The notes below the pieces were generated by a model. The model was not told the origin of the DNA and did no database searches. It was given only the letters and a program-made list of their open reading frames with translations. Both the position numbers and the translations under genes were made by a program. A stretch of DNA of 64,000 nt from Sphingobacteriales bacterium TSM_CSM (GTDB lineage Bacteria; Bacteroidota; Bacteroidia; Chitinophagales; UBA2359), in assembly GCA_002212725.1 (NCBI GenBank), contig MTCR01000102.1, positions 1 through 64,000 of the forward strand. The letters run 5' to 3'. This document shows, one piece after another, positions 1 to 64,000 of the stretch. The first letter of the stretch is position 1; every line of letters starts with the position of its first letter.

Positions 1-1
1 C

Positions 2-2392
2 AACACCTGGTATTTGTTTCAGCCTTCCGCCACCGGCGAGTATGGCATTACCACCTGCACCGCCGCCTGCAATACCGCCGTTTGGGTATATGACTACTGC
101 GAAGGACTTGATTGGGACGATACCCAGGAAGGCGCTATTGGTTACGAAAATGATGGTTGTCCCAACGGAACCGGACAAAACGCCATTTTATACCTGAACC
201 TGCAAGCCGGAAATACTTACTACATTCGTATTGGCGATGACGGAACCGCTTGCGAGGGAATTCCCATTGCATGGAGTGTGTTATACATCGGGCCTATTAC
301 CGGCTGTATGGACCCCACCGCCTGCAATTTTGAACCTATGGCAACCGTACATGTGCCTTCGGAATGTCTGTATTCGCCCAACCCAAATTGCCCGGCAGGG
401 CCCGATTTGATTGTGGTACAAAGCGAAATTGTAAGTTCTATGTACACCCAAAACAAAAGTAATACCAGCAATTGCTACGTAAACGAAGGCTGTATGGCCG
501 GCTACGGAACCCGCCGCATTTTGCGCTTTACCACACATATTAAAAACATAGGTAACCAGGATTATTACATTGGCTCGCCTCCGGCATCGCAAACGGCGCA
601 AGACCCACAATGGGAATGGGATAACTGCCACCAACACTGGCACTATGAAGGTTATGCCGAATACGTATTATACGATGTAAACGGCGTAGAACTGCCCGTA
701 GGTTTTAAAAACGGCTTTTGTGTGTTGGATTTGGAATGCTCGGGCGGCGGAACGGCTAAGTTTAGTTGCAGCAACCAGGGCATTACCGCCGGCTGCGGCG
801 ATATATACAGCCATAGCCTCAACTGCCAATGGATTGATATTACCAGTGTTCCATCGGGCATTTACACCTTGGTTGTAAGGGTAAACTGGGACCATTCGCC
901 CGATAAATTGGGGCGCCATGAACTGAATTACAGCAACAACTGGGCGCAGGTGTGCATACAAATTACTCAGGGCGCCAGCAGCGCATCGGTAAGTGTGGTA
1001 AGCGGTTGTACCCCTTATACCGATTGTTTGGGCGAAATTTACGGCGCAGCCCAGCCCGATTGCAGCGGCATTTGCAACGGCCCCTACAAAGTGGGCGACA
1101 CCAACCTGAACTATCAGTACGACGACCTGGACCCCGAAGGCTACCTGAACGGCATTATTGACGGAACTTTGGAGTACGGAACCTGCAAAGATGCCAATCA
1201 GGATAACCTCCTGAGCATTACCGATGCCATATTGGTAAACGCCTGTGTGCGCGAATTAGACGAACTGCCGCACCCGGGAGCCGAATGGCGCGATTTTTGC
1301 GACCTGGCCACCTTCAATATTGTGAACACCAACGATACGGCATGGTTTAGCTTAGGCGCTGCCAATGCCGGCGAACAATATGTAGATATTTACCTCAAAA
1401 ACCCGCTTACCCATGTTTTGGGCTACCAGTTGCAAATGAGCGGCGCACAGTTTAGCAACGCCCAAAACCTGGTGCCCGATGCCGGCTATGAAATAGATGT
1501 ACGCCATAACGAAGCCGGGTTAATCATCGGGTTTTCGCCCAATGAAAGCATTATTCCGCGGTATCTTGTGCCAACACCTGTTTTGCGCGTGTATTACAGC
1601 CAGGTTACCGGTTCCGAAATTTGCCTCGAATCTGTAATGACTGCCGTAAACAACAACTATGAAGAGGTGGTAGGTATTGTAACCGATAACTGCCGCACAC
1701 CCTACCATACCATACAGGTAAAACTGTGGTTGCAGGGTGCTTACAATGCCGCCTTAAATATGATGCAAACCACTTTGAGCGCCAACGGATGGCTGCCTGC
1801 CGCACAACCCTTTAATACTGCGCCATGGAATTATAACGGAACCGAAACCGTTGGCAGCCCCGCCAACATAATGCCCGATATTACCGATTGGGTATTGATT
1901 GAGCTAAGACATGCCACCAACCCCGCCGTTATTGCCGAGCAACGCGCCGCTTTTGTGCGCAACGACGGCTATTTGGTTGATGTAAACGGCAATGAAGGGG
2001 TAAACATTACCCAAGCAGACCCCAACCAGAACTACCTGCTTGTTGTAAGGGCGCGTAATCACATGGCTGTAGTGAGCAATGTCTTTTTTACCCCCGCCAA
2101 CCAGCCACTTATTGATTTAACCCAGCCAGCCAACCTGTTTTTGGGCAATTTTACCTTGGCAGAAATTGACACCGATAGCAACGGGCAACCTGTTTTCGGG
2201 TTATTGAGCGGCGATTATAATGCCGATGGTATTATTTCGGTAGCCGATTTTAACCGCTACATCAGCCAACCCTCGCAAATTAACGGCTACTACTTTACCG
2301 ACAGCAACTTAGACGGGCAGGTTTCGATACAGGATTTTAACTACTTTGCCGCCAATGTTGGTAAAATAGGAATGACAATGATAAGGTATTGA
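2..2392 (+). CDS. Secreted lysyl-oxidase-domain protein with dockerin-like repeats, 5' partial
   Basis: The frame is open to the left window edge, so the N-terminus is missing. Residue numbers count from the TTG at 14. A GCMDPTACNFEP-type motif lies near 97. A lysyl oxidase catalytic domain spans about 130-320. It carries the copper-binding signature WEWDNCHQHWH (200-210), Lys232 in GFKNGFC and Tyr265 in GDIYSHSLNCQWIDIT, matching the Lys and Tyr that form the lysine tyrosylquinone cofactor in animal LOX. These enzymes oxidatively deaminate peptidyl lysine to allysine, which crosslinks proteins. After it come dockerin-like calcium loops (about 365-400), a cohesin-like beta region and a C-terminal dockerin-like pair (GDYNADGIISVADFNRY, DSNLDGQVSIQDFNYF). 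The many cysteines indicate export. No type A sorting domain is visible, so the export route is unclear. The next gene is convergent. Confidence 0.85.
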   Translation, partial: NTWYLFQPSATGEYGITTCTAACNTAVWVYDYCEGLDWDDTQEGAIGYENDGCPNGTGQNAILYLNLQAGNTYYIRIGDDGTACEGIPIAWSVLYIGPITGCMDPTACNFEPMATVHVPSECLYSPNPNCPAGPDLIVVQSEIVSSMYTQNKSNTSNCYVNEGCMAGYGTRRILRFTTHIKNIGNQDYYIGSPPASQTAQDPQWEWDNCHQHWHYEGYAEYVLYDVNGVELPVGFKNGFCVLDLECSGGGTAKFSCSNQGITAGCGDIYSHSLNCQWIDITSVPSGIYTLVVRVNWDHSPDKLGRHELNYSNNWAQVCIQITQGASSASVSVVSGCTPYTDCLGEIYGAAQPDCSGICNGPYKVGDTNLNYQYDDLDPEGYLNGIIDGTLEYGTCKDANQDNLLSITDAILVNACVRELDELPHPGAEWRDFCDLATFNIVNTNDTAWFSLGAANAGEQYVDIYLKNPLTHVLGYQLQMSGAQFSNAQNLVPDAGYEIDVRHNEAGLIIGFSPNESIIPRYLVPTPVLRVYYSQVTGSEICLESVMTAVNNNYEEVVGIVTDNCRTPYHTIQVKLWLQGAYNAALNMMQTTLSANGWLPAAQPFNTAPWNYNGTETVGSPANIMPDITDWVLIELRHATNPAVIAEQRAAFVRNDGYLVDVNGNEGVNITQADPNQNYLLVVRARNHMAVVSNVFFTPANQPLIDLTQPANLFLGNFTLAEIDTDSNGQPVFGLLSGDYNADGIISVADFNRYISQPSQINGYYFTDSNLDGQVSIQDFNYFAANVGKIGMTMIRY

Positions 2393-2452
2393 AAAAAGCA
2401 CGGGATAGAGAGTTATTAGTGATATAGGGTGGAGGTGAACCGGAAAGTTGGG

Positions 2453-3568
2453 CTATTTATTACGTAGCCATGCTTCCAGTTCATCTCCATTTTCTATCAG
2501 CCGGTTATCTCCTGTTGTTTTTCCGGGCACTATTTCACAATAACTGGCAGCACGTTGGTATTTATCCTTACATTTAGCCACTTCCTCTTTATTAAACCAC
2601 ATTTCGAGGTAAATGCCCCATTCTTGGTTCCAATAACAAGCAAACTTATTGTCATAAATTGCAAAATCAAGATCTTTGTTGGGGTTGACGAACTGCTTGC
2701 TAAATCCGTTGTCAACCAATATTCGTATTTTAATACCCAAATCAGCAATGTGTTTTCGCAAAGCCATTTGGTGTTTTTCAGAATAAATAATCTGCTCGCG
2801 CTCACTAATAACAAAAATGCGCTCTACCTTAACGCCGCGATTTACCATTCTTTGATTGGCGGTAAGCCAATGGCTTGCCGCCGGAGTACTCCAATAGTGC
2901 AAATCTTTGTAACTAATGGCTAAATACTCTTGCAATATAAACTTTTCGGCAATCACTTTGTATAGATCATACATGGGTTTGCCTGTTATAAACACCTGTT
3001 TATTTTGCGCCATTTTATCAAGCATTTCCAACTGCTCGCTATGAACAAAATTCATAGCTTCAAGGAATGCGTTATTCCTATTATTCGTTTTATTACTCTC
3101 GGATTTGCTATTTGAATACACATCTATCAGCACCAACTTTTCCAATAATTTCAAAAGTCCTTCTGCTGCATTTTCGTTTAATTGGTCTAAAAGGGCAATT
3201 ATTTTGGATTTGTTGTTGCCAAACCAAAGGTTTTCTGCCCCTGTAGCATCTAAACCTACGGCATACCTGCAAAGCGCATCTATAAATTTGCTGTTAGCCT
3301 CTATATTGTCCGGTTCATTTTGCCTCTCTTTTTTTAATAAGGTATTATACTTCTTTTGTAGTGTTTCAGGGTTTATTGTTTTTTCTTGCACATTTTTTGA
3401 TATATCGGCAGCCAGGTCTTCAAAAAACAGACTTCTGGAAATACCATCTTTTAAAATGGCATTTCCGTTTCTGCCTGTTTCAACACTTTTTTCAACTTGT
3501 GCAACATCAAACTTTAAAAAAACTTTATTTATTAATTTTCTGAAGAAGGGAATGGAGTAATTGGGCAT
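2453..3568 (-). CDS. Hypothetical protein, possibly PLD-like C-terminal half
   Basis: A 371-residue protein without signal peptide or membrane segment, so probably cytoplasmic. I do not recognise the family. The N-terminal half is helical and charged. The C-terminal half (about 200-340) contains YWSTPAASHWLTANQRMVNRG followed by VKVERIFVI and an ILVDNGF segment, alternating helices and strands that recall PLD-like or TrmB-type sensor folds with an RGVxVxRIF strand. No HKD motif is visible, so phospholipase activity cannot be claimed. The gene is clearly more AT-rich than its neighbours, with many AAA and ATT codons, which fits recent acquisition. It stands alone, convergent with the lysyl oxidase gene. 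Confidence 0.7.
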   Translation of the reverse strand: MPNYSIPFFRKLINKVFLKFDVAQVEKSVETGRNGNAILKDGISRSLFFEDLAADISKNVQEKTINPETLQKKYNTLLKKERQNEPDNIEANSKFIDALCRYAVGLDATGAENLWFGNNKSKIIALLDQLNENAAEGLLKLLEKLVLIDVYSNSKSESNKTNNRNNAFLEAMNFVHSEQLEMLDKMAQNKQVFITGKPMYDLYKVIAEKFILQEYLAISYKDLHYWSTPAASHWLTANQRMVNRGVKVERIFVISEREQIIYSEKHQMALRKHIADLGIKIRILVDNGFSKQFVNPNKDLDFAIYDNKFACYWNQEWGIYLEMWFNKEEVAKCKDKYQRAASYCEIVPGKTTGDNRLIENGDELEAWLRNK

Positions 3569-3945
3569 ATTTGATAAAATTTGAAACAGGGGGAGTTGAT
3601 AATATTATTACAAGCAATTTATGGTATTGTGCAGGCTTTTCAAAACAGCATATTCCTGCATTTTTACCGTTCGGTTTTGCAAATTTCTGCAAATTTGCTT
3701 AAAAAAACACCAAATATCATACAATTAAGGTGGCAAATAGAGTGAAAAAAGCGTAAATAAGTTGTTTTTCTTCTCAGGTGATTTGTATAGCATGCCTTAA
3801 TTTTGTAAACAAGATGATGGCAACGCAACGGCGCAGACACAAACCATCCTTATTTCGTAATCAGAAGCAAATTAATGGTTAATTGGGTAACACTTCATTG
3901 GAAAATACAGTCTTTCTTATCAGTTCATCCTTAAAACCACTTAAC
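3569..3945. other. AT-rich intergenic region between divergent genes
   Basis: No coding signal. It holds the upstream regions of two divergent genes, a 10-bp palindrome GCAAATTTGC (3689-3698), and a TAATTTTG box (3798-3805) on the plus strand that matches the Bacteroidota -7 consensus but has no convincing -33 element. The box would give the NfeD-like gene a leader of about 135 nt. Confidence 0.4.
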
Positions 3946-4131
3946 ATGAAAAACTTACAACTTTTAATTGGAGCAACCGGAGTTACCGTAACCATGTTTC
4001 GTTTTCATGGCTATGTGCTTATTGGTAATGAACGTTTTGTTGCCCGCTCTTACGTGTTAATTGAAGAAGGTACAAAGGTGTTTGTACATAAGGTAGAGTT
4101 AAATCAACTCATAATTGCCCCGCTAAATTAA
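3946..4131 (+). CDS. Small stand-alone NfeD-type OB-fold protein
   Basis: A 61-residue protein from the ATG at 3946; an in-frame ATG 63 nt upstream is less likely because homology begins at GATGVTVT. The pattern GATGVTVTMFRFHGYVLIG, then RFVARSYVLIEEGTKVFVHKV and LIIAPL, matches the C-terminal OB-fold domain of NfeD proteins, normally the soluble tail of a membrane protein partnered with SPFH/slipin proteins. Membrane helices and ClpP-like protease region are absent, so this is a free OB domain. The only slipin in the window lies about 40 kb away (43435-44196). Function is unknown beyond a likely structural or membrane-scaffold role; assignment rests on the motif pattern. Confidence 0.65.
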   Translation: MKNLQLLIGATGVTVTMFRFHGYVLIGNERFVARSYVLIEEGTKVFVHKVELNQLIIAPLN

Positions 4132-4195
4132 CCGCTGCCGTTTAGGGTAAATTGTGGCTGTAACCGGTATTTCACAGCAGAAAAAACTTGTAAAC

Positions 4196-4230
4196 AAAAA
4201 ATGCCGGCTGTAACCATTATACAGCCGGCA
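4196..4230 (-). terminator. Rho-independent terminator of the TonB receptor gene
   Basis: 11-bp perfect arms (4202-4212 and 4220-4230) around a 7-nt loop. On the minus strand the hairpin is followed by six T residues, so it terminates the leftward gene ending at 4327. Confidence 0.75.
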
Positions 4231-4326
4231 CTACAATAATACGTATGAAAAAGACCTTATGTTATACTTATGTTTTTGGGTTAACTTATAAGCGTAAGCA
4301 GTAACAGCGGGTAGGGTAGGGCGGAT

Positions 4327-6771
4327 TTATTGCCCTTTTACCCTGCTGCGTTCATCATCTGTGGCGGTGCTGCGGCGGCGGGCGTTTTGCACCTGGCTGT
4401 TGCCAAATTTGCAGGTATAGGTAAGGGTTGCCACGCGGGTTTCGTTTTTAAAATTACCGTTCAGACGCAGATTGTTGTCGTTAATGGTAATGCGGTCAAT
4501 ATTGGTGTTAAACACATCGGTAAGGCTGAATTTAAGGTTAGAACCATTGCCGAAGGATTTGCTGATACCCAAATCGGCCGAATAATTGCTTTTTACGTGG
4601 TAAATACCCCAAATAAGCGGCGAGTGGTACTCGGCAGCCACTTCTACCGAAAAGTTTTTAGGCAGCGTAATGTTATTGGCAAGGTAAATCATGCCCGTAA
4701 ACTGGCTGTTGTTGATGGTTTGGTTGAGGTAAACCGACTGGTAACGGCTGTAAAAACCGTTGAGGCTGAGTTGTGCGTTCCACCATTTGGTAACGGGTAT
4801 GGGGGCGCTAACGGTAACCGATGCGTTGTCGAAATGGTCGAAATTGGAAGGTATCTGGTAGGCGTTACGGGTGGTATCGCTTTGTACTATCATATCGCCA
4901 AGTGCATCGGTGGTTCTGCTGTAACTTACCGAGGTGTTAATCATATCGGCATAGGTGTGCGAAAGGGAAACGGAGTGGGTAAACTGCGGTTTAAGAAAAG
5001 GGTTTCCGCGCCCCGATGTAAACTGGTCAATATAAACCGTAAAAGGGTTTAAATCGGTATAACCCGGGCGGTCTATGCGGCGGCTGTAGGCAAATGCCAG
5101 TTGGTTTTTATCATTAAGGGTATAGCTTACGTTTGCGCTTGGAAACAACGAGAGGTAGTTTTGGCGCTCGGTGCGGTTAAGCGTAACAGAATTACCGCGG
5201 TTGTTGGTTTGCTCTGCCCTTAGACCGGCCTGTATTGCCCATTTACCCACTTGCTGACTGTAGTTTACATAGGCGGCGTTAATGTTTTCTGTAAACCGGA
5301 AGTCGTTGTTTTTACCGGCATCGGGCAGCCAAATGCCGTTTTCGGCCTGGGTTTCAAAGAAAATACCGTTGTCAATCCACACATAGCTGCTTTTTACGCC
5401 TGTTTCCAGCATGGCTTTGTTTTTAAGCGGGCGCGAGTAATCTGCTTTGGCAGCGGCAATGTTTACATTGGAATTGTTGTTGCTCCTGAGCAGGTAAGGC
5501 GGTAACACCTCTTGTTCCATGTTAAGGTAGCGGTTGTTGAGGTGGCTGTTTTCTGTTATGCGGTAGGCGGCATAGTCTAAATCCACGTTCAGGGCGCTGC
5601 CATCGGGGTTGAGCTGGTGCTTAAGGTTAAGGTTGTAGGTGGTATTTTTCCAGTTGTTGCGTATATCGGTATTGGCTTTTACATCGGTATAACCCTCTTT
5701 GTTAAAGCCGTCCAGGGCAATATGGTTGTCAATATCTGTATTGGCAAGGTCAAACTGCCCGTTAAACAACACGCCTACGGTGGTTTTGGGTGTTACAAAC
5801 CAATCGGCGCCGGTTTTAAGGGTATGGGTTTGGTTGTGGTACAGCTGGTAAAAATTCTGGTCAAACACTAAGCTGTCGCCGGGCAACTCCACAAACCGGC
5901 GGAAATAGTTGTCGTTTCCGCGTTTGCGGTCGGTATAACCATAATTGCCAAAGAGGTTTACTTTTTCGTTGCGGTAGTTCAGGTTAAGGTTAGTTCCAAA
6001 AACGGGGTTCCAGCCGTAGCCGGCGTTGGCGCTTGCCGAGCCGTTAATGCCGGTATTTTTGTTCTTTTTAAGCCGTATGTTAATAATGCCGGCATTACCT
6101 GCCGCATCGTATTTTGCCGATGGGTTGGCAATAATTTCTACGCGGTCTATGGTGTTGGCAGGTAAAGATTGCAGCATAACGCCCAATTGTTCGTGGGTGA
6201 GTTGGGTAGGTTTGTCATCAACCATAACCAAAACCCCTTGTTTCCCTTTCAGGCTAATTTCCTGCTGTTGGTTTACCGTAACCCCCGGCGAGCGCCGCAG
6301 CACATCTAATGCCGAACCGCTTTGAGCTATGGCGCTGCTTTCTACGTTTACCACCATTTTATCGGCCTGCATTTCTACCAACGGTTTTTTATAAGTAACC
6401 GTAACCTCCTGTAAACCAACTGTTTCGGGTTGCATTTGCAAGGTTGGCAATACTATGTGTCCGTTTTCGGTGCTTTGGTTTACACTAAAGGCAGCCGAGT
6501 GCAGTTTGCTGTAACCTAAGTAAGAGCCTTCTACATAGTACGTTCCGTTTAATACGGCATCAAATTCAAAATTGCCGTCTGCATCGGCAAGCGCCCCTTT
6601 GGTAAACACCGAATCGGGCAACGAATACAATACCGCCGTGCCAAAACTCATCGGCTCGTTTTTCTCGTTTACTAATTTTCCCTGTACATAAACCGAAATT
6701 GCCTGCTCTTGGGCAAACAAGGCATTTACCGATAAAATGCCCAACAAAATACCTAACAATAAAATAACCAT
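4327..6771 (-). CDS. TonB-dependent receptor (CarboxypepD_reg / OMP_b-brl_3 type)
   Basis: An 814-residue outer-membrane protein. A signal peptide ends near ALFAQ (about 20). A carboxypeptidase-regulatory-like beta-sandwich (about 27-115; GKLVNEKNEPMSFGTAVLY, then DADGNFEF) precedes a plug domain (about 120-240; VMVDDKPTQL, IDRVEIIANPSAKYDAAG, INIRLKKN) and a long beta-barrel rich in aromatic residues and Asn to the C-terminus. This is the SusC-like but shorter class that imports unknown ligands using TonB energy. No SusD partner is adjacent, so the substrate cannot be inferred. The upstream region has an inverted repeat that may be an operator, and a terminator follows the gene. Confidence 0.88.
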   Translation of the reverse strand: MVILLLGILLGILSVNALFAQEQAISVYVQGKLVNEKNEPMSFGTAVLYSLPDSVFTKGALADADGNFEFDAVLNGTYYVEGSYLGYSKLHSAAFSVNQSTENGHIVLPTLQMQPETVGLQEVTVTYKKPLVEMQADKMVVNVESSAIAQSGSALDVLRRSPGVTVNQQQEISLKGKQGVLVMVDDKPTQLTHEQLGVMLQSLPANTIDRVEIIANPSAKYDAAGNAGIINIRLKKNKNTGINGSASANAGYGWNPVFGTNLNLNYRNEKVNLFGNYGYTDRKRGNDNYFRRFVELPGDSLVFDQNFYQLYHNQTHTLKTGADWFVTPKTTVGVLFNGQFDLANTDIDNHIALDGFNKEGYTDVKANTDIRNNWKNTTYNLNLKHQLNPDGSALNVDLDYAAYRITENSHLNNRYLNMEQEVLPPYLLRSNNNSNVNIAAAKADYSRPLKNKAMLETGVKSSYVWIDNGIFFETQAENGIWLPDAGKNNDFRFTENINAAYVNYSQQVGKWAIQAGLRAEQTNNRGNSVTLNRTERQNYLSLFPSANVSYTLNDKNQLAFAYSRRIDRPGYTDLNPFTVYIDQFTSGRGNPFLKPQFTHSVSLSHTYADMINTSVSYSRTTDALGDMIVQSDTTRNAYQIPSNFDHFDNASVTVSAPIPVTKWWNAQLSLNGFYSRYQSVYLNQTINNSQFTGMIYLANNITLPKNFSVEVAAEYHSPLIWGIYHVKSNYSADLGISKSFGNGSNLKFSLTDVFNTNIDRITINDNNLRLNGNFKNETRVATLTYTCKFGNSQVQNARRRSTATDDERSRVKGQ

Positions 6772-6819
6772 AGCGAGTAAGTGTTTGTGTTTTACAATTT
6801 TTTGCGTTTAACAAGAGAC

Positions 6820-6880
6820 AAAGTACCTTATGCTAAAAGTATCTGTGTTTCACTTGCTACTATGTAACGCAAGGTACTTT
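6820..6880. promoter_or_regulatory. 10-bp inverted repeat upstream of the TonB receptor gene
   Basis: AAAGTACCTT (6820-6829) and its exact reverse complement AAGGTACTTT (6871-6880), 41 nt apart, just upstream of the receptor start at 6771. Spacing suits a pair of half-operators or overlap with the promoter; no bound regulator can be named. Confidence 0.35.
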
Positions 6881-7129
6881 AGTAAAGTTCAACCCGCGCC
6901 ATTTTTTTTAAAATTTTTTTTCCTTTTTTTTACGGCAGTGGGCAGCGGCGGCAGTTTTGGCTTCGGGCAGCGCTGGTATATCGTACAAAGGAGGGTAAAA
7001 GTTACAGCATCAATCACAAAGTGAAACATTGGGTAAAAAACCGCCGGCAACTGAATTTATATCAAAATAAAAGAGGCGCTTTTAAAATAAAATAACTATA
7101 TTGCACACAGAAAACCATGAACAAACCGT
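6881..7129. other. Intergenic with poly-T tracts
   Basis: Between two divergent genes. It includes three runs of T (within 6899-6932) separated by a few bases, and otherwise no coding or RNA signal. A 12-codon out-of-frame ATG frame (7117-7152) overlaps the start of the TIR gene and is not supported as a gene. Confidence 0.4.
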
Positions 7130-9406
7130 ATGAGCAGCAACGGGGTTCTTAAACTCTTTATAGCTTATGCCGGCCAAGATGCGGCATATTGCCACCAACT
7201 GCGGCAACATTTGGCTGCATTGGAGCGCATGGAGCAGGTTCAGATTTGGTACGATGGCGAAATAGTAGCCGGTCAAGATTGGGAAACCGAACTGCTGAAC
7301 CACCTGCAAACTGCCGATATTATACTGCTGTTGGTAAGCCCCGATTTTATTGCTTCCGATTTTTGCTATGAAACCCTGTTTCCCATAGCAATAAAAATGC
7401 ACAAAAGCCAAACAGCAACGGTGGTACCTGTTATTATAAGGCAGTGCATTTGGGAAGAAACCCTGTTGGGGAAAATGAAACCGCTTCCCAAAAACGGGGT
7501 TCCGCCAACCAACCCGGCCATTTGGAGCAGCCCCGATGACGGATACGCCCATATAGCCCACGAATTGAGTTTAATGGTAAACGCCGAACTGCAAAAACGC
7601 GGTCTGCTGCCCCAAGAAGAAGGATCCGTTACCCGGCCTATAAATAAATTTAAACAAGGTAAAGTGTTGTATCTGGTGCCCGAACAAATGCAGGTACTCA
7701 AAAAACACATTTGCCTCATACGCATAGCTCCCGAAGACATAAACCCCGAACTCCTGAAAGAACGGCTTAAAAATGCAACCGATGCGGTTATAGAAAGCAT
7801 ACGCATTGACAGCATTATGAAAGCCGAAATCATTGACGACACCAACGGCGAAGCGTTTGAAATTGACCGCATTGGTGAACTGGAACAACCTATAGAAGAA
7901 GATAATTATACCGAATGGCGGTACCATGTTACCCCGCACAAAGAAGGAGTTTATAACCTTTGCATAAAAGTATCTATACTGGTTAAGGTTGCCGAGCTAA
8001 GCAAGTTTGTATATAAAGATGTGGTGGTTTTAGACCGCACCATTCAGGTAACCACCTACACCATAGAACCGCAGGCTACAGATTGGAGAGTGGCCAATGA
8101 AGTACTGCCCATACAGGAAGCAACCGATTTTAATATAACCGAAGTTAAAAACGAAAATGAACCCACCGGCAACAACCGCCGCCTGCTTGCCCGAATGCTG
8201 ACGGCTATTTTGGCAGCTGTGTTTTTTGTGCCCATTTTATCTTGGGCGTTTCTGGCAGAGTGGGTAACGCCGCTATACCTGAAACTTGCCTACGACGACC
8301 ACCGTACCCTGCAAGATGACCGTATTGCCGTAAAAAAGAACGGCAAGTGGGGCTTTGTAAACAAATGGGGCATTGAAAGCACACCAACTATTTACGACGA
8401 GGCATACAATTTTACCAACGGCATTGCCATGGTAAAACAAAACGGAAAAGAGGTGAAACTTGGGCGCGATACCACACAAAGCCTCTTGCAAAGAATGTGG
8501 AACCCTATAGATTTTGTTATACCCGATAACCTTTGCGCCAACATCAACTGCGGCGCACACGGCACCTGCAACCCGCAAACGGGTAAGTGCAATTGCAAAG
8601 ACGGCTACACTGGCGACAGATGCCAAACCCCGCCGCCAAAACCCGACAACCTCTGCAAAAACATCAACTGCGGCGCACACGGCACCTGCAACCCGCAAAC
8701 GGGTAAGTGCAATTGCAAAGACGGCTACACCGGCGACAGATGCCAAACCCCGCCGCCAAAACCCGACAACCTCTGCAAAAACATCAACTGCGGCGTACAC
8801 GGCACCTGCAACCCGCAAACGGGTAAGTGCAATTGCAAAGACGGCTACACCGGCGACAGATGCCAAACCCCGCCGCCAAAACCCGACAACCCCTGCAGCA
8901 GTATTAACTGCGGTGCACACGGCACCTGCAATCCGCAAACGGGTAAGTGCAATTGCAAAGACGGCTACACCGGCGACAGATGCCAAACCCCGCCCCAACC
9001 GCCCGATGTTTGTGCAGAGTTGCGTTGTAACCCCGTAGGTACAGCATCATGCGATGCCGTAAAACGCAAATGTATTTGCAAACCCGGTTACGAGGGGGCA
9101 CGATGCCAAATTAAAACAGACCCTTGCAGTAATGTGCGTTGCCCGGTAGGAAAGAACTGTGTTAATGGTCAATGCGTATGCCCCGAAGGATTTACCGGAA
9201 AAAATTGCAGAACCCCCGTTAAATGTGTAAATGTAGATTGTGGCACACATGGCAATTGTAACCCCGAAACAGGTGAATGTATTTGCAAAGATGGCTACAC
9301 CGGCAACCGGTGCCAAACCCCGCCCTCTAAATGCGCAAATGTGGTTTGCGACCCCAATTGCCCCTGCGACCCCAAAACCGGCAAGTGCGACTGTGGTATT
9401 GATTAA
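7130..9406 (+). CDS. TIR - transmembrane - WG repeat - EGF-like repeat receptor-like protein
   Basis: A 758-residue protein with unusual domain order. Residues 7-150 form a TIR domain (LFIAYAGQDAAYCHQLRQHL, then DIILLLVSPDFIASDFCYE, then VVPVIIRQCIW). Residues about 165-345 are a beta-rich region with an EWRYHVTPHKEGVYNL strand pair, seen in other bacterial signalling proteins but not named here. One hydrophobic helix lies at about 354-378, preceded by RRLLAR, which predicts the TIR side stays in the cytoplasm. A WG repeat (about 400-445; KKNGKWGFVNKWG) follows, then eight Cys-rich EGF-like modules from about 465 to the end, the first four nearly identical. Bacterial TIRs often hydrolyse NAD+; here the usual C-x-x-E motif reads FCYETLF, so activity is uncertain. 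The gene stands alone. Confidence 0.9.
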   Translation: MSSNGVLKLFIAYAGQDAAYCHQLRQHLAALERMEQVQIWYDGEIVAGQDWETELLNHLQTADIILLLVSPDFIASDFCYETLFPIAIKMHKSQTATVVPVIIRQCIWEETLLGKMKPLPKNGVPPTNPAIWSSPDDGYAHIAHELSLMVNAELQKRGLLPQEEGSVTRPINKFKQGKVLYLVPEQMQVLKKHICLIRIAPEDINPELLKERLKNATDAVIESIRIDSIMKAEIIDDTNGEAFEIDRIGELEQPIEEDNYTEWRYHVTPHKEGVYNLCIKVSILVKVAELSKFVYKDVVVLDRTIQVTTYTIEPQATDWRVANEVLPIQEATDFNITEVKNENEPTGNNRRLLARMLTAILAAVFFVPILSWAFLAEWVTPLYLKLAYDDHRTLQDDRIAVKKNGKWGFVNKWGIESTPTIYDEAYNFTNGIAMVKQNGKEVKLGRDTTQSLLQRMWNPIDFVIPDNLCANINCGAHGTCNPQTGKCNCKDGYTGDRCQTPPPKPDNLCKNINCGAHGTCNPQTGKCNCKDGYTGDRCQTPPPKPDNLCKNINCGVHGTCNPQTGKCNCKDGYTGDRCQTPPPKPDNPCSSINCGAHGTCNPQTGKCNCKDGYTGDRCQTPPQPPDVCAELRCNPVGTASCDAVKRKCICKPGYEGARCQIKTDPCSNVRCPVGKNCVNGQCVCPEGFTGKNCRTPVKCVNVDCGTHGNCNPETGECICKDGYTGNRCQTPPSKCANVVCDPNCPCDPKTGKCDCGID
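8521..9000 (+). repeat. Four tandem 120-bp EGF-encoding units
   Basis: Units at 8521-8640, 8641-8760, 8761-8880 and 8881-9000, each 40 codons and each with six Cys in EGF spacing (CGAHGTCNPQTGKCNCKDGY, then TGDRC). Units two and three differ by one base (GCA/GTA, Ala/Val), so the duplication is recent. Diverged EGF-like modules continue to 9403. Confidence 0.95.
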
Positions 9407-9524
9407 AATTACTTGTTTTCTGAACCTGAATTACTTGGTTTTCTTAGTAAGAGGCGTTAGCCGCCGGCAAAAACCGGTAGCACTCCGGTTGAATAAACAG
9501 CTAAAAATCTTTTCCTTACAGGTA

Positions 9525-9554
9525 TTGTTTTTTAAACATAATGGTTTATTTTTG
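9525..9554 (+). promoter_or_regulatory. Bacteroidota-type promoter in front of a decayed gene
   Basis: TTG (9525-9527), a 19-bp spacer and TATTTTTG (9547-9554), which fits the TTTG-N19-21-TAnnTTTG consensus. A second box-like TAATTTTTG sits at 9562-9570. Both precede the short ATG frame at 9579. Confidence 0.5.
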
Positions 9555-9578
9555 AGTTCTTTAATTTTTGCACTCAAA

Positions 9579-10148
9579 ATGAACAACATTATGAAAACGC
9601 AAAACTTTTATGTAGATTCATGCCCCCCGCAAAGGTAAACAAACAATAACCGCTTTAACACAAATAAGAACACCACTTAAATTTTTGATGGATGGCATTT
9701 CTGCTGTTTAACTGCGCGTTCACGCTTAAAGTTCAGACTGAGCCTTCTTTAGACCTCGAAACCACCATTACCGGGGAAATTCCCGGAAGAGTATATTTTG
9801 TGCATTTTAACCCAACCGGAATTGGATTAGATGAGCATCATAATACACAAGTAGTATCTATGTATATTAAATTTTAATTTTATGACCCTTCTGACAACCT
9901 GTGAAACTGCCAATGCCTTGCAATTTATACCTAACCCTGCCAACCAGCAAGTTACCGTTCAGTTCTTGCAGCCGGCACCTGCCCAGGAAACCCTGTATTT
10001 GTATGATATGAGCGGAAAACTGCTGCACACAACCCCTGCCGGCGACAGGGCAACTCTGCAAATAAACACCACAAATCTGTATAACGGTGTTTACTACCTG
10101 CGTTTGGGTACCGGCGCAGAAGTAGAAAAATTAGTTGTCATTCATTAA
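9579..10148 (+). pseudogene. Remnant of a T9SS cargo gene with orphan sorting domain
   Basis: Three broken pieces on one strand. A start (ATG 9579) runs only 19 codons to a stop. A 61-codon frame (9692-9877; ends HHNTQVVSMYIKF) has no recognisable domain. An 88-codon frame (9882-10148) encodes a near-complete type A T9SS sorting domain (LQFIPNPANQQVTVQF, LYLYDMSGKLL, NLYNGVYYLRL, KLVVIH). The sorting domain has no signal peptide or cargo of its own, so it cannot be exported as it stands. A promoter upstream and a terminator downstream (10161-10193) frame the locus like one original transcription unit. Deletion plus frameshift is inferred; a genuine small protein is less likely. Confidence 0.6.
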
Positions 10149-10160
10149 TTATCTCACCCA

Positions 10161-10197
10161 AAGCCGGAAATGCACGTTTGCCATTTCCGGCTTTTCA
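10161..10197 (+). terminator. Rho-independent terminator after the orphan sorting domain
   Basis: Perfect 12-bp arms AAGCCGGAAATG (10161-10172) and CATTTCCGGCTT (10182-10193) with a 9-nt loop and a T-rich tail. Confidence 0.8.
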
Positions 10198-10212
10198 TTT
10201 TACAGTAATACT

Positions 10213-11772
10213 ATGAAAAAAATAATGCTTTTTCTTATATTTATCACTTTTGCGTTAGCTGCACAAACAAGTAATTTTACATATTTTAATAAGATGTTTG
10301 AAGCAGACACTATGAATTTATTATCGCAAGTGGTGAAACCTATAAATGACGGGTATTTAGTGATAGGAGGTTATATAACCGTGAATAAAAAAGCAATTTA
10401 CATTATGAAACTAAGTTTAATAGGAGATGTAGTTTGGTTTAAACATCTTGACGAGGGCAATAACTTGGGAGTAGTAGAGGATGGCAAATTTGCTATTGCC
10501 ACTAGTGATAATAAATTTGTTATAACTTATGCAAAGGGGCAGCCAATCAATGGGTTTGGAGAAATGCATTTAACAAAGTTTGATGAGTCTGGTGAAATTT
10601 TATGGCATAAAGTATATTCAGACTCATCATCTAAATATGCAAAGCAAGTGATAGAAACTACAGATGGGGGGTTTGCCTTAGTTGGCGTACAGGGGGAAAA
10701 TTCTCCTGCCCGTTACTATTTACTCAAAACCGATGCTGCCGGCAATTTTGAATGGGATAGGTCTTATATATTAGATGATAGTTCTGCGGCCTTCTCCATA
10801 CAAGAAACCCCCTGGGACGGCGGCTTTATCATAGGCGGGTATGCCTACAACACCGCCTCCGGCACCGGCAACTACGATGCCTGGGTCATTAAAACCAACT
10901 ACCTTGGCGATACCCTCTGGACCCGCACCTACGGCGACCCAACCGGCAACGATTGTGCCTGTAAAGTTATTCCCCTTACCACCCTACAAGAGTACTTTTT
11001 TGAGGGCAAGCCAATTATTTATTTACTAACCGGCTGTATTAAAATTGGCTCCAATACGTATTCTTACGCTGCCCATCTTGATGAAAATGGCAATATTCTT
11101 TGGGAAAGAATTTACAGCCCCGAAAATGCGCTCTTTAACGGCGATGTTGGAGAAGGGGTTGTTGGTTTTCAGACCTACCCAATTATAAGGGCAGATCGTT
11201 CTTATATTGCGGTCATGTACAAGTATAATTCGTTGGGCAACTATTCCAATCTGCTGGTAGATTTCGATAAATACGGTATTGTCAACTGGAATAAGGAGTT
11301 GGAGCTAAACCCCGAAGCCGATTGTTACCTCAAAGACATGCAACCCACCCCCGATGGCGGCTACGTGCTGGCAGGCTATCGGTACGATGTACCCCAAAAA
11401 GGGTGGATACTCAAAATAGATGCAGATGGCAACTACTGCACCCCCGTAGGTTGCGATAGTACGGTAGTAGTATCGGCAGCAGAAACAGCAGGTTTACCCA
11501 ACAAAACACCCATGTCGCTGGTACAGATAAATCCCAATCCGGTGCGGGGCGGCGGCGTGTTCACCATATCCCACCAGCTACCTGCCGAGTTTCCGGTGGC
11601 GCAGTTCATCCTCTACAACCAACTTGGCAAAGCAGTCTGGCAGCAGGAATTTAATACATGGGACAGAACAAAAATTTTGCAGTTGCCGCCCGGTTTACCC
11701 ATGGGTTTATACCTTTGGCAGGTATCTTATATGGGCAATGTTGCGGCAAGCGGGAAGGTAGTGGTAGAATAG
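10213..11772 (+). CDS. Secreted T9SS cargo protein with DGG repeats
   Basis: A 519-residue protein from the ATG at 10213, chosen because MKKIMLFLIFITFALAAQ is a clear signal peptide; in-frame codons upstream overlap the previous terminator. Repeats with a TTDGGFALVGV / TPDGGYVLAGY / WDGGFIIGGY pattern recur through the body, as in beta-propeller-like secreted proteins that carry a type A tail. The C-terminus (about 430-519) is a T9SS sorting domain (VQINPNPV, FILYNQLGKAVWQQEF, MGLYLWQVSY, GKVVVE). Substrate or ligand is unknown. The first 500 bases are more AT-rich than the remainder, hinting at a mosaic origin. Confidence 0.8.
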   Translation: MKKIMLFLIFITFALAAQTSNFTYFNKMFEADTMNLLSQVVKPINDGYLVIGGYITVNKKAIYIMKLSLIGDVVWFKHLDEGNNLGVVEDGKFAIATSDNKFVITYAKGQPINGFGEMHLTKFDESGEILWHKVYSDSSSKYAKQVIETTDGGFALVGVQGENSPARYYLLKTDAAGNFEWDRSYILDDSSAAFSIQETPWDGGFIIGGYAYNTASGTGNYDAWVIKTNYLGDTLWTRTYGDPTGNDCACKVIPLTTLQEYFFEGKPIIYLLTGCIKIGSNTYSYAAHLDENGNILWERIYSPENALFNGDVGEGVVGFQTYPIIRADRSYIAVMYKYNSLGNYSNLLVDFDKYGIVNWNKELELNPEADCYLKDMQPTPDGGYVLAGYRYDVPQKGWILKIDADGNYCTPVGCDSTVVVSAAETAGLPNKTPMSLVQINPNPVRGGGVFTISHQLPAEFPVAQFILYNQLGKAVWQQEFNTWDRTKILQLPPGLPMGLYLWQVSYMGNVAASGKVVVE

Positions 11773-11834
11773 GTAGTAGCGATACTTGTATCGGAAGGGA
11801 TATAGATTAAGCGATACAAGTATCGCTACTACCT
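11771..11834. repeat. Perfect 23-bp inverted repeat
   Basis: Arms 11771-11793 and 11812-11834 are exact reverse complements around an 18-nt loop, built on GTAGCGATACTTGTATCG. The left arm begins inside the stop codon of the preceding gene. No T-tract follows, so a REP- or MITE-like dispersed element is more likely than a terminator. Confidence 0.7.
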
Positions 11835-12114
11835 GCCATTTCGGACAGTATCAAATCATTTTTTTGCTATCTTGCATAAAATAAAATCATGTTCATCGTA
11901 AAATCATGTAAATCATGGTTCAAGCCATAATATGCCTTGCCCTCTTTGCAACTCCTTACCGGCGCAAGCGGTAAAATATTGGTAGAATGATTGATGGCGG
12001 AGACGCACATCTATGCGTCTTGTGCAGGTGTATATGGTTGTTGGATTTGGAAACGCTGCCTGCTGCTTGTGTTTACTGCCGGTTTTACCCCGTTCTTTTT
12101 GTATCTTTGCACCT
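11835..12114. other. Intergenic with short direct repeats and promoter
   Basis: Contains near-repeats of AAAATCATGT/AAATCATG (about 11879-11920), a type of short repeat often scattered in Bacteroidota intergenic DNA, then the promoter box of the next gene. No gene seen. Confidence 0.4.
12102..12109 (+). promoter_or_regulatory. -7 promoter box immediately before the start codon
   Basis: TATCTTTG followed by C matches the Bacteroidota TAnnTTTG box. Only five bases separate it from the ATG at 12115, so the mRNA should be leaderless or nearly so. This also decides the start codon. Confidence 0.65.
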
Positions 12115-12906
12115 ATGACCCAACAGCAGCTACATGAACTATTAGAAATACAGGCGGCGCGGTTTAACCAAGCCTCGTTTATTGAAAACGACCCCATATC
12201 GGTACCGCACCGCTTTACCCTACTGCCCGATATTGAAATTGCCGCCTTTATTTCTGCCACGCTGGCCTGGGGAAACCGCAAAGCCATTATTAACAGCGCC
12301 AACAACTTTTTGGCTTGTATGGATAACGACCCGCACCGGTTTGTGCTGCACTGCCATGATACCGACCTGAAAGCCTTTGTACACTTTAAACATCGCACCT
12401 TTACCCCTACCGATGCGCTGTATTTTGTAGAATTTTTCAGGTGGTATTATGCCCGAAATGCATCTTTGGAAAATGCTTTTGCCCAATTTCTGCAACCAGA
12501 ACATTTACATACCGGCGCTGCCTTAACCGGATTTCACCAACTGTTTTTCAGCCTGCCCCATGCGCCGGTGCGCACTCAAAAACATGTAGCTACCCCTTTG
12601 CGCAACTCTGCCTGCAAGCGGCTGAACATGTTTTTGCGCTGGATGGTAAGAACCGACAGCAGCGGTGTGGATTTTGGACTTTGGAAACAAATACAACCGG
12701 CGCAACTGCTTTGCCCCTTAGATGTACACGTTGACCGCATTGCCCGAAGGCTGAACCTGCTGCAACGCAAACAAACCGACTGGCAAGCCGTTCTGGAACT
12801 TACCGCCAACCTGCGCCACTTTAACCCAACCGACCCCGTTAAATACGATTTCGCCCTGTTTGGCATGGGATTGGTTGAAAAAAACAAGGCAAAAGAAATT
12901 TGGTGA
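12115..12906 (+). CDS. TIGR02757 / DUF2400 family protein
   Basis: A 263-residue cytoplasmic protein of the DUF2400 (TIGR02757) family, whose biochemical role is unknown; helix-hairpin-helix-like character in the C-terminal half (CPLDVHVDRIARRL, PTDPVKYDFALFGMG) suggests a nucleic-acid-related fold. Family signatures visible are DPISVPHRF, FISATLAWGNRKAII, then NMFLRWMVR and DFGLWKQI. Length is slightly above the usual 250. The start at 12115 is favoured over an in-frame ATG at 12013 because homology starts at MTQQQLHELLE and the -7 box abuts it. It faces the convergent DinB gene. Confidence 0.88.
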   Translation: MTQQQLHELLEIQAARFNQASFIENDPISVPHRFTLLPDIEIAAFISATLAWGNRKAIINSANNFLACMDNDPHRFVLHCHDTDLKAFVHFKHRTFTPTDALYFVEFFRWYYARNASLENAFAQFLQPEHLHTGAALTGFHQLFFSLPHAPVRTQKHVATPLRNSACKRLNMFLRWMVRTDSSGVDFGLWKQIQPAQLLCPLDVHVDRIARRLNLLQRKQTDWQAVLELTANLRHFNPTDPVKYDFALFGMGLVEKNKAKEIW

Positions 12907-12942
12907 AAGTTAACAAATAATTATATATGCAGTGCCCTACTG

Positions 12943-13473
12943 TTATTTCCGCGTTTTACTTTTTAAGATTGCCGCCGCCATAAAACTTTCCATACCTTCG
13001 GCAGTCGGGCCATAAACAGACGGGTTTGGCGCTCCCATTGCGCGGTAATAGGTTGTTAACTGCCCTCTGTGATGTATGGTGTCAAACAGCAAATCCCAAA
13101 ACAGATTCATCATTATACCCTCATACAGAATAATACCATCTGCCGTAAGTAATACCATGCCGTTTTCCCATAGCTGCTCATCTACCAATTGCAGTTTGCT
13201 CATTAAAAGTTGCGAATTGGTTTGGTAATACTCACATGCTTCCGCAATGCTGTCAAAAGTTCTGTTATGCTCTGCTATTTCCATAGTATCTACAGCTTTC
13301 AGCAAATCTTCGGCATGGGGTAGTATATGCCCTATTATTTCAATGGCAGAACGGCTTTTTTCATGCGGCCGATACTGTAACCGGCTCATATCAGACGGCA
13401 GTGCTTTAAGGGCAACCATGGTTCTCTTTAGTTCCTTCTGCCAGCAAGTTATAAAAAACTGCAAATTATTCAT
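12943..13473 (-). CDS. DinB-family putative metal-dependent protein
   Basis: A 176-residue four-helix-bundle protein of the DinB/YfiT superfamily, probably cytoplasmic. The family usually binds a divalent metal through three histidines; His49 in IEIIGHILPH and the pair in DTIHHRGQLTTYYR are the likely ligands, and the HHRGQL motif is typical. Members include thiol transferases and stress-induced proteins, so the reaction cannot be inferred. It ends close to the convergent DUF2400 gene with no clear terminator between them. Confidence 0.85.
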   Translation of the reverse strand: MNNLQFFITCWQKELKRTMVALKALPSDMSRLQYRPHEKSRSAIEIIGHILPHAEDLLKAVDTMEIAEHNRTFDSIAEACEYYQTNSQLLMSKLQLVDEQLWENGMVLLTADGIILYEGIMMNLFWDLLFDTIHHRGQLTTYYRAMGAPNPSVYGPTAEGMESFMAAAILKSKTRK

Positions 13474-13603
13474 TTGTCTTTAAACTTTAAAACATAAAAG
13501 CATATCATCAAATAACAGGCTTCGTTTAAGCTTTCATTTACCGGTAAATCCGGTGCAGCTAAAGCCGGCAAGTAGCCGGGAATGTGCATTTACTGACATG
13601 TTA

Positions 13604-15748
13604 CTATTGTTCATCGGCTTCGTACCACTGCAGTTCTTCGGCAGAAAGGTCTTTTACCCCTCTGTCTGCTGCGTTTTTAAGCAGCACATCGGCGCCGGTA
13701 GGCCAAAGCATGGGGCTTTCCTTTTCGGCTACGGTAGCCAGCCACTCGCCGGTGTGGTTAAACCTTACCTGTTGCAGGGGGCGGCCCGGGGCAGCAAAAA
13801 TGGTAATAACGGGTTGTCCTTTTCCATTCCATACAGAGGCCGAACCGTTTTCGGCAGCAATGGCTACATAGTCGTCATTTGGGGTAAAATCGGCATCATT
13901 CAGTTCTCCGGCGTAGGGGGCAATTATCAGGTCTGCGGTGGGGTTGGCATTGCTGTCCATACTCCAAATAAGGGCTTTACCATCTTTAGAGGTGGTAATA
14001 AGTTGTGCGCCGCTTTTAGAAAAGCGCACTGCGGTAATTGTTTTGGCGTGTCCGGCAAGGGTGGCCAGGTTTTCGCCGGTCAGGTTCCATATTTTGGCGG
14101 TATGGTCAAAAGAAGCGGTGGCAATATATTTGTTGTTGTGCGAAAAAGCGGCGTTGGTAAGCCAGTCGGTATGTGCGCTAAAAGCGGCCAGCCGGTTGCC
14201 GCTCCAATCCCAAATTTGGGCATTGCCATATTGGTCGGCGGTAAAAATATGGGTTTGTTTGGGCGAGAACCACACATTATACCCCTTTGCCGAGTTTCCC
14301 TGAAGCGCCAGCACCTGTTTGTTCTGGTCGTTCCATACCAGTGTTTCGTAGTTGTTTTGGGTGGCGGTAAACAGTTGTGCGGGGGGGTAATAGGCATACG
14401 CAATGGCATTGGCAGGCGTTGTAAGGGTGTTTACCAAATTTCCGTTCCAGTTCCAGACTTTGGTAAGGTGGGCGGTATCGGTAGTGATGATGTGTTGTTC
14501 ATCGGGCGAAAAAACGGTTTGGCTTATGGTATTGTTGGCCAGCCGGGCAATTATACCCGATTTCCAGTTCCAAATCCGGGCGGTTCCGTCTTCGGAAGTG
14601 GTAAGCACATAGGTGCCGTCATAAGAAAAACGGGCGTTGTACAAGGGCGCCTTGTGTCCGCGCAGCACGGTTTTAAGGGTGCCCGATGCGGCATCCCAGA
14701 TAATGGCGGTTTTATCGGCAGCGGCGGTAACAAAGTACCGTCCATCGGGCGAAAAGGCAAGGTGGCGTACAGGTGCGCCATGTCCGTACAAAGTTTTCAG
14801 GTATTTTCCCTGCATATCGTACAAATCGGTTACCCCATAGGCGGTGCTTGCGGCAAAGGTGGTGCCGGTTGGCGAAAAAGCAACATCGGTATAGGTATCG
14901 GTAGGTTGTACTACGGTAAACAGCAGTTTTACCGGGTTTTTCAAATCAAAAAAAGCCAGTTTAAACCCGTCGGAGGTAAGGAGGTAGCGTCCGTCGGGCG
15001 AAATTCTGACAAAGGTAAGGAGTTCCATGTTGTTGCCCGGGGTAATTACCTGTGTGTTGTTGCCCTGCCAGTCCCACAGTCTTATGGTTCCATCCCAGCC
15101 GGCGGTGGCAATGGTATTGCCATCGGGCGAAATGTTGAGGTCAAACACAGGGGCCTTATGGCCTTTAAGGTGCAGCAACAGTTTGCCGGCGCTGTCCCAC
15201 AAAATGGCGGTATAGTCTTCGGAGGTGGTAAAGGCATAAATGCCGTTGGGGGTAAATCCAACCGAGTAAACAGGGCGGTTGTGTGCATTGAGTTCGGTGG
15301 TGGCGCCGGTGGCTACGTTTATAAGTTGTGCGTTGTTTCCGGCATCGGCAATAAGATACTGCCCGTCGGGCGAAAAGGCGGCGTTAAATATGGTTTTGTT
15401 AAAGGTATAAGCCGTTTGGTAAAACGGCGTGGAATAGTAGTTGTTATCTATTTCAAACACATCGTTGTAATAGGCTTTCAGCAGGGTTTCGTATGCGTTG
15501 CGGTTGGGCTGCAACTGCCACGATTGGGCTGCCAGCCTGAAACTTTCAGTGGGGTTGTTGAGGCGGTAAAGTGTTTCCAGTGCATCGGAATTAAGATGTT
15601 CGGCCCGATTCTGGTTCATTTGCTGCCTCATATCGGCCCTGCATTGCGCCAGCTCTTTGGTTTTGCAACCCGAAAAAACAACAGAAAAAATAAATAACAA
15701 AGCAAATATATTTATTGCAGTGTGGCAGATTTTAGGTTGAACAGGCAT
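13604..15748 (-). CDS. WD40-repeat lipoprotein
   Basis: A 714-residue protein with a lipobox (VVFSGC, Cys28) after a hydrophobic segment, hence a lipoprotein attached to the inner or outer membrane. After a short helical region (30-110) about a dozen WD40 repeats follow, with recurrent FSPDGQYL..., TAAADKTAIIWD and HGAPVRHLAFSPDGRY patterns, enough for two propellers. WD40 propellers are protein-interaction platforms; partner unknown. The gene sits just downstream of the lamin-tail-domain gene on the same strand (62 nt gap) and may be co-transcribed. Its complementary strand is also open for most of its length, an effect of codon bias. Confidence 0.88.
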   Translation of the reverse strand: MPVQPKICHTAINIFALLFIFSVVFSGCKTKELAQCRADMRQQMNQNRAEHLNSDALETLYRLNNPTESFRLAAQSWQLQPNRNAYETLLKAYYNDVFEIDNNYYSTPFYQTAYTFNKTIFNAAFSPDGQYLIADAGNNAQLINVATGATTELNAHNRPVYSVGFTPNGIYAFTTSEDYTAILWDSAGKLLLHLKGHKAPVFDLNISPDGNTIATAGWDGTIRLWDWQGNNTQVITPGNNMELLTFVRISPDGRYLLTSDGFKLAFFDLKNPVKLLFTVVQPTDTYTDVAFSPTGTTFAASTAYGVTDLYDMQGKYLKTLYGHGAPVRHLAFSPDGRYFVTAAADKTAIIWDAASGTLKTVLRGHKAPLYNARFSYDGTYVLTTSEDGTARIWNWKSGIIARLANNTISQTVFSPDEQHIITTDTAHLTKVWNWNGNLVNTLTTPANAIAYAYYPPAQLFTATQNNYETLVWNDQNKQVLALQGNSAKGYNVWFSPKQTHIFTADQYGNAQIWDWSGNRLAAFSAHTDWLTNAAFSHNNKYIATASFDHTAKIWNLTGENLATLAGHAKTITAVRFSKSGAQLITTSKDGKALIWSMDSNANPTADLIIAPYAGELNDADFTPNDDYVAIAAENGSASVWNGKGQPVITIFAAPGRPLQQVRFNHTGEWLATVAEKESPMLWPTGADVLLKNAADRGVKDLSAEELQWYEADEQ

Positions 15749-15810
15749 GATGAAAGGGTTAATATTTAGTTAAACAAAATAATTAACAGATTTTGATTTA
15801 TATTGCCGCT

Positions 15811-18800
15811 TTAGTTGAGTTTTCCGCCAACTACGCAGGTTTTTTTAATTTTTTGCACATCGCCGCTAAGGTTAAAGAGTTCTATGTAGAGAATGTAAAT
15901 GCCAAGCATTGCTTTTTCGGCGGGCGAGTTGCCGGTTGTTCCGTCCCATTTGTAAAAGCCCTGCGTGCCCAGCAATTCGTTTTGTACCAAACGGCGCACT
16001 TCGCGGCCGCGTTCGTCGTAAATGGTTATGTTGGTAACATAGCCGGGGTTGGGCAGTTGGTAGCTGATGAGGGTAAAATCATCGTTGCCGTCGCCGTCGG
16101 GCGAAAAAGCCTGCGGGAAAACGGTAAAGGTTTCGGTTCCAATACCGGGCACAGCCGATTGCGAGTTGGGCAGCGAGGGAGTGCCATAGCAAGCCGTTGA
16201 TGCGGCCGACTGCCAGTTGTCGGGGCTGTTGGATGCGGCATCGGGGCTAATACGCTCTACCGAAACGCCATCTTTGGTATCTAAAATTTCGTTATGCCAT
16301 TCGTCTGTATAATCAACACGGTCAATAACGGCGGTATTGAACAGGTCGGTAATGGCAATAGTGCCTTCGGTATCGTCTAATGTGGGCAGGTCGGTTTGTA
16401 TAAAGCGGGCGGGGTGCAGGTTGGCGCCGCATTTACCATATCGCTGCACTATATCGGCTATATTTTCGGTTAATACCACGTAAGCGCCGGGGTGAAGCGA
16501 AAAAACTTCGGTTACCATGAGTTCATGATTTACCAGTGTATCGGCGGTTTCGGGGTTGGTATTGGCGGTGTACCAGCCGTTCAGTCCCAATACGGTATTG
16601 GTTCGGTTGTAAAGTTCTACATAATCGTAGCCACCGGTAGCGGGGTTAAACAGTATTTCGTTTATTACCATATCGCTGGGCTGGGCGGTGTGGGCAATAC
16701 CAAAGGGTGCCTGACTGTACAACTGCCCTACGGCATTGCCGGCGCAATCTGTTACCTGCTGTCCAACGGTTACGGTGTAAATGGTGTTGTCTGCTATGGG
16801 AGCAGCCATGGTAAGCACTACGGTTTTAAAATTGGTAAGCGGTACGGTTGCCGATAGCGGATTACCAACGCCGTTGCTGATGTTGTACTGTGTAACATCG
16901 GAGGCTGTTTGCCGGTTAAGCGTTTCGGAAAAAAAGAGTACTATTGTGGTGGGATTAATAACCTCGGCCCGAAGCAGGTCGGGCAAGGTAACATCGGGGT
17001 TGGAGGCATATACCGAGTTTTGAGCGCCGGGTGTACCGCCGGCAGTGGCGTTTGATGCCCGCCAGTTCCGGGCTTCTTCGCAGGGGTTATTGGGGTCTAT
17101 CATTTCCAAGGTGTAGCCACCTTCGGCCTTAATGGCATCGGCATACCAGCTTTTTTGGTAGTTTACGGCATGTACATAGGTTCCGGCGGCGCTCACCAGC
17201 AGCAGGTTATCATTGGTGGTGTTAAGGGTAGGAAAACCCGTTACGCCAAGCACGGCTATGCCCAAAGCAGCCAGCTCGGCGGTTTGAGTGGCCGAGCAGA
17301 TTACTGCATAGGTTTGCGGAAACATTAAAAAGGTAGTAAGGTAAGCCGTATCGGTGGCATCGCGAAATTGCCAGCCGGCAAGGTCAATAATTTTGTTGCT
17401 GCGGTTATACAGTTCCGCAAAGCGCACTTTGGGCAGGGTAAGGTTGGAGTTGGGGTATTCCGAGGGCGGTTCGGTATCGGCAAAAATTTCGGTTATTAAT
17501 ACATCGTAAGCATTGGCCGGTTGTGCAATGCCCACCTGTATTTGCAGGTTGGCGGCTATATTGCCCGAACAATCCTGCACCTGCCCAAGGTTAAGGATGT
17601 AAATTACCCCTTCGGGCATGTTGGTATTGAGCAGCAGGGTTAGGGTTTGCTCATCTTCTATAACCGAAACCACGCTTAACCCGCTTCCGGTGTTAAACTG
17701 GTAGTTGCCGGGGTTGCCCAAAGCGGCGCCGGTAACGGGTTCGGTAAAGTTAATTTCTATGGCATTTGTATTTAAAACCGAGTAGCCGCTAATTTGGGGT
17801 GGGGTGGTGTCTATAATAACACCCGTAACGCTGTTTTGGGCTGCGGGTGTTCCGCCGTTTGGGTTAATGGAGGCAGTCCAATTGTTAGCGCTGTTGCAGG
17901 GGTTTTGAGGGTCAATTCGCTCTAAAGACCAGCCGCCTTCGGCTTTTTGAGAACTGTTATACCAATCATCGGAGTAATTTACCTGGTCAATAACGGTGCC
18001 TTCGGGGCTAAGCAGGGTTAAGTTACTGCCCGAATTGGTAAGGTAGGTAGTGCTGCCCAATATGCCCAGGGTTTGCCCGTAGGGTTCGTACAGGGGTGTG
18101 TTGGCAGTGGCGCATACAATGAGGTAGCTGTTTGGGGCAAGGGTGGCGGCGGGCAGGGTATATTCTATAGTGGGGTAGGTTTTGGTAAAGCCCCAGCCGT
18201 TGAGGTTAATGGCAATATTGGTATTGTTGTAGAGTTCTATAAATTCGGCATCGGGCAGTCCTGTAATGGGTGTGGGGTCGGCAAAAATTTCGTTCATCAG
18301 CACATCGGCAGGTTGGGGTATATACCAGGTAAAACTGAAGTTGGCCGATAGCATGGTGTTACCGGCGGCATCCTGCACGCCCGAAATTTGCAGGGTGTTG
18401 GTTTGCCCCGATGCAAAAGGTGCAGAAAAGGCAAGGGTAACCACCGTGCCCGATGTGAGCGTTGCCGATAGGGGGTTAACCGTTCCGTTGAGCAGGTAGT
18501 TGCCGGCGTTTTGCGCCGATGCTGCATTAAGCGGCTCTGAAAACTGTACCACCGCCGTTGTACCCGATGCGGCAAATACATTGGTAACCACCGGCGCTGC
18601 GGTATCTGTAATGGGGATGCCAATGTAAAAATCATCGAAATAGAAATTACCGCTGTTGCTGGAGGTGTAGTTTAGCAACAATCCAAACTGGGTGCCGGCG
18701 GTGTAGGTGGCATCGGTAGCGGTGCCTTCGGTAAAATAGGAGCCGGTAAGGCCCAGGTCGCGCAGCAAAGTCCATTGGCCGGCGGCGGTGCGCAGCACTT

Positions 18801-19311
18801 TAATGCGCAGCAGGTTGTTGGTGCTTGCGGTAATGCCGTCAATGCCGTCAATGAGCAAAACCGGTGTTGCGCCGTCTTTGCGCCACAGGCTAACTTCGTC
18901 GGGGGTACCGCCAATGCGCACAAAATAGCCGCTTACATCGGCTTTCAGGTTATCGGTATTGGCAGAAAGAAACACATCGGTATAATTGTTGGAAGAAGTG
19001 TTAAATTTCAGCTGTGCCTTAAATTCCCATTGCACCTCATTTCCTGCCATATTAAGCACCACGGGGGTGGTAAGTTGTACGGGGCTGGTTGAGGTGGCAT
19101 TGCTGCGCAGTTGTTGGGCGTCTGTGGTAAAATCGCCGGTATCGCCGTTCCAGGTGGGGTTGGCGGTAAAATCGGTGTCAGAAAAATTATCGCAAAGCTG
19201 GTAAGTGCCGGGCACAAGCAGGCTGCAATCGGGCACAGACTGGGTAAAAGCGGGTTTATAAAACAGCAGCGCTATTGCTGCCAATATCATTTTAAGCGTT
19301 TTTTTACACAT
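15811..19311 (-). CDS. Giant surface protein: three lamin-tail domains, Ig-like domains, CHU_C terminus
   Basis: A 1166-residue secreted protein from the ATG at 19311, which begins a good signal peptide (MCKKTLKMILAAIALLFYKP, cleavage near AFTQ). A concanavalin-like N-terminal region (about 40-235) is followed by alternating SbsA-type Ig-like segments and three lamin-tail domains, each opened by a VLMNEIFADP / VLITEIFADT / MVINEILFNP strand with an ELYN motif. The C-terminus (about 1065-1166; FPQAFSPDGDGNDDF, ITIYDERGREV, FYKWDG) is the gliding-motility-associated CHU_C domain, a type B T9SS signal. The role is probably adhesion or surface coat. It lies directly downstream of porV on the same strand, separated by a terminator. 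Confidence 0.85.
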   Translation of the reverse strand: MCKKTLKMILAAIALLFYKPAFTQSVPDCSLLVPGTYQLCDNFSDTDFTANPTWNGDTGDFTTDAQQLRSNATSTSPVQLTTPVVLNMAGNEVQWEFKAQLKFNTSSNNYTDVFLSANTDNLKADVSGYFVRIGGTPDEVSLWRKDGATPVLLIDGIDGITASTNNLLRIKVLRTAAGQWTLLRDLGLTGSYFTEGTATDATYTAGTQFGLLLNYTSSNSGNFYFDDFYIGIPITDTAAPVVTNVFAASGTTAVVQFSEPLNAASAQNAGNYLLNGTVNPLSATLTSGTVVTLAFSAPFASGQTNTLQISGVQDAAGNTMLSANFSFTWYIPQPADVLMNEIFADPTPITGLPDAEFIELYNNTNIAINLNGWGFTKTYPTIEYTLPAATLAPNSYLIVCATANTPLYEPYGQTLGILGSTTYLTNSGSNLTLLSPEGTVIDQVNYSDDWYNSSQKAEGGWSLERIDPQNPCNSANNWTASINPNGGTPAAQNSVTGVIIDTTPPQISGYSVLNTNAIEINFTEPVTGAALGNPGNYQFNTGSGLSVVSVIEDEQTLTLLLNTNMPEGVIYILNLGQVQDCSGNIAANLQIQVGIAQPANAYDVLITEIFADTEPPSEYPNSNLTLPKVRFAELYNRSNKIIDLAGWQFRDATDTAYLTTFLMFPQTYAVICSATQTAELAALGIAVLGVTGFPTLNTTNDNLLLVSAAGTYVHAVNYQKSWYADAIKAEGGYTLEMIDPNNPCEEARNWRASNATAGGTPGAQNSVYASNPDVTLPDLLRAEVINPTTIVLFFSETLNRQTASDVTQYNISNGVGNPLSATVPLTNFKTVVLTMAAPIADNTIYTVTVGQQVTDCAGNAVGQLYSQAPFGIAHTAQPSDMVINEILFNPATGGYDYVELYNRTNTVLGLNGWYTANTNPETADTLVNHELMVTEVFSLHPGAYVVLTENIADIVQRYGKCGANLHPARFIQTDLPTLDDTEGTIAITDLFNTAVIDRVDYTDEWHNEILDTKDGVSVERISPDAASNSPDNWQSAASTACYGTPSLPNSQSAVPGIGTETFTVFPQAFSPDGDGNDDFTLISYQLPNPGYVTNITIYDERGREVRRLVQNELLGTQGFYKWDGTTGNSPAEKAMLGIYILYIELFNLSGDVQKIKKTCVVGGKLN

Positions 19312-19560
19312 GCTGTTGGGTATTTTACAAAGGTGCTTGCTCAAATTTACCGCCAAGATACCAATATTTTTTTGGGTAAAACAAAAATATATGCGGGGCA
19401 GTGCGGTAAAATGATAAATTTTGACAGTGCCTGAGCAAGTTTCCAAAAGAAAGTTGGCTAAACCAAAACAGAAACGGCTTTAGCCAACCAATACCTGTTG
19501 AATAAAAATGCCTTTGCCAATTTATGCAGGCAGTTAAAAAACGCCCCGGCTGTTCGGGCA

Positions 19561-19603
19561 AAAACAAAACAGCCCGGGAACACAAGGGTTCCGGGCTGTT
19601 TTT
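19561..19603 (-). terminator. Terminator between porV and the lamin-tail gene
   Basis: Hairpin AGCCCGGGAAC / GTTCCGGGCT with one bulged G and a 6-nt loop, flanked by an A-tract on the left that reads as a T-tract on the minus strand (CTGTTTTGTTTTT). It would end the porV transcript. Confidence 0.65.
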
Positions 19604-19654
19604 GCACCTGTTACGGGTTGCCTGTTGCCGGTGCGGGCAGGCGTTTTTAATTTA

Positions 19655-20854
19655 TTATTCGGCGCTGCTATCGGCCTCTTTTTCTTTTCCGTCAAAATCA
19701 AAAGTGAGGGAGAAGCGCAGGGTGTTGTCTAAGGGGTTTCGTTGTCCGCTAACCGGAACGAGGTAAGAGAAATTAAACCCGAAAACACTGTAGCGCAGGC
19801 CCAAGCCCACTGTAAGAAATTTGCGGTTGCCTTTGTATTTATGTTCATTGAAATAGCCGGTTCTGAGGGCAAACTGGTTGTTATACCAATACTCTGCCCC
19901 TATTGAAAACATTAACTCCTGCAATTCTTCTTTAAATCCGCCGGGGGCATCGTTGAACGAGCCAAACATACCGCTAAGGAGGGGCTTTTCGCGCGTATCG
20001 GGCACCTGATTTTCGTCAAGGTCAAGCGTATCGGGGGTAGGCACCATGAGTTTGTTCATATCGGCAGTTACCAAAATAGAGTTGTGGTCGTCAATATTCA
20101 TTTTCAGGGCAGCGCCAAGCCCCATGTTAATGGGTATAAAATCGCGGGTATCATCATTGAGGTATGATACTTTGTTACCGATGTTGGTAAACGCGGCGCC
20201 AAGCGAAAGGGTGCTTCCGCCGGGGGTAAGGTTAAGCGGGGTTTTGTAGTAAAAGCCTATATCGGCTGCTACTGCCTGTGCTGCTTTTACAATATTTCCG
20301 CTGCCCACTTCTTGTCCGCGGGCAAGGTCGGAGCGAATATATTTAAGGGTAATACCGGTAGCAAACTTATCGGACAAGCGGCGTGAGTACCCCAGGTCAA
20401 AGGCAAACTCATTGGGGTTGTATTGTCCGGCATCGTTACCGGTAATATCGGTAAAGTTAATATTTCCCAAAGAGAAATAGCGCATGGAAAGCCCTATTGA
20501 CTGTAGTTTGTCAATTTTGTAATAGCCGCTCACATAGGCAATGTAGATGTCGTTTACCAATTCGCGCAGCCACGGGGTATAGGTAAGACTTACGCCTACC
20601 ATTTTGGGTGCAAAAGCCAGTTTACCAATATTATGGTACATGGCGGCGGGGTCGGGGTCGGTAGCAATACCTGCATCACCCATACCGCCGGTTCTGCCAT
20701 CGGGGTTAATGCGCAAAAACGGAATAGAGGTAAATACAGTATTCACCCGCCCGTCTAATTGGCCGGTATTGGTAACCCCCTGTGCGTGCACAACAGAAAA
20801 ACAACCGCTAAGGGCTGCAAAAGCCAGCAACATCTGGCAAAACATTTTTTTCAT
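19655..20854 (-). CDS. porV: Type IX secretion outer-membrane protein PorV (LptO)
   Basis: A 399-residue protein with signal peptide (MKKMFCQMLLAFAALSGCF, cleavage near VHAQ) and a FadL-like 14-strand barrel. PorV family marks: FLRINPDGRTGGMGDAGIA, PAAMYHNIGKLAF, TYTPWLRELVNDI, and a final strand of alternating residues (LRFSLTFDF). PorV receives folded cargo from the SprA translocon and delivers it to the PorU sortase/attachment complex. porU, often directly upstream of porV, is not adjacent here: upstream is a 0.5 kb gap with a possible RNA gene. The start at 20854 is preferred over an ATG four codons upstream because MKK begins a standard signal peptide. Confidence 0.92.
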   Translation of the reverse strand: MKKMFCQMLLAFAALSGCFSVVHAQGVTNTGQLDGRVNTVFTSIPFLRINPDGRTGGMGDAGIATDPDPAAMYHNIGKLAFAPKMVGVSLTYTPWLRELVNDIYIAYVSGYYKIDKLQSIGLSMRYFSLGNINFTDITGNDAGQYNPNEFAFDLGYSRRLSDKFATGITLKYIRSDLARGQEVGSGNIVKAAQAVAADIGFYYKTPLNLTPGGSTLSLGAAFTNIGNKVSYLNDDTRDFIPINMGLGAALKMNIDDHNSILVTADMNKLMVPTPDTLDLDENQVPDTREKPLLSGMFGSFNDAPGGFKEELQELMFSIGAEYWYNNQFALRTGYFNEHKYKGNRKFLTVGLGLRYSVFGFNFSYLVPVSGQRNPLDNTLRFSLTFDFDGKEKEADSSAE

Positions 20855-21107
20855 ATTCAATAGCAATGTTACAAGTTAATGAGTAAAGATTAAAACAACG
20901 TGTAAAACTTTTTTACATAGGCAATCTGGCAGAAAAAACGTTGTTATGGTTGGAAAGTTGGTTAAACCGGATTGAATTTACTCAAATTTAAGCAGAAAAA
21001 TTTTTTAATCGGCAAAGGGTGCCTTAAAAAATTTACTATTCATTAAAAATACACGCAAAGGTAAGCATAATTTGGGTAAACAGGTAGCGCTATGTAATTT
21101 GCGCCGT

Positions 21108-21370
21108 TATTTTTGCTTAACCGGGGTTAATGCCCTGCCTGACGTTGTGTTGCACAGACGAAAACAAGCCTGCAGGAGGTTGCATGTGCCGGTATTTTAC
21201 CCGTAAAAAAACAAGTCGGCCGGTGGGTTGCCGGTATAAATTTGCAAAAATCCCATAAAAACAGAACCGGTTTGTGACTTGTACATTTTCACCCTCGTCT
21301 TAATGGGCGAGTTGAGTGTAGTGATTTGAAATGATTTAGGGCATTGCAAGCAATTGCAGTGCCCTTTTTT
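21108..21370 (+). ncRNA. Candidate structured small RNA
   Basis: A plus-strand unit in a gap flanked by leftward genes. TATTTTTG (21108-21115) is a -7 box. AATGCCCT (about 21130-21137) is complementary to AGGGCATT (about 21338-21345), a possible closing stem. The 3' end is a hairpin GGGCATTGCA...TGCAGTGCCC followed by eight T residues (to about 21369). No frame longer than a few dozen codons exists. It lacks recognisable RNase P, SRP or tmRNA signatures; a 6S-like regulator cannot be excluded. Confidence 0.35.
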
Positions 21371-21392
21371 TGTGTTTTTGCGGTGGTTTGCG

Positions 21393-22832
21393 TTACCGCA
21401 GGTTTACAGATTTACCTTGGTAAAAATCCAGAATTTTAAGGCGGAAGTAGTATTCGTATTTAGCCGTTTCGAGGTTGAGTTGGGCGGCGGTAAAGTTGTT
21501 TTGAATATTGAGGTACTCCAATGCGCTTATGGTTCCGGCATTCATTCGTTTTTCGGCATGGGTAGCCGATTTTTGCAGCGCCGCTACATTTACCTGCAAT
21601 GCCTCAAAGCGGGTAGCTGCTGCGCGGGCGCTCAGGTAGGCCTGCTCTACCTGCTGCCGAAGGGCATTTTGGGTATTTTCTTGCGTAAGGTAGGCGTTGG
21701 TAATGTTTATGCGCGACAACTTAATGGCATTTTTAACCTGAAACTGGTTAAATATGGGAATGCTTACATTTAACCCGATGAATCCGCCCAGGTTGTTCCA
21801 AAGTTGGGTAGGGTACGATGTTTTTTTGAGCCTGTATTCGGGTGTAAGGCTTACTATGGGGGTTCCGGTAAGGGTAAAATAATTGGTAAACGAGGTATCT
21901 ATGCCCGTGCCAAACACAATATCCTGCGCCCTGCTGGAGTATAATGAACTTAAATTGGCCGACAGCACTACAGTAGGGTATCTGGCGCCTTCGGCCACCT
22001 TTAGCGATTGCTCGGCAATGCGGGTTCTAAGGGTGGCGCTTTGCAACTGCGGCTGGGTTGTAAGGGCTGCATCAAACACCTGTTGGGCGGTAAGTTGGTT
22101 AAGTGCATTCACATCGGGCGCTTCAACAGCCGGTTTGCTTATTTTAAAGGGTTCGTAATAGTTTAAAATCTGCGACAAGGCCAGGTAAGCCGAGTTTACC
22201 GCATTAGTGGCATTTACCATATTCAGCCGGTCGTTGGCTATTTGTGCCTCAATATCAAGCAGGTTGCCGGCCGGCAGGGCGCCGGCATTTACAAAGCGTT
22301 GCGTTTGTTCGTACTGTGTTTGGGTAACCTTAGCCTGCTGTTCCAATACCTGCAACTGGTCTTCGGCCAGCAAAATTTGCATGTAAGCCGACAAGATATT
22401 AAGTTGAAGGTTGTTTTCCAGGTCTTTCAAATCCCAGTTGGCGGCTTCCAGTTCTAACTTGCGCTGTTCAATGGTGTTGTGTAATTGCCTGCCATTGTAG
22501 AGTACCACCCGGCTGCTTACGGCAATTTGCGAGGCCTGTGTGGCTTCGGTGTTAAAACTGTTGGTAAAGGGGTCAATACTGCGCCCGTAGTTAAGCCCGT
22601 GCGACCAGTTGGCATTGGCATTGGGCAGGCGGTTAGCTTTGCTTTGCTGCAGGTTAACCACGGCGCTTTCGGTTTGCAGTTGCAATTGGCGGGCTTGTAT
22701 ATTGTGCTCGCGGGCATATTGGGTACACTGTTCAAAGGTAAATACTTGTGTGGCATTTGCCGGATTTTGCGCTTGTACTGCTGCGCTACAGGCAAAAAAA
22801 AGCAGAAAGTATGGTAAAAATTGTTTTTTCAT
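21393..22832 (-). CDS. TolC-family outer-membrane efflux protein
   Basis: A 479-residue outer-membrane factor. A signal peptide (MKKQFLPYFLLFFACSAAVQ, cleavage near AQNPA) precedes two OEP repeats of long coiled-coil helices (FTFEQCTQYAREHNIQARQL; then NAGALPAGNLLDIEAQIAND, and NAGTISALEYLNIQNNFTAA). TolC trimers form the exit duct of tripartite efflux or type I secretion systems. Normally an adaptor (HlyD-like) and an RND or ABC pump are adjacent; neither is present here, so the gene is an orphan. Upstream is a long heptamer repeat region. Confidence 0.9.
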   Translation of the reverse strand: MKKQFLPYFLLFFACSAAVQAQNPANATQVFTFEQCTQYAREHNIQARQLQLQTESAVVNLQQSKANRLPNANANWSHGLNYGRSIDPFTNSFNTEATQASQIAVSSRVVLYNGRQLHNTIEQRKLELEAANWDLKDLENNLQLNILSAYMQILLAEDQLQVLEQQAKVTQTQYEQTQRFVNAGALPAGNLLDIEAQIANDRLNMVNATNAVNSAYLALSQILNYYEPFKISKPAVEAPDVNALNQLTAQQVFDAALTTQPQLQSATLRTRIAEQSLKVAEGARYPTVVLSANLSSLYSSRAQDIVFGTGIDTSFTNYFTLTGTPIVSLTPEYRLKKTSYPTQLWNNLGGFIGLNVSIPIFNQFQVKNAIKLSRINITNAYLTQENTQNALRQQVEQAYLSARAAATRFEALQVNVAALQKSATHAEKRMNAGTISALEYLNIQNNFTAAQLNLETAKYEYYFRLKILDFYQGKSVNLR

Positions 22833-23363
22833 AGTGGTGTTACCTTAGTCTTTATTGGTTTGTCGCATAAAAGGGGTGTAATTTACAGCTATGTGGTGAA
22901 AAATTGCCTTTTACAAAACCCGCCTGCGCAAGGCTGTGCAGCATAGAGGTGAATAATGCGGTCATAGCTGTGCATTGTTAATTATAAAAGAGGCTGCAAA
23001 ATTGCTTCTTTTTCAGAATATTTTTTTACCACTTTGGGTATCACCAATACCAATTTGCTTCTCCTCTTGCAAAGCAGCATTCAACCCGTTTTGCGTAAAC
23101 TTATTTCAGGCAAGCTCAAAACTCATACCCTCTGCCCTACCCTCTACCTTCTACCCTCTACCTTCTACCCTCTACCTTCTACCTTCTACCCTCTACCCTC
23201 TACCCTCTACCCTCTACCCTCTACCCTCTACCCTCTACCCTCTTGCCGGTTGCCAAAAATTGCCTAACTTTACCCTTTTTAAAGTTAGCGGCAAAACCGC
23301 AGGCGGTTTACACAATATACCGGCGCTGTTTATCCGTTGCAATATGATTTTAACCTTAACCAA
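22833..23363. other. Divergent intergenic region containing a heptamer minisatellite
   Basis: About 530 bases between the divergent tolC-like and DUF4249 genes. Apart from the repeat at 23125-23243 no coding or RNA signal was found; any promoters for both genes must lie on either side of the repeat. Confidence 0.5.
23125..23243. repeat. Heptanucleotide tandem repeat CTACCCT/CTACCTT
   Basis: About 17 copies of a 7-bp unit in two variants (TACCCTC and TACCTTC), with the last seven or more identical. The minus strand reads GGGTAGA repeats, with regularly spaced G-triplets that could fold as a G-quadruplex. Confidence 0.9.
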
Positions 23364-24206
23364 ATGAGCCACAAAAAAAACAACAAGTTATTGCTGATAC
23401 CGGCAGTTTTGGCAATTGCGGGTGCATTGCTTATGTCGGCCTGTCTGCAAAGCATTACCATAGACCTGCCCGAATACGAAAGCCAACTGGTGGTAGAAAG
23501 TTATTTAGATGCCAATGTGCCGTTTTATATAGTTTCGGTAACTGAGAGCGTATCGTTTTTTACCCCCGGAACCCTGCCCGTTTCACAGTCGCTGCCGGTA
23601 GTAAACAATGCCCTGGTAACCATTACGCATGGCAATATCACCGATACCATTCCGTATGTAGATAGCCTTCGGGCATATATTAAAGCACTTCAAACCCCCT
23701 TGACGGCATCCAATTTTGAACCCTACCTGCTGCGGGTAGAAGATACCGCTTCTAACCGCATAGCCACCGCAACCACCCGCTTTTTACCACCAATACCCAT
23801 AGATACCGTACTGTACCTGCTCAACGACTCATTGCAGGCTGCCATGCTGCTGTACTTCTACGACCCTAAACCCGATACCAATTATTACAAACCCTGGTTT
23901 GCCAATGCTGCCAATATTTTTGACCGCGACTCGCTCCATACCTGGGAATTTAGCGACCGGGCACTGGGTACCGACCGCACATCGGTAGGCATGAATTATA
24001 ATTACCGGCTTAACGATACCGTGGTTGCAAGGCTCTACCACATCAGCCGCGAATATTTCCGGTTTCTGGATACGGTAGAAGATGCCGCCGATGCTTCGGG
24101 CGGCCCGTTTTCGCGCCCTGCACGCATTGAAAGCAATATTCAGGGCGGAACCGGCATTTTTACCGCACTAACCTACGACCAACGCATGGTAATTATTAAA
24201 CAGTAG
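23364..24206 (+). CDS. DUF4249 lipoprotein
   Basis: A 280-residue lipoprotein: lipobox LLMSAC with Cys27, counted from the ATG at 23364, which I prefer to one 27 nt upstream. The DUF4249 pattern is visible: LVVESYLDANVPFYIVSVTES, an alternating VVNNALVTITHGNITDTIPY segment and FEPYLLRVED. DUF4249 proteins are usually encoded directly after a TonB-dependent receptor and are thought to be its surface-exposed partner. No receptor flanks this copy. The product is shorter than many family members (350-400), the N-terminal beta-domains being intact and the C-terminal portion reduced. Confidence 0.85.
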   Translation: MSHKKNNKLLLIPAVLAIAGALLMSACLQSITIDLPEYESQLVVESYLDANVPFYIVSVTESVSFFTPGTLPVSQSLPVVNNALVTITHGNITDTIPYVDSLRAYIKALQTPLTASNFEPYLLRVEDTASNRIATATTRFLPPIPIDTVLYLLNDSLQAAMLLYFYDPKPDTNYYKPWFANAANIFDRDSLHTWEFSDRALGTDRTSVGMNYNYRLNDTVVARLYHISREYFRFLDTVEDAADASGGPFSRPARIESNIQGGTGIFTALTYDQRMVIIKQ

Positions 24207-24312
24207 CAATCGGGGGCAACAAAAACGGGTAAAACAACCTGAAAATTGCAAATTTTTGCGCCCTCGCTTTATTTATACCCCGGTATAAAAACAACATTAC
24301 GAGGCAAAACTT

Positions 24313-24320
24313 TATTTTTG
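24313..24320 (+). promoter_or_regulatory. -7 promoter box of glgE
   Basis: TATTTTTG fits TAnnTTTG; the start codon is at 24376, giving a leader of about 50 nt. No clear -33 element. Confidence 0.45.
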
Positions 24321-24375
24321 CCACCCCATACCAACAGTTATCCACACACACTAAAAAAATTTACTATTTCTTACC

Positions 24376-26328
24376 ATGATGCAACACGGACAAAGCAGAG
24401 CAGTTATTGAAAATGTATATCCCGAACTGAACGGCGGAAAACACAGCATAAAACGCGTAGTGGGGCAATCTGTAACCGTTGAGGCCGATATTATTGCCGA
24501 CGGACATGATGTGGTGGCCGCTATGCTCAAATACCGGAGCAAAACCGCCAAAAAATGGCAGCACGAACCCATGAAACCGGCCAACAACGGCAAATGGCAG
24601 GCAACTTTTGTAGTGCAGCAGCAGGGTTTTTATGAGTACACCATTGAAGCCTGGATTGACCACGCCCTTACCTGGCAACACGGAACAGTGCGAAAAATTG
24701 ACGACGGCCAAAAAGTAACCTCCGAACTGCTGGAAGGAGTGCTGTATCTCGATAAAATAGTGCCCTTTTGTACCGAAGAAGAAGAAGGATACGCAAACTA
24801 CGTAAAACAACTTTTTACCGATGAAACCCGCTACCACGAGGCTATTTTGCACGTGAAATCCGAAAACCTGCACAACCTGTTTCTCAAATATCCAACCAAA
24901 GATTTTGCCACCACCTACCCGCCCCTGCACGTATATGTAGACAGGCTGAAAGCCCTCTACAGCACCTGGTATGAGTTCTTTCCGCGCTCGGCCGCACAAG
25001 AACCGGGCAAACACGGCACCTTTGAAGATTGCATAAAACTGCTGCCCCGTGTAGCCGAAATGGGCTTTGATGTATTATATTTTCCACCAATACACCCCAT
25101 TGGCGAGGTAAACCGCAAAGGTAAAAACAACGCCACCACCGCCCAACCCGATGATGTGGGGTCGCCCTGGGGCATTGGCTCTGCACTGGGCGGACATAAA
25201 TCCATACATCCCCAACTGGGCACATTAGAAGATTTTCTGAAACTTGTGGAAGCCGCCAAACAACAGGGTATTGAAATTGCCATGGACTTAGCCCTGCAAT
25301 GCGCCCCCGACCACCCCTACGTAAAAGAACATCCGCAGTGGTTTAAATGGCGACCCGACGGAACCGTGCAATATGCCGAAAACCCGCCCAAAAAATACCA
25401 GGATATTTTACCCATTTTCTTTGAAACCCCCGACTGGCAAAACCTCTGGAACGAACTGCTTAGCATTGTTTTGTACTGGGCAGAAAAAGGCATTGCCATT
25501 TTCAGGGTGGATAACCCGCATACAAAACCTTTCCGGTTTTGGGAGTGGCTCATTGCAGAGGTAAAAAAACAATACCCCGATGTGCTGTTCCTGGCCGAAG
25601 CATTTACAGGCCCCGCAATTATGAACCAATTGGGCAAACTGGGCTTTACCCAATCTTACACCTACTACACCTGGCGAATTCATAAACATGAAATTATGGA
25701 GTACATGAACGAACTTAGCCAAACAGTTTCGCGCGAGTATTTCAGACCCAATTTCTGGCCCAACACCCCCGATATTAACCCCTATATGATGCAAACCGGC
25801 AACGAAGCCGTGTTTTTTATCCGCCTCTTTATGGCCGCAACCCTTAGCTCCAGCTATGGACTCTATGGCCCCGTTTTTGAATTTATTGACTACGAAGCCG
25901 TGCCCGGTAAAGAAGAATACCACGACTCAGAAAAATACGAACTGAAACACTGGGACTGGAACCGCAAAACCCGCCTCACTTACCTCATTACTATCTTAAA
26001 CAAAATACGCCGGCACAACCCCGCCCTTCAAGATTTTACCAACATACAGTTCTGCCCCGTAGAAAACAACCACCTGCTGGCCTATTACAAAACCACTCCC
26101 GATAAGCAAAACCAACTGTTAATGGTGGTAAACCTCGACCCCTTCCACCGCCAATGGGGTATGGTGCGCCTGCCTTTTGAAGCAATGGGCGCTCACCCGG
26201 GCGAAAAAATTACCATGTCAGACCTTATAAGCGGAAACAGCTACGTGTGGAGCAGCGAGTATAACTACGTTGAACTTAGCCCCGAACTGCCTTTCCACCT
26301 GTTCAGAATACAGCGCAACCTGTGGTAG
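24376..26328 (+). CDS. glgE: Alpha-1,4-glucan:maltose-1-phosphate maltosyltransferase
   Basis: A 650-residue GH13 subfamily 3 enzyme that transfers maltosyl units from maltose 1-phosphate to linear alpha-1,4-glucan. An N-terminal beta-sandwich (about 1-105) is followed by a helical insert domain and a (beta/alpha)8 barrel (about 190-540). Active-site residues are visible: nucleophile Asp379 in IFRVDNPHTKP and acid/base Glu408 in LFLAEAFTGP, separated by 29 residues as in the Streptomyces enzyme. The GlgE-typical YFPPIHPIGEVNRKGKNN and NTPDINPYMMQ segments are present. Usual partners (TreS/Pep2, glgB) are not in the window. The next gene is pssA, 103 nt downstream, without evident functional link. 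Confidence 0.93.
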   Translation: MMQHGQSRAVIENVYPELNGGKHSIKRVVGQSVTVEADIIADGHDVVAAMLKYRSKTAKKWQHEPMKPANNGKWQATFVVQQQGFYEYTIEAWIDHALTWQHGTVRKIDDGQKVTSELLEGVLYLDKIVPFCTEEEEGYANYVKQLFTDETRYHEAILHVKSENLHNLFLKYPTKDFATTYPPLHVYVDRLKALYSTWYEFFPRSAAQEPGKHGTFEDCIKLLPRVAEMGFDVLYFPPIHPIGEVNRKGKNNATTAQPDDVGSPWGIGSALGGHKSIHPQLGTLEDFLKLVEAAKQQGIEIAMDLALQCAPDHPYVKEHPQWFKWRPDGTVQYAENPPKKYQDILPIFFETPDWQNLWNELLSIVLYWAEKGIAIFRVDNPHTKPFRFWEWLIAEVKKQYPDVLFLAEAFTGPAIMNQLGKLGFTQSYTYYTWRIHKHEIMEYMNELSQTVSREYFRPNFWPNTPDINPYMMQTGNEAVFFIRLFMAATLSSSYGLYGPVFEFIDYEAVPGKEEYHDSEKYELKHWDWNRKTRLTYLITILNKIRRHNPALQDFTNIQFCPVENNHLLAYYKTTPDKQNQLLMVVNLDPFHRQWGMVRLPFEAMGAHPGEKITMSDLISGNSYVWSSEYNYVELSPELPFHLFRIQRNLW

Positions 26329-26431
26329 CAAATAAGCGCCTGAAAATATGCAACACAAACAGGTAAAAACACCTTGTACTCCGGGCTGTTTGTTGTTTTG
26401 TTTATAGTTTCCATTTCTAAAATCCCCGTCA

Positions 26432-27163
26432 ATGAATATTAAACAACACATTCCCAACATTGTTACCTTGGTTAACCTGGCTTTGGGTTGCACAAGCATT
26501 GTTCTGGCGTTTGAAGGACATTTGTTTTGGGTGCCGTACTTTATTATTGCCGCCGCTTTTGCCGATTTTTCAGACGGACTGCTGGCCAGGGTGCTCAGAG
26601 TTTCCTCTCCGTTGGGTTTACAACTCGACTCTTTGGCCGATATGGTTACCTTTGGCGTTGTGCCCGGTGTTATCATATTTCACCTGCTCAAACAGTCGTT
26701 GGGGGTAAATGCCCTGTGGTGGCAGTTTTTACCGGCGCTTATGCTTACCTTGTTTTCGGCTTTGCGGCTGGCAAAGTTTAACATAGACAAAAGGCAAACC
26801 GAAGGTTTTATAGGATTGCCTACACCCACCTGCACCATGTTTTTTGTTGCGCTGGTGCTTATAGTAAAAAACAATCAGGCAGGACTGGCAGGGTTTATTC
26901 TTAATCCCATGTTTTTAAGCATTACTGCCGTTGTTTTTTCTCTGCTGTTGGTGGCCGAGTTGCCTATGGTGGCGTTTAAGGTAAAAAACTTTGCCTGGAA
27001 AGGTAATGAACTGCGGTATATACTCATGGTGTCGGGTGTTTTGCTCCTTGTTTTTTTGGGCGGACTGGGCATTGCCCTGTCTATTTTGCTTTATATTGCC
27101 GTTGCTTTTGTACAGCGCCTTGCTTCGGGCAAAAACGCTGCTCCTCCTGCCGCTATCCTTTAA
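26432..27163 (+). CDS. pssA: CDP-diacylglycerol--serine O-phosphatidyltransferase
   Basis: A 243-residue integral membrane enzyme of phospholipid synthesis, which makes phosphatidylserine from CDP-diacylglycerol and serine, the precursor of phosphatidylethanolamine. The CDP-alcohol phosphotransferase motif DG-x2-AR-x8-G-x3-D-x3-D is complete, starting at Asp48 (DGLLARVLRVSSPLGLQLD). Six or more hydrophobic helices follow, as expected for the Bacillus-type PssA; the N-terminal PNIVTLVNLALGCTSIVLAF is typical. It is first in a run with the M28 peptidase (28 nt gap) and a GT-C protein (21 nt gap). Confidence 0.93.
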   Translation: MNIKQHIPNIVTLVNLALGCTSIVLAFEGHLFWVPYFIIAAAFADFSDGLLARVLRVSSPLGLQLDSLADMVTFGVVPGVIIFHLLKQSLGVNALWWQFLPALMLTLFSALRLAKFNIDKRQTEGFIGLPTPTCTMFFVALVLIVKNNQAGLAGFILNPMFLSITAVVFSLLLVAELPMVAFKVKNFAWKGNELRYILMVSGVLLLVFLGGLGIALSILLYIAVAFVQRLASGKNAAPPAAIL

Positions 27164-27191
27164 AATCCGTTGCTGCTGTTTTTAAACCATT

Positions 27192-28472
27192 ATGTATTCA
27201 CCCCCTATGTGCAACCGCCTTATATACCTGTTATTGCTGTTTGTGCCGGCCATACTGCCCGCACAAGATTTACCCTACGCTAAACAGGTAATAGACACGC
27301 TCTGCTCGCCCTACATGGCCGGCAGAGGTTATGCCAACCAAGGCGACCGCAAAGCCGCCAACTATATTGCCTCCCAGTTTACCCAATGGGGGGCAAAGCC
27401 TTTCGGAAATGATTTTTTTCAGCATTTCAACATAGATGCCAATGTTTTTCCGGGCAATATGGAAATGCGTGTAAACCAGAAAGCCCTTATACCCGGCGTT
27501 GATTTTGTTATTCACCCGGCTTCTACCGGTATTGAGGGAACCTACAAAGTGCTGCGCATAAAAGAAAAATGGCTCGTAAACGATAAAAAATTTGATGAAC
27601 TGCTGTCAAAAACCTATGAAGGCAAGGCGCTTTGGCTCGATTATTTGCCGAAAAACGCCAAATCCCTGCAAGGTAAATTAGGGATGTTGCAAAGCGCTGC
27701 AAAAGCCGCCGCCTACATTAGCCCCGAAGATAAAAAACTAACCTGGCATATCAGCGGACAGCCCAAATACCAAACCGAAATTACCGTATTGCGCAAACAA
27801 CTGCCCCGAAAATTTAAAACTGCCTCCTTTAACATAGACAACGCCTACCTGAGCAACTACCAAACCCAAAACGTGGTTGCCTGTATAAAAGGCACACAAC
27901 AACCCGACAGCTTTTTTGTGTTTACCGCCCATTACGACCATATTGGGCAAATGGGCAACAAACAATATGTGCCCGGCGCAAACGACAACGCCGCCGGCGT
28001 GGCCATGCTGCTTAATCTCATGCAGCATTACGCCCAAAACCCGCCGCCGTTTTCGGTGGCTTTTATTGCATTTGGCGCCGAAGAACTGGGGCTGCTCGGT
28101 TCAAAATATTTTACCGAAAACCCGCTGTTTCCACTTCAAAACATTAAATTCTTATTTAACCTCGATTTGGTGGGAACCGGCGATGAAGGCCTGATGGCGG
28201 TAAATGCCACCGAATTTCCCGATGCCTTTAACCTGTTGCAGCAACTTAATACCCAATACAATTACCTGCCTGCCATAAAAAGCCGCCCGCCCGCCGCCAA
28301 CAGCGACCAACACTGGTTTTACCAAAACGGCGTGCCTTGTTTTTTTCTTTATACCATGGGCGGCATACAAGCCTACCACGATGTGTTTGACCGCCCCGAA
28401 ACCCTGCCCCTTACCAAATTTACCAACCTTTGTACCCTGCTTACCCAGTTTGTGCAGCATTATAAAAAATAA
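27192..28472 (+). CDS. M28-family zinc aminopeptidase, exported
   Basis: A 426-residue protein with signal peptide (RLIYLLLLFVPAILPAQ). The start at 27192 or at a Met five codons later cannot be decided. The C-terminal two thirds is an M28 metallopeptidase: HYDHIGQ (first Zn His), GANDNAAGVAML (bridging Asp), EELGLLGS (catalytic Glu and Zn Glu), FNLDLVG (Asp) and AYHDVFDRPE (last His). The intervening region (about 85-190) is a PA-like insert. Likely a periplasmic or surface aminopeptidase. It is sandwiched between pssA and a membrane glycosyltransferase-like gene with short gaps, consistent with an operon. Confidence 0.88.
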   Translation: MYSPPMCNRLIYLLLLFVPAILPAQDLPYAKQVIDTLCSPYMAGRGYANQGDRKAANYIASQFTQWGAKPFGNDFFQHFNIDANVFPGNMEMRVNQKALIPGVDFVIHPASTGIEGTYKVLRIKEKWLVNDKKFDELLSKTYEGKALWLDYLPKNAKSLQGKLGMLQSAAKAAAYISPEDKKLTWHISGQPKYQTEITVLRKQLPRKFKTASFNIDNAYLSNYQTQNVVACIKGTQQPDSFFVFTAHYDHIGQMGNKQYVPGANDNAAGVAMLLNLMQHYAQNPPPFSVAFIAFGAEELGLLGSKYFTENPLFPLQNIKFLFNLDLVGTGDEGLMAVNATEFPDAFNLLQQLNTQYNYLPAIKSRPPAANSDQHWFYQNGVPCFFLYTMGGIQAYHDVFDRPETLPLTKFTNLCTLLTQFVQHYKK

Positions 28473-28493
28473 TCCCGCTTTGCCTGCCACCTC

Positions 28494-30380
28494 ATGAAAC
28501 CCCATAAACTGCCCCTGCTTTTTACCGGCTTGTACCTCATTGCCATGTGTGCGCTGGCATTCTTTGCCAACGGCACCGGCGACGAAGGTGACAGTGTATC
28601 GCACTACCTCTTTGCAAGATACGCTTTTCAGCACACTGCCAACTTTTTAGACCACTGGGCAAAACCCATTTTTGTGTTGCTGGCAGCACCGTTTGCACAA
28701 TTGGGTTTTGTGGGGGTAAAACTCATGAATATTGGGTTTGGCACCCTTGCGGCTTGGTTTACATACAGGGTTGCCCGGCATCTTGCCATACCCAATTCAT
28801 GGGCCGCCATGTTGTTTGTTATGCTGGCGCCCATGCACATTTACCTCACCCTGTCGGGCCTTACCGAACCGCTGTTTGCCCTGTGGCTTATTGCCGCAGT
28901 TTTTCTGGCAGTGCGGGGGCAGGTAACAGAATCGGTTATCTGGGTTTCGTTTTTGCCCTTTGTACGCTCCGAGGGGTTGGTTATTTTGTGCGTGTATGTG
29001 CTGTATCTGCTTGCCGTTAAAAAATGGCGCCTGCTGCCTTTGCTCTTTACCGGCCATGCAGTGTACAGTGTTGCGGGGTATTTTTATTACGGCAGTTTGT
29101 GGTGGGTATTTACCAAAATACCTTATGCCTCCAACAGTTCGGTATATGGGTCGGGTAAATTGCTGCAATTTGTAAAGGGGCTACAGGAAGTTATAGGTGC
29201 TCCAATGTATGTGTTGCTGGGCATAGGGTTGCTGTATGGCGCCTTTATGTTGTTTAAAAACCTCCGTTCCCTGTCTTACCGGCACATGGCTGCCACCGAG
29301 CTATGGCTGGTATATGGCTGCTTTACCGCCTATGTTATTGCACATACCTTGTTCTGGTATTTCGGGTTGTTCAAATCTTTCGGGTTGTTGCGCGTATTGG
29401 TGGGTATTGTTCCGCTTTCGGCAATTATATGCTTACGCGGGCTTAACACCATTGCCGCTGTTTTAAGGCAAAACAGTAAAGTGCAACAGGCATTAACTGC
29501 CGGAATTGCGGCCCTTGTTTTTGCCTTTACCCTTTTTGGCGAAGAGTGGAAAAACCACTTGTTTTTGCGCGCCGACCAACAGGCACAAACCGAAATGGCC
29601 AACTACCTTGGAAACCGTTTTACCGGTTACAAATATTATTTTGATGCTCCTTATATTGCCATGCTAATGAATGTTGATATGTTTGATAAGAGCAAAAAAG
29701 AAAGCACTTCAGAACTATTTACCGGTAAAGCCATTCCCGATAAAAGCCTGATAATATGGGACGACTGGTACTCTGTGGTAGATATAAGAACCAACCTGGA
29801 AATGCTTACCGGCGATAACCGCTTTGAACTGCTGCGCTCGTTTGAAGCGCCCGACCCGTGGGGCAACCGCCGCGCCACCTATGTGTTTAAGAAAAAGCAA
29901 TTTCATGCTAACGACAGCAGCGCCACAACCACCCTGTTCAGCACCGGCTTTGAAAACGTGCCCCCTGCCCAAGCCGGCCGCTTAGACAGCCTGCACGCTT
30001 TTGAGGGTAAATTTTGTGCCGTTGCTTCATCGGGCGCACCTTACTCCCCCGGTTTTGACCTGCCTGTGGCAGAGCTTTCCCGGTTTACAGGCAAGGTTTT
30101 GCGGGCAGATGCGCAGGTTTTTATAGCCCAAAAAGAACCCAACCAATACAAACAACCGTTGTTGGTTATTTCTTTTGAAAACGAAAAAAGCTACAGTTTT
30201 AACCCGCTGCACCTGCAAGATGTAGCGCCCGAAGGTAAATGGCAACAGGTATCTTTTGAAACTGCCATACCGCCGGCGCAAACCGCCAAAGACCATGTAA
30301 AAGTGTATGTTTATAACCCCTCAGACGGGCCGGTTTATATAGACAACCTCACCGTAACCGTGGCAGAACCTGTAAAGTAA
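28494..30380 (+). CDS. GT-C-fold membrane glycosyltransferase-like protein
   Basis: A 628-residue polytopic protein with about ten membrane helices in the first 370 residues and a periplasmic C-terminal part. The first loop holds an acidic TGDEGDSVSHYLFARYAF motif in the position of the GT-C catalytic Asp, and the helix pattern resembles the GT39/PMT superfamily, which uses polyprenyl-linked sugars. The C-terminal 150 residues form a beta-sandwich (FSTGFENV..., LHAFEGKFCAVASSG, VYIDNLTVTV) like a carbohydrate-binding module. Acceptor and sugar are unknown. It ends the pssA run. Confidence 0.75.
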   Translation: MKPHKLPLLFTGLYLIAMCALAFFANGTGDEGDSVSHYLFARYAFQHTANFLDHWAKPIFVLLAAPFAQLGFVGVKLMNIGFGTLAAWFTYRVARHLAIPNSWAAMLFVMLAPMHIYLTLSGLTEPLFALWLIAAVFLAVRGQVTESVIWVSFLPFVRSEGLVILCVYVLYLLAVKKWRLLPLLFTGHAVYSVAGYFYYGSLWWVFTKIPYASNSSVYGSGKLLQFVKGLQEVIGAPMYVLLGIGLLYGAFMLFKNLRSLSYRHMAATELWLVYGCFTAYVIAHTLFWYFGLFKSFGLLRVLVGIVPLSAIICLRGLNTIAAVLRQNSKVQQALTAGIAALVFAFTLFGEEWKNHLFLRADQQAQTEMANYLGNRFTGYKYYFDAPYIAMLMNVDMFDKSKKESTSELFTGKAIPDKSLIIWDDWYSVVDIRTNLEMLTGDNRFELLRSFEAPDPWGNRRATYVFKKKQFHANDSSATTTLFSTGFENVPPAQAGRLDSLHAFEGKFCAVASSGAPYSPGFDLPVAELSRFTGKVLRADAQVFIAQKEPNQYKQPLLVISFENEKSYSFNPLHLQDVAPEGKWQQVSFETAIPPAQTAKDHVKVYVYNPSDGPVYIDNLTVTVAEPVK

Positions 30381-30460
30381 ATTTGGTGTATGGCTGTTTT
30401 GTAAACTTGTTGCCCTTTTTAGCTGAACAGTATGTTGCCAACATCGGGGGTTTTGCAAAC

Positions 30461-31825
30461 CTATTTCGGTTCATGCTTTTTTTCCTGTTTCCGATGTTCT
30501 TTTTCCTGTTCTTTCTCCTGTTTGCGCTGCTCTTTCAGTTTTGTCAGGTCGTTTATGTATTGTTGGTAAAGTTGCCGCACCTGTTCCTCCTGTTGCAGGC
30601 TGCTTTGACGAAACTGTTGTATGTCTTTAAGAAAAACACCCGAATCAAATACAATATCCTGCCGGGTAACGGATGTTTGCATATTGGCGGGCATATTCTT
30701 ACCCGCCCACTTAAAAGCCCCCTTACTGCTGCTGTTGAGCACAAAACCCGATGAAAACTGCAACATAACCACTGTGCCGTCTATGGCAGCCCAACCGTTT
30801 CTTTTTAAAGAAAATTTAGATTTGGGAGGGTATGCCGACCTTTTCCGCATATCGGAACTCCACTGCTTAAACAGCAAATCGAGCGCAAACAGGTAATTTC
30901 CCAATTTAGAATCGTACTTTTGGGGTTGTATAACCGAGTGCCACGCTACATACCAATGCGGGCGGTCTAAGGTTATATTTATAGATTTAAATGCCAGCAT
31001 TGCCACAGGGTACAGGTCGTTGCCAATGCCGCTTATCTTGTATTCATCATAAAAATCATGCTGCACTTCATCATGTTTACCCCAGTTATAAACGTAGTGG
31101 TAACCCTGCTGTGCGGAAAACATATATTCCTCCGTTGCCGAAAAAATTAAAAATTGCAGGTTGATATTATAATCAAACCGGCTGCTCAAATAATTACACT
31201 CTACAGATTGGCAGTGCACCAAAAAAGCGGCTTCTACGGTAAACCGTATTTGTTGCGTAGCGGGTAAATAATAACCGTCGCTTACCGAAATACGGAACAT
31301 TTGCAGTTTATCTGCCCTGCGCTCCGATACAATATCAAAGCCGTTAATAATAACGGTATGCTGATAATTGTCGGTAAAATTTTTCGGCGCATCGGCCAGT
31401 ACTTCAAAAGTGGCGGCGTGCATATCGCCCAATTTACCCGAAAACCTGATGGTTTTTTGTGCCGGCTGTATAGTTACGCCGTTAGCAGCCACATAAGAAT
31501 AAAAGCCGTTGTACATACCGGCATCGGGGCCAATGCCGGTGGCGGAGGTATGGTAAAATGTGGCGGTAAACGGAAACCCCGAAAACTCCGGCGGGTTTTC
31601 AATATAACTGCCCAGCCGGTTGAGGCGGTGGTTGTAGCTCCATTGATGGGTAAAGCCGCGCCATACTACGGCACCACTTCCATACAGGAGGGTATCGGGA
31701 TGCGCCTGCTTGGTGCTGTCTTGCGCCCAAAGCAAGGGTGTATTGATGCAATAAATCAGCAAGGATGCCAGCCATCCCAAAAACCGGCAGTGGTTGGCCA
31801 ACCAAAACGGGCGGTTGCGTAACAT
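30461..31825 (-). CDS. Hypothetical exported protein with charged C-terminus
   Basis: A 454-residue protein with signal peptide (LGWLASLLIYCINTPLLWAQ). I do not recognise the family. The body is beta-rich with many Tyr and Phe residues, and residues about 400-454 form a Gln/Lys/Glu-rich coiled coil (QQEEQVRQLYQQYINDLTKL, ending in KQEKEQEKEHRKQEKK). Several Cys are present. It is convergent with the GT-C gene and has no obvious operon partner. A secreted envelope role is the most that can be inferred. Confidence 0.65.
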   Translation of the reverse strand: MLRNRPFWLANHCRFLGWLASLLIYCINTPLLWAQDSTKQAHPDTLLYGSGAVVWRGFTHQWSYNHRLNRLGSYIENPPEFSGFPFTATFYHTSATGIGPDAGMYNGFYSYVAANGVTIQPAQKTIRFSGKLGDMHAATFEVLADAPKNFTDNYQHTVIINGFDIVSERRADKLQMFRISVSDGYYLPATQQIRFTVEAAFLVHCQSVECNYLSSRFDYNINLQFLIFSATEEYMFSAQQGYHYVYNWGKHDEVQHDFYDEYKISGIGNDLYPVAMLAFKSINITLDRPHWYVAWHSVIQPQKYDSKLGNYLFALDLLFKQWSSDMRKRSAYPPKSKFSLKRNGWAAIDGTVVMLQFSSGFVLNSSSKGAFKWAGKNMPANMQTSVTRQDIVFDSGVFLKDIQQFRQSSLQQEEQVRQLYQQYINDLTKLKEQRKQEKEQEKEHRKQEKKHEPK

Positions 31826-31977
31826 GGCGGTTGCACAGCATTATTGTGGTAAACAAGATTTACATATAACGAACACGGAATAAAATAATTGTTTAACCCG
31901 TATTTTTTTGTAAAAACATGTTTGCTAAAACAAAATAACCAGGCACAACCTGTTAAAGCACACCCTGCAATAAACGC

Positions 31978-32889
31978 TTATTTAACCACTGCCACCACGC
32001 CCTTTTTTACCGTTATGCCGGCGGCTTTTATATGGTAGGCATACATGCCGGCGGGCAGGTTGGCAATGGGTACGGCAGTAGTTGTTTGGGTTAAGGCCTG
32101 TTGCAACACGGATTGTTGTTGCAGATTATACAACTCAATAAACCCTTGGCTTAGCAGGTTGGGCAATTCTACCTGCAAATGCTGTTGTGTTTGGTACACC
32201 CTGATTTTATCTGCAATACTGCCAAAAAGCGGAACTATGCCGGTATAGGTGGCAAACAACACCTGGTCAACATAAAGCACACTGCCGCTTTGCCCTTGTC
32301 CGGTTGCGCCGCCGCCACTGGAAGTAATAACCACATACATACTGTCGGGTATATCTTGGGTGTAGTAGGTAAAAAGCAGTTCAAATTTGGTGTATTCCGA
32401 AACGGTTGTTAGAACAGACATTGCCGCCTGCGCAACGGTATCGCGCTTGCCGGTTTGCGTATTGTAATGCCAAAGTTGGGCAAACAGCACGGCAGAGTCG
32501 CCATTTTCGGGAAAGTATTTGTAATAACCCTCAAATGCTTCGGGGCGGGTATTGGCATTGTACGGAAGCCCGGGTTGTACGCCGTTTAACCCCAGTGCCA
32601 CATCAAAATTGCCGGTATAAAGCAAGCCGGGTATGAGGTTGCCAAAAAAAGTTTTGGTTTCGAGGCGGGCGGCATAATCTTCAAAAGGAGCATCGGTGGT
32701 TTGGGTTACGGTTTGGGGCGCCCCAATAAGCGCCAGAACATTTAAGGTACTCCAGCCGGGCGGCTCGGTATAAAGTCCGCCGGCTTCCTCCTGCCACGTT
32801 TCAAAATAGCCGTTTTCGGGAATTTGGGCGTTGGCAGAGCAGGTAAAAAAGAACACAAAAAACAAAATAGCAGGTAATTGTTTCATCAT
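31978..32889 (-). CDS. T9SS cargo protein with PCMD-like domain
   Basis: A 303-residue protein with signal peptide (MMKQLPAILFFVFFFTCSAN, cleavage at NAQ). The core (about 25-215) resembles a putative carbohydrate-metabolism (PCMD) domain: ENGYFETWQ, a PPGWSTLN turn, LETKTFFGNLIPGLLYTG, and strand SVLYVDQVLFATY. The C-terminal 75 residues form a type A T9SS sorting domain (IRVYQTQQHLQVELPN, FIELYNLQQQSVL, LPAGMYAYHI, KKGVVAVVK), lacking the usual NPNP. Surface carbohydrate binding is inferred from the family. It lies 97 nt upstream of glpK on the same strand in reading order. Confidence 0.78.
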   Translation of the reverse strand: MMKQLPAILFFVFFFTCSANAQIPENGYFETWQEEAGGLYTEPPGWSTLNVLALIGAPQTVTQTTDAPFEDYAARLETKTFFGNLIPGLLYTGNFDVALGLNGVQPGLPYNANTRPEAFEGYYKYFPENGDSAVLFAQLWHYNTQTGKRDTVAQAAMSVLTTVSEYTKFELLFTYYTQDIPDSMYVVITSSGGGATGQGQSGSVLYVDQVLFATYTGIVPLFGSIADKIRVYQTQQHLQVELPNLLSQGFIELYNLQQQSVLQQALTQTTTAVPIANLPAGMYAYHIKAAGITVKKGVVAVVK

Positions 32890-32986
32890 CGTTTACAAGT
32901 TAACAGATTATGGTATGGGTAGTTTACCTCCCTTCGGGCAACTTACCGTTGTTGCGTTTGCAGCGCTTTTGTGCTTCGGTTTGTGG

Positions 32987-34483
32987 TTACTCATTTTCCC
33001 AATTCATGCAGCGTTTTACCGCTTTTTTCCAGCCGTAATACAGCTTTTGGCGTGTTTCAAATGGCATTTGCGGACTAAACAGGGCATTGCGTTGCCAGTG
33101 TTGGGCAATTTGCTCCTGTGTGTATAGCCCAACATGCAACCCTGCTAAGTAGGCTGCACCAAGGGCGGTGGTTTCTATTATTGCCGGCCGCTCAACGGAT
33201 ACACCCAAAATATCTGCCTGAAACTGCATGAGCAGGTTGTTGGCCGATGCACCGCCATCTACCCGAAGGGCGTTGAGCGGCAGGCCCGAATCCATTTCCA
33301 TGGCCTGCAACACATCGGCAGTTTGGTAGGCCAGAGATTCAAGGGTGGCTCTTACCAAATGCGCCTTTTTTATACCCCGCGTTAGCCCGAAAATGGCGCC
33401 GCGGGCATACATATCCCAATACGGGGCGCCTAAACCGGCAAAGGCCGGCACCACATACACGCCGCCGTTATCGGGTACTTTCATGGCCAAAAACTCCGAG
33501 TCGCCGGCTTCGTCAATAATTTTCAGCCCGTCTCGCAGCCATTGTACGGCAGCGCCGGCAATGAACACACTGCCTTCCAGGGCGTAGGTTACCTGCCCGT
33601 TTAAGCCCCATGCAATGGTAGTAAGCAGCCCCGATTGCGACTCGATGCGCTTGCTGCCGGTGTTCATAAGCATAAAACAGCCCGTTCCGTAGGTGTTTTT
33701 GGCCATGCCGGTTTCAAAACAAGCCTGCCCAAAGAGGGCAGCCTGTTGGTCGCCGGCTACGCCGCAAACAGGTATGGATACGCCGTTGAAAAATTCGGGT
33801 AAGGTGTTGCCAAAATTACCGCTTGAATTACACACATCGGGCAGCATTGCAGCAGGTATGTTCAGTTCGGCAAGCAGTTGTTCGTCCCATTTCAGGGCAT
33901 CAATATTATACAGCATGGTGCGCGAGGCATTGCTGTAATCGGTGGCATGTACGGTTCCGCCGGTAAGTTTGTAAATGAGCCAGGTATCTATGGTGCCGAA
34001 AAGCAGGTGCCCGTCTTCGGCTTTTTGGCGGGCATTGGGTATGTTGTCTAAAATCCAGTTAATTTTGGTGCCCGAAAAATAGGCGTCAATTACCAGCCCG
34101 GTGTGTTTTTTTACATACGGCTCCAGCCCTTTTGCCTTCAGGTTGTCGCAAATGGGTGCGGTGCGGCGGTCTTGCCAAACAATGGCATTGCAAACCGGTT
34201 GTCCGGTTCGGCGGTCCCATACTACGGTGGTTTCGCGTTGGTTGGTAATGCCTATGGCCGCCACCTGTTTGGGGCTGATTCCGCTGTTTTTAACCACCTC
34301 TTGTGCCACCTGCAACTGGGTATTCCAGATTTCGAGGGGGTTGTGCTCTACCCAACCGGCATGAGGGTAAATTTGGGTAAATTCTTTTTGCGCCACCGCT
34401 ACCGGTTGCCCGCCGGTATTAAACAAAATAGCCCTTGAACTGGTGGTGCCCTGGTCTAAGGCAAGAATATAGGTTTGCGACAT
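32987..34483 (-). CDS. glpK: Glycerol kinase
   Basis: A 498-residue FGGY-family kinase that phosphorylates glycerol to glycerol 3-phosphate. Diagnostic segments are [12 protein letters not shown] at the N-terminus, [51 protein letters not shown], and the C-terminal domain [20 protein letters not shown] with GAAYLAGL. Length is standard (about 500). No glpF or glpD is nearby. Upstream, a 12-bp palindrome GGTAAATTTACC (34502-34513) lies 19 nt before the start and could be an operator. Confidence 0.96.
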
Positions 34484-34587
34484 TGTTTTTTGTGTTTAAG
34501 GGGTAAATTTACCAAAAAAACCGAAGTTGTAAAAAGTCAGCCGAAAAAATAAAACCTAAATATGTGCAGGAAAAACATACCCGTTGC

Positions 34588-34595
34588 TATATTTG
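34588..34595 (+). promoter_or_regulatory. -7 promoter box of the small membrane protein gene
   Basis: TATATTTG matches TAnnTTTG exactly and sits 24 nt before the ATG at 34620, supporting that start over one 36 nt upstream. Confidence 0.5.
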
Positions 34596-34619
34596 TTTAT
34601 AAATCAAAATGGCATCAAT

Positions 34620-34811
34620 ATGGATAAGCCTGGATATTGGATTTATTTATTTATTTGCCTGCTGCCTGGCTTGATAGTTGTTTGCTTTGTCGCAGCAGAT
34701 GGCAATCAGGAACTAATGGCTAAAGGTGAGATGCTTGGTACTTTAGGCATAATAGTTTTTTGGATTGGAGTTGTTATTAATGAAAAATATTTCAAAAATA
34801 GGAATGATTAA
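34620..34811 (+). CDS. Small two-helix membrane protein
   Basis: A 63-residue protein with two hydrophobic helices (WIYLFICLLPGLIVVCFVAA and MLGTLGIIVFWIGVVI) joined by a short charged loop, ending KYFKNRND. No family recognised. A promoter box lies at a suitable distance. It is AT-rich and isolated between glpK (divergent) and a pseudogene remnant. Confidence 0.5.
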   Translation: MDKPGYWIYLFICLLPGLIVVCFVAADGNQELMAKGEMLGTLGIIVFWIGVVINEKYFKNRND

Positions 34812-34912
34812 TCAATAACATCGCTATCGTTGTAAAGCGGATGCAATGTGTTTACATCTTTTTCAATAAAATAACCTCTGGCATTTTAAACTTGTCATCG
34901 TTCTCACGGTAA

Positions 34913-35086
34913 CGGTTTGCAACTTTGGCAGACATTGCGATATATACCGCAATTTATCAGACAGTTCTAAATATAGCTAATAGAAGAAAATATTACCCTA
35001 AATCGGGCATTTACCTTTGGCGCTTACAACCTGCAAACAGGCAGTTTCGGGCAGCGGGTAAAGTATTTTTACCATAGCGAAGTGGT
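34913..35086 (+). pseudogene. Remnant of a T9SS cargo C-terminus
   Basis: An open frame without start codon between an in-frame TAA (34910-34912) and TAG, ending in SGIYLWRLQPANRQFRAAGK followed by VFLP. This reproduces the last two strands of a type A sorting domain (compare GLYLWQVSY...GKVVVE at 11700-11770). Nothing upstream encodes cargo, so it is a decayed tail. Confidence 0.5.
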
Positions 35087-35157
35087 TGGCGGTTCATATA
35101 ATATTTAACAAAAGTTAAAAAAGTCTGTTTATAGCACAAGGATGGCAGTAAGTTGGT

Positions 35158-35165
35158 TAATTTTG
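35158..35165 (+). promoter_or_regulatory. -7 promoter box of the bat operon
   Basis: TAATTTTG followed by C, 31 nt before the batA ATG at 35197. No strong -33 element. Confidence 0.4.
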
Positions 35166-35196
35166 CAGCGTTTTTACCGGTTTACCAAACTTACCC

Positions 35197-36192
35197 ATGC
35201 TGCCACACCACATTACCTTTGCCAATCCGGGTTTTCTTGCGTTGCTGCTGCTACTGCCGTTGCTTGCCTTGTGGCAGTGGCGCAGGTACCAACAGCAATA
35301 CCCCGAACTGAAAATGTCTTCCCTTTCGGCATTTCGCGGAACGGGTACGTGGAAATCGGCCTTGCGCCCCTTTTTAAGCTTGTTTAAATTAGCTGCCTTT
35401 ACCCTGCTGGTAATTGCACTGGCACGGCCCCAAAATAAATTTGCCGAAGAAAAAATTACCGCCGAAGGCATTGACATTGTGTTGTCTATGGACGTTTCGG
35501 GCAGTATGCTGGCACGCGATTTTGAACCCGACCGCTTAGGCGCCGCCAAACAAGTGGCCCAAGACTTTATCAACACCCGAAAATACGACCGCATAGGGCT
35601 GGTGGTTTTTGCCGGAGAAAGTTTTACCCAATGCCCCACCACCACCGACCACGCCGTACTGCGCACCCTGCTGGAACAAACCCAAAGCGGTATGCTGGAA
35701 GACGGAACCGCCATTGGCATGGGGCTGGCTACTGCCGTAAGCCGCCTGCAAGACAGCAAAGCCAAAAGCAAGGTCATTATTTTACTTACCGACGGGGTAA
35801 ACAACGCCGGGTTTATTGACCCCCTTACCGCCGCCGAAACCGCCCTGCAAACAGGGGTAAAGGTTTATACCATTGGCGTGGGCACGCGCGGCTATGCACC
35901 CTATCCGGTACAGGGCTTTTTTGGCGTGCAGTACCAGCGTATGCAGGTAGAAATAGATGAGGCGCTGCTGCAAAAAATAGCCGAACTAACCGGCGGGCGC
36001 TATTTCCGCGCCACCGAAAACACCAGCCTGCGCCAAATTTACGATGAAATTAACCAACTCGAAAAAACAAAAATAGAAGTAACCACCATTAGCCGGTTTA
36101 CCGAGCGTTTCCACCTGTTTGCCCTGCTGGCAGCCATCTGCCTGGCTATGGAAATACTGCTCCGTAATACCGTATTCAGGGGTATTAACTGA
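35197..36192 (+). CDS. batA: BatA: VWA-domain membrane protein
   Basis: A 331-residue protein with two N-terminal helices (about 12-27 and 60-76), a von Willebrand A domain (about 90-290) carrying an intact MIDAS motif DVSGS (Asp99), and a C-terminal helix (FHLFALLAAICLAMEILL). The Bat proteins form an inner-membrane complex linked to aerotolerance and envelope integrity. First gene of the batABC run; batB follows after 30 nt. The moxR and DUF58 genes that commonly precede batA are absent; a small membrane gene and a pseudogene lie there instead. Confidence 0.92.
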   Translation: MLPHHITFANPGFLALLLLLPLLALWQWRRYQQQYPELKMSSLSAFRGTGTWKSALRPFLSLFKLAAFTLLVIALARPQNKFAEEKITAEGIDIVLSMDVSGSMLARDFEPDRLGAAKQVAQDFINTRKYDRIGLVVFAGESFTQCPTTTDHAVLRTLLEQTQSGMLEDGTAIGMGLATAVSRLQDSKAKSKVIILLTDGVNNAGFIDPLTAAETALQTGVKVYTIGVGTRGYAPYPVQGFFGVQYQRMQVEIDEALLQKIAELTGGRYFRATENTSLRQIYDEINQLEKTKIEVTTISRFTERFHLFALLAAICLAMEILLRNTVFRGIN

Positions 36193-36222
36193 TATTGAGA
36201 TTTCGCTCACTAACCGATAACT

Positions 36223-37266
36223 ATGTTTAAATTTGAAAACAGCGCCTGGTTTTACGCCCTTTTGCTCCTACCGCTTTTTATCTGGTTTTTCAGGGCAAGT
36301 ATGCAATGGCAGCGCAACGCAAGCGCAAAACTGGGGCAAAATGCACTTATAAGCCGCCTCATGCCCGATTTTTCGGCACAAAAACGGCGCACCAAATTTT
36401 TGCTCTACCTGTTTGCCTATTGTTTTATTATTACCGGGCTGGCCAACCCGCAGGTGGGCGCCAAATTAGAAAAGGTAAAACGGCAGGGCATTGATGTAAT
36501 GATTGCCATTGACGTATCGAACAGCATGTTGGCCGAGGATATACAACCCAACCGCCTTGAACGGGCAAAACAATTGGTTTCGCGCATTATAGACAACATG
36601 AAAGATGACCGTATAGGGCTTATTGTATTTGCCGGAAATGCCTACCTGCAAATGCCGCTCAGTTCTGATTATGCCGCCGCAAAACTGTTTCTGAAAACCA
36701 TAAACCCCGATATTGTGCCTACGCAGGGAACAGCCATTGCCGCCGCCATAGAACTGTCTCAAAGCGCTTTTTCCGATGAATCGAAAACGCACAACGCTTT
36801 GGTTATTATTTCCGATGGCGAAAACCACGAAGCCGATGCCGTAGAAACTGCAAAAAAAGCCGCCGCCGAGGGTTTGGTTATTTACACCCTGGGTATAGGC
36901 TCACCCGAAGGCGTGCGCGTGCCCGTGGTGGTAAACGGCCGCACTGCCGATTATAAGCGCGACAACAGCGGAAACTACGTGGTTTCTAAACTGAACGAAT
37001 CCATTTTGCAAGATGTTGCAAGCAGCGGAAATGGTAAATACCTGCGCATTGCCGGTGCAAAAGATGAAGTTGCCAGTGTGCTTGCCGCCTTAGACACCCT
37101 TCAGAAACGCACCTTTGAAGACCATGTTATTACCGATTATGCCGACCAGTTTCAGTATTTTATAGCCATTGCCCTTATTTTGTTGCTTATTGAGTTTTTT
37201 ACCTCAGAACGCAAAAGCGCCCGTTGGGCAGGCTGGAACCTATTTGAAAACGAACCCCAAAAATAA
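36223..37266 (+). CDS. batB: BatB: VWA-domain membrane protein
   Basis: A 347-residue paralogue of BatA with the same layout: N-terminal helices (about 8-23, 60-75), VWA domain with MIDAS DVSNS (Asp97) in DVMIAIDVSNSMLAED, and a C-terminal helix (YFIAIALILLLIEFF). BatA and BatB are thought to pair in the membrane through their VWA domains. It is followed by batC after 23 nt. Confidence 0.92.
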   Translation: MFKFENSAWFYALLLLPLFIWFFRASMQWQRNASAKLGQNALISRLMPDFSAQKRRTKFLLYLFAYCFIITGLANPQVGAKLEKVKRQGIDVMIAIDVSNSMLAEDIQPNRLERAKQLVSRIIDNMKDDRIGLIVFAGNAYLQMPLSSDYAAAKLFLKTINPDIVPTQGTAIAAAIELSQSAFSDESKTHNALVIISDGENHEADAVETAKKAAAEGLVIYTLGIGSPEGVRVPVVVNGRTADYKRDNSGNYVVSKLNESILQDVASSGNGKYLRIAGAKDEVASVLAALDTLQKRTFEDHVITDYADQFQYFIAIALILLLIEFFTSERKSARWAGWNLFENEPQK

Positions 37267-37289
37267 CCAATATAAAACCACCGCTACCT

Positions 37290-38117
37290 ATGTCAGTAAA
37301 AACCTTCTTTTGTGTTGCGTTGCTTGCCATTTTACCCGCAGCAATGTTTACCCTGCCCGCACAGGCGCAGTCTGCAAAAAATCTCATCAGGCAGGGAAAC
37401 CAAAAGTACAGCAACGGCGAGTACGGACTGGCCGAGGTAGATTACCGCGCATCGGCCGATAAAAACAACCCTCAAACCAACCATACCGCCGCTTTCAACC
37501 TTGGCGACGCCCTTTTTAAACAAGGCCGCTACGAAGAAGCCGCCGCCCAGTTTGACCAGGCCGCCAAAACCGCCCAAAACAGCCAACTCAAATCAAACGC
37601 CTATTACAATATGGGAAATGCGCTGCTTAAATCGCAAAAACTGCCCGAAAGCATAGAAGCCTACAAAAACGCACTGCGGCAAAACCCCAGCAATGCCGAT
37701 GCCAAATATAACCTGACCTATGCCCGTAAAATGCAGCAACAACAACAACAGCAGCAGCAAAACCAGCAAAACAAAGACCAACAACAACAGCAGCAAGACC
37801 AGCAGCAACAACAAGACCAACAACAACAGCAACAAGACCAGCAGCAGCAAGACCAACAACAACAACAGCAGCAGCAGGATAAACAACAGCAACAGAACCA
37901 GCAAGACCAACAACAACAACAGCAGCAAGGTAAAGAAGGAAATGAGCAAAACCAACAGCAAAACGCCGCTCAAATGAACGGTCAGGAACGGAAACTTAGC
38001 AAAGAAGAAACCGCCCGTTTGCTGGAAGCCCTTAAAAACGAAGAACTGAAAGTACAGCAAAAGTTAAAACAAAGGCAGGGCAAGGCCAATAAAACCCCCG
38101 TTGACAAAGATTGGTAG
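37290..38117 (+). CDS. batC: BatC: TPR protein with long polyglutamine tract
   Basis: A 275-residue exported protein: signal peptide (MSVKTFFCVALLAILPAAMF, cleavage near AQA), TPR repeats (about 30-145; FNLGDALFKQGRYEEAAAQF and YYNMGNALLKSQKLPESIEA), then a 75-residue Gln-dominated stretch with interspersed Asp, Asn and Lys (about 148-226) and a charged C-terminus. BatC usually has a low-complexity tail, but this one is unusually long. The CAA/CAG-rich DNA (37731-37970) should be prone to slippage. It closes the first half of the cluster. Confidence 0.88.
   Translation: MSVKTFFCVALLAILPAAMFTLPAQAQSAKNLIRQGNQKYSNGEYGLAEVDYRASADKNNPQTNHTAAFNLGDALFKQGRYEEAAAQFDQAAKTAQNSQLKSNAYYNMGNALLKSQKLPESIEAYKNALRQNPSNADAKYNLTYARKMQQQQQQQQQNQQNKDQQQQQQDQQQQQDQQQQQQDQQQQDQQQQQQQQDKQQQQNQQDQQQQQQQGKEGNEQNQQQNAAQMNGQERKLSKEETARLLEALKNEELKVQQKLKQRQGKANKTPVDKDW
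37731..37970 (+). repeat. CAA/CAG microsatellite inside batC
   Basis: Imperfect trinucleotide repeat encoding polyglutamine broken by Asp, Asn and Lys codons; mixed CAA and CAG limits exact repeats to short runs. Confidence 0.85.
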
Positions 38118-38416
38118 GGTAATACCGCTTTTTACCCCGGCTATAACCGCAAACAGGTAAAAATTATTCTTCGGGTTATAAAACTTTAAGAAAAAAAGCA
38201 TGGCAAGTTGTACAAAAAATGAAATTAGTATTTATCACTTGCCGATGAGCGCTAATTCCTTTGCCAACTTTGCGAAAAACTTTGCGAACTTTGCGTTTAC
38301 AACAATACTTTTATCCGAAAAACACGCGAAATACAAAGCAATAAAAAGGTAACATTAGTTCAAAACTTAGCCGCAGATACTTTTCATACAGCTTTTTAGA
38401 TTGCCAGCGTAGTAAC
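38118..38416. other. Gap within the bat cluster with ACTTTGCG repeats
   Basis: No gene. Three close copies of AACTTTGCG (within 38262-38298) and a 7-bp inverted repeat GGCAAGT / ACTTGCC (38203-38209, 38237-38243). The same octamer family recurs at about 55828-55848. The gap separates batABC from batDE and may hold a separate promoter. Confidence 0.5.
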
Positions 38417-40267
38417 ATGAAAAATAACCCCCTACTTATTACAGCATTGCCAAAATACGCCCGCCGGTGTGCTGTTGCCCTTTGTTTTTTATTGCTCCAA
38501 CTATACCTGCCTTGGGGCGAAAAGGCGGTGGCACAGTCGTTTTCGGTTAAGCCCACGTCGGTTGATGTAAGTACCGATGAACAATTTCAGATAACCTATT
38601 CGCTGCAAAATGTAGGTATGCGCGATTTTCAGGGTCCCAATTTAGACGATTTTTTTGTGGTGGGCGGCCCAAATAAATCGCAAAGTATGCAAATTATCAA
38701 TGGCAGCATGAGCAGTTCGGTAAGCATCAGCTATGTGTTACAACCCAAAAAGTCGGGTAATTTTACCATTCCGCCGGCTACGGTTATTACAGACCGCCGT
38801 AAAACCCTGCGCAGCGAACAGGTAAGCGTCAGCGTATCAAAAGGTCGGCCGCAACCCAAGGCAACGCCGCCTCCGGCATCGGGCAGGCAGGGAAATAACC
38901 CGGCATCGGGCAACGAAAAGATTTGGGTGGCTGCCATTCCCGATACCTCAGCAGTGTGTGTCGGGCAGCAAATTACCGTCATCTACCGCCTATATACCAA
39001 CGTTGACGTAGCCAACTACGGCATTCAAACCCCGCCGTCTTTTACCGGCTTTTGGGTAGAAGACATTACCCCCACCTACCAGCAAACACCCGGCACCACC
39101 ACCTGGAACAACCAGCAATACCGCACCTTAGACCTTAAAAAATATGCCCTGTTTCCGCAACGCCCCGGAACCCTGCAAATAGACCCTATGGAGGTGCAGG
39201 TAATTATAAGAGTGCCCGACCCAAACGCCGGCGGCGGTTTTTGGGGCAACATGTTTTATACCAACCAAACCCTCAACCTCACTACCGACCCAATTAAAAT
39301 TGCTGTTGCCGACCTGCCGCAGCAAGGAAAACCCGATAACTTTACCGGCGCCGTGGGGCAGTACGAAATTAACACAGTACTGGGCAACCCCAACGTGGAA
39401 ACCAACGAATCTATTGACCTGAAAGTGACCATTTCGGGTACCGGAAACATGAAACTCATTGACCTGCCGCAGCCCGGTTTTCCGCCTTCGTTTGAAGTGT
39501 ATGAACCCGAAGTGAACGAAGAAACCTTTACCCAACAAGACAAGGTAAAAGGCCGGAAAACATACGATTTTACCCTCATTCCTTCCGAAGCCGGACAACA
39601 ACAACTCCCTTCCATCGGGTTTAGTTTTTACAACCCCGAAACCCGAAGCTACCAAACGGTTACAACACCACCCATACCGGTTAACATACGGCAGGGTAAA
39701 ACGCCCGCCAAAACCGGCGCCAATGCCGAAAAACCGGGCACGCTCATGCCGCTTAACCCAAGTTTGCGCCTGTTTACAACAAACAGCCGTTTTTTTGGCT
39801 CTGTGGCGTATTATGCCTTATCGGGGTTGCCGGTGTTACTGTTTTTGGGTGCCGCCATACGCATCAGGCGCCGCAAGCAAGAATTGTCCCACCCCTTCGC
39901 CCTGCGGCAAAAACAGGCGCAAAAAGTAGCCATACAACGCCTTGCAGGAGCGCAAACACATTTACAGCAAAACAACAAACGCGCTTTTTACGATGAGGTA
40001 ATAAGGGCTGTTTGGGGTTACCTCAGCGACCGTGTGCATATACCGGCCAGCCAATTAGATAAAGATAATATTGCGGCCATTTTGCAGCAAAACGGCGCCA
40101 CACAAGCCGCCATAGAACAACTGCTGCAAATTATTACCCATTGCGAAATTGCCCTTTTTGCCCCCGCCGCCGAAGCAGGAACCATGAGCAGTACCTACGA
40201 AAACGCCAAAAATGCCATTGCCAGAACAGAAGAAGATTTAAATGCCGCCCAATTAACCAAACCCTGA
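38417..40267 (+). CDS. batD: BatD: aerotolerance membrane protein
   Basis: A 616-residue protein with signal peptide (ending near KAVAQSF), several Ig-like beta-domains in the periplasm (SVDVSTDEQFQITYSLQNVG, LQPKKSGNFTIPPATVIT, KVTISGTGNMKLIDLPQP), one membrane helix (about 466-483; YYALSGLPVLLFLGAAI) and a cytoplasmic helical tail. This is the BatD/DUF-type oxygen tolerance protein layout. batE follows after 15 nt. Confidence 0.92.
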   Translation: MKNNPLLITALPKYARRCAVALCFLLLQLYLPWGEKAVAQSFSVKPTSVDVSTDEQFQITYSLQNVGMRDFQGPNLDDFFVVGGPNKSQSMQIINGSMSSSVSISYVLQPKKSGNFTIPPATVITDRRKTLRSEQVSVSVSKGRPQPKATPPPASGRQGNNPASGNEKIWVAAIPDTSAVCVGQQITVIYRLYTNVDVANYGIQTPPSFTGFWVEDITPTYQQTPGTTTWNNQQYRTLDLKKYALFPQRPGTLQIDPMEVQVIIRVPDPNAGGGFWGNMFYTNQTLNLTTDPIKIAVADLPQQGKPDNFTGAVGQYEINTVLGNPNVETNESIDLKVTISGTGNMKLIDLPQPGFPPSFEVYEPEVNEETFTQQDKVKGRKTYDFTLIPSEAGQQQLPSIGFSFYNPETRSYQTVTTPPIPVNIRQGKTPAKTGANAEKPGTLMPLNPSLRLFTTNSRFFGSVAYYALSGLPVLLFLGAAIRIRRRKQELSHPFALRQKQAQKVAIQRLAGAQTHLQQNNKRAFYDEVIRAVWGYLSDRVHIPASQLDKDNIAAILQQNGATQAAIEQLLQIITHCEIALFAPAAEAGTMSSTYENAKNAIARTEEDLNAAQLTKP

Positions 40268-40282
40268 TTTTTTGCGCCAATT

Positions 40283-41056
40283 ATGCTCAAAACTATTGTA
40301 AAACACCTGCTTTTTTGCTGCCTTTTCATACTGCTGTGTCAACCGGCGCTGCCCGGCAACCCCGCAGCAGATTTGGTAAAACAGGGCAACGATGCCTACG
40401 CCGGCGCCGATTATGCCAAAGCCGCCCAATTGTACGAACAGGCACTTGCACAAGGCGTTGAATCGGCGGCCTTGTACTACAATTTGGGCAACGCTTACTA
40501 CCGGCAGCAAAAAACCGCCTTTTCCATACTCAACTATGAGCGGGCTTTAAAACTGCAACCCCACAACAAGGCAGCGCAAAACAACCTGCAATTAGCCAAA
40601 GAACGCATTGCCAACCCCATTGACGAACTGCCCGAAGTATTTTACCGCCGTTGGTGGGCTGCCGTATTGGGCATACTGCCATCGGGTATATGGGCAGGGG
40701 GAGCCGTATTGTTTTTATGGCTGTCGGCAGGACTGGGCATCTTGTTTTTCCTTTCGGCAACCGCAAAGCAAAAAAAATACAGTTTTGCCGGTGCTGTTTC
40801 CTGCCTTGTATTGGCTGTTCTGTTGCATGTTTTTGCCTATAACCGCCACCAAAATGAAACCGCCAAAAACTATGCGGTAATTATGCAGCCGGCCGCAAAC
40901 CTTAAAAAAGGCCCTTCAGACAGCAGCGAAAGTACCGCCGAACTGCCCGAAGGAGCAAAGGTGCGAACCAACGAAAGGGTAAACGGCTGGGTGCGCATAA
41001 CCCTTACCGATAACCGCGAAGGGTGGGTAAATGAACAAAACCTTACAACCATATAA
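40283..41056 (+). CDS. batE: BatE: TPR and SH3-like membrane protein
   Basis: A 257-residue protein: signal peptide (HLLFCCLFILLCQPALPG), TPR repeats (about 28-115; DLVKQGNDAYAGADYAKAAQ and YYNLGNAYYRQQKTAFSILN), two membrane helices (about 132-155, 165-187) and a C-terminal SH3-like domain (MQPAANLKKGPSDSSESTAEL, VNGWVRITL, GWVNEQNL). This is the standard BatE order. The stop overlaps the next gene's start (TAATG at 41054-41058), so the phosphatase gene is translationally coupled. Confidence 0.9.
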   Translation: MLKTIVKHLLFCCLFILLCQPALPGNPAADLVKQGNDAYAGADYAKAAQLYEQALAQGVESAALYYNLGNAYYRQQKTAFSILNYERALKLQPHNKAAQNNLQLAKERIANPIDELPEVFYRRWWAAVLGILPSGIWAGGAVLFLWLSAGLGILFFLSATAKQKKYSFAGAVSCLVLAVLLHVFAYNRHQNETAKNYAVIMQPAANLKKGPSDSSESTAELPEGAKVRTNERVNGWVRITLTDNREGWVNEQNLTTI

Positions 41057-42396
41057 TGCCGCTTAAAACATACGCTGCTTTTCTGCTTTTATGGCTTTGC
41101 CCGTTTGGTTTTTCCTGCTTATTATCTGCCCAAAAAACACCGCCGCCAAAGTTAATTTGCGGCCCCATGCAGGGGCATACCACACACAACCAAACAAATA
41201 TTTGGCTGTTGTGCAAAAATGCCCGACAAGCAGAAATGCAACTTTTCCTGCCCGAACAAGAAAATATTGCCATTAGCCAAATTATAAAACCCGATACCAC
41301 CAATACGCTTTGGGGGCATGCTCCGGTGCAGTTGCAGTTTGAAGGGCTGCTGCCGGATACCACGTACCGGTATCGGTTACTGCTTAACCAAAAAGAGGTA
41401 AAAACAGGTACACTGCGAACCCTTAAACCACCGGGCACATCTGATTTCTCTTTTATTGCCGGCTCCTGCGCCTGGATGCCGCTGAGTTTTTGGGAAGACA
41501 TTCAGCCCGGTGTAACCAACGCCACTTACCGCAATGCGGCCAAAAGCAACGCCGATTTTATGATTTGGCTGGGCGATGACCTTTACTTCAGAAGCGGTGA
41601 CTGGAAAAGCTACAACGCCATGTTTGCCCGATATATAACCATGCGCTCCTTTAAACCGCTGCACCCGCTGCTGCAAGCCATGCCGCAATATGCCATTTGG
41701 GACGACCACGATTTTGGCCCCGATAACTCCAACAGCGCCAATAACCCTGCAAAAGACTGGGCGTTGCAATTGTTTAAACTCTTTTGGGCAAACCCCGCCT
41801 ACGGTACGCCACAAACGCCGGGTGTTTTTTACAATTTCAGCTACCAGGATGCCGAGTTTTTTCTGCTCGACGACCGGTATAACAAAGAAATGCCGCACCA
41901 ACACACCCACGGCTCTATGTTTGGCACCGAACAATGGAACTGGCTGGCAGAACAACTGCAAAACTCAACCGCTACTTTTAAATTTGTGGTGTGCGGCGTG
42001 CAAATGCTTATTGAAAAATCATCGGCAGAGGGGCTTAAAGAATTTCCGCAAGAACAACAACGGTTTTTAGATATGCTGGAAGAGCACCGGATTAAGGGAG
42101 TTATTCTGCTGAGCGGCGACCGCCATTTTGCCGAATTATACCGCCTGCAACGCCCCAATTCCTATGACTTGTATGAGGTAACCACCTCGCCCCTGAGTGC
42201 CATTACCACCGGCATTTTGCTTGGCAATAAAGGTTCACAACGGGCAGTACCCAAAACTAAATGGCGAAAACCCAATTTTGCGCGGTTTACCATAACCGGC
42301 AGTGCCAACAACCGCATTTGTACCGTATATTTGTGCAACAAAAGGGGTAAAACCGTTTGGCAAAAATCATGGAAACAAACCGATTTGGGTTATTAA
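41056..42396 (+). CDS. PhoD-like alkaline phosphatase/phosphodiesterase
   Basis: A 446-residue exported metallophosphatase: signal peptide (YAAFLLLWLCPFGFSCLLSA), an Ig-like N-terminal domain (about 30-130), then a PhoD catalytic domain. Metal-binding motifs are SCAWMP, IWLGDDLYFRSG, WDDHDFGPDNS, and LLSGDRHFAELY. PhoD enzymes hydrolyse phosphodiesters or phosphomonoesters with Ca/Fe; substrate here is unknown. No Tat motif (RRxFLK) is seen, unlike classical PhoD. It starts one base before batE ends and is followed after 25 nt by tsaC, so it belongs to the same transcript. Confidence 0.88.
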   Translation: MPLKTYAAFLLLWLCPFGFSCLLSAQKTPPPKLICGPMQGHTTHNQTNIWLLCKNARQAEMQLFLPEQENIAISQIIKPDTTNTLWGHAPVQLQFEGLLPDTTYRYRLLLNQKEVKTGTLRTLKPPGTSDFSFIAGSCAWMPLSFWEDIQPGVTNATYRNAAKSNADFMIWLGDDLYFRSGDWKSYNAMFARYITMRSFKPLHPLLQAMPQYAIWDDHDFGPDNSNSANNPAKDWALQLFKLFWANPAYGTPQTPGVFYNFSYQDAEFFLLDDRYNKEMPHQHTHGSMFGTEQWNWLAEQLQNSTATFKFVVCGVQMLIEKSSAEGLKEFPQEQQRFLDMLEEHRIKGVILLSGDRHFAELYRLQRPNSYDLYEVTTSPLSAITTGILLGNKGSQRAVPKTKWRKPNFARFTITGSANNRICTVYLCNKRGKTVWQKSWKQTDLGY

Positions 42397-42421
42397 AACA
42401 ACAAATTGCACCAGTAACACC

Positions 42422-43402
42422 ATGATTGGAACCGATATACACGCCGCCAAATTGCTGCTGGAAGCCGGAGAACCGGTTGCCATTCCTACCGAAACAGTGT
42501 ATGGCCTGGCAGCAAATGCTTTTAATGAAAATGCGGTACTAAAAATATTTCTCACCAAAAACCGCCCTGTTTTCGACCCGCTTATTGTACATACCGGCAG
42601 TATAGAACAAATAACCACACTGGTAACCGGTATGCCCGAAACCGCCCGATGTTTGGCGCAGCAGTTTATGCCCGGCCCGCTTACCCTGCTGCTGCCCAAA
42701 AAAGATGTAATACCCGATTTGGTAACCAGCGGGCTGCCGCATGTGGCGGTTCGGGTGCCCAACCACCCGCTTACCCTGCAACTGCTCAGCAGCCTCAGTT
42801 TTCCGTTGGCAGCGCCCAGCGCCAACCCGTTCGGGTATGTAAGCCCCACTACGGCACAGCATGTGCAAGACCAGTTAGGCGAAAAAATACCCTATATTCT
42901 TGATGGCGGCGCTTGCAATATTGGTATTGAATCTACCATTATAGGCTTTGATACCATGCCGCCAACGGTGTACCGGATGGGCGGCATAAGCATAGAGCAA
43001 ATTGAAGCGGTAATTGGCAAAGTGCTGGTACAAACGCACTCCAGCTCAAACCCGCGCGCCGCCGGAATGCTGAAAAGCCACTATGCACCGCGCAAAAAGG
43101 TAATTATAGGCAATATACCTCAACTGCTGCACCGGTTTTCGGAAGAAAACAGGCGCGGAGAGGTGGGGGTGTTGTCGTTTATGCACGATTACGGCTGCCC
43201 GAAGCAGGTTATTTTATCGGCCGAAGGCAATCTTAACCAGGCAGCCGGCCGCCTTTTTGCCGCCTTGCGCACATTAGACAGTCTTCCTTTGTCGGTTATT
43301 TTAACCGAACCTGTGCCCGATGTTTTTATAGGACGCGCCATAAACGACCGCCTGAAAAGAGCCGCCGCCGGACAAACCCACACCGAAGACGGCGAATGGT
43401 AA
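42422..43402 (+). CDS. tsaC: L-threonylcarbamoyladenylate synthase (Sua5 type)
   Basis: A 326-residue enzyme that makes threonylcarbamoyl-AMP from threonine, bicarbonate and ATP for the t6A modification of tRNA. The YrdC domain (about 1-205) shows PTETVYGLAANAF, KNRPVFDPLIVH, QFMPGPLTLLL and PSANPFGYVSPT. The longer Sua5 C-terminal domain follows (RAAGMLKSHYAPRKKV linker). The start at 42422 is chosen because upstream in-frame codons lie inside the phosphatase gene and homology starts there. Confidence 0.93.
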   Translation: MIGTDIHAAKLLLEAGEPVAIPTETVYGLAANAFNENAVLKIFLTKNRPVFDPLIVHTGSIEQITTLVTGMPETARCLAQQFMPGPLTLLLPKKDVIPDLVTSGLPHVAVRVPNHPLTLQLLSSLSFPLAAPSANPFGYVSPTTAQHVQDQLGEKIPYILDGGACNIGIESTIIGFDTMPPTVYRMGGISIEQIEAVIGKVLVQTHSSSNPRAAGMLKSHYAPRKKVIIGNIPQLLHRFSEENRRGEVGVLSFMHDYGCPKQVILSAEGNLNQAAGRLFAALRTLDSLPLSVILTEPVPDVFIGRAINDRLKRAAAGQTHTEDGEW

Positions 43403-43434
43403 GCAGCCTGATGCTGTTTATGCTGAATGGTGCA

Positions 43435-44196
43435 TTATTTTTCCTTGCCGGGCAAACCGGCAATTTTTTGAGCAGCCTGAATAATTTCGGAGGGCAGCAT
43501 AATAATGGTGGCGGTATTGTTGTCAATGCCAATTTCGGAGAGCATTTGCAGGCGGCGAAGTTCAAGGGCAATGGGGCTTTCGCTCATTTGCATGGCGCCT
43601 TGGGTAAGTTTTGTTGATGCTTCCAGTTCGGCTTCGGCTTTAATAATGCGGGCGCGTTTTTCGCGCACAGCTTCGGCTTCGCGGGCCATGGCACGCTGCA
43701 TGGCTTCGGGAATTTCCACATCTTTCATTTCCACCATTTCTATTTTAATGCCCCAGGGTTCGGTGGTTTCATCAACAATTTTTTGCAATTTGCTGTTAAT
43801 TTCTTCGCGCTCTCGCAGCACCTCGTCTAACATGTGTTGGCCAATAATGTTGCGCAGCGTAGTTACCGAAAACTGGTAAACTGCCTGGTTGTAGTTGGCA
43901 ACCTGCAAAATGGCTTTTTGGGGGTCAATTACTTTATACCATAATACAGCGTTTACTTTAATGGTTACACTGTCTTTGGTAATGGTTTCCTGCTGCTCAA
44001 GGTCAACAGTGCGGGTTCTTATATCTACCATTTGCTGCCGTTCAATAAGCGGAATGAGGTAAAACAAACCGGGGCCGCGTATGCCCTGATACCTGCCCAG
44101 CCTGAAAACAATAGCTCTTTGATATTCCTGGGCAATGCGAATGCCGGAAAGCAAAATTACTGCCACAATGGCGGGAATTAAAAAAGAAGGTTCCAT
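43435..44196 (-). CDS. Slipin (SPFH/stomatin-family protein)
   Basis: A 253-residue membrane-anchored protein: one N-terminal hydrophobic segment (FLIPAIVAVILLSGIRIA), the SPFH domain (EYQRAIVFRLGRYQGIRGPG, RTVDLEQQETITKDSVTIKV) and a C-terminal helix (EAEAVREKRARIIKAEAELE) for oligomerisation. Slipins form rings around membrane microdomains and are usually encoded with NfeD. Here the neighbours are tsaC (convergent) and a DUF6884 gene; the only NfeD-like gene in the window is a 61-residue protein about 40 kb away. Confidence 0.93.
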   Translation of the reverse strand: MEPSFLIPAIVAVILLSGIRIAQEYQRAIVFRLGRYQGIRGPGLFYLIPLIERQQMVDIRTRTVDLEQQETITKDSVTIKVNAVLWYKVIDPQKAILQVANYNQAVYQFSVTTLRNIIGQHMLDEVLREREEINSKLQKIVDETTEPWGIKIEMVEMKDVEIPEAMQRAMAREAEAVREKRARIIKAEAELEASTKLTQGAMQMSESPIALELRRLQMLSEIGIDNNTATIIMLPSEIIQAAQKIAGLPGKEK

Positions 44197-44253
44197 ACAA
44201 CTATAATTTGGAGGTTAAAAAGATGTACAAATGTTTTGGCTTGAACCTAAACT

Positions 44254-44700
44254 TCAAGCAGGCAGCAGCAGGCCTTCATGGGTTATTTCTGCAAAAGTAA
44301 AATCAATACCCAATGCTATACAAGGTAAGTATAAACTGTGGTAATAAGGTTCCCAATCGGCATACTTTTGGGGGTTTTTGGCAAAAAACACCACTTTTGT
44401 TACCTGTAAGCGTGCAAGTTGCGTTTGCACTATTTCAGATATTTGTGAAACTTCTTCGGGCAGGAGGGCATGGTCATAGAAGGGTATTTTATGATAGGGC
44501 GCCAACAGCCCAAATTTACCCGATAATATGCGGAACTTTACCCTGTCTGTGCGGCTTTTTTGGTAAATGCGGCGTATTCTCCCTGACAGATACCGCCGAA
44601 TGGCAGGCATTGGAGGTTCATCGGGTTGCTTTTGTTTGCAACAAGTGGTGCAATAAAGGGTAAGTCTGGTTTTATTGCTGTTAGCTATCATCGGGTACAA
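44254..44700 (-). CDS. DUF6884-like protein
   Basis: A 148-residue cytoplasmic protein with CTTCCKQK near the N-terminus and the pattern FRILSGKFGLLAPYHKIPFYDHALLPEE, resembling DUF6884 proteins, which share a GLL-x-P-x-x-x-I-x-x-YD signature; relation to queuosine or TGT-like enzymes is only a possibility. A second in-frame Met at 44691 could be the start. It is 11 nt downstream of the L,D-transpeptidase gene on the same strand, so the two are likely co-transcribed. Confidence 0.6.
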   Translation of the reverse strand: MYPMIANSNKTRLTLYCTTCCKQKQPDEPPMPAIRRYLSGRIRRIYQKSRTDRVKFRILSGKFGLLAPYHKIPFYDHALLPEEVSQISEIVQTQLARLQVTKVVFFAKNPQKYADWEPYYHSLYLPCIALGIDFTFAEITHEGLLLPA

Positions 44701-44711
44701 GAAAGAGGAGG

Positions 44712-46202
44712 TTACAACTGCTTTAACTGCTGCCGGTCGTGCCCGTACACATCAGTTCCGAAGCGCAGGTTGCCCTCGGCATCGGTCCAGGCGGTAAGGT
44801 AATAAATGGTAACACTTACGGGTTTCGGCAATCGGGCATATTGTTCTTTGCCGCTGTTCATGGCTTTGGTAATGCCGCCTTCGCCCCAGTTGCTGCCCTG
44901 CAGCAGTTCCATGGCCAGTTTTTTGGGTTCGGCCACACGCACGCACCCGTGGCTTTGGGCGCGGTGGGCGCTGCCAAAATCTACTTTGTTGGGGGTGTCA
45001 TGTATGTAAATGCCAAAGTTGTTGTCAAACGGAAATTTAACCAACCCCATGCTGTTGGTAGGTTTGGGTCGCTGCCTCATTTTTACCCGTTTTTTGTTAA
45101 TGGTGCTCCAGTCCACATCGCGCGGATCTACCTTTTTGCCGTCAACAAACACATCAACATCTGCCACTATCAAAACGGCGGGGTTTCTTAAAATATACTC
45201 CATTTCTTCCTGGGCAATGTTGGTAGGAATGGTCCAGGTAGGGCTGAAAATAACGTTGCTCATGGGCTTGTTTACCAAAACGGGGGTGGCATTTTTGGGT
45301 TCGCCCACCACTACGGTTATCTGGTCAATTTCTTTGTTGTTGTCAAACACGTGCATTTTAAATTCGGGAATATTAACCCAAACACGCCTGCTGCTGACCG
45401 AGTCGGGGTGTGGCAGCCACCGGTAGCGCTCCATGTTAAGGGCAATTTTTTTCACTGCATCTTCGTAGGTAAGATTGTAGTTGGGTACTTTGCCTTTCGG
45501 GTTTTTTTCGGCTTCGGAGCGGTAAGCAGCAAGTTGTTTTTGCAGTTGCTTATAACCATCATAAGCGGGCGTCGCATTGGCAATAAGGGTATCTATGGCA
45601 TTGTTTTGTATGGCTTTTAGCAGGTTTTGCGCCAGGGGCGGTTGTTTGGCGGCTACATCCCACATTCGGCTTGGCGTAATATACCCGGTTTGCAGGTGCG
45701 ATGTATAAGCCAGCGCCGATGCACTGAGCAAGGCATCGAACTGTGCTTTGTTGGGCAAAAGGGTATCTACTGCCGGCGTATCGGTGGCAAAAAGGCTGGT
45801 ATAGAGGTTGTTGAGTTGTTGATACTGGTATTGCCCGGGTTTTAAGGCGTGCTGCGGCGCCTGTTGCAATTGCTGTAAAAATTGTTGAACGGCGGGCAGC
45901 GGCAAACCGGTTTCGGGGTTTAACCAAAGAGGTTTGGCTGTTCCTTTTGGGTACAACTGTTCAAACTGTTGGTGCAAAAAAGCCGCATTTTTAGGCCGGA
46001 ACATTTTTGCAAGGCTATCGGGAGTGTAGGTGGTTGCAAGCAACTGCGCTATGTTTACCTGCAATACCGAGTCGGCAAAGGCAATGCGCCGGGCTGTTTT
46101 ATTTTCGCTGCTCATAGAAGGAAAACCCTTGCAGGCTGCCAATAAAACGGCAATAAACAGGTAAAACAGCAGCAGGGGTTGTTTGCTCAAACTATTTAAC
46201 AT
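44712..46202 (-). CDS. L,D-transpeptidase lipoprotein (YcbB-like)
   Basis: A 496-residue lipoprotein from the ATG at 46202, chosen because it opens a lipobox signal (FIAVLLAAC, Cys24). A helical peptidoglycan-binding-like scaffold (about 45-280; ALAYTSHLQTGYITPSRMWD) precedes a YkuD catalytic domain with the active-site SHGCVRVAEP, expected His and Cys in place, and YIHDTPNKVDFGSAHRAQ. These enzymes make 3-3 crosslinks in peptidoglycan or attach lipoproteins. The large size and scaffold match the YcbB (LdtD) class. It is divergent from the Crp/Fnr gene. Confidence 0.9.
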   Translation of the reverse strand: MLNSLSKQPLLLFYLFIAVLLAACKGFPSMSSENKTARRIAFADSVLQVNIAQLLATTYTPDSLAKMFRPKNAAFLHQQFEQLYPKGTAKPLWLNPETGLPLPAVQQFLQQLQQAPQHALKPGQYQYQQLNNLYTSLFATDTPAVDTLLPNKAQFDALLSASALAYTSHLQTGYITPSRMWDVAAKQPPLAQNLLKAIQNNAIDTLIANATPAYDGYKQLQKQLAAYRSEAEKNPKGKVPNYNLTYEDAVKKIALNMERYRWLPHPDSVSSRRVWVNIPEFKMHVFDNNKEIDQITVVVGEPKNATPVLVNKPMSNVIFSPTWTIPTNIAQEEMEYILRNPAVLIVADVDVFVDGKKVDPRDVDWSTINKKRVKMRQRPKPTNSMGLVKFPFDNNFGIYIHDTPNKVDFGSAHRAQSHGCVRVAEPKKLAMELLQGSNWGEGGITKAMNSGKEQYARLPKPVSVTIYYLTAWTDAEGNLRFGTDVYGHDRQQLKQL

Positions 46203-46376
46203 ACAAACGGGTTTTATTGAACAGGTAAAAATTACAATTACCAAAAGTATGGCAAAGATACATAAAGCCCTGCTAATTAACCATAAAACAGCCGTTTTGC
46301 CGCTTGTTTGCCTTTTTTTTCGGGGTTATACATACAAAAAACGCTTTAGTTTTACTGAATCTTAATCTACCGGCCA

Positions 46377-47078
46377 ATGAACACAAAATCCGACATCTGG
46401 TTTATGCAAAACATAAACATGGAGCAGTTGTTTTGCCCGGTAAAAATGGGCGAACAGCGCCACAACTTAGATACCCGAATGTATAAAAAGGGCGAGTTTA
46501 TATACTTTGCGCAAGATGCATCGAACAAAATTTATTACCTTGAAAGCGGAACGGTAAAAATTTCTTCTTATTCCGATGACGGACGCGAGGTAATAAAAGC
46601 CATTTTGCACCCGGGCGAAATTTTTGGTGAACTGGGTTTGCTGGGTGCACAAACGCGGGGCGAGTTTGCACAGGCTTTGCAGGATACCGCCTTGTGTGTA
46701 ATGAATTTGGAAATGATGCGCAATTTAATGCGCGATTACAAAGAGTTTGGGCTGGAAATTACCCGTCTTATTGGCAATAAACTGGTTAAAACCCAGCGCC
46801 GGCTGGAATCGCTGGTGTTTAAAGATGCCCGAATGCGCATTATTGAATTTTTAACCGACCTTGCCGCCGAGCGCGGTGAACGGCTGGGCTACGAAATTCT
46901 GGTGCGCGAGTTTTTTACTCATCAGGATATTGCCAACCTAACCGGCACCTCAAGACAAACCGTTACCACCGTACTGAACGAACTGCGAACCGGCAACCTC
47001 ATCTACTTTACCCGAAAAAAACTGATTGTGCGCGACCTTAAAAAACTGGAAGCCTTAACCCGTATTGTTGCAAGCTAA
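46377..47078 (+). CDS. Crp/Fnr-family transcriptional regulator
   Basis: A 233-residue regulator: cyclic-nucleotide-binding-type sensor domain (about 20-140; YKKGEFIYFAQDASNKIYYL, HPGEIFGELGLLG), dimerisation helix and a winged helix with recognition helix in FFTHQDIANLTGTSRQTVTT. The N-terminus has no cluster of Cys, so it is not a [4Fe-4S] FNR; ligand unknown. The start at 46377 is the first in-frame Met with a suitable domain start. It is divergent from the L,D-transpeptidase gene. Confidence 0.9.
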   Translation: MNTKSDIWFMQNINMEQLFCPVKMGEQRHNLDTRMYKKGEFIYFAQDASNKIYYLESGTVKISSYSDDGREVIKAILHPGEIFGELGLLGAQTRGEFAQALQDTALCVMNLEMMRNLMRDYKEFGLEITRLIGNKLVKTQRRLESLVFKDARMRIIEFLTDLAAERGERLGYEILVREFFTHQDIANLTGTSRQTVTTVLNELRTGNLIYFTRKKLIVRDLKKLEALTRIVAS

Positions 47079-47145
47079 TAGAAAGTATAAAAGCCTGAAT
47101 AAACACATTGTCCGTCCTTTTGGCAAGCATAATGTTGTAGGCATT

Positions 47146-47568
47146 TCATACTACTTGTAGTATTTTTAGCGTTCTAGAGCATCTTTTCCCATCAAAATAT
47201 TTGTCTAAAACTTGCCCAAAAATTGGGTGAGCATCTTTCAAAAGACTAAACAAAGTCATACACGATTTTAGTTTCACGTCATCGGGAGTTCCAAATATTT
47301 CATGTGCTGTCTTTTTCTGAATTTTAAGTAAGACTTCGCTAATCTCAATTAGTCTTTTCCCTAAAATTTCGTGAGAAAGATATAGTTCTGCCTCTGCTAA
47401 ATTTTGTATTGCATACTGCTTTGATATTTCACTATGTCCTAATCCTGCAATTTGCGGAAAAACAAACCACATCCAATGGCTGGTTTTCTTTCCATTACTA
47501 ATTTCGTTTAAAGCATCTGCATATTTATATGCTTGGGCGTCAACAAATCGTTCCAATTTCATTTCCAT
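47146..47568 (-). CDS. DUF1810-family protein
   Basis: A 140-residue protein of the DUF1810 family (macrodomain-like fold is reported for the family; function not established). Visible signature: DAQAYKYADALNEISNGKK, SHWMWFVFPQIAGLG, SxxSKQYAI. The start at 47568 is chosen because earlier in-frame Met codons lie in the preceding gene. It begins 13 nt downstream of the M23 gene's stop, same strand. Codon use is much more AT-rich than the neighbours (many AAA, ATT, TTT), which points to recent acquisition. Confidence 0.85.
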   Translation of the reverse strand: MEMKLERFVDAQAYKYADALNEISNGKKTSHWMWFVFPQIAGLGHSEISKQYAIQNLAEAELYLSHEILGKRLIEISEVLLKIQKKTAHEIFGTPDDVKLKSCMTLFSLLKDAHPIFGQVLDKYFDGKRCSRTLKILQVV

Positions 47569-47581
47569 ACAATATAGTTTT

Positions 47582-49339
47582 TTACCGCGTAAATTTTGCT
47601 TTGTACTCTGCCGCATTGCCCCTTGCATCGGTAACCATCAGCCTGAACTCGTGCGGGCCGGGCAATCCGCTTACTTCGTCAAAGGTGTGCCAGAGGCGGG
47701 CTTTTTTCTGGTCGTACTCCATCAGTACCCATCGGTCGTCAATATAACCGTTGTAGGTTTCTATACCCGACAGATTGTCTGAAATCTGCATTTCAATGGT
47801 TTTATGTTTGGTCATTACCCTGCCCGGCAACAAGTTAATGGTTTTTATGGTGGGTGGTTTGGTATCGGTGGTAATGTAGTAATTGCCAAACTCGCGCGAT
47901 TTTGCTTTCAGAAAAGCGCCTTCCCATGTGCTGTTAAGGGCAATTTCTTTGCCTTCCACGTTTTTGTAGGCAATTACCGCATAGTCGTACAGGTGAAAAG
48001 GCAGGTTCAGGGGTTTAATGGCTATGTCAAAAAACTGGTGCACAGGTGTGGTGCCGTGGTGTACTTTATGTATGTGCGAGTACAGGTTGGGCAAGGTAGC
48101 TGTTTTCATTTCATAGTCAAAAAACAGGTTGTTGTACAGGCTGCCTGCGGGCATAAAAAGCTGCAAATAATCGTTGTTGTAGGTATTGTCGGTAAAATAG
48201 GTAAACTGTGCGTTGTAAGAGCTTACTGTAGGGGGCGGCAAAGGCAGTTGGCTGTCGTATTGCAGCATAATGCTAAGGGTTGAGGTATTGTTTCGCACAT
48301 CGCGTACCTCCATGGTAATTTTATGCAGCAGCCCGTCAGACAGGTCAATAATGCCGTTTTGCAAGGTGTTTTTGTAAATAGATAGCCGGTTTCCGGGTTC
48401 TATAAAACATTTTTGAATTAACCCATCGCCTTCTTTTTTTAGCTGGTAGTCAATATGCGCGTTAATGTAGCGGTTTTCGGCAAAGTTGATGCGCTCCATT
48501 TCAAAAGCATAAACGGGGTTGCCGTTGTCTAACATTTTAATGCTGAAAACACCGTTCAGGTTTGCCAGCCCGTTTTGCTGGTCAAAGGTTTTAATGCCCA
48601 GCCCCACGCGGGTGGTGTTGAGTTTTACCAGATTTTGGGTGGTGGCATAAACGCCGTTGCGAAGTTGCGTACTATATACCGAAGGTTCGTCGTATTCCTG
48701 TGTTTGCCCTTTAAACCGGTACAGCGCCAGTTGTTTGATGCCCGGTTTTATATCATCGGGAACGCTGTAACCGAAAAGCAACGGGTTAATGGCCTCTTCG
48801 GTATAAGTATCCCGAATTTCGAAATGCAGGTGCGGCCCGTTGGAAGAACCGGTATTGCCCGATTTTGCCACTACCTGCCCCTTGTACACCGGCAGCAGTC
48901 CGGCAGCCACAGGTTCGTCTATTTCAAAACGCTGCAAATCATACTGTTTGCGCTTTACATACTCGCCAATTTGGCCGGCAAAAGTATTAATATGTGCAAA
49001 AACACTGGTAAACCCGTTGGGGTAATCAACATACACCGCATTGCCATAACCGCGCGGCGAAACCACTACTCTGGAAACATACCCGTCGGCAAGGGCATAT
49101 AAATTCAGGTTTTCCTGCCCGTCTGTTTTACAATCTATACCGGTATGAAAATGGTTGGTGCGCAACTCGCCAAAATTGCCGGCCAGTCGCATAGGTATAT
49201 CCAAAGGTTGCCCAAAATACCCCTGCGGATACTCTTGCCTTGGCATGGTACGCACCACGGCATTGGCTGTTTCGGCAAACGGAAACAGCAGCAAAATAAA
49301 GCAACCTATAACAAAAACAACCCTAAGCGTATTCTTCAT
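47582..49339 (-). CDS. M23-family peptidoglycan endopeptidase
   Basis: A 585-residue exported protein: signal peptide (VVFVIGCFILLLFPFAETAN). The LytM/M23 domain lies near the N-terminus (about 40-185), with Zn ligands in NHFHTGIDC and HLHFEIRD. The rest is a long beta-rich C-terminal region with Ig-like domains and a final DARGNAAEYKAKFTR. M23 enzymes cut peptide crosslinks of the wall; many Bacteroidota versions with this layout have unknown targets. All zinc residues are present, so it is probably active. Confidence 0.88.
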   Translation of the reverse strand: MKNTLRVVFVIGCFILLLFPFAETANAVVRTMPRQEYPQGYFGQPLDIPMRLAGNFGELRTNHFHTGIDCKTDGQENLNLYALADGYVSRVVVSPRGYGNAVYVDYPNGFTSVFAHINTFAGQIGEYVKRKQYDLQRFEIDEPVAAGLLPVYKGQVVAKSGNTGSSNGPHLHFEIRDTYTEEAINPLLFGYSVPDDIKPGIKQLALYRFKGQTQEYDEPSVYSTQLRNGVYATTQNLVKLNTTRVGLGIKTFDQQNGLANLNGVFSIKMLDNGNPVYAFEMERINFAENRYINAHIDYQLKKEGDGLIQKCFIEPGNRLSIYKNTLQNGIIDLSDGLLHKITMEVRDVRNNTSTLSIMLQYDSQLPLPPPTVSSYNAQFTYFTDNTYNNDYLQLFMPAGSLYNNLFFDYEMKTATLPNLYSHIHKVHHGTTPVHQFFDIAIKPLNLPFHLYDYAVIAYKNVEGKEIALNSTWEGAFLKAKSREFGNYYITTDTKPPTIKTINLLPGRVMTKHKTIEMQISDNLSGIETYNGYIDDRWVLMEYDQKKARLWHTFDEVSGLPGPHEFRLMVTDARGNAAEYKAKFTR

Positions 49340-49612
49340 ACCCCAAAAACAATCTCCTCTTTTTCTGTGATATAACTAATAGTATTGAACAGACAAACGC
49401 ATTACACCCGCTTCTTGTTGCGGTAAAACAATGCCGAAAGTTACAAACTTTACCCCGATTTTTGGTAATGCCGGCATTTTTTTAACCCTTATGTGCAGCC
49501 GTTCATGTTGCTTTTGCCCGGCAAACCTTTACATCCGGCACAGGGGGTATTTGTCTGCCGCTTTCAGGCGGGATTATTTAACTTTCAGGAACGTTTTATA
49601 ACTACATTTTCT

Positions 49613-49620
49613 TATCTTTG
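49613..49620 (+). promoter_or_regulatory. -7 promoter box adjacent to the retropepsin gene start
   Basis: TATCTTTG followed by C, ending seven bases before the ATG at 49628. The mRNA should be leaderless or have a leader of a few bases. Same arrangement as at 12102-12109. Confidence 0.65.
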
Positions 49621-49627
49621 CAGCCCT

Positions 49628-50062
49628 ATGGAACCATTTCAACCCGATTTTTACATAGCCGCAGATTTGCAAATAATTGCCACAAGGCACCTGTTGTTAC
49701 CGGTTAGAATAAACCATCTTGATTTGCTGTTTTTGGTCGATACCGGGGCATCTGCAACCTGCATTGATTTTCAAACTGCCGAAATGCTCAGGCTGCCGCT
49801 GCAAAAAAATACCGAATTGCTTACCTCTGCCACCGGCACCGAAACGGAAGGATTTACCGAAGCCATAGCAGACCAACTGCAAATTGGCAGTGTATGTATA
49901 AAACAACAGCCGGTGGCAGTTCTTAACCTGCAACATATTAACCAACGCTTAGAGCAAATGGCCGGCGTACAGGTACAGGGCATTTTAGGCGCCGATGTGC
50001 TGCTGGCATTGCAAGCGGTAATTGACTTTGGGCAGGCCAAACTGTATCTTAAAGAATGGTAA
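49628..50062 (+). CDS. Retropepsin-like aspartic protease
   Basis: A 144-residue single-domain protease with catalytic triplet DTG (38-40 in LLFLVDTGASATCIDF), a flap (LTSATGTETEGFTE) and the second-half motif GILGADVLLALQAVIDFG. No signal peptide, so probably cytoplasmic; retropepsin-like enzymes act as dimers. Target is unknown. The start is set by the abutting promoter box. The neighbouring TPR gene is convergent. Confidence 0.88.
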   Translation: MEPFQPDFYIAADLQIIATRHLLLPVRINHLDLLFLVDTGASATCIDFQTAEMLRLPLQKNTELLTSATGTETEGFTEAIADQLQIGSVCIKQQPVAVLNLQHINQRLEQMAGVQVQGILGADVLLALQAVIDFGQAKLYLKEW

Positions 50063-50075
50063 GCAGGCGGGCAGG

Positions 50076-51155
50076 TTATTTTTCGTACTGCTGCCGCACA
50101 AAATAACTTTCCACATCTACTTTAAGCGGGTTTTCCAAAAACCAGTTTATAAAATCGGTATATTTTGCTTCGTTACCGGCTTTCCACTCCAGAAAATCAT
50201 GGGTGCAAACCGGGCTGAACATCCAGTTGTTGTAGGCCTCCAGATACCCTCTGTCCATCATTTGGCGCAGGTTGGCATACAGGTTATTGCTGTACAGGAG
50301 GGTAAACGTTTGCAGCCACATTTCAAGAAAATTTTTGCGCACCATGCCAATGAGTTTAAGCGTATTGGTAGTGCCGTCGGCTTTTTTTGCGCGGTCGGGG
50401 CTCATCATGCCGTTTTTGCGCAAAATATCAAACACGCGCAAATGTGCCTGTTCAAAGCCGTTGGTTTTGGTGCGCGGCAGTTGCAGCGTTCCCTTTTGCA
50501 GGTAAGTGCTGTCGGCAAGCAGGCCGGTGCAGAGGTGGTACAGCAGGTGGCTCATGGTATCCCAACGGGCAGTACCGCGCTCCAGGTTCATAAATGCCTC
50601 GCCATACAAAAGCGCCCAAACTTTCCGGTCAGACCCGGCATAGGTTTGTGCGGCTAAAAAGTAATTATCGGCAAAAGATGGGTCGGCTTTTATACCGGCT
50701 TCCCAATGTTCAATGGCTTGTTGCGGGCGATTTCTTATCAGTTCAATTACCCCCATATCCAGATACAGGGCGCCATTTGCCGGAAACCGCTCAAAGCCTT
50801 TTTGCAATATTGCCATGCCTTTTTCGTACTCGTTGTTCAGGTCGTAGCTGTTTCCCAGCAGGCGGTAGCAATCCAGGTCGGGATTATTTTGCAGGGTTTT
50901 TTCGGCAAATTCTATGGCTTTGGGGTAATTTTCGGCGCGGTAATATGCCAATGCCAGCCCATACTGGTATTTCATGTCGTCGGGGCTTAGTTTAAGCGCA
51001 TCTTTATAGTAGTCTGCCGCTTTTTCGTAGTTGCCCGAATCCATGTATTTAAGGGCTTCACGCTCATTTGCAGCGGCTTTTTCGGCCGCTGTTTGTGCAA
51101 CTGCAAACAGGGTAGCCAAAGTCATAAAACCGGTAAACAATATCCGAGTAAACAT
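50076..51155 (-). CDS. Exported TPR protein
   Basis: A 359-residue protein from the ATG at 51155, which starts a signal peptide (MFTRILFTGFMTLATLFAVA). At least four tetratricopeptide repeats follow (about 25-170; REALKYMDSGNYEKAADYY, YGLALAYYRAENYPKAIEF, RLLGNSYDLNNEYEKGMAIL), then a helical domain of unknown type (about 190-359). It probably serves as a periplasmic scaffold. In-frame Met codons upstream lack a signal peptide and were not chosen. Confidence 0.8.
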   Translation of the reverse strand: MFTRILFTGFMTLATLFAVAQTAAEKAAANEREALKYMDSGNYEKAADYYKDALKLSPDDMKYQYGLALAYYRAENYPKAIEFAEKTLQNNPDLDCYRLLGNSYDLNNEYEKGMAILQKGFERFPANGALYLDMGVIELIRNRPQQAIEHWEAGIKADPSFADNYFLAAQTYAGSDRKVWALLYGEAFMNLERGTARWDTMSHLLYHLCTGLLADSTYLQKGTLQLPRTKTNGFEQAHLRVFDILRKNGMMSPDRAKKADGTTNTLKLIGMVRKNFLEMWLQTFTLLYSNNLYANLRQMMDRGYLEAYNNWMFSPVCTHDFLEWKAGNEAKYTDFINWFLENPLKVDVESYFVRQQYEK

Positions 51156-51386
51156 AAAGACAAAACTTTTTTTGCTGTATCCGGTTGTTTCAAACGCACT
51201 GCCGGGCTCCTTTATTGCATATTTTACATTTAGATTAATCATGGCGTGTATTGCCTGCGCTTTCCTGTTGGGGTAATTTGTGCAAAAAAACATGCCTGCA
51301 CAGTGAACCGAACAGCCCTGTTTTTCATTTATAAGAAATTGTTGCCTGAAAATTACTTCTTTATAAGAAACAATAATTATACCAAA

Positions 51387-52076
51387 ATGAAAAAGACACT
51401 TGTTCCTGTTCTTGTTTTTACCGTTTTAACCTTTGCCGTTGCCTGCACACAAGCACCCGATGCCCCTAAAGCCACCACCGCCGAACCGCAGCAAACACCC
51501 GCCAATGCCGGCGCAACCGGGCAAGGCAACCTTAAAGTTGACGCACAACAAAGCATGGTTACCTGGATTGGAACCAAACCCACCGGCCGCCACAATGGCA
51601 GTATTAAACTTACCGAAGGCGCTGTTAATGTTGCCAACGGACAACTTGCCGGCGGCAGTTTTGTTATGAACATGAATACAGTAGCCGTGTTAGATGAAAA
51701 CATGGACGAAAGCGACCGCTCCGATTTAACCAACCACCTGAAAAGCGAAGATTTTTTTGATGCCGCCAAATTTCCCGATGCGCGTTTTGAAATAACCGCC
51801 GTGCAGCCCGCAACCCCCGATACCGCCGCCAAAACCGAAAGCAATGCGCCGGCAGCCACCCACAACATTACCGGCAACCTTACCCTTAAAGGCGTAACAA
51901 AAAGCGTAACTTTTCCGGCAACCATTGCCTTAACCGATGCCGGACTTAACGCAAAAGCCAATTTTAACATTGACCGCACCAACTGGGGTATTACCTATAA
52001 ATCAGACAAATCGCTGGGCAATAAAATTATTTACCCCGAAGTAAATATTGGCATCAACCTGGTGGCAAAACCCTAA
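51387..52076 (+). CDS. YceI-family lipoprotein
   Basis: A 229-residue protein from the ATG at 51387 with a signal sequence ending in a weak lipobox (FAVAC, Cys20), a low-complexity Ala/Thr/Pro linker (about 22-50) and a YceI lipocalin-like beta-barrel (VDAQQSMVTWIGTKPTGRH, LKSEDFFDAAKFPDARFEI, ITGNLTLKGVTKSVTFPA, NWGITYKSD). YceI proteins bind isoprenoid-type lipids. It ends at a strong bidirectional terminator. Confidence 0.88.
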   Translation: MKKTLVPVLVFTVLTFAVACTQAPDAPKATTAEPQQTPANAGATGQGNLKVDAQQSMVTWIGTKPTGRHNGSIKLTEGAVNVANGQLAGGSFVMNMNTVAVLDENMDESDRSDLTNHLKSEDFFDAAKFPDARFEITAVQPATPDTAAKTESNAPAATHNITGNLTLKGVTKSVTFPATIALTDAGLNAKANFNIDRTNWGITYKSDKSLGNKIIYPEVNIGINLVAKP

Positions 52077-52135
52077 AAACAGGTGGCAGAACAGTTTAAC
52101 AACCATTTTTGCCATACTATTGGGTTGTAAATTTT

Positions 52136-52202
52136 TTCCCCTCCTTTCAGAAAAGTGGCAGGCAATTATAACCGGTTGCCTGTTTTCTGCAAAGGAGGGG
52201 AA
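52136..52202. terminator. Long bidirectional terminator hairpin
   Basis: Near-perfect 27-bp stem: left arm TTCCCCTCCTTTCAGAAAA... (from 52136) and right arm ending TTTTCTGCAAAGGAGGGGAA (to 52202), with T-rich flanks on both strands, between the convergent YceI and nuclease-like genes. Confidence 0.8.
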
Positions 52203-52230
52203 TTTGTTTTTCTTTTTTGTACAACCGCTT

Positions 52231-52869
52231 TTACAACCCCAAAGGCAGGCCGGGCACCAACTCCGACAAGCTGAAATGGTAATTTACCACTACGCCCTTA
52301 TGTTGCCCTTCTACCACATCGCCCTGCCCGCTTTGCCGCCTGAAACGCCGCAAGTTTTGATAATGCCGGAAAATCTGTTGCAACAAATCTGCTTCCTGAT
52401 GGTAATACTGCACTTTTTCTGTTTTTAAAACACAGGGGCGGTTAAGCAACGCCCAGGCAATAAACAGGGGCAATTGCGTTTGCTCTTTAATGGTAAAATA
52501 CCGCAGCAAATCGCTTTGGTTAAGGGCAATGGTTTCTGATGGGTATAAATTTGCCTGTGGCAGGTGGTTTTGTATGGTCATAAAAGTACGGGTTTGCACT
52601 TTTACCTCAATAAAAGCAATGCAGTTGTTGCCGGTTGTTTTTTGGTACAAAGCAATATCGGGATAGCCGGGTTGGGTGGTTTTCTGAGCGGTAAAAGGCA
52701 GGGCAGTGTTTTGGTTAATGCGGTTAATAAGGTAGTTTTCAAACCGTTCGCTAAAAGCTGCATCGGCGCCAAAGTGGTATTGCAGTTTGCTTTTGGCATC
52801 GCACCGTGTAAGGCAGGTATTGCAGTTATATACAAAACCGTGCAAATGTTCGTACAGCAAAGGCTCCAT
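52231..52869 (-). CDS. PD-(D/E)XK nuclease-like protein
   Basis: A 212-residue cytoplasmic protein. The pattern GYPDIALYQ, 12 residues, then FIEVKVQTRTF gives PD-x(n)-E-V-K, the active-site motif of the PD-(D/E)XK phosphodiesterase superfamily; a glutamate in SERFENYLIN may complete it. N-terminal Cys residues (NCNTCLTRC) hint at metal binding. No restriction or repair partner is adjacent; the downstream neighbour in reading order is the terminator. Assignment is by motif, so the function is open. Confidence 0.6.
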   Translation of the reverse strand: MEPLLYEHLHGFVYNCNTCLTRCDAKSKLQYHFGADAAFSERFENYLINRINQNTALPFTAQKTTQPGYPDIALYQKTTGNNCIAFIEVKVQTRTFMTIQNHLPQANLYPSETIALNQSDLLRYFTIKEQTQLPLFIAWALLNRPCVLKTEKVQYYHQEADLLQQIFRHYQNLRRFRRQSGQGDVVEGQHKGVVVNYHFSLSELVPGLPLGL

Positions 52870-52885
52870 GTATGGCAGAAGAGGG

Positions 52886-54544
52886 TTATTTTTGGGTAAA
52901 AATTCGGGCTATTTCATTGGGTGTTCGGGTGTTAAGCGTGTATTCTTTAGTGAGTTTGCCTTTTCGGGCGGCAAACACGCCGTATTTCACATCGTCAATG
53001 CCGGCAGTACTGTGCGCATCGGGGTTTACCGAAATGAGCGCCCCTTTTTCCATGCAATAAGGTATCCATCGCCAGTCAATATCCAGCCGGTAGGGGTTGG
53101 CATTTATTTCAATGATAACCTTGTTGGCGGCGCAGGCATCAATAATTTTGCGATGATTGACCGGATACCCCGCCCTTGACAAAAGTAACCTGCCCGTAAG
53201 ATGCCCCAAAATGGTGGTATGCGGGTTTTCTATAGCCCGAATGAGGCGTGTCATGGCTTTTTCTTCGGTCATTTGCAGCGTGGAGTGTATAGAGGCAATA
53301 ACAAAATCGAAACTTTGCAGCACCTCGTGGTTATAATCAAGCGAGCCGTCGTTGAGAATATCGGCTTCTATGCCTTTAAAAATTCTGAACGGTGCCAGGG
53401 TTTGGTTAAGGCGGTCAACTTCCTCATGTTGTTTAATGATGGCGGCTTCTGCTAACCCGTTGGCATAAAAAGCCGCTTTTGAATGGTCTGAAATGCCCAA
53501 ATACAGGTAACCTGCTGCCATGCAGGCGCGCGCCATGGTTTCAAGCGGGTCGCGGCCATCGCTATAAGTGCTGTGGGCATGGATAATGCCGGTAATATCG
53601 GTAATCTGCAAGAGTTGGGGGGGCAATTGGCCGTGGCGGGCCAATTCAATTTCATCTAATCCCTCCCGAAGTTCGGGTTCAATAAAGGGTAACCCCAGTT
53701 GTTGGTAAATATCGGTTTCGTTGTGGCTGCCGGGGTTGGGTTCTTTAATGGCAATAAGTTGTTGCCAGTGAGCGGGGGCGGCGGTGGTTTGCAACAGCCG
53801 GTACGCAAAGTTTTGGGCGGTAGCGTTGTGCAGTTGCAGGGGCAGGCCGGTGGCGCTTTGTGCGGTGGCGGTTTGTTCCTGTACGGCAAGCAGAGTTATT
53901 TGCAGTTGGCTGCACCAGTTTTGCAAGTTGCTCCAGTTGCCGGCAATAAGCAGGTCGGCAAATTCCAGCACTTCGCATTTGCGTCTGAAAGCGCCGGTAA
54001 GTTCTACCCGTTCAACACCGGGCAGTTGCGCAAAAGCCTGTTGCAGGTACAGCGCTTCGGGTTCCATATCGGCATAGCGGTAGTATTTGGCATTTGCAAG
54101 GAAATACTCTACGCTTTTTTTGACGTTTTCCTGGGTTTTTTCGCCAAATCCTTTCAGGTGCAGGAGGCGGTTTTCCTGGCAGGCATATAGCAGTTCGCCC
54201 ACGCTTTCAATGTTCAGTTCCTGCCACAGTATTTTCACCTTTTTTGGCCCCAGTCCTTTTATTTGCAGCATTTCGGTAATGCCGGCGGGCGTTACGGCCA
54301 GCAGTCGGTCCAGCAGGTCGAAGGTGCCTGTTTTCAGCAAGTCCGATATTTTGCCGGCAATGGCTTTACCCACACCGGGCAGGTCTTCAATTTGCGAAGC
54401 CGGTACGGCAGCAAGCGGCTGCGGGTATTGTTCTATGGTTCGGGCTGCCACTTCGTAAGAGCGAATTTTAAAGGGGTTTTCGCCGTGCAACTCCATTAGT
54501 TCGGCCAGCAGGCGAAACGTGTTGGCTATGTTTTTGTTGGTCAT
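52886..54544 (-). CDS. polX: PolX-family DNA polymerase/PHP protein
   Basis: A 552-residue protein from the ATG at 54544. It has helix-hairpin-helix repeats (IEDLPGVGKAIAGKISDLL, MLQIKGLGPKKVKIL, LHLKGFGEKTQENV), a PolX palm region (about 175-300) and a C-terminal PHP domain (HAHSTYSDG, ISDHSKAAFYA, KGIEADIL, IASIHS, GHLTGR, EINANPYRLD, NPDAHS) with complete metal ligands. Family function is gap-filling synthesis and 3'-5' exonuclease or AP-endonuclease work in base excision repair. The palm motif GS..RR..x..GD.D is here GAFRRKCEVLEFADLL, which loses one catalytic Asp, so polymerase activity is doubtful while the PHP nuclease should be intact. Confidence 0.87.
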   Translation of the reverse strand: MTNKNIANTFRLLAELMELHGENPFKIRSYEVAARTIEQYPQPLAAVPASQIEDLPGVGKAIAGKISDLLKTGTFDLLDRLLAVTPAGITEMLQIKGLGPKKVKILWQELNIESVGELLYACQENRLLHLKGFGEKTQENVKKSVEYFLANAKYYRYADMEPEALYLQQAFAQLPGVERVELTGAFRRKCEVLEFADLLIAGNWSNLQNWCSQLQITLLAVQEQTATAQSATGLPLQLHNATAQNFAYRLLQTTAAPAHWQQLIAIKEPNPGSHNETDIYQQLGLPFIEPELREGLDEIELARHGQLPPQLLQITDITGIIHAHSTYSDGRDPLETMARACMAAGYLYLGISDHSKAAFYANGLAEAAIIKQHEEVDRLNQTLAPFRIFKGIEADILNDGSLDYNHEVLQSFDFVIASIHSTLQMTEEKAMTRLIRAIENPHTTILGHLTGRLLLSRAGYPVNHRKIIDACAANKVIIEINANPYRLDIDWRWIPYCMEKGALISVNPDAHSTAGIDDVKYGVFAARKGKLTKEYTLNTRTPNEIARIFTQK

Positions 54545-54636
54545 GAGATGTGGGTCTGCAAATAATAAAACAACCCTTCCGGCAGCACAGGGGGTTGCCG
54601 GCAAATTTGGGCAAGGAATAATAAGGCGGGGTTGGT

Positions 54637-54975
54637 TTATAAAGGTACAACGGGGTCAATAAAACAGGGGCTTCGTTTTATTTCTTCGGTTTGTCCATCG
54701 GTGTAAGTTACTTCAACGCTTATGCCTGCGCGTTTGTCGTAATTGCTTATAATTATCCTTTTACCGTCTTCAGACAGTTCGCCGTTAAGGGGTGTGCCAT
54801 CTTTGTATTGCAGGCTTTTAATGGTCTGCGCCGGTTTTTCGAGGTAAATCTGGTAAAATTTCACACCGTCGTTGGTGGGCGGAGGCGGTTCGGTAAGCCC
54901 TATGCTTTGTTGAGCCAACACAGCCATGGCGGGCAGCAAAAGCGCTGCAAGAAAGAGAAACAAGTGCTTTTTCAT
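54637..54975 (-). CDS. Small exported protein
   Basis: A 112-residue protein with signal peptide (MKKHLFLFLAALLLPAMAVL, cleavage near AQQ), then a predicted beta-domain (VKFYQIYLEKPAQTI, RIIISNYDKRAGISVEVTYT) and one Cys near the end. No family recognised. It is followed by polX on the same strand with an 92-nt gap. Confidence 0.65.
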   Translation of the reverse strand: MKKHLFLFLAALLLPAMAVLAQQSIGLTEPPPPTNDGVKFYQIYLEKPAQTIKSLQYKDGTPLNGELSEDGKRIIISNYDKRAGISVEVTYTDGQTEEIKRSPCFIDPVVPL

Positions 54976-55147
54976 AACAGTAAAATAATTTGTTTACGGT
55001 TTGAAGGTAAAACATTTTGCCCTGTTTGCAAATTTTTTAACACATTATTTGTAAAATTGTGCTGACAAATTTATTGAGCAGGCATTTTACTGTTTTACAG
55101 TTGCCCGATGCCCTGTTTTTATTGCCTAACCAAAACAATTATCAGGT

Positions 55148-55528
55148 ATGGACACGAATGTAGTAAGCTGGTTTGAAATTCCGGTTCGCAATATGGACCG
55201 TGCGGTAAAGTTTTACGAAACTGTGTTTGGGTTCCGGCTAAACCGGCAATTGTTGGGCGCGCTTGAAATGGCCTGGTTTCCTTGGGTTGATAACGCCACC
55301 GGTTCGTCGGGCAGTTTGGTGTGCCATGAGCAGCACTACACCCCGTCTGAAAACGGCACATTGGTTTATTTTAATTCGCCATCGGGCAATTTAAGCACAG
55401 AACTGGAACGCGTAGAGGCCGCCGGCGGTAAAATTTTGCAACCGCGCACCCAAATATCGGAAGAACACGGCTACATGGCCCTGCTTACCGATACCGAAGG
55501 CAACCGAATAGCCTTGTATTCGCGATAG
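55148..55528 (+). CDS. VOC-family glyoxalase-like protein
   Basis: A 126-residue cytoplasmic protein of the vicinal-oxygen-chelate fold: WFEIPVRNMDRAVKFYETVFGF, and a second half FNSPSGNLSTELERVEAAGG, LTDTEGNRIALYSR. A metal-binding Glu/His set is not complete, as in many such members, so the reaction is unknown. The start at 55148 gives the standard N-terminus. Confidence 0.85.
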   Translation: MDTNVVSWFEIPVRNMDRAVKFYETVFGFRLNRQLLGALEMAWFPWVDNATGSSGSLVCHEQHYTPSENGTLVYFNSPSGNLSTELERVEAAGGKILQPRTQISEEHGYMALLTDTEGNRIALYSR

Positions 55529-55925
55529 TAAGGCACAATATAGTACAAACATTTATGGTTCCGGTATTCTAACGCATTTCTGTGCCATGTATTGTTACTT
55601 TGGGGCTATCCCAAAGTTGAAGCCTGCCGCAAAACCGGGCTAAAAATCTGCGCTTTTGGTAATACAGAAAACCCGTGCAAAAACAACACACCCGGCATTG
55701 GGTGCAATACCGGGTGCAGAAAGTGTGTGTAATTGGGGTTAAATTGAATGTAACTATTCAGGTACTATCTTGTAAATCCCGGCATTTTCTCTTCTTCCCT
55801 GCTGATTGAAAGCATTGACCAAGGAGCAAAAAAACTTTGCGGAACTTTGCGGTAAAATGAAAGGAATTTAGTGAAGAACATCACCAAAAAAGGTACAACC
55901 TGAGTAAGTACAATTGAATGAACTG
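55529..55925. other. Intergenic with hairpin and ACTTTGCG repeats
   Basis: No gene. A hairpin (about 55686-55731; ACCCGGCATT ... AATACCGGGT, flanked by ACAC / GTGT) reads into a T-rich sequence on the minus strand and could end the leftward gene at 55926. A pair of AACTTTGCGG copies lies at about 55828-55848. Confidence 0.4.
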
Positions 55926-56612
55926 TTACTTCCAGAACTGCCACCATTTTTTAACGGGTGCTTTTTTAATAGAAGCAAGTTTAAGCGGGTTGCCTTTCAT
56001 GCGTACATTGGCGGGCGGGTTGCCACTTTGCCCGCTAAAAATAACCTTGGTTTTTTCTGCCTGAAATTCTGCCGGCAAGCCATTGCCCATTGGCAGGTAG
56101 CGCATATTGGGGCCTGTTTCAATTAAAAAGGTGTTGTCAATTTTAATAACAGTGCCTTTTACGTTACTTAGTTTGGTGGTATATTGTACATCGGCATAGT
56201 TTACGCCTGTTTTTACCTCGGCATTGCCCTCCGCTGCCGGCTGCAGTTTGGGACCTTCTTTCCCTCTATCGGCATCTTTGGGTTTTACAGGAACTTCTGT
56301 ATTGCGCACGGCAATTTTGGTTATTTCAAAAGGAGTGCCTATCATGCGCACATTGGGCGGTATGGCAAATACATTGCCGCTTACCACTACCTTCAAACCT
56401 TCTTTCTTAAATTTAAGTTCCATGTTGCGGGGCATGTAGCGCTGGCTATTATCGTCATCGGGTACTAATGTGTACTCACCTGCCACCTGCGTAACAGTGC
56501 AATTTACCGCGTTAAGGGTGCGAACCGGCTTTTCGTTTTGCGCCATCGTACAAGTACTTAAAAAAAGCGCAGCAAACGCAACCGCCCAAAAAGCAAAAAA
56601 TGGTAGTCTCAT
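55926..56612 (-). CDS. Exported protein with two copies of one domain
   Basis: A 228-residue protein from the ATG at 56612, where a signal peptide begins (PFFAFWAVAFAALFLSTCTM, cleavage near AQN). Two similar about 75-residue halves follow, each with a conserved end: NVRMIGTPFEITKI and NVRMKGNPLKLASI, preceded by MPRNMELKFKKEGLKVVVSG and LPAEFQAEKTKVIFSG. No known family, but the duplicated beta-domain is clear. The final KKWWQFWK is unusual. Confidence 0.65.
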   Translation of the reverse strand: MRLPFFAFWAVAFAALFLSTCTMAQNEKPVRTLNAVNCTVTQVAGEYTLVPDDDNSQRYMPRNMELKFKKEGLKVVVSGNVFAIPPNVRMIGTPFEITKIAVRNTEVPVKPKDADRGKEGPKLQPAAEGNAEVKTGVNYADVQYTTKLSNVKGTVIKIDNTFLIETGPNMRYLPMGNGLPAEFQAEKTKVIFSGQSGNPPANVRMKGNPLKLASIKKAPVKKWWQFWK

Positions 56613-56863
56613 GTGATAAAACAGGATTATGGTTTGATGAAATATTGTGTTTGACTGCATAGCAGCCCGAAAGTTACAAAATAATGCCCGATTTGCCTAT
56701 ACTTTGACATTGCCCTGACAACACAAAAGCGCCTTTTCTGCGTTATTGCTCTGTATGGCAAACTTTGCCGGGGCAACTTGCCACTGCCCCAACTGTTGCC
56801 ATGCAGGCTTTTTTGTTTTGCGTGTTGTAGTTATTAAAATAAAACAACCCAAAGGCCGTACCT

Positions 56864-59413
56864 ATGAAGCAAAACCGCACAACAACCTTTTGGGCAAATA
56901 TTCTTTTTGCCTTCTGCCTGCCGGTATGGCTGGCAATGCCCGTTTTTGCGCAGCAGTACAGCGCCGTAACCTATGGGGTTGATGAGGGTTTGGGGGCCTC
57001 TAAAGTTTATACCTTTTACCACGACAGCCGCGGTTACCTGTGGGTGAGTACCGCCGCCGGAATAAGCCGCTTTGATGGCAAAACATTTAAAAACTACACC
57101 ACAAAAGACGGGCTTACCTCTTACCAGATAAGCAGCATACACGAAGACAGCAAAGGGCAATTGTGGTTTAAATCTTTACAGTGGGATAACAGCCGCCTCT
57201 TTACCTTTAACGGCCGGAAATTTACCCCCGCCGACTCAATGCGCGTTTTTGGCGCCGGCAGCATCTACTTTCACCGAGACCAAACCGAACCCCTGTGGGT
57301 AGAAAATAAACAACAACAGGTAAACATGATTCACCCCAACAACCGGTTTACCTTACTTAACAGCGCCCAACTTAAAGACAACTATATTTACGATGTTTGG
57401 ATGAAAGACTCTGTAAATGCCTATTTAGCCACGCAACTGGGGTTGCTCCTCTACCAAAACGGAACCTATACCAACCTGAGCAAACAGGTGCGAAATACTA
57501 TGCAGGTTTACCAAATTGTGCGCTTTAAAGATGCCTGGTGGTTGCAAACCGATGAAGGAATTTGGCAGTTTAACGGAAAACGGTTCGATAACAGCCTGAT
57601 ACCCCCCGAACTACAAAAAAACATTACCCAAATAATGCTGCCCGATAACAACGGCAACCTCTGGTTTGGAACCGTAATGGGTTTGTACCGCTACGACGGT
57701 GATTGCTTTAAACGATTTACCACCGCCGATGGCATGATTACCAACCGCATTGCCAACATGATGGCAGATGACCAAAACAACCTCTGGATTATTTCGGAAA
57801 ACGGACTGATGGTTTATAAAGATAACCGCTTTATAAACCTCGACAACGAAACAGCAGGCTTTATGGGACCGGGCAAGGGGTTCAGGCTGCGACATATTAT
57901 GCAAGACCGCCAGGGCAATGTTTGGATTACTACCCAAAACGGTATTGCCCGATACAGCGGCTTTGCCTTTTTAAACTACCGCTACGGCGCCGAATTGCAG
58001 GGTAAAGAAGCCACCGCCATACTGTCAGACTCAAAAAACCGCCTCTGGATTGGCTATCAGGATGATGGCATTACCCTGTGCCAAAACAACAACTGCCGGC
58101 AGTTTACCACCAAAAACGGGCTGCCCTCCAACAGTGTTTATAACTTTCTTGAAGACCGGCAAGGTAACATCTGGATTGCCGACGGCGGACTTACTAAGTT
58201 TGACGGAAACCGCTTTACCCCCGTAGCCTTTGACAAAAACCCGCTCAATAAATTCATAGGACTGTTGCAGCAAGACCAAAAAGGTAACATCTGGATTGCT
58301 TCCAATAACGGGCTTTACCGCTACAACGGGCAGCAGTTTACCTACTACGAACTAACCGACCCCGCCAACAACAACCTGAACCCCATGTACGGCTTTAACC
58401 CCTACAACAACATAAACAGCTTAGCCATTGACCCCAAAACCGACAGCGTTTGGGTAGCTGCCACATCGGGGGTATATGTGCTTAACCCCAAATCGGGCAG
58501 TTTCAGGCTGGCGGGCGGCACACGCTATTTCGGAACCGTAAAGCAAATGCGCCACGACCAACTGGGCAACCTCTGGATGATTAGAACCGAAGGAGGACTG
58601 CTTCGGTTTGACGGTAAACAGGTAATGCAATTTGACGAGCGAGACGGGTTAAGCAGCAGCAACCTGCAATCTTTAAGTATAAGCAACAATTATGCATGGC
58701 TGGGAACCCCTAACGGCATTGACCGCTTTGATATTGCATTTTTTAACCAAACCCGCCAAACCCGCGTACTGCATTTGGGTAAACCCGATGGTTTTATTTC
58801 GCCCGAATGCACCGGTCTATCTTATACCGATGCAAAGGGAAACCTGTGGCAGGGTACCAATAGCGGCATTACCAAATATAACCCTTATGTTACACCCCCG
58901 GCACCCAATAACCTGCTGCTGCATATTACAGACATTAAACTACGGTATGAAACCATTGACTGGATTGCCTATGCCGACAGCCTGAACCCACTTACACAAT
59001 TGCCCGAAAACCTGCGCCTGCAATACAACGAAAATACGCTTACCTTTTCTTTTGACGCTCTCTTTTTCTTAAACCCAAAACTCATACACTACCAATACCG
59101 CCTTGCAGGAACCGATACCGTATGGCTACCCGCCCCACCCGAGCAAGTGGTAACTTATGCCAACCTGCCGCCGGGCTATTACCGATTTGAGGTGCGCGCC
59201 CAACACCTGCAAAACCCCGGCGCCTATGCACAAACTGCTTTCAGCTTTATCATTTTACCTCCGGTTTGGCACTATTGGTGGTTTTGGGCATGGCTTGCCT
59301 TGGGAGCAGTTGCAGCCATTGCCGTTTATATGGGTATAAGGTTTATGGCAACACAACTCTACCGCCGCCGTATGTTGCGCCGTGCCCTGCAAAAAATACA
59401 TGAACCAAAATAA
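56864..59413 (+). CDS. Two-component-regulator propeller sensor lacking a kinase
   Basis: An 849-residue protein: signal peptide (AFCLPVWLAMPVFAQQ), about a dozen Reg_prop repeats forming two seven-bladed propellers (about 30-640; repeated DSRGYLWVSTAAGISRF, DRQGNVWITTQNGIARY), a Y_Y_Y beta-domain (about 718-800), one membrane helix (about 802-825) and 24 positively charged residues. Intact hybrid or LytS-type members continue with a histidine-kinase domain; here a stop follows RMLRRALQKIHEPK. Neighbouring DNA shows no kinase or regulator. It could signal through a separate kinase or be a decayed gene. Confidence 0.9.
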   Translation: MKQNRTTTFWANILFAFCLPVWLAMPVFAQQYSAVTYGVDEGLGASKVYTFYHDSRGYLWVSTAAGISRFDGKTFKNYTTKDGLTSYQISSIHEDSKGQLWFKSLQWDNSRLFTFNGRKFTPADSMRVFGAGSIYFHRDQTEPLWVENKQQQVNMIHPNNRFTLLNSAQLKDNYIYDVWMKDSVNAYLATQLGLLLYQNGTYTNLSKQVRNTMQVYQIVRFKDAWWLQTDEGIWQFNGKRFDNSLIPPELQKNITQIMLPDNNGNLWFGTVMGLYRYDGDCFKRFTTADGMITNRIANMMADDQNNLWIISENGLMVYKDNRFINLDNETAGFMGPGKGFRLRHIMQDRQGNVWITTQNGIARYSGFAFLNYRYGAELQGKEATAILSDSKNRLWIGYQDDGITLCQNNNCRQFTTKNGLPSNSVYNFLEDRQGNIWIADGGLTKFDGNRFTPVAFDKNPLNKFIGLLQQDQKGNIWIASNNGLYRYNGQQFTYYELTDPANNNLNPMYGFNPYNNINSLAIDPKTDSVWVAATSGVYVLNPKSGSFRLAGGTRYFGTVKQMRHDQLGNLWMIRTEGGLLRFDGKQVMQFDERDGLSSSNLQSLSISNNYAWLGTPNGIDRFDIAFFNQTRQTRVLHLGKPDGFISPECTGLSYTDAKGNLWQGTNSGITKYNPYVTPPAPNNLLLHITDIKLRYETIDWIAYADSLNPLTQLPENLRLQYNENTLTFSFDALFFLNPKLIHYQYRLAGTDTVWLPAPPEQVVTYANLPPGYYRFEVRAQHLQNPGAYAQTAFSFIILPPVWHYWWFWAWLALGAVAAIAVYMGIRFMATQLYRRRMLRRALQKIHEPK

Positions 59414-59763
59414 GCACCGGCGGCCGGCTTGCTTGTTCCAAATTTATACAGGTTTGGGGCAATGCCTGCCTAAAATATTGTACAAAAAGCAGTAAATAGT
59501 TGCATTTAAAAAATATAAACTGCTATAATTTTGTCAAAAACCAAATCCTGAGTGCCCGGCTAACACATTGAAGCAACAGAAATGATTCTTTTCCAAATCA
59601 AAATGAGCAAAGTGAAACCTTTCAGAAATTTCTACAATTGCCGGCAAATTATGACAAAGTTTGATTAGAGGGAACTTTTTCTATGCAAGCTTTTGTTAGA
59701 ATGTTTGCAAGCTTAAATGCGTGCATTGGTTAGTGTTTTATTATTCATTAAAAAATATTCACT
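59414..59763. other. Intergenic with promoter candidate
   Basis: No gene. A TAATTTTG box (59526-59533) with a TTG about 23 bp upstream is a possible promoter for the DUF4258 gene, giving a leader of about 230 nt. Two GCAAGCTT copies occur near 59685 and 59708. Confidence 0.35.
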
Positions 59764-60249
59764 ATGAAATTGAAAAAATTTACCAAATTCAAAATTTCGA
59801 AAAGACTGATGACCCTGCTTCGGAAACCCATAGTACGTATGGCCGCCGAAGCAATGCAACTGCAACCCGAACCCTGCTTTTGCCCCGATGACGATGTACC
59901 AACAACCCCCGACAATGCCGCTCAACTGCAAAATCCGGAAGGACTTACTATTACACCACATGCCCGCAAAAGGGCAGCAGGCCGCGGTATAACCCTTGAT
60001 ATGATAGAAAATACCATAAAATACGGCGCCAAAATTTGCAAACAGGGTTTTTGCTTTTACGTAATGCCGTCGAAAATTGCGCAGCGTTTTTTTTCAAAGC
60101 AGTTTGCCGAAAAAATTGCCAATACCGTGGTACTGGTGAAACGCCCCAATGTTTTAATAACCGTTTATAAAAACCAACATGCCTTGCGCAACATAAAAAA
60201 GAAATCTAAAAGGCTGCATAAATACCAAGATAACAATTTTCCTATTTAA
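59764..60249 (+). CDS. DUF4258-domain protein
   Basis: A 161-residue basic protein. The C-terminal half matches the DUF4258 pattern (HARKRAAGRGITLDMIENTI, KICKQGFCFYVM, VLVKRPNVLITVYK), which is related to RelE/BrnT-like small toxins or ribonucleases. The first 60 residues are a Lys-rich helical arm. No antitoxin gene is adjacent. It is followed by a bidirectional terminator. Confidence 0.7.
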   Translation: MKLKKFTKFKISKRLMTLLRKPIVRMAAEAMQLQPEPCFCPDDDVPTTPDNAAQLQNPEGLTITPHARKRAAGRGITLDMIENTIKYGAKICKQGFCFYVMPSKIAQRFFSKQFAEKIANTVVLVKRPNVLITVYKNQHALRNIKKKSKRLHKYQDNNFPI

Positions 60250-60309
60250 AGAGTTAATTTTATAAAGGTAAGGCAACATAAAACCGGTTTTACCAACCAC
60301 CAATTAACG

Positions 60310-60342
60310 AAAACGGGCTATGCCGCAGGCATAGCCCGTTTT
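60310..60342. terminator. Bidirectional terminator between DUF4258 and cysM
   Basis: Perfect 15-bp arms AAAACGGGCTATGCC (60310-60324) and GGCATAGCCCGTTTT (60328-60342) with loop GCA, A-tract left and T-tract right. Confidence 0.9.
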
Positions 60343-60386
60343 TGGCAAATAATGCAATACAGGCGTTTTTTATTGCGGCTCTTTAC

Positions 60387-61268
60387 TTACCCAAACAAGT
60401 TATCAGAGAGGTAGCGGTCGCCCCGGTCGCAAATAATGCACACCACTACGCCTGTTTCCAGAGTTTCTATAAGTTTTAGCGCTACTGTTACGGCACCGCC
60501 ACTACTCATACCACAAAACACCCCCTCTTGTTTGGCTAATTTTCGGGTCATTTGGGTGGCTTCCTGTTCCGATACTTCAATAATTTGGTCAACGCGGTTT
60601 GGGTCAAAAATTTTGGGCAGGTATGCTTCGGGCCATTTGCGAATACCGGGTATTCGGGAGCCTTCGGTAGGTTGAGCGCCAACAATTTGTACGGCAGGGT
60701 TTCGCTCTTTCAAAAACCGCGAAACCCCCATAATAGTACCGGTGGTTCCCATAGACGATACAAAGTGGGTAATAGCCCCGCCGGTTTGGCGCCAAATTTC
60801 GGGGCCTGTGGTTTGGTAATGAGACAGGTAGTTATCGGGGTTGGCAAACTGGTTAAGCATAAGATAGCCGCCCTCTTCCACTTTTCGGTGGGCATAGTCA
60901 ATGGCTGCTTCCATAGAACCGGCGGCAGGCGTAAGGGTAACAGCAGCGCCAAAAGCTTGCATGGTAAGCACGCGCTCGCGGGTTGCGTTTTCGGGCATTA
61001 CCAGTTCTATCTGCACACCGCAAAGGTTGGCAATCATGGCCAAGGCAATGCCGGTATTGCCGCTGGTGGCTTCAATAAGTTTCATACCGGGTTTTAAATT
61101 GCCGCGCTCAATGGCACCCTTAATCATGCCGTAAGCGGGGCGGTCTTTTACACTGCCGCCGGGGTTATGCCCTTCTAATTTACCATATAACTTTACCCCC
61201 GGCTTGGGGTTAAGGTGGGTTAGCTCTACCAGCGGCGTATTACCTATAAGCGAAAGTAGCGAAGTCAT
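60387..61268 (-). CDS. cysM: Cysteine synthase B
   Basis: A 293-residue PLP enzyme from the ATG at 61268. It makes cysteine from O-acetylserine and sulfide or thiosulfate. PLP lysine is Lys41 in PGGSVKDRPAYGMI; the phosphate loop is ATSGNTGIALAM; VSSMGTTGTIMG and GAQPTEGSRIPG follow. The length, slightly shorter than CysK, and the RIPGIRKWPEAY segment fit CysM. The upstream Met (20 codons earlier) was rejected as weak. Confidence 0.92.
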   Translation of the reverse strand: MTSLLSLIGNTPLVELTHLNPKPGVKLYGKLEGHNPGGSVKDRPAYGMIKGAIERGNLKPGMKLIEATSGNTGIALAMIANLCGVQIELVMPENATRERVLTMQAFGAAVTLTPAAGSMEAAIDYAHRKVEEGGYLMLNQFANPDNYLSHYQTTGPEIWRQTGGAITHFVSSMGTTGTIMGVSRFLKERNPAVQIVGAQPTEGSRIPGIRKWPEAYLPKIFDPNRVDQIIEVSEQEATQMTRKLAKQEGVFCGMSSGGAVTVALKLIETLETGVVVCIICDRGDRYLSDNLFG

Positions 61269-61366
61269 AAGCGGTTTATTGGTTATGATAAGTGTTTGCG
61301 CATGTTTTATATTTCCAATGAACAAGTTTTTTGCCTTGTGGTTTGGAAACGGGGGCTATTTTGATA

Positions 61367-62254
61367 CTAAAACAGGCTCATTTGTTCATTGGGTTCGCTG
61401 CTTTGCTCGCCGGCAAACGGGGCAATGCTGCCAACAGGCGTAGCCGGCCGGCATTGCAGCAGCAATTGGTGAAAAAAGCGGCAGGTTTGGGGAGCAAACT
61501 CATCGCCGGGGGTGTGCATAAACAAATAAGGATGTTTGCCCTCTGCCAGCCATTGGGCGGCAGTTTGGGCTATTTGGGTAAGCCGTTGGGCATTTTGTTG
61601 GGGCAGGGCATGGCCAACAAAGCGCAAAAACGGGTTTTGGGCTGTAGCCAGCAAACGGGGCGGCATTTTGGTTTTTTTGCGTTGTGCTGCTACAATATGC
61701 GCATCGGCAGGCGGCAGGGCGTGCAGGGTGGCCGTATCAAACAGGGCACGGTTTATACCGCTTTGTTGCAACAGGCTGTTCAGGGCAGTTTCGGTGTCGT
61801 CGTTTTGGTAAAAATCCAGGTGCCGCACTTCAAGGGCATAGGTTAAATCGTGCGGCAATTCTTTAATGAAAGCCGCTAATGCCGGAAGCGATTTTTTGTT
61901 AAACGTGGGCGGCAGTTGTATAAAAAACACCCCGATGCGTTCTAAAAGCGGCTCCATGGCCATAAAAAACCGGGTTAGCTCCTGTTGTACATGGCGCAGT
62001 TTATACACATGGGTTATGGTTTGAGGCAATTTAAAACTAAACCTGAAGTGGGTTGGCGTATCCGATTTCCAGCGCAGAACCTGCTCTGTGCCGGGCAGGG
62101 CGTAAAAGGTGTTGCTGCCCTCTACGGTGTTAAACACGCGGGCATATTGTTTAAGGTAGTCTTTGGGTTTGGCTTTGGGGGCAAACAGGGTTCCGGTCCA
62201 GTCTTTATTAGCCCATATAGGGCAACCAAGGTAGTAGTTTTGCAGCAGCGACAT
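61367..62254 (-). CDS. DUF72-family protein
   Basis: A 295-residue cytoplasmic protein of the DUF72 (YecE) family, TIM-barrel-like, function unknown. Visible signature: GCPIWANKDWTGTLFAP, YARVFNTVEGSNTFYALP, FRFSFKLPQTITH, LEVRHLDFY. The start at 62254 is chosen because homology begins at MSLLQNYYLGCPIW. It ends 98 nt before the reverse-oriented upstream region of cysM. Confidence 0.9.
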   Translation of the reverse strand: MSLLQNYYLGCPIWANKDWTGTLFAPKAKPKDYLKQYARVFNTVEGSNTFYALPGTEQVLRWKSDTPTHFRFSFKLPQTITHVYKLRHVQQELTRFFMAMEPLLERIGVFFIQLPPTFNKKSLPALAAFIKELPHDLTYALEVRHLDFYQNDDTETALNSLLQQSGINRALFDTATLHALPPADAHIVAAQRKKTKMPPRLLATAQNPFLRFVGHALPQQNAQRLTQIAQTAAQWLAEGKHPYLFMHTPGDEFAPQTCRFFHQLLLQCRPATPVGSIAPFAGEQSSEPNEQMSLF

Positions 62255-62423
62255 GGTTGTTGTTTTTAGCAGCAAATAGTTACAAGGCAAGTGTTTGAGG
62301 CATAAGAAGCGTGTGGGGTGTTGCAAGTTACAGACAAATTGCTTGCAGGCAAGTATTTTTTCGGACTTTTAAAGGTTATGCACAATTCCATGCAATTTGC
62401 GGGGTTATTGGTTGGGTGGCTTG

Positions 62424-64000
62424 CTAAAACGCCTGCAAATCTACCAACTGTTTGTAAACGCCCTGTTTGCTCATGAGTTGTGCATGTGTGCCACGCTCGG
62501 CAATGATACCTTTTTGCAGCACAATAATTTCATCGGCAAACTGAATGGTAGAAAGCCGGTGGGCAATAACCACCGAAGTTCGGTTTTGCATAAGCCGGAA
62601 CAGCGCGTCTTGCACCAGCTTTTCCGATGCCGAATCGAGTGAGGAGGTGGCTTCGTCTAAAATAAGAATGGGCGGGTTTTTAAGTACAGCCCGGGCAATG
62701 GTAAGCCGTTGGCGCTCGCCACCGCTTAGTTTGCAGCCGCGGTCGCCTATAATGGTTTGGTAGCCGTTTTCTAATTGGCTAATGAACTGATGGGCATTGG
62801 CTATTTTGGCTGCTTCTTCTACCTCTGCCTGCGTTACGGGTTGGTGCAAACCAAAGGCAATGTTGTTAAAAACAGTGTCGTTAAACAATATTGGCTCTTG
62901 AGTAACAATACCCATAAGGTTGCGCAAATCAACTAAACTATACTGTTGAATATTAACCCCGTCTAACAATATTTCACCTTCGGTAACATCGTAAAAGCGC
63001 GGCAACAGGTCTGACAGGGTTGATTTTCCGGCACCCGAACTGCCCACCAATGCCAGCACCTTACCCTTGGGCAGCACCACATTAATATCTGAAAGTACCG
63101 GTTGGCGGTCGTAGGCAAAGCACACGTTTTTAAACTCAATGCTGTGGTTAAAGGCAGTAAGCGGTACAGGGTTATCGGTTTCGCGAATGGTAACGGGTGC
63201 ATCTAAAATTTTGGTAATGCGCTCTACCGATGCAAGCCCTTTTTGGATGTTGTAAAATGCCGTGGAAAATGATTTTGCCGGCGGTATAATTTGCGAAAAC
63301 ACCACAATAAAATAGATAAAGGTTTCGGCTTCGAGGTTGAGCGACCGGCTAAGTACCATACGCCCGCCCACATACAGCACCAATGCCACCACGCTTATGC
63401 TCATAAACTCCGACAAGGGCGAAGACAAATCGCGGCGGCGCAACATGCTGCTGCTTACGCGGTAAAAAGCCTTGTTTTCTTCCTCAAATTTGGCGGTTTG
63501 CTTTTGCTGGGCGTTAAACCCTTTTACTATGCGCATGCCCCAAATGGTTTCGTCAATAATGGTAAGCAACATGCCCAGCCGTTCTTGCGCCAGGTGCGAT
63601 TTCCGTTTAAGGGTTTTACCAATTTGCCCGATGATGGTGCCCGTAAGCGGCAGTACCAGCAACACAAACAAGGTAAGCTGCGGGCTTATAAAAAACATGG
63701 TAAACAGGTAAGCCAATACGGTAAGCGGCTCGGTAAAAGCAATGGTTAGCATACTGATAATGCTGTTTTCTACCTCCTGCACATCAGAGGTAAGGCGGGT
63801 AATTACATCGCCTTTGCGCTCTTCGGTAAAGTAAGAAACGGGCAATGCCAGCACCTTGGCAAAGGCATCGGAGCGTATTTGCCGTATTACCCCGTTTCGC
63901 ATTCCGGCCATGGCGTACATGGCAAGGTATCTAAACAGATTTTTAAAGAAAAAAATTACCGCTACCAATATGCACACAAACAACAAAGCCTGCGGCTTAC
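62424..64000 (-). CDS. ABC exporter, MsbA-like, 5' partial
   Basis: At least 525 residues; the frame remains open to the right window edge, so the N-terminus is missing. It is a fused permease-ATPase half-transporter: transmembrane helices in the first 290 residues, then a nucleotide-binding domain with Walker A LVGSSGAGKSTL, Q-loop IVTQEPILF, signature LSGGERQRL, Walker B ILILDEATSSLD and H-loop VIAHRLST. It matches the lipid A / multidrug exporter group (MsbA, LmrA). The cytosolic ATPase drives flipping of lipids or drugs across the inner membrane; substrate cannot be told from sequence. Confidence 0.92.
   Translation of the reverse strand, partial: KPQALLFVCILVAVIFFFKNLFRYLAMYAMAGMRNGVIRQIRSDAFAKVLALPVSYFTEERKGDVITRLTSDVQEVENSIISMLTIAFTEPLTVLAYLFTMFFISPQLTLFVLLVLPLTGTIIGQIGKTLKRKSHLAQERLGMLLTIIDETIWGMRIVKGFNAQQKQTAKFEEENKAFYRVSSSMLRRRDLSSPLSEFMSISVVALVLYVGGRMVLSRSLNLEAETFIYFIVVFSQIIPPAKSFSTAFYNIQKGLASVERITKILDAPVTIRETDNPVPLTAFNHSIEFKNVCFAYDRQPVLSDINVVLPKGKVLALVGSSGAGKSTLSDLLPRFYDVTEGEILLDGVNIQQYSLVDLRNLMGIVTQEPILFNDTVFNNIAFGLHQPVTQAEVEEAAKIANAHQFISQLENGYQTIIGDRGCKLSGGERQRLTIARAVLKNPPILILDEATSSLDSASEKLVQDALFRLMQNRTSVVIAHRLSTIQFADEIIVLQKGIIAERGTHAQLMSKQGVYKQLVDLQAF

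Follow-up and report, generated by a model that had tools for sequence, protein, structure and literature searches.

A protein that joins an N-terminal TIR domain to a C-terminal chain of EGF modules through a single transmembrane (TM) helix is encoded in the window analysed here (the whole 64,000-nucleotide stretch from Sphingobacteriales bacterium TSM_CSM). This architecture is genuine and conserved, and we found no earlier description of it within the reach of the tools used. The strongest clue to the function of this TIR-EGF protein is a beta-sandwich between TIR and helix, the mid domain, which connects it with a membrane chassis of the EAD11 type. The finding of broader scope is the mid-TM chassis as a whole. 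The TIR-EGF protein is a variant of the EAD/TIR conflict-type proteins, not a new category. Our leading reading, which falls a little short of an even chance, is that of a single-pass inner-membrane sensor or adaptor whose TIR serves as an assembly platform rather than as an NAD+ hydrolase.

A conserved TIR-EGF architecture

The gene runs from an ATG start to a TAA stop, and the domains of its product follow in the order TIR, mid domain, disordered linker, TM helix, WG repeat and EGF modules (Table 1). An earlier note on this DNA had proposed a TIR domain, membrane helix, WG repeat and EGF-like repeats in one bacterial protein, and the reading frame, Pfam, hydropathy and AlphaFold all bear this out; its domain list stands, with the mid beta-sandwich as the part that it overlooked. 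Pfam placed TIR_2 at residues 10-108 (E = 1.9e-12), WG_beta_rep at 407-440 (E = 4.6e-10; one repeat is clear, a second weak) and EGF families with E-values down to 7e-30, while no LRR family rose above the Pfam cut-off. Seven EGF modules (469-728) are complete in six-cysteine spacing and fold, with Pfam matches and a structural match of the model to solved human Notch-1; the last of the eight modules counted in the earlier note (735-755) is truncated. The full-length AlphaFold model (mean pLDDT 80.7) contained the TIR (~96), the beta-sandwich at 175-308, an unstructured linker at 311-347, a helix at 349-387, WG strands and EGF hairpins, and so supplied both the EGF fold and the membrane helix on which the earlier reading depended; its pTM was low (0.37), so the relative placement of the domains in it is untrustworthy.

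Table 1. Features of the TIR-EGF gene, with positions in the window
Feature	Position	Strand	Basis or remark
Whole gene	7130..9406	+	ORF, 758 aa; orthologues in both other genus genomes
TIR domain, residues 7-157	7148..7600	+	Pfam TIR_2; AlphaFold pLDDT ~96; Z up to 15.5 vs solved TIRs
Codon 83 (Leu), catalytic-Glu column of NADase TIRs	7376..7378	+	Alignment and independent HMM alignment
Mid domain, 136-aa beta-sandwich, residues 176-311	7655..8062	+	Profile matches 37/299 order genomes; AlphaFold pLDDT 93.6
Low-confidence linker, probably disordered, residues 312-348	8063..8173	+	pLDDT 31-48
Transmembrane helix ~352-374 (modelled 349-387), Arg on N-terminal side	8183..8251	+	Hydropathy 2.33; AlphaFold helix
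WG beta repeat, residues 407-440	8348..8449	+	Pfam PF14903, E = 4.6e-10
EGF module 1, 469-498	8534..8623	+	Six-cysteine pattern; PF07974
EGF module 2, 509-538	8654..8743	+	Six-cysteine pattern; Pfam
EGF module 3, 549-578	8774..8863	+	Six-cysteine pattern; Pfam
EGF module 4, 589-618	8894..8983	+	Six-cysteine pattern; Pfam
EGF module 5, 628-659	9011..9106	+	Six-cysteine pattern
EGF module 6, 666-693	9125..9208	+	Six-cysteine pattern
EGF module 7, 699-728	9224..9313	+	Six-cysteine pattern
EGF-like module 8, truncated, 735-755	9332..9394	+	Six-cysteine pattern; complete in closest orthologue
4 x 120-bp tandem repeat encoding EGF modules 1-4	8521..8998	+	Tandem Repeats Finder, 95% matches

The protein has no signal peptide and only one strong hydrophobic stretch, with R350, R351 and R355 at its TIR-side end, in agreement with the single Arg-flanked helix noted earlier; 48 of its 53 cysteines, and all of the cysteine-rich EGF modules, lie beyond the helix. 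These features favor the proposed placement of the TIR in the cytoplasm and the EGFs outside the inner membrane, as a predicted topology: we infer that the N terminus is inside and that the EGFs are periplasmic and disulfide-bonded. Among EGF proteins elsewhere in the family, most of those inspected carry a lipoprotein-type export signal. Relative to an animal receptor the order is inverted, as had been claimed, with the TIR at the N terminus and the ectodomain at the C terminus.

Both other genomes examined from the genus (G002 and UBA2322) encode the same domain order on different contigs, a repetition that argues against chance. The G002 orthologue (NBMY01000080.1) is 81% identical with nine complete EGF modules, and that of UBA2322 is 52% identical with seven plus a CARDB domain. 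NG86 omega values against the two orthologues were 0.06 and 0.14 for the TIR and 0.14 and 0.12 for the mid domain; the TIR is under strong purifying selection and the gene is a maintained one. The DNA of EGF modules 1-4, at 91-99% nucleotide identity, consists of tandem copies homogenised within each lineage, and since these modules are closer to each other within each genome than those of UBA2322 are to the others, tandem duplication or homogenisation must have recurred. All three genomes are drafts, in which near-identical repeat DNA can be miscounted, and we considered whether animal EGF sequence or the joining of two genes by misassembly could have produced the protein; this is scarcely credible, given the same order on different contigs of three independent genomes, EGF sequences that are lineage-specific, and the many EGF proteins of the same family. 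Only the exact number of modules is doubtful on this account.

The full TIR-mid-TM-WG-EGF architecture was not found outside the genus in 150 relatives, 299 order genomes (scanned with EGF_2) or 295 class genomes, sets that are samples and not a census. EGF_2 was positive in 22 of the 299 order genomes, with frames longer than 600 aa confined to this genus, and a scan of viral contigs with the three-orthologue alignment yielded no relatives. Thus a search of domain architectures, which the earlier note had named as the check on its reading, leaves the complete combination in this genus only, within the sampled genomes. Its statement that no bacterial protein of this order has been described also held in the literature searched on TIR plus EGF, membrane TIRs and EAD11, a search that covered few subscription journals.

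The gene stands alone, with no conserved operon partner and with different flanks in UBA2322; upstream lies a divergent TonB-dependent-type outer-membrane gene that G002 shares but UBA2322 does not, and promoter and terminator scans gave results near chance. Elsewhere in the window we observed a lysyl-oxidase domain protein (2-2392; PF01186, E = 1.6e-35), of a family best known from animals; a protein of 371 aa that weakly matches DUF6879 (2453-3568, minus strand), where no ORF of such size lies between the corresponding G002 genes; a probable lipoprotein with many WD40 repeats (13604-15748, minus strand); a weak CHU_C match within 10135-11772; and a Type IX secretion sorting domain (9882-10148) and a PorV gene (19655-20866), which together fit a Bacteroidota genome.

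The mid domain and its membrane chassis

Modelled alone (residues 176-311), the mid domain is a compact beta-sandwich (pLDDT 93.6). It is undescribed: no Pfam family covered it in a scan of 32 members, sequence search of the PDB returned one chance-level match and no relative, and we found no description in the literature searched. A profile built from six sequences matched 37 of the 299 order genomes and 7 of 395 phylum genomes, with no match in plasmids; the TIR-EGF protein scored E = 5.4e-63 against this profile and is 26-37% identical to most members. Its fold neighbors are the macroglobulin (MG) domains of complement proteins (Z ~10 over ~100 residues), tied with the UPA region of UNC5b (Z 9.2 over 120 of the 136 residues), which we treat as a resemblance in predicted fold and not an assignment. 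We did not adopt a UPA identity of the UNC5b/PIDD type, the 32-member Pfam scan having given no UPA match and the tie being one of fold only; a PF17217 search, with 0 of 100 genomes matched, was uninformative because its controls were equally silent.

EAD11 (PF19964) accompanies the domain in 26 of the 28 mid proteins examined, and beyond the helix these 28 carry FGE-sulfatase (6), Fib_succ_major (2), TonB_C (2) or nothing named. The helix follows mid in 29 of 30 full-length chassis proteins, our three orthologues included, and in 24 of these 29 Lys/Arg is more abundant on the side of mid. The exception, L059, has the order TIR-mid-caspase-EAD11 with no helix, and L069 (631-3081) has the order caspase-mid-TM-Fib_succ_major, with a protease in the EAD11 position; these two arrangements show that EAD11 and effectors can be swapped for one another around mid. 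In the sampled order the recurrent chassis is [EAD11 or effector]-mid-TM-[variable ectodomain], with mid as its core.

In common with the EAD11 conflict-system proteins, the TIR-EGF protein has the mid domain and, C-terminal to it, one TM helix with positive charge on the mid side; it differs from them in having a TIR where EAD11 would stand at the N terminus, and WG and EGF repeats instead of an FGE, Fib_succ_major or TonB_C ectodomain. Because mid is shared with EAD11-mid-TM proteins, the TIR-EGF protein is best understood as a chassis protein with TIR in the place of EAD11. As set out by Kaur et al. 2020/2021 (PMC7159879, PMC8195603), the role of EADs is to recruit effectors to sensors, and TIR and caspase are among the EAD-linked effectors; a TIR fused directly in the EAD11 position is consistent with that logic. 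The main texts of both papers make no mention of EGF or WG repeats. Predicted conflict sensors of both periplasmic and cytoplasmic kinds have been reported in a multicellular bacterium (PMC10907252). A search of the three genus genomes gave no EAD11, which excludes the wider EAD11 network as the partner of the TIR-EGF protein.

Other settings of mid were also seen. One protein (L106:2302-3663, at G009:C26) combines an N-terminal helix, a possible TPR, mid, a second helix and a C-terminal TIR, the ectodomain-TM-TIR order of animal TLRs. Six distant phylum members (L051-L056) are short mid proteins, most with a C-terminal helix, and L051-L054 have a lipobox-like N terminus and the appearance of lipoproteins. 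Since mid may thus also lie outside the cytoplasm, it does not itself fix the side of the membrane.

The WG-EGF tail might instead be an envelope stalk or adhesin that merely anchors or positions the protein, with no outside ligand and with any signal arising in the cytoplasm. The homogenised modules 1-4 and the varying count of complete modules (7, 9 and 7 across the orthologues) are stalk-like, and the same WG-EGF tail is also found in this genome on an unrelated WD40/PKD protein of 1613 aa (L043:6419-11260, at G000:C127), which a TIR-iSTAND gene adjoins. We nevertheless hold a stalk to be unlikely, because the tail occupies the position of chassis ectodomains with lectin-fold FGE or Fib_succ_major domains, and an invader-sensing role has been proposed for the FGE-type (FGS) domains of related systems (PMC8195603). 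The 1613-aa protein was set aside as independent evidence of EGF export, its own topology being ambiguous. Both it and L047:4863-9599 are of ~1600 aa, with PKD, TPR, WD40, WG, one or two C-terminal EGFs and several helices, and both have the WG-EGF tail in common with the TIR-EGF protein; in UBA2322 a protein of more than 2500 aa (L049:3-7550) has an EGF-like array before PKD-like repeats.

The TIR domain and its missing glutamate

The TIR model matched solved plant, animal and bacterial TIRs at Z 12-15.5. In the column of the catalytic helix-C glutamate the protein has Leu83, and the three orthologues have Leu, Leu and Ile; of 16 non-orthologous TIRs from the order, 13 carry Glu there. When the three were aligned to an HMM from which they had been left out, this region came through gap-free with top posterior, and in a TIR profile search the Leu83 column coincided with the Glu that AbTir and Cat1 conserve. 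This Glu is present in more than 70% of all TIRs and is critical for NADase activity; the figure exceeds 90% for the plant NB-LRR and SARM1 groups and falls below 10% for MyD88, TIRAP and endosomal TLRs, although its frequency does not strictly parallel activity (PMC7075850). Given that caution, and with E81 two residues away, the missing Glu should be taken as not decisive for activity. Still, its loss together with strong purifying selection points, short of proof, to a maintained non-enzymatic role. The TIR enzyme suggested in the earlier note (NAD+ hydrolysis or signalling) is weakened, and NAD+ hydrolysis is not supported as the default for this TIR.

A membrane-tethered TIR enzyme could yet be at work, processing NAD+ through E81, another residue or mixed filaments with a Glu-bearing TIR, under the switch of the ectodomain. 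The fold is intact, its closest neighbors including the NADase TIRs AbTir (Z 14.6) and SARM1 (Z 12.6), the ThsB model of PADLOC matches with E = 7.6e-36, and E81 is kept in two of the three orthologues; against this, the third (UBA2322) has Gln there, and none of the three has Glu in the catalytic column. We rate such an enzyme as improbable. The same profile match (PADLOC ThsB1) might suggest an antiphage component like that of Thoeris, which we consider very improbable: no SIR2, SLOG or macro domain of the ThsA type occurs in the neighbors scanned, this type of TIR is common to many unrelated architectures here, and the Glu is lost. A ThsB identity, for which the profile match was the sole sign, was accordingly rejected.

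On contig C90 of the same genome, a TIR-TM-ectodomain protein (L003:1486-2811) retains the Glu and is a candidate partner of the TIR-EGF protein. It resembles two further TIR-TM proteins of the order (L013 and L025) in having, like the TIR-EGF protein, an N-terminal TIR, then a TM helix and, beyond that, a further C-terminal part; unlike it, these three are not among the mid matches and have no EGF, and L003 and L025 retain Glu.

Proposed function and known systems

From what computation establishes (domain order, conservation, predicted folds, loss of the Glu and the relationship to the chassis) we infer sensing, TIR-TIR recruitment and a context of defence or stress. In the proposed mechanism, TIR and mid would lie in the cytoplasm, and the WG repeat and disulfide-bonded EGF chain in the periplasm. 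Where EAD11 of the chassis would dock effectors, TIR would replace it; a signal from the envelope, or the clustering of EGF ectodomains, would gather TIRs at the inner face of the membrane. With the canonical Glu gone, these TIRs are most likely scaffolds, not NAD+ hydrolysers, and once gathered would most likely form an assembly platform for other TIR proteins, such as the Glu-bearing C90 protein.

The bacterial TIR proteins studied to date mostly detect threats inside the cytoplasm. If the chassis reading is true, the EAD11/caspase/TIR-mid-TM-ectodomain group would be receptors that face the envelope and are coupled to these same effectors, a receptor layer comparable to animal Toll-like receptors. 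The missing catalytic Glu makes the protein a stringent test case for bacterial TIRs as pure scaffolds. More tentatively than the sensor or adaptor itself, we entertain a convergent analogue of the Toll-like receptors: a single-pass receptor with an EGF ectodomain, whose catalytically dead TIR nucleates TIR assemblies inside the cell, in an undescribed class of membrane receptors that share the beta-sandwich and freely exchange the cytoplasmic output module (EAD11, caspase or TIR) and the ectodomain.

Animal Toll-like receptors are single-pass proteins with an ectodomain and a cytoplasmic TIR, as also predicted here, whereas the TIR-EGF protein has its TIR at the N terminus, EGF and WG repeats rather than LRRs, and an extra beta-sandwich; we take the likeness to be convergent. 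The scaffold role may be likened to that of MyD88, TIRAP and the endosomal TLRs, where the Glu is also rare. With the bacterial NADase TIRs (AbTir, SPARTA TIR-APAZ and Cat1) and SARM1 the protein shares the TIR fold (Z 12-15), but it has Leu/Ile for their conserved helix-C Glu and is fused to a membrane helix and ectodomain. Tandem six-cysteine EGF modules are common to it, the Notch and teneurin EGF arrays and the bacterial EGF lipoproteins of the family; in the other bacteria examined, EGF modules occur mostly on lipoproteins or secreted proteins and are not fused to a TIR.
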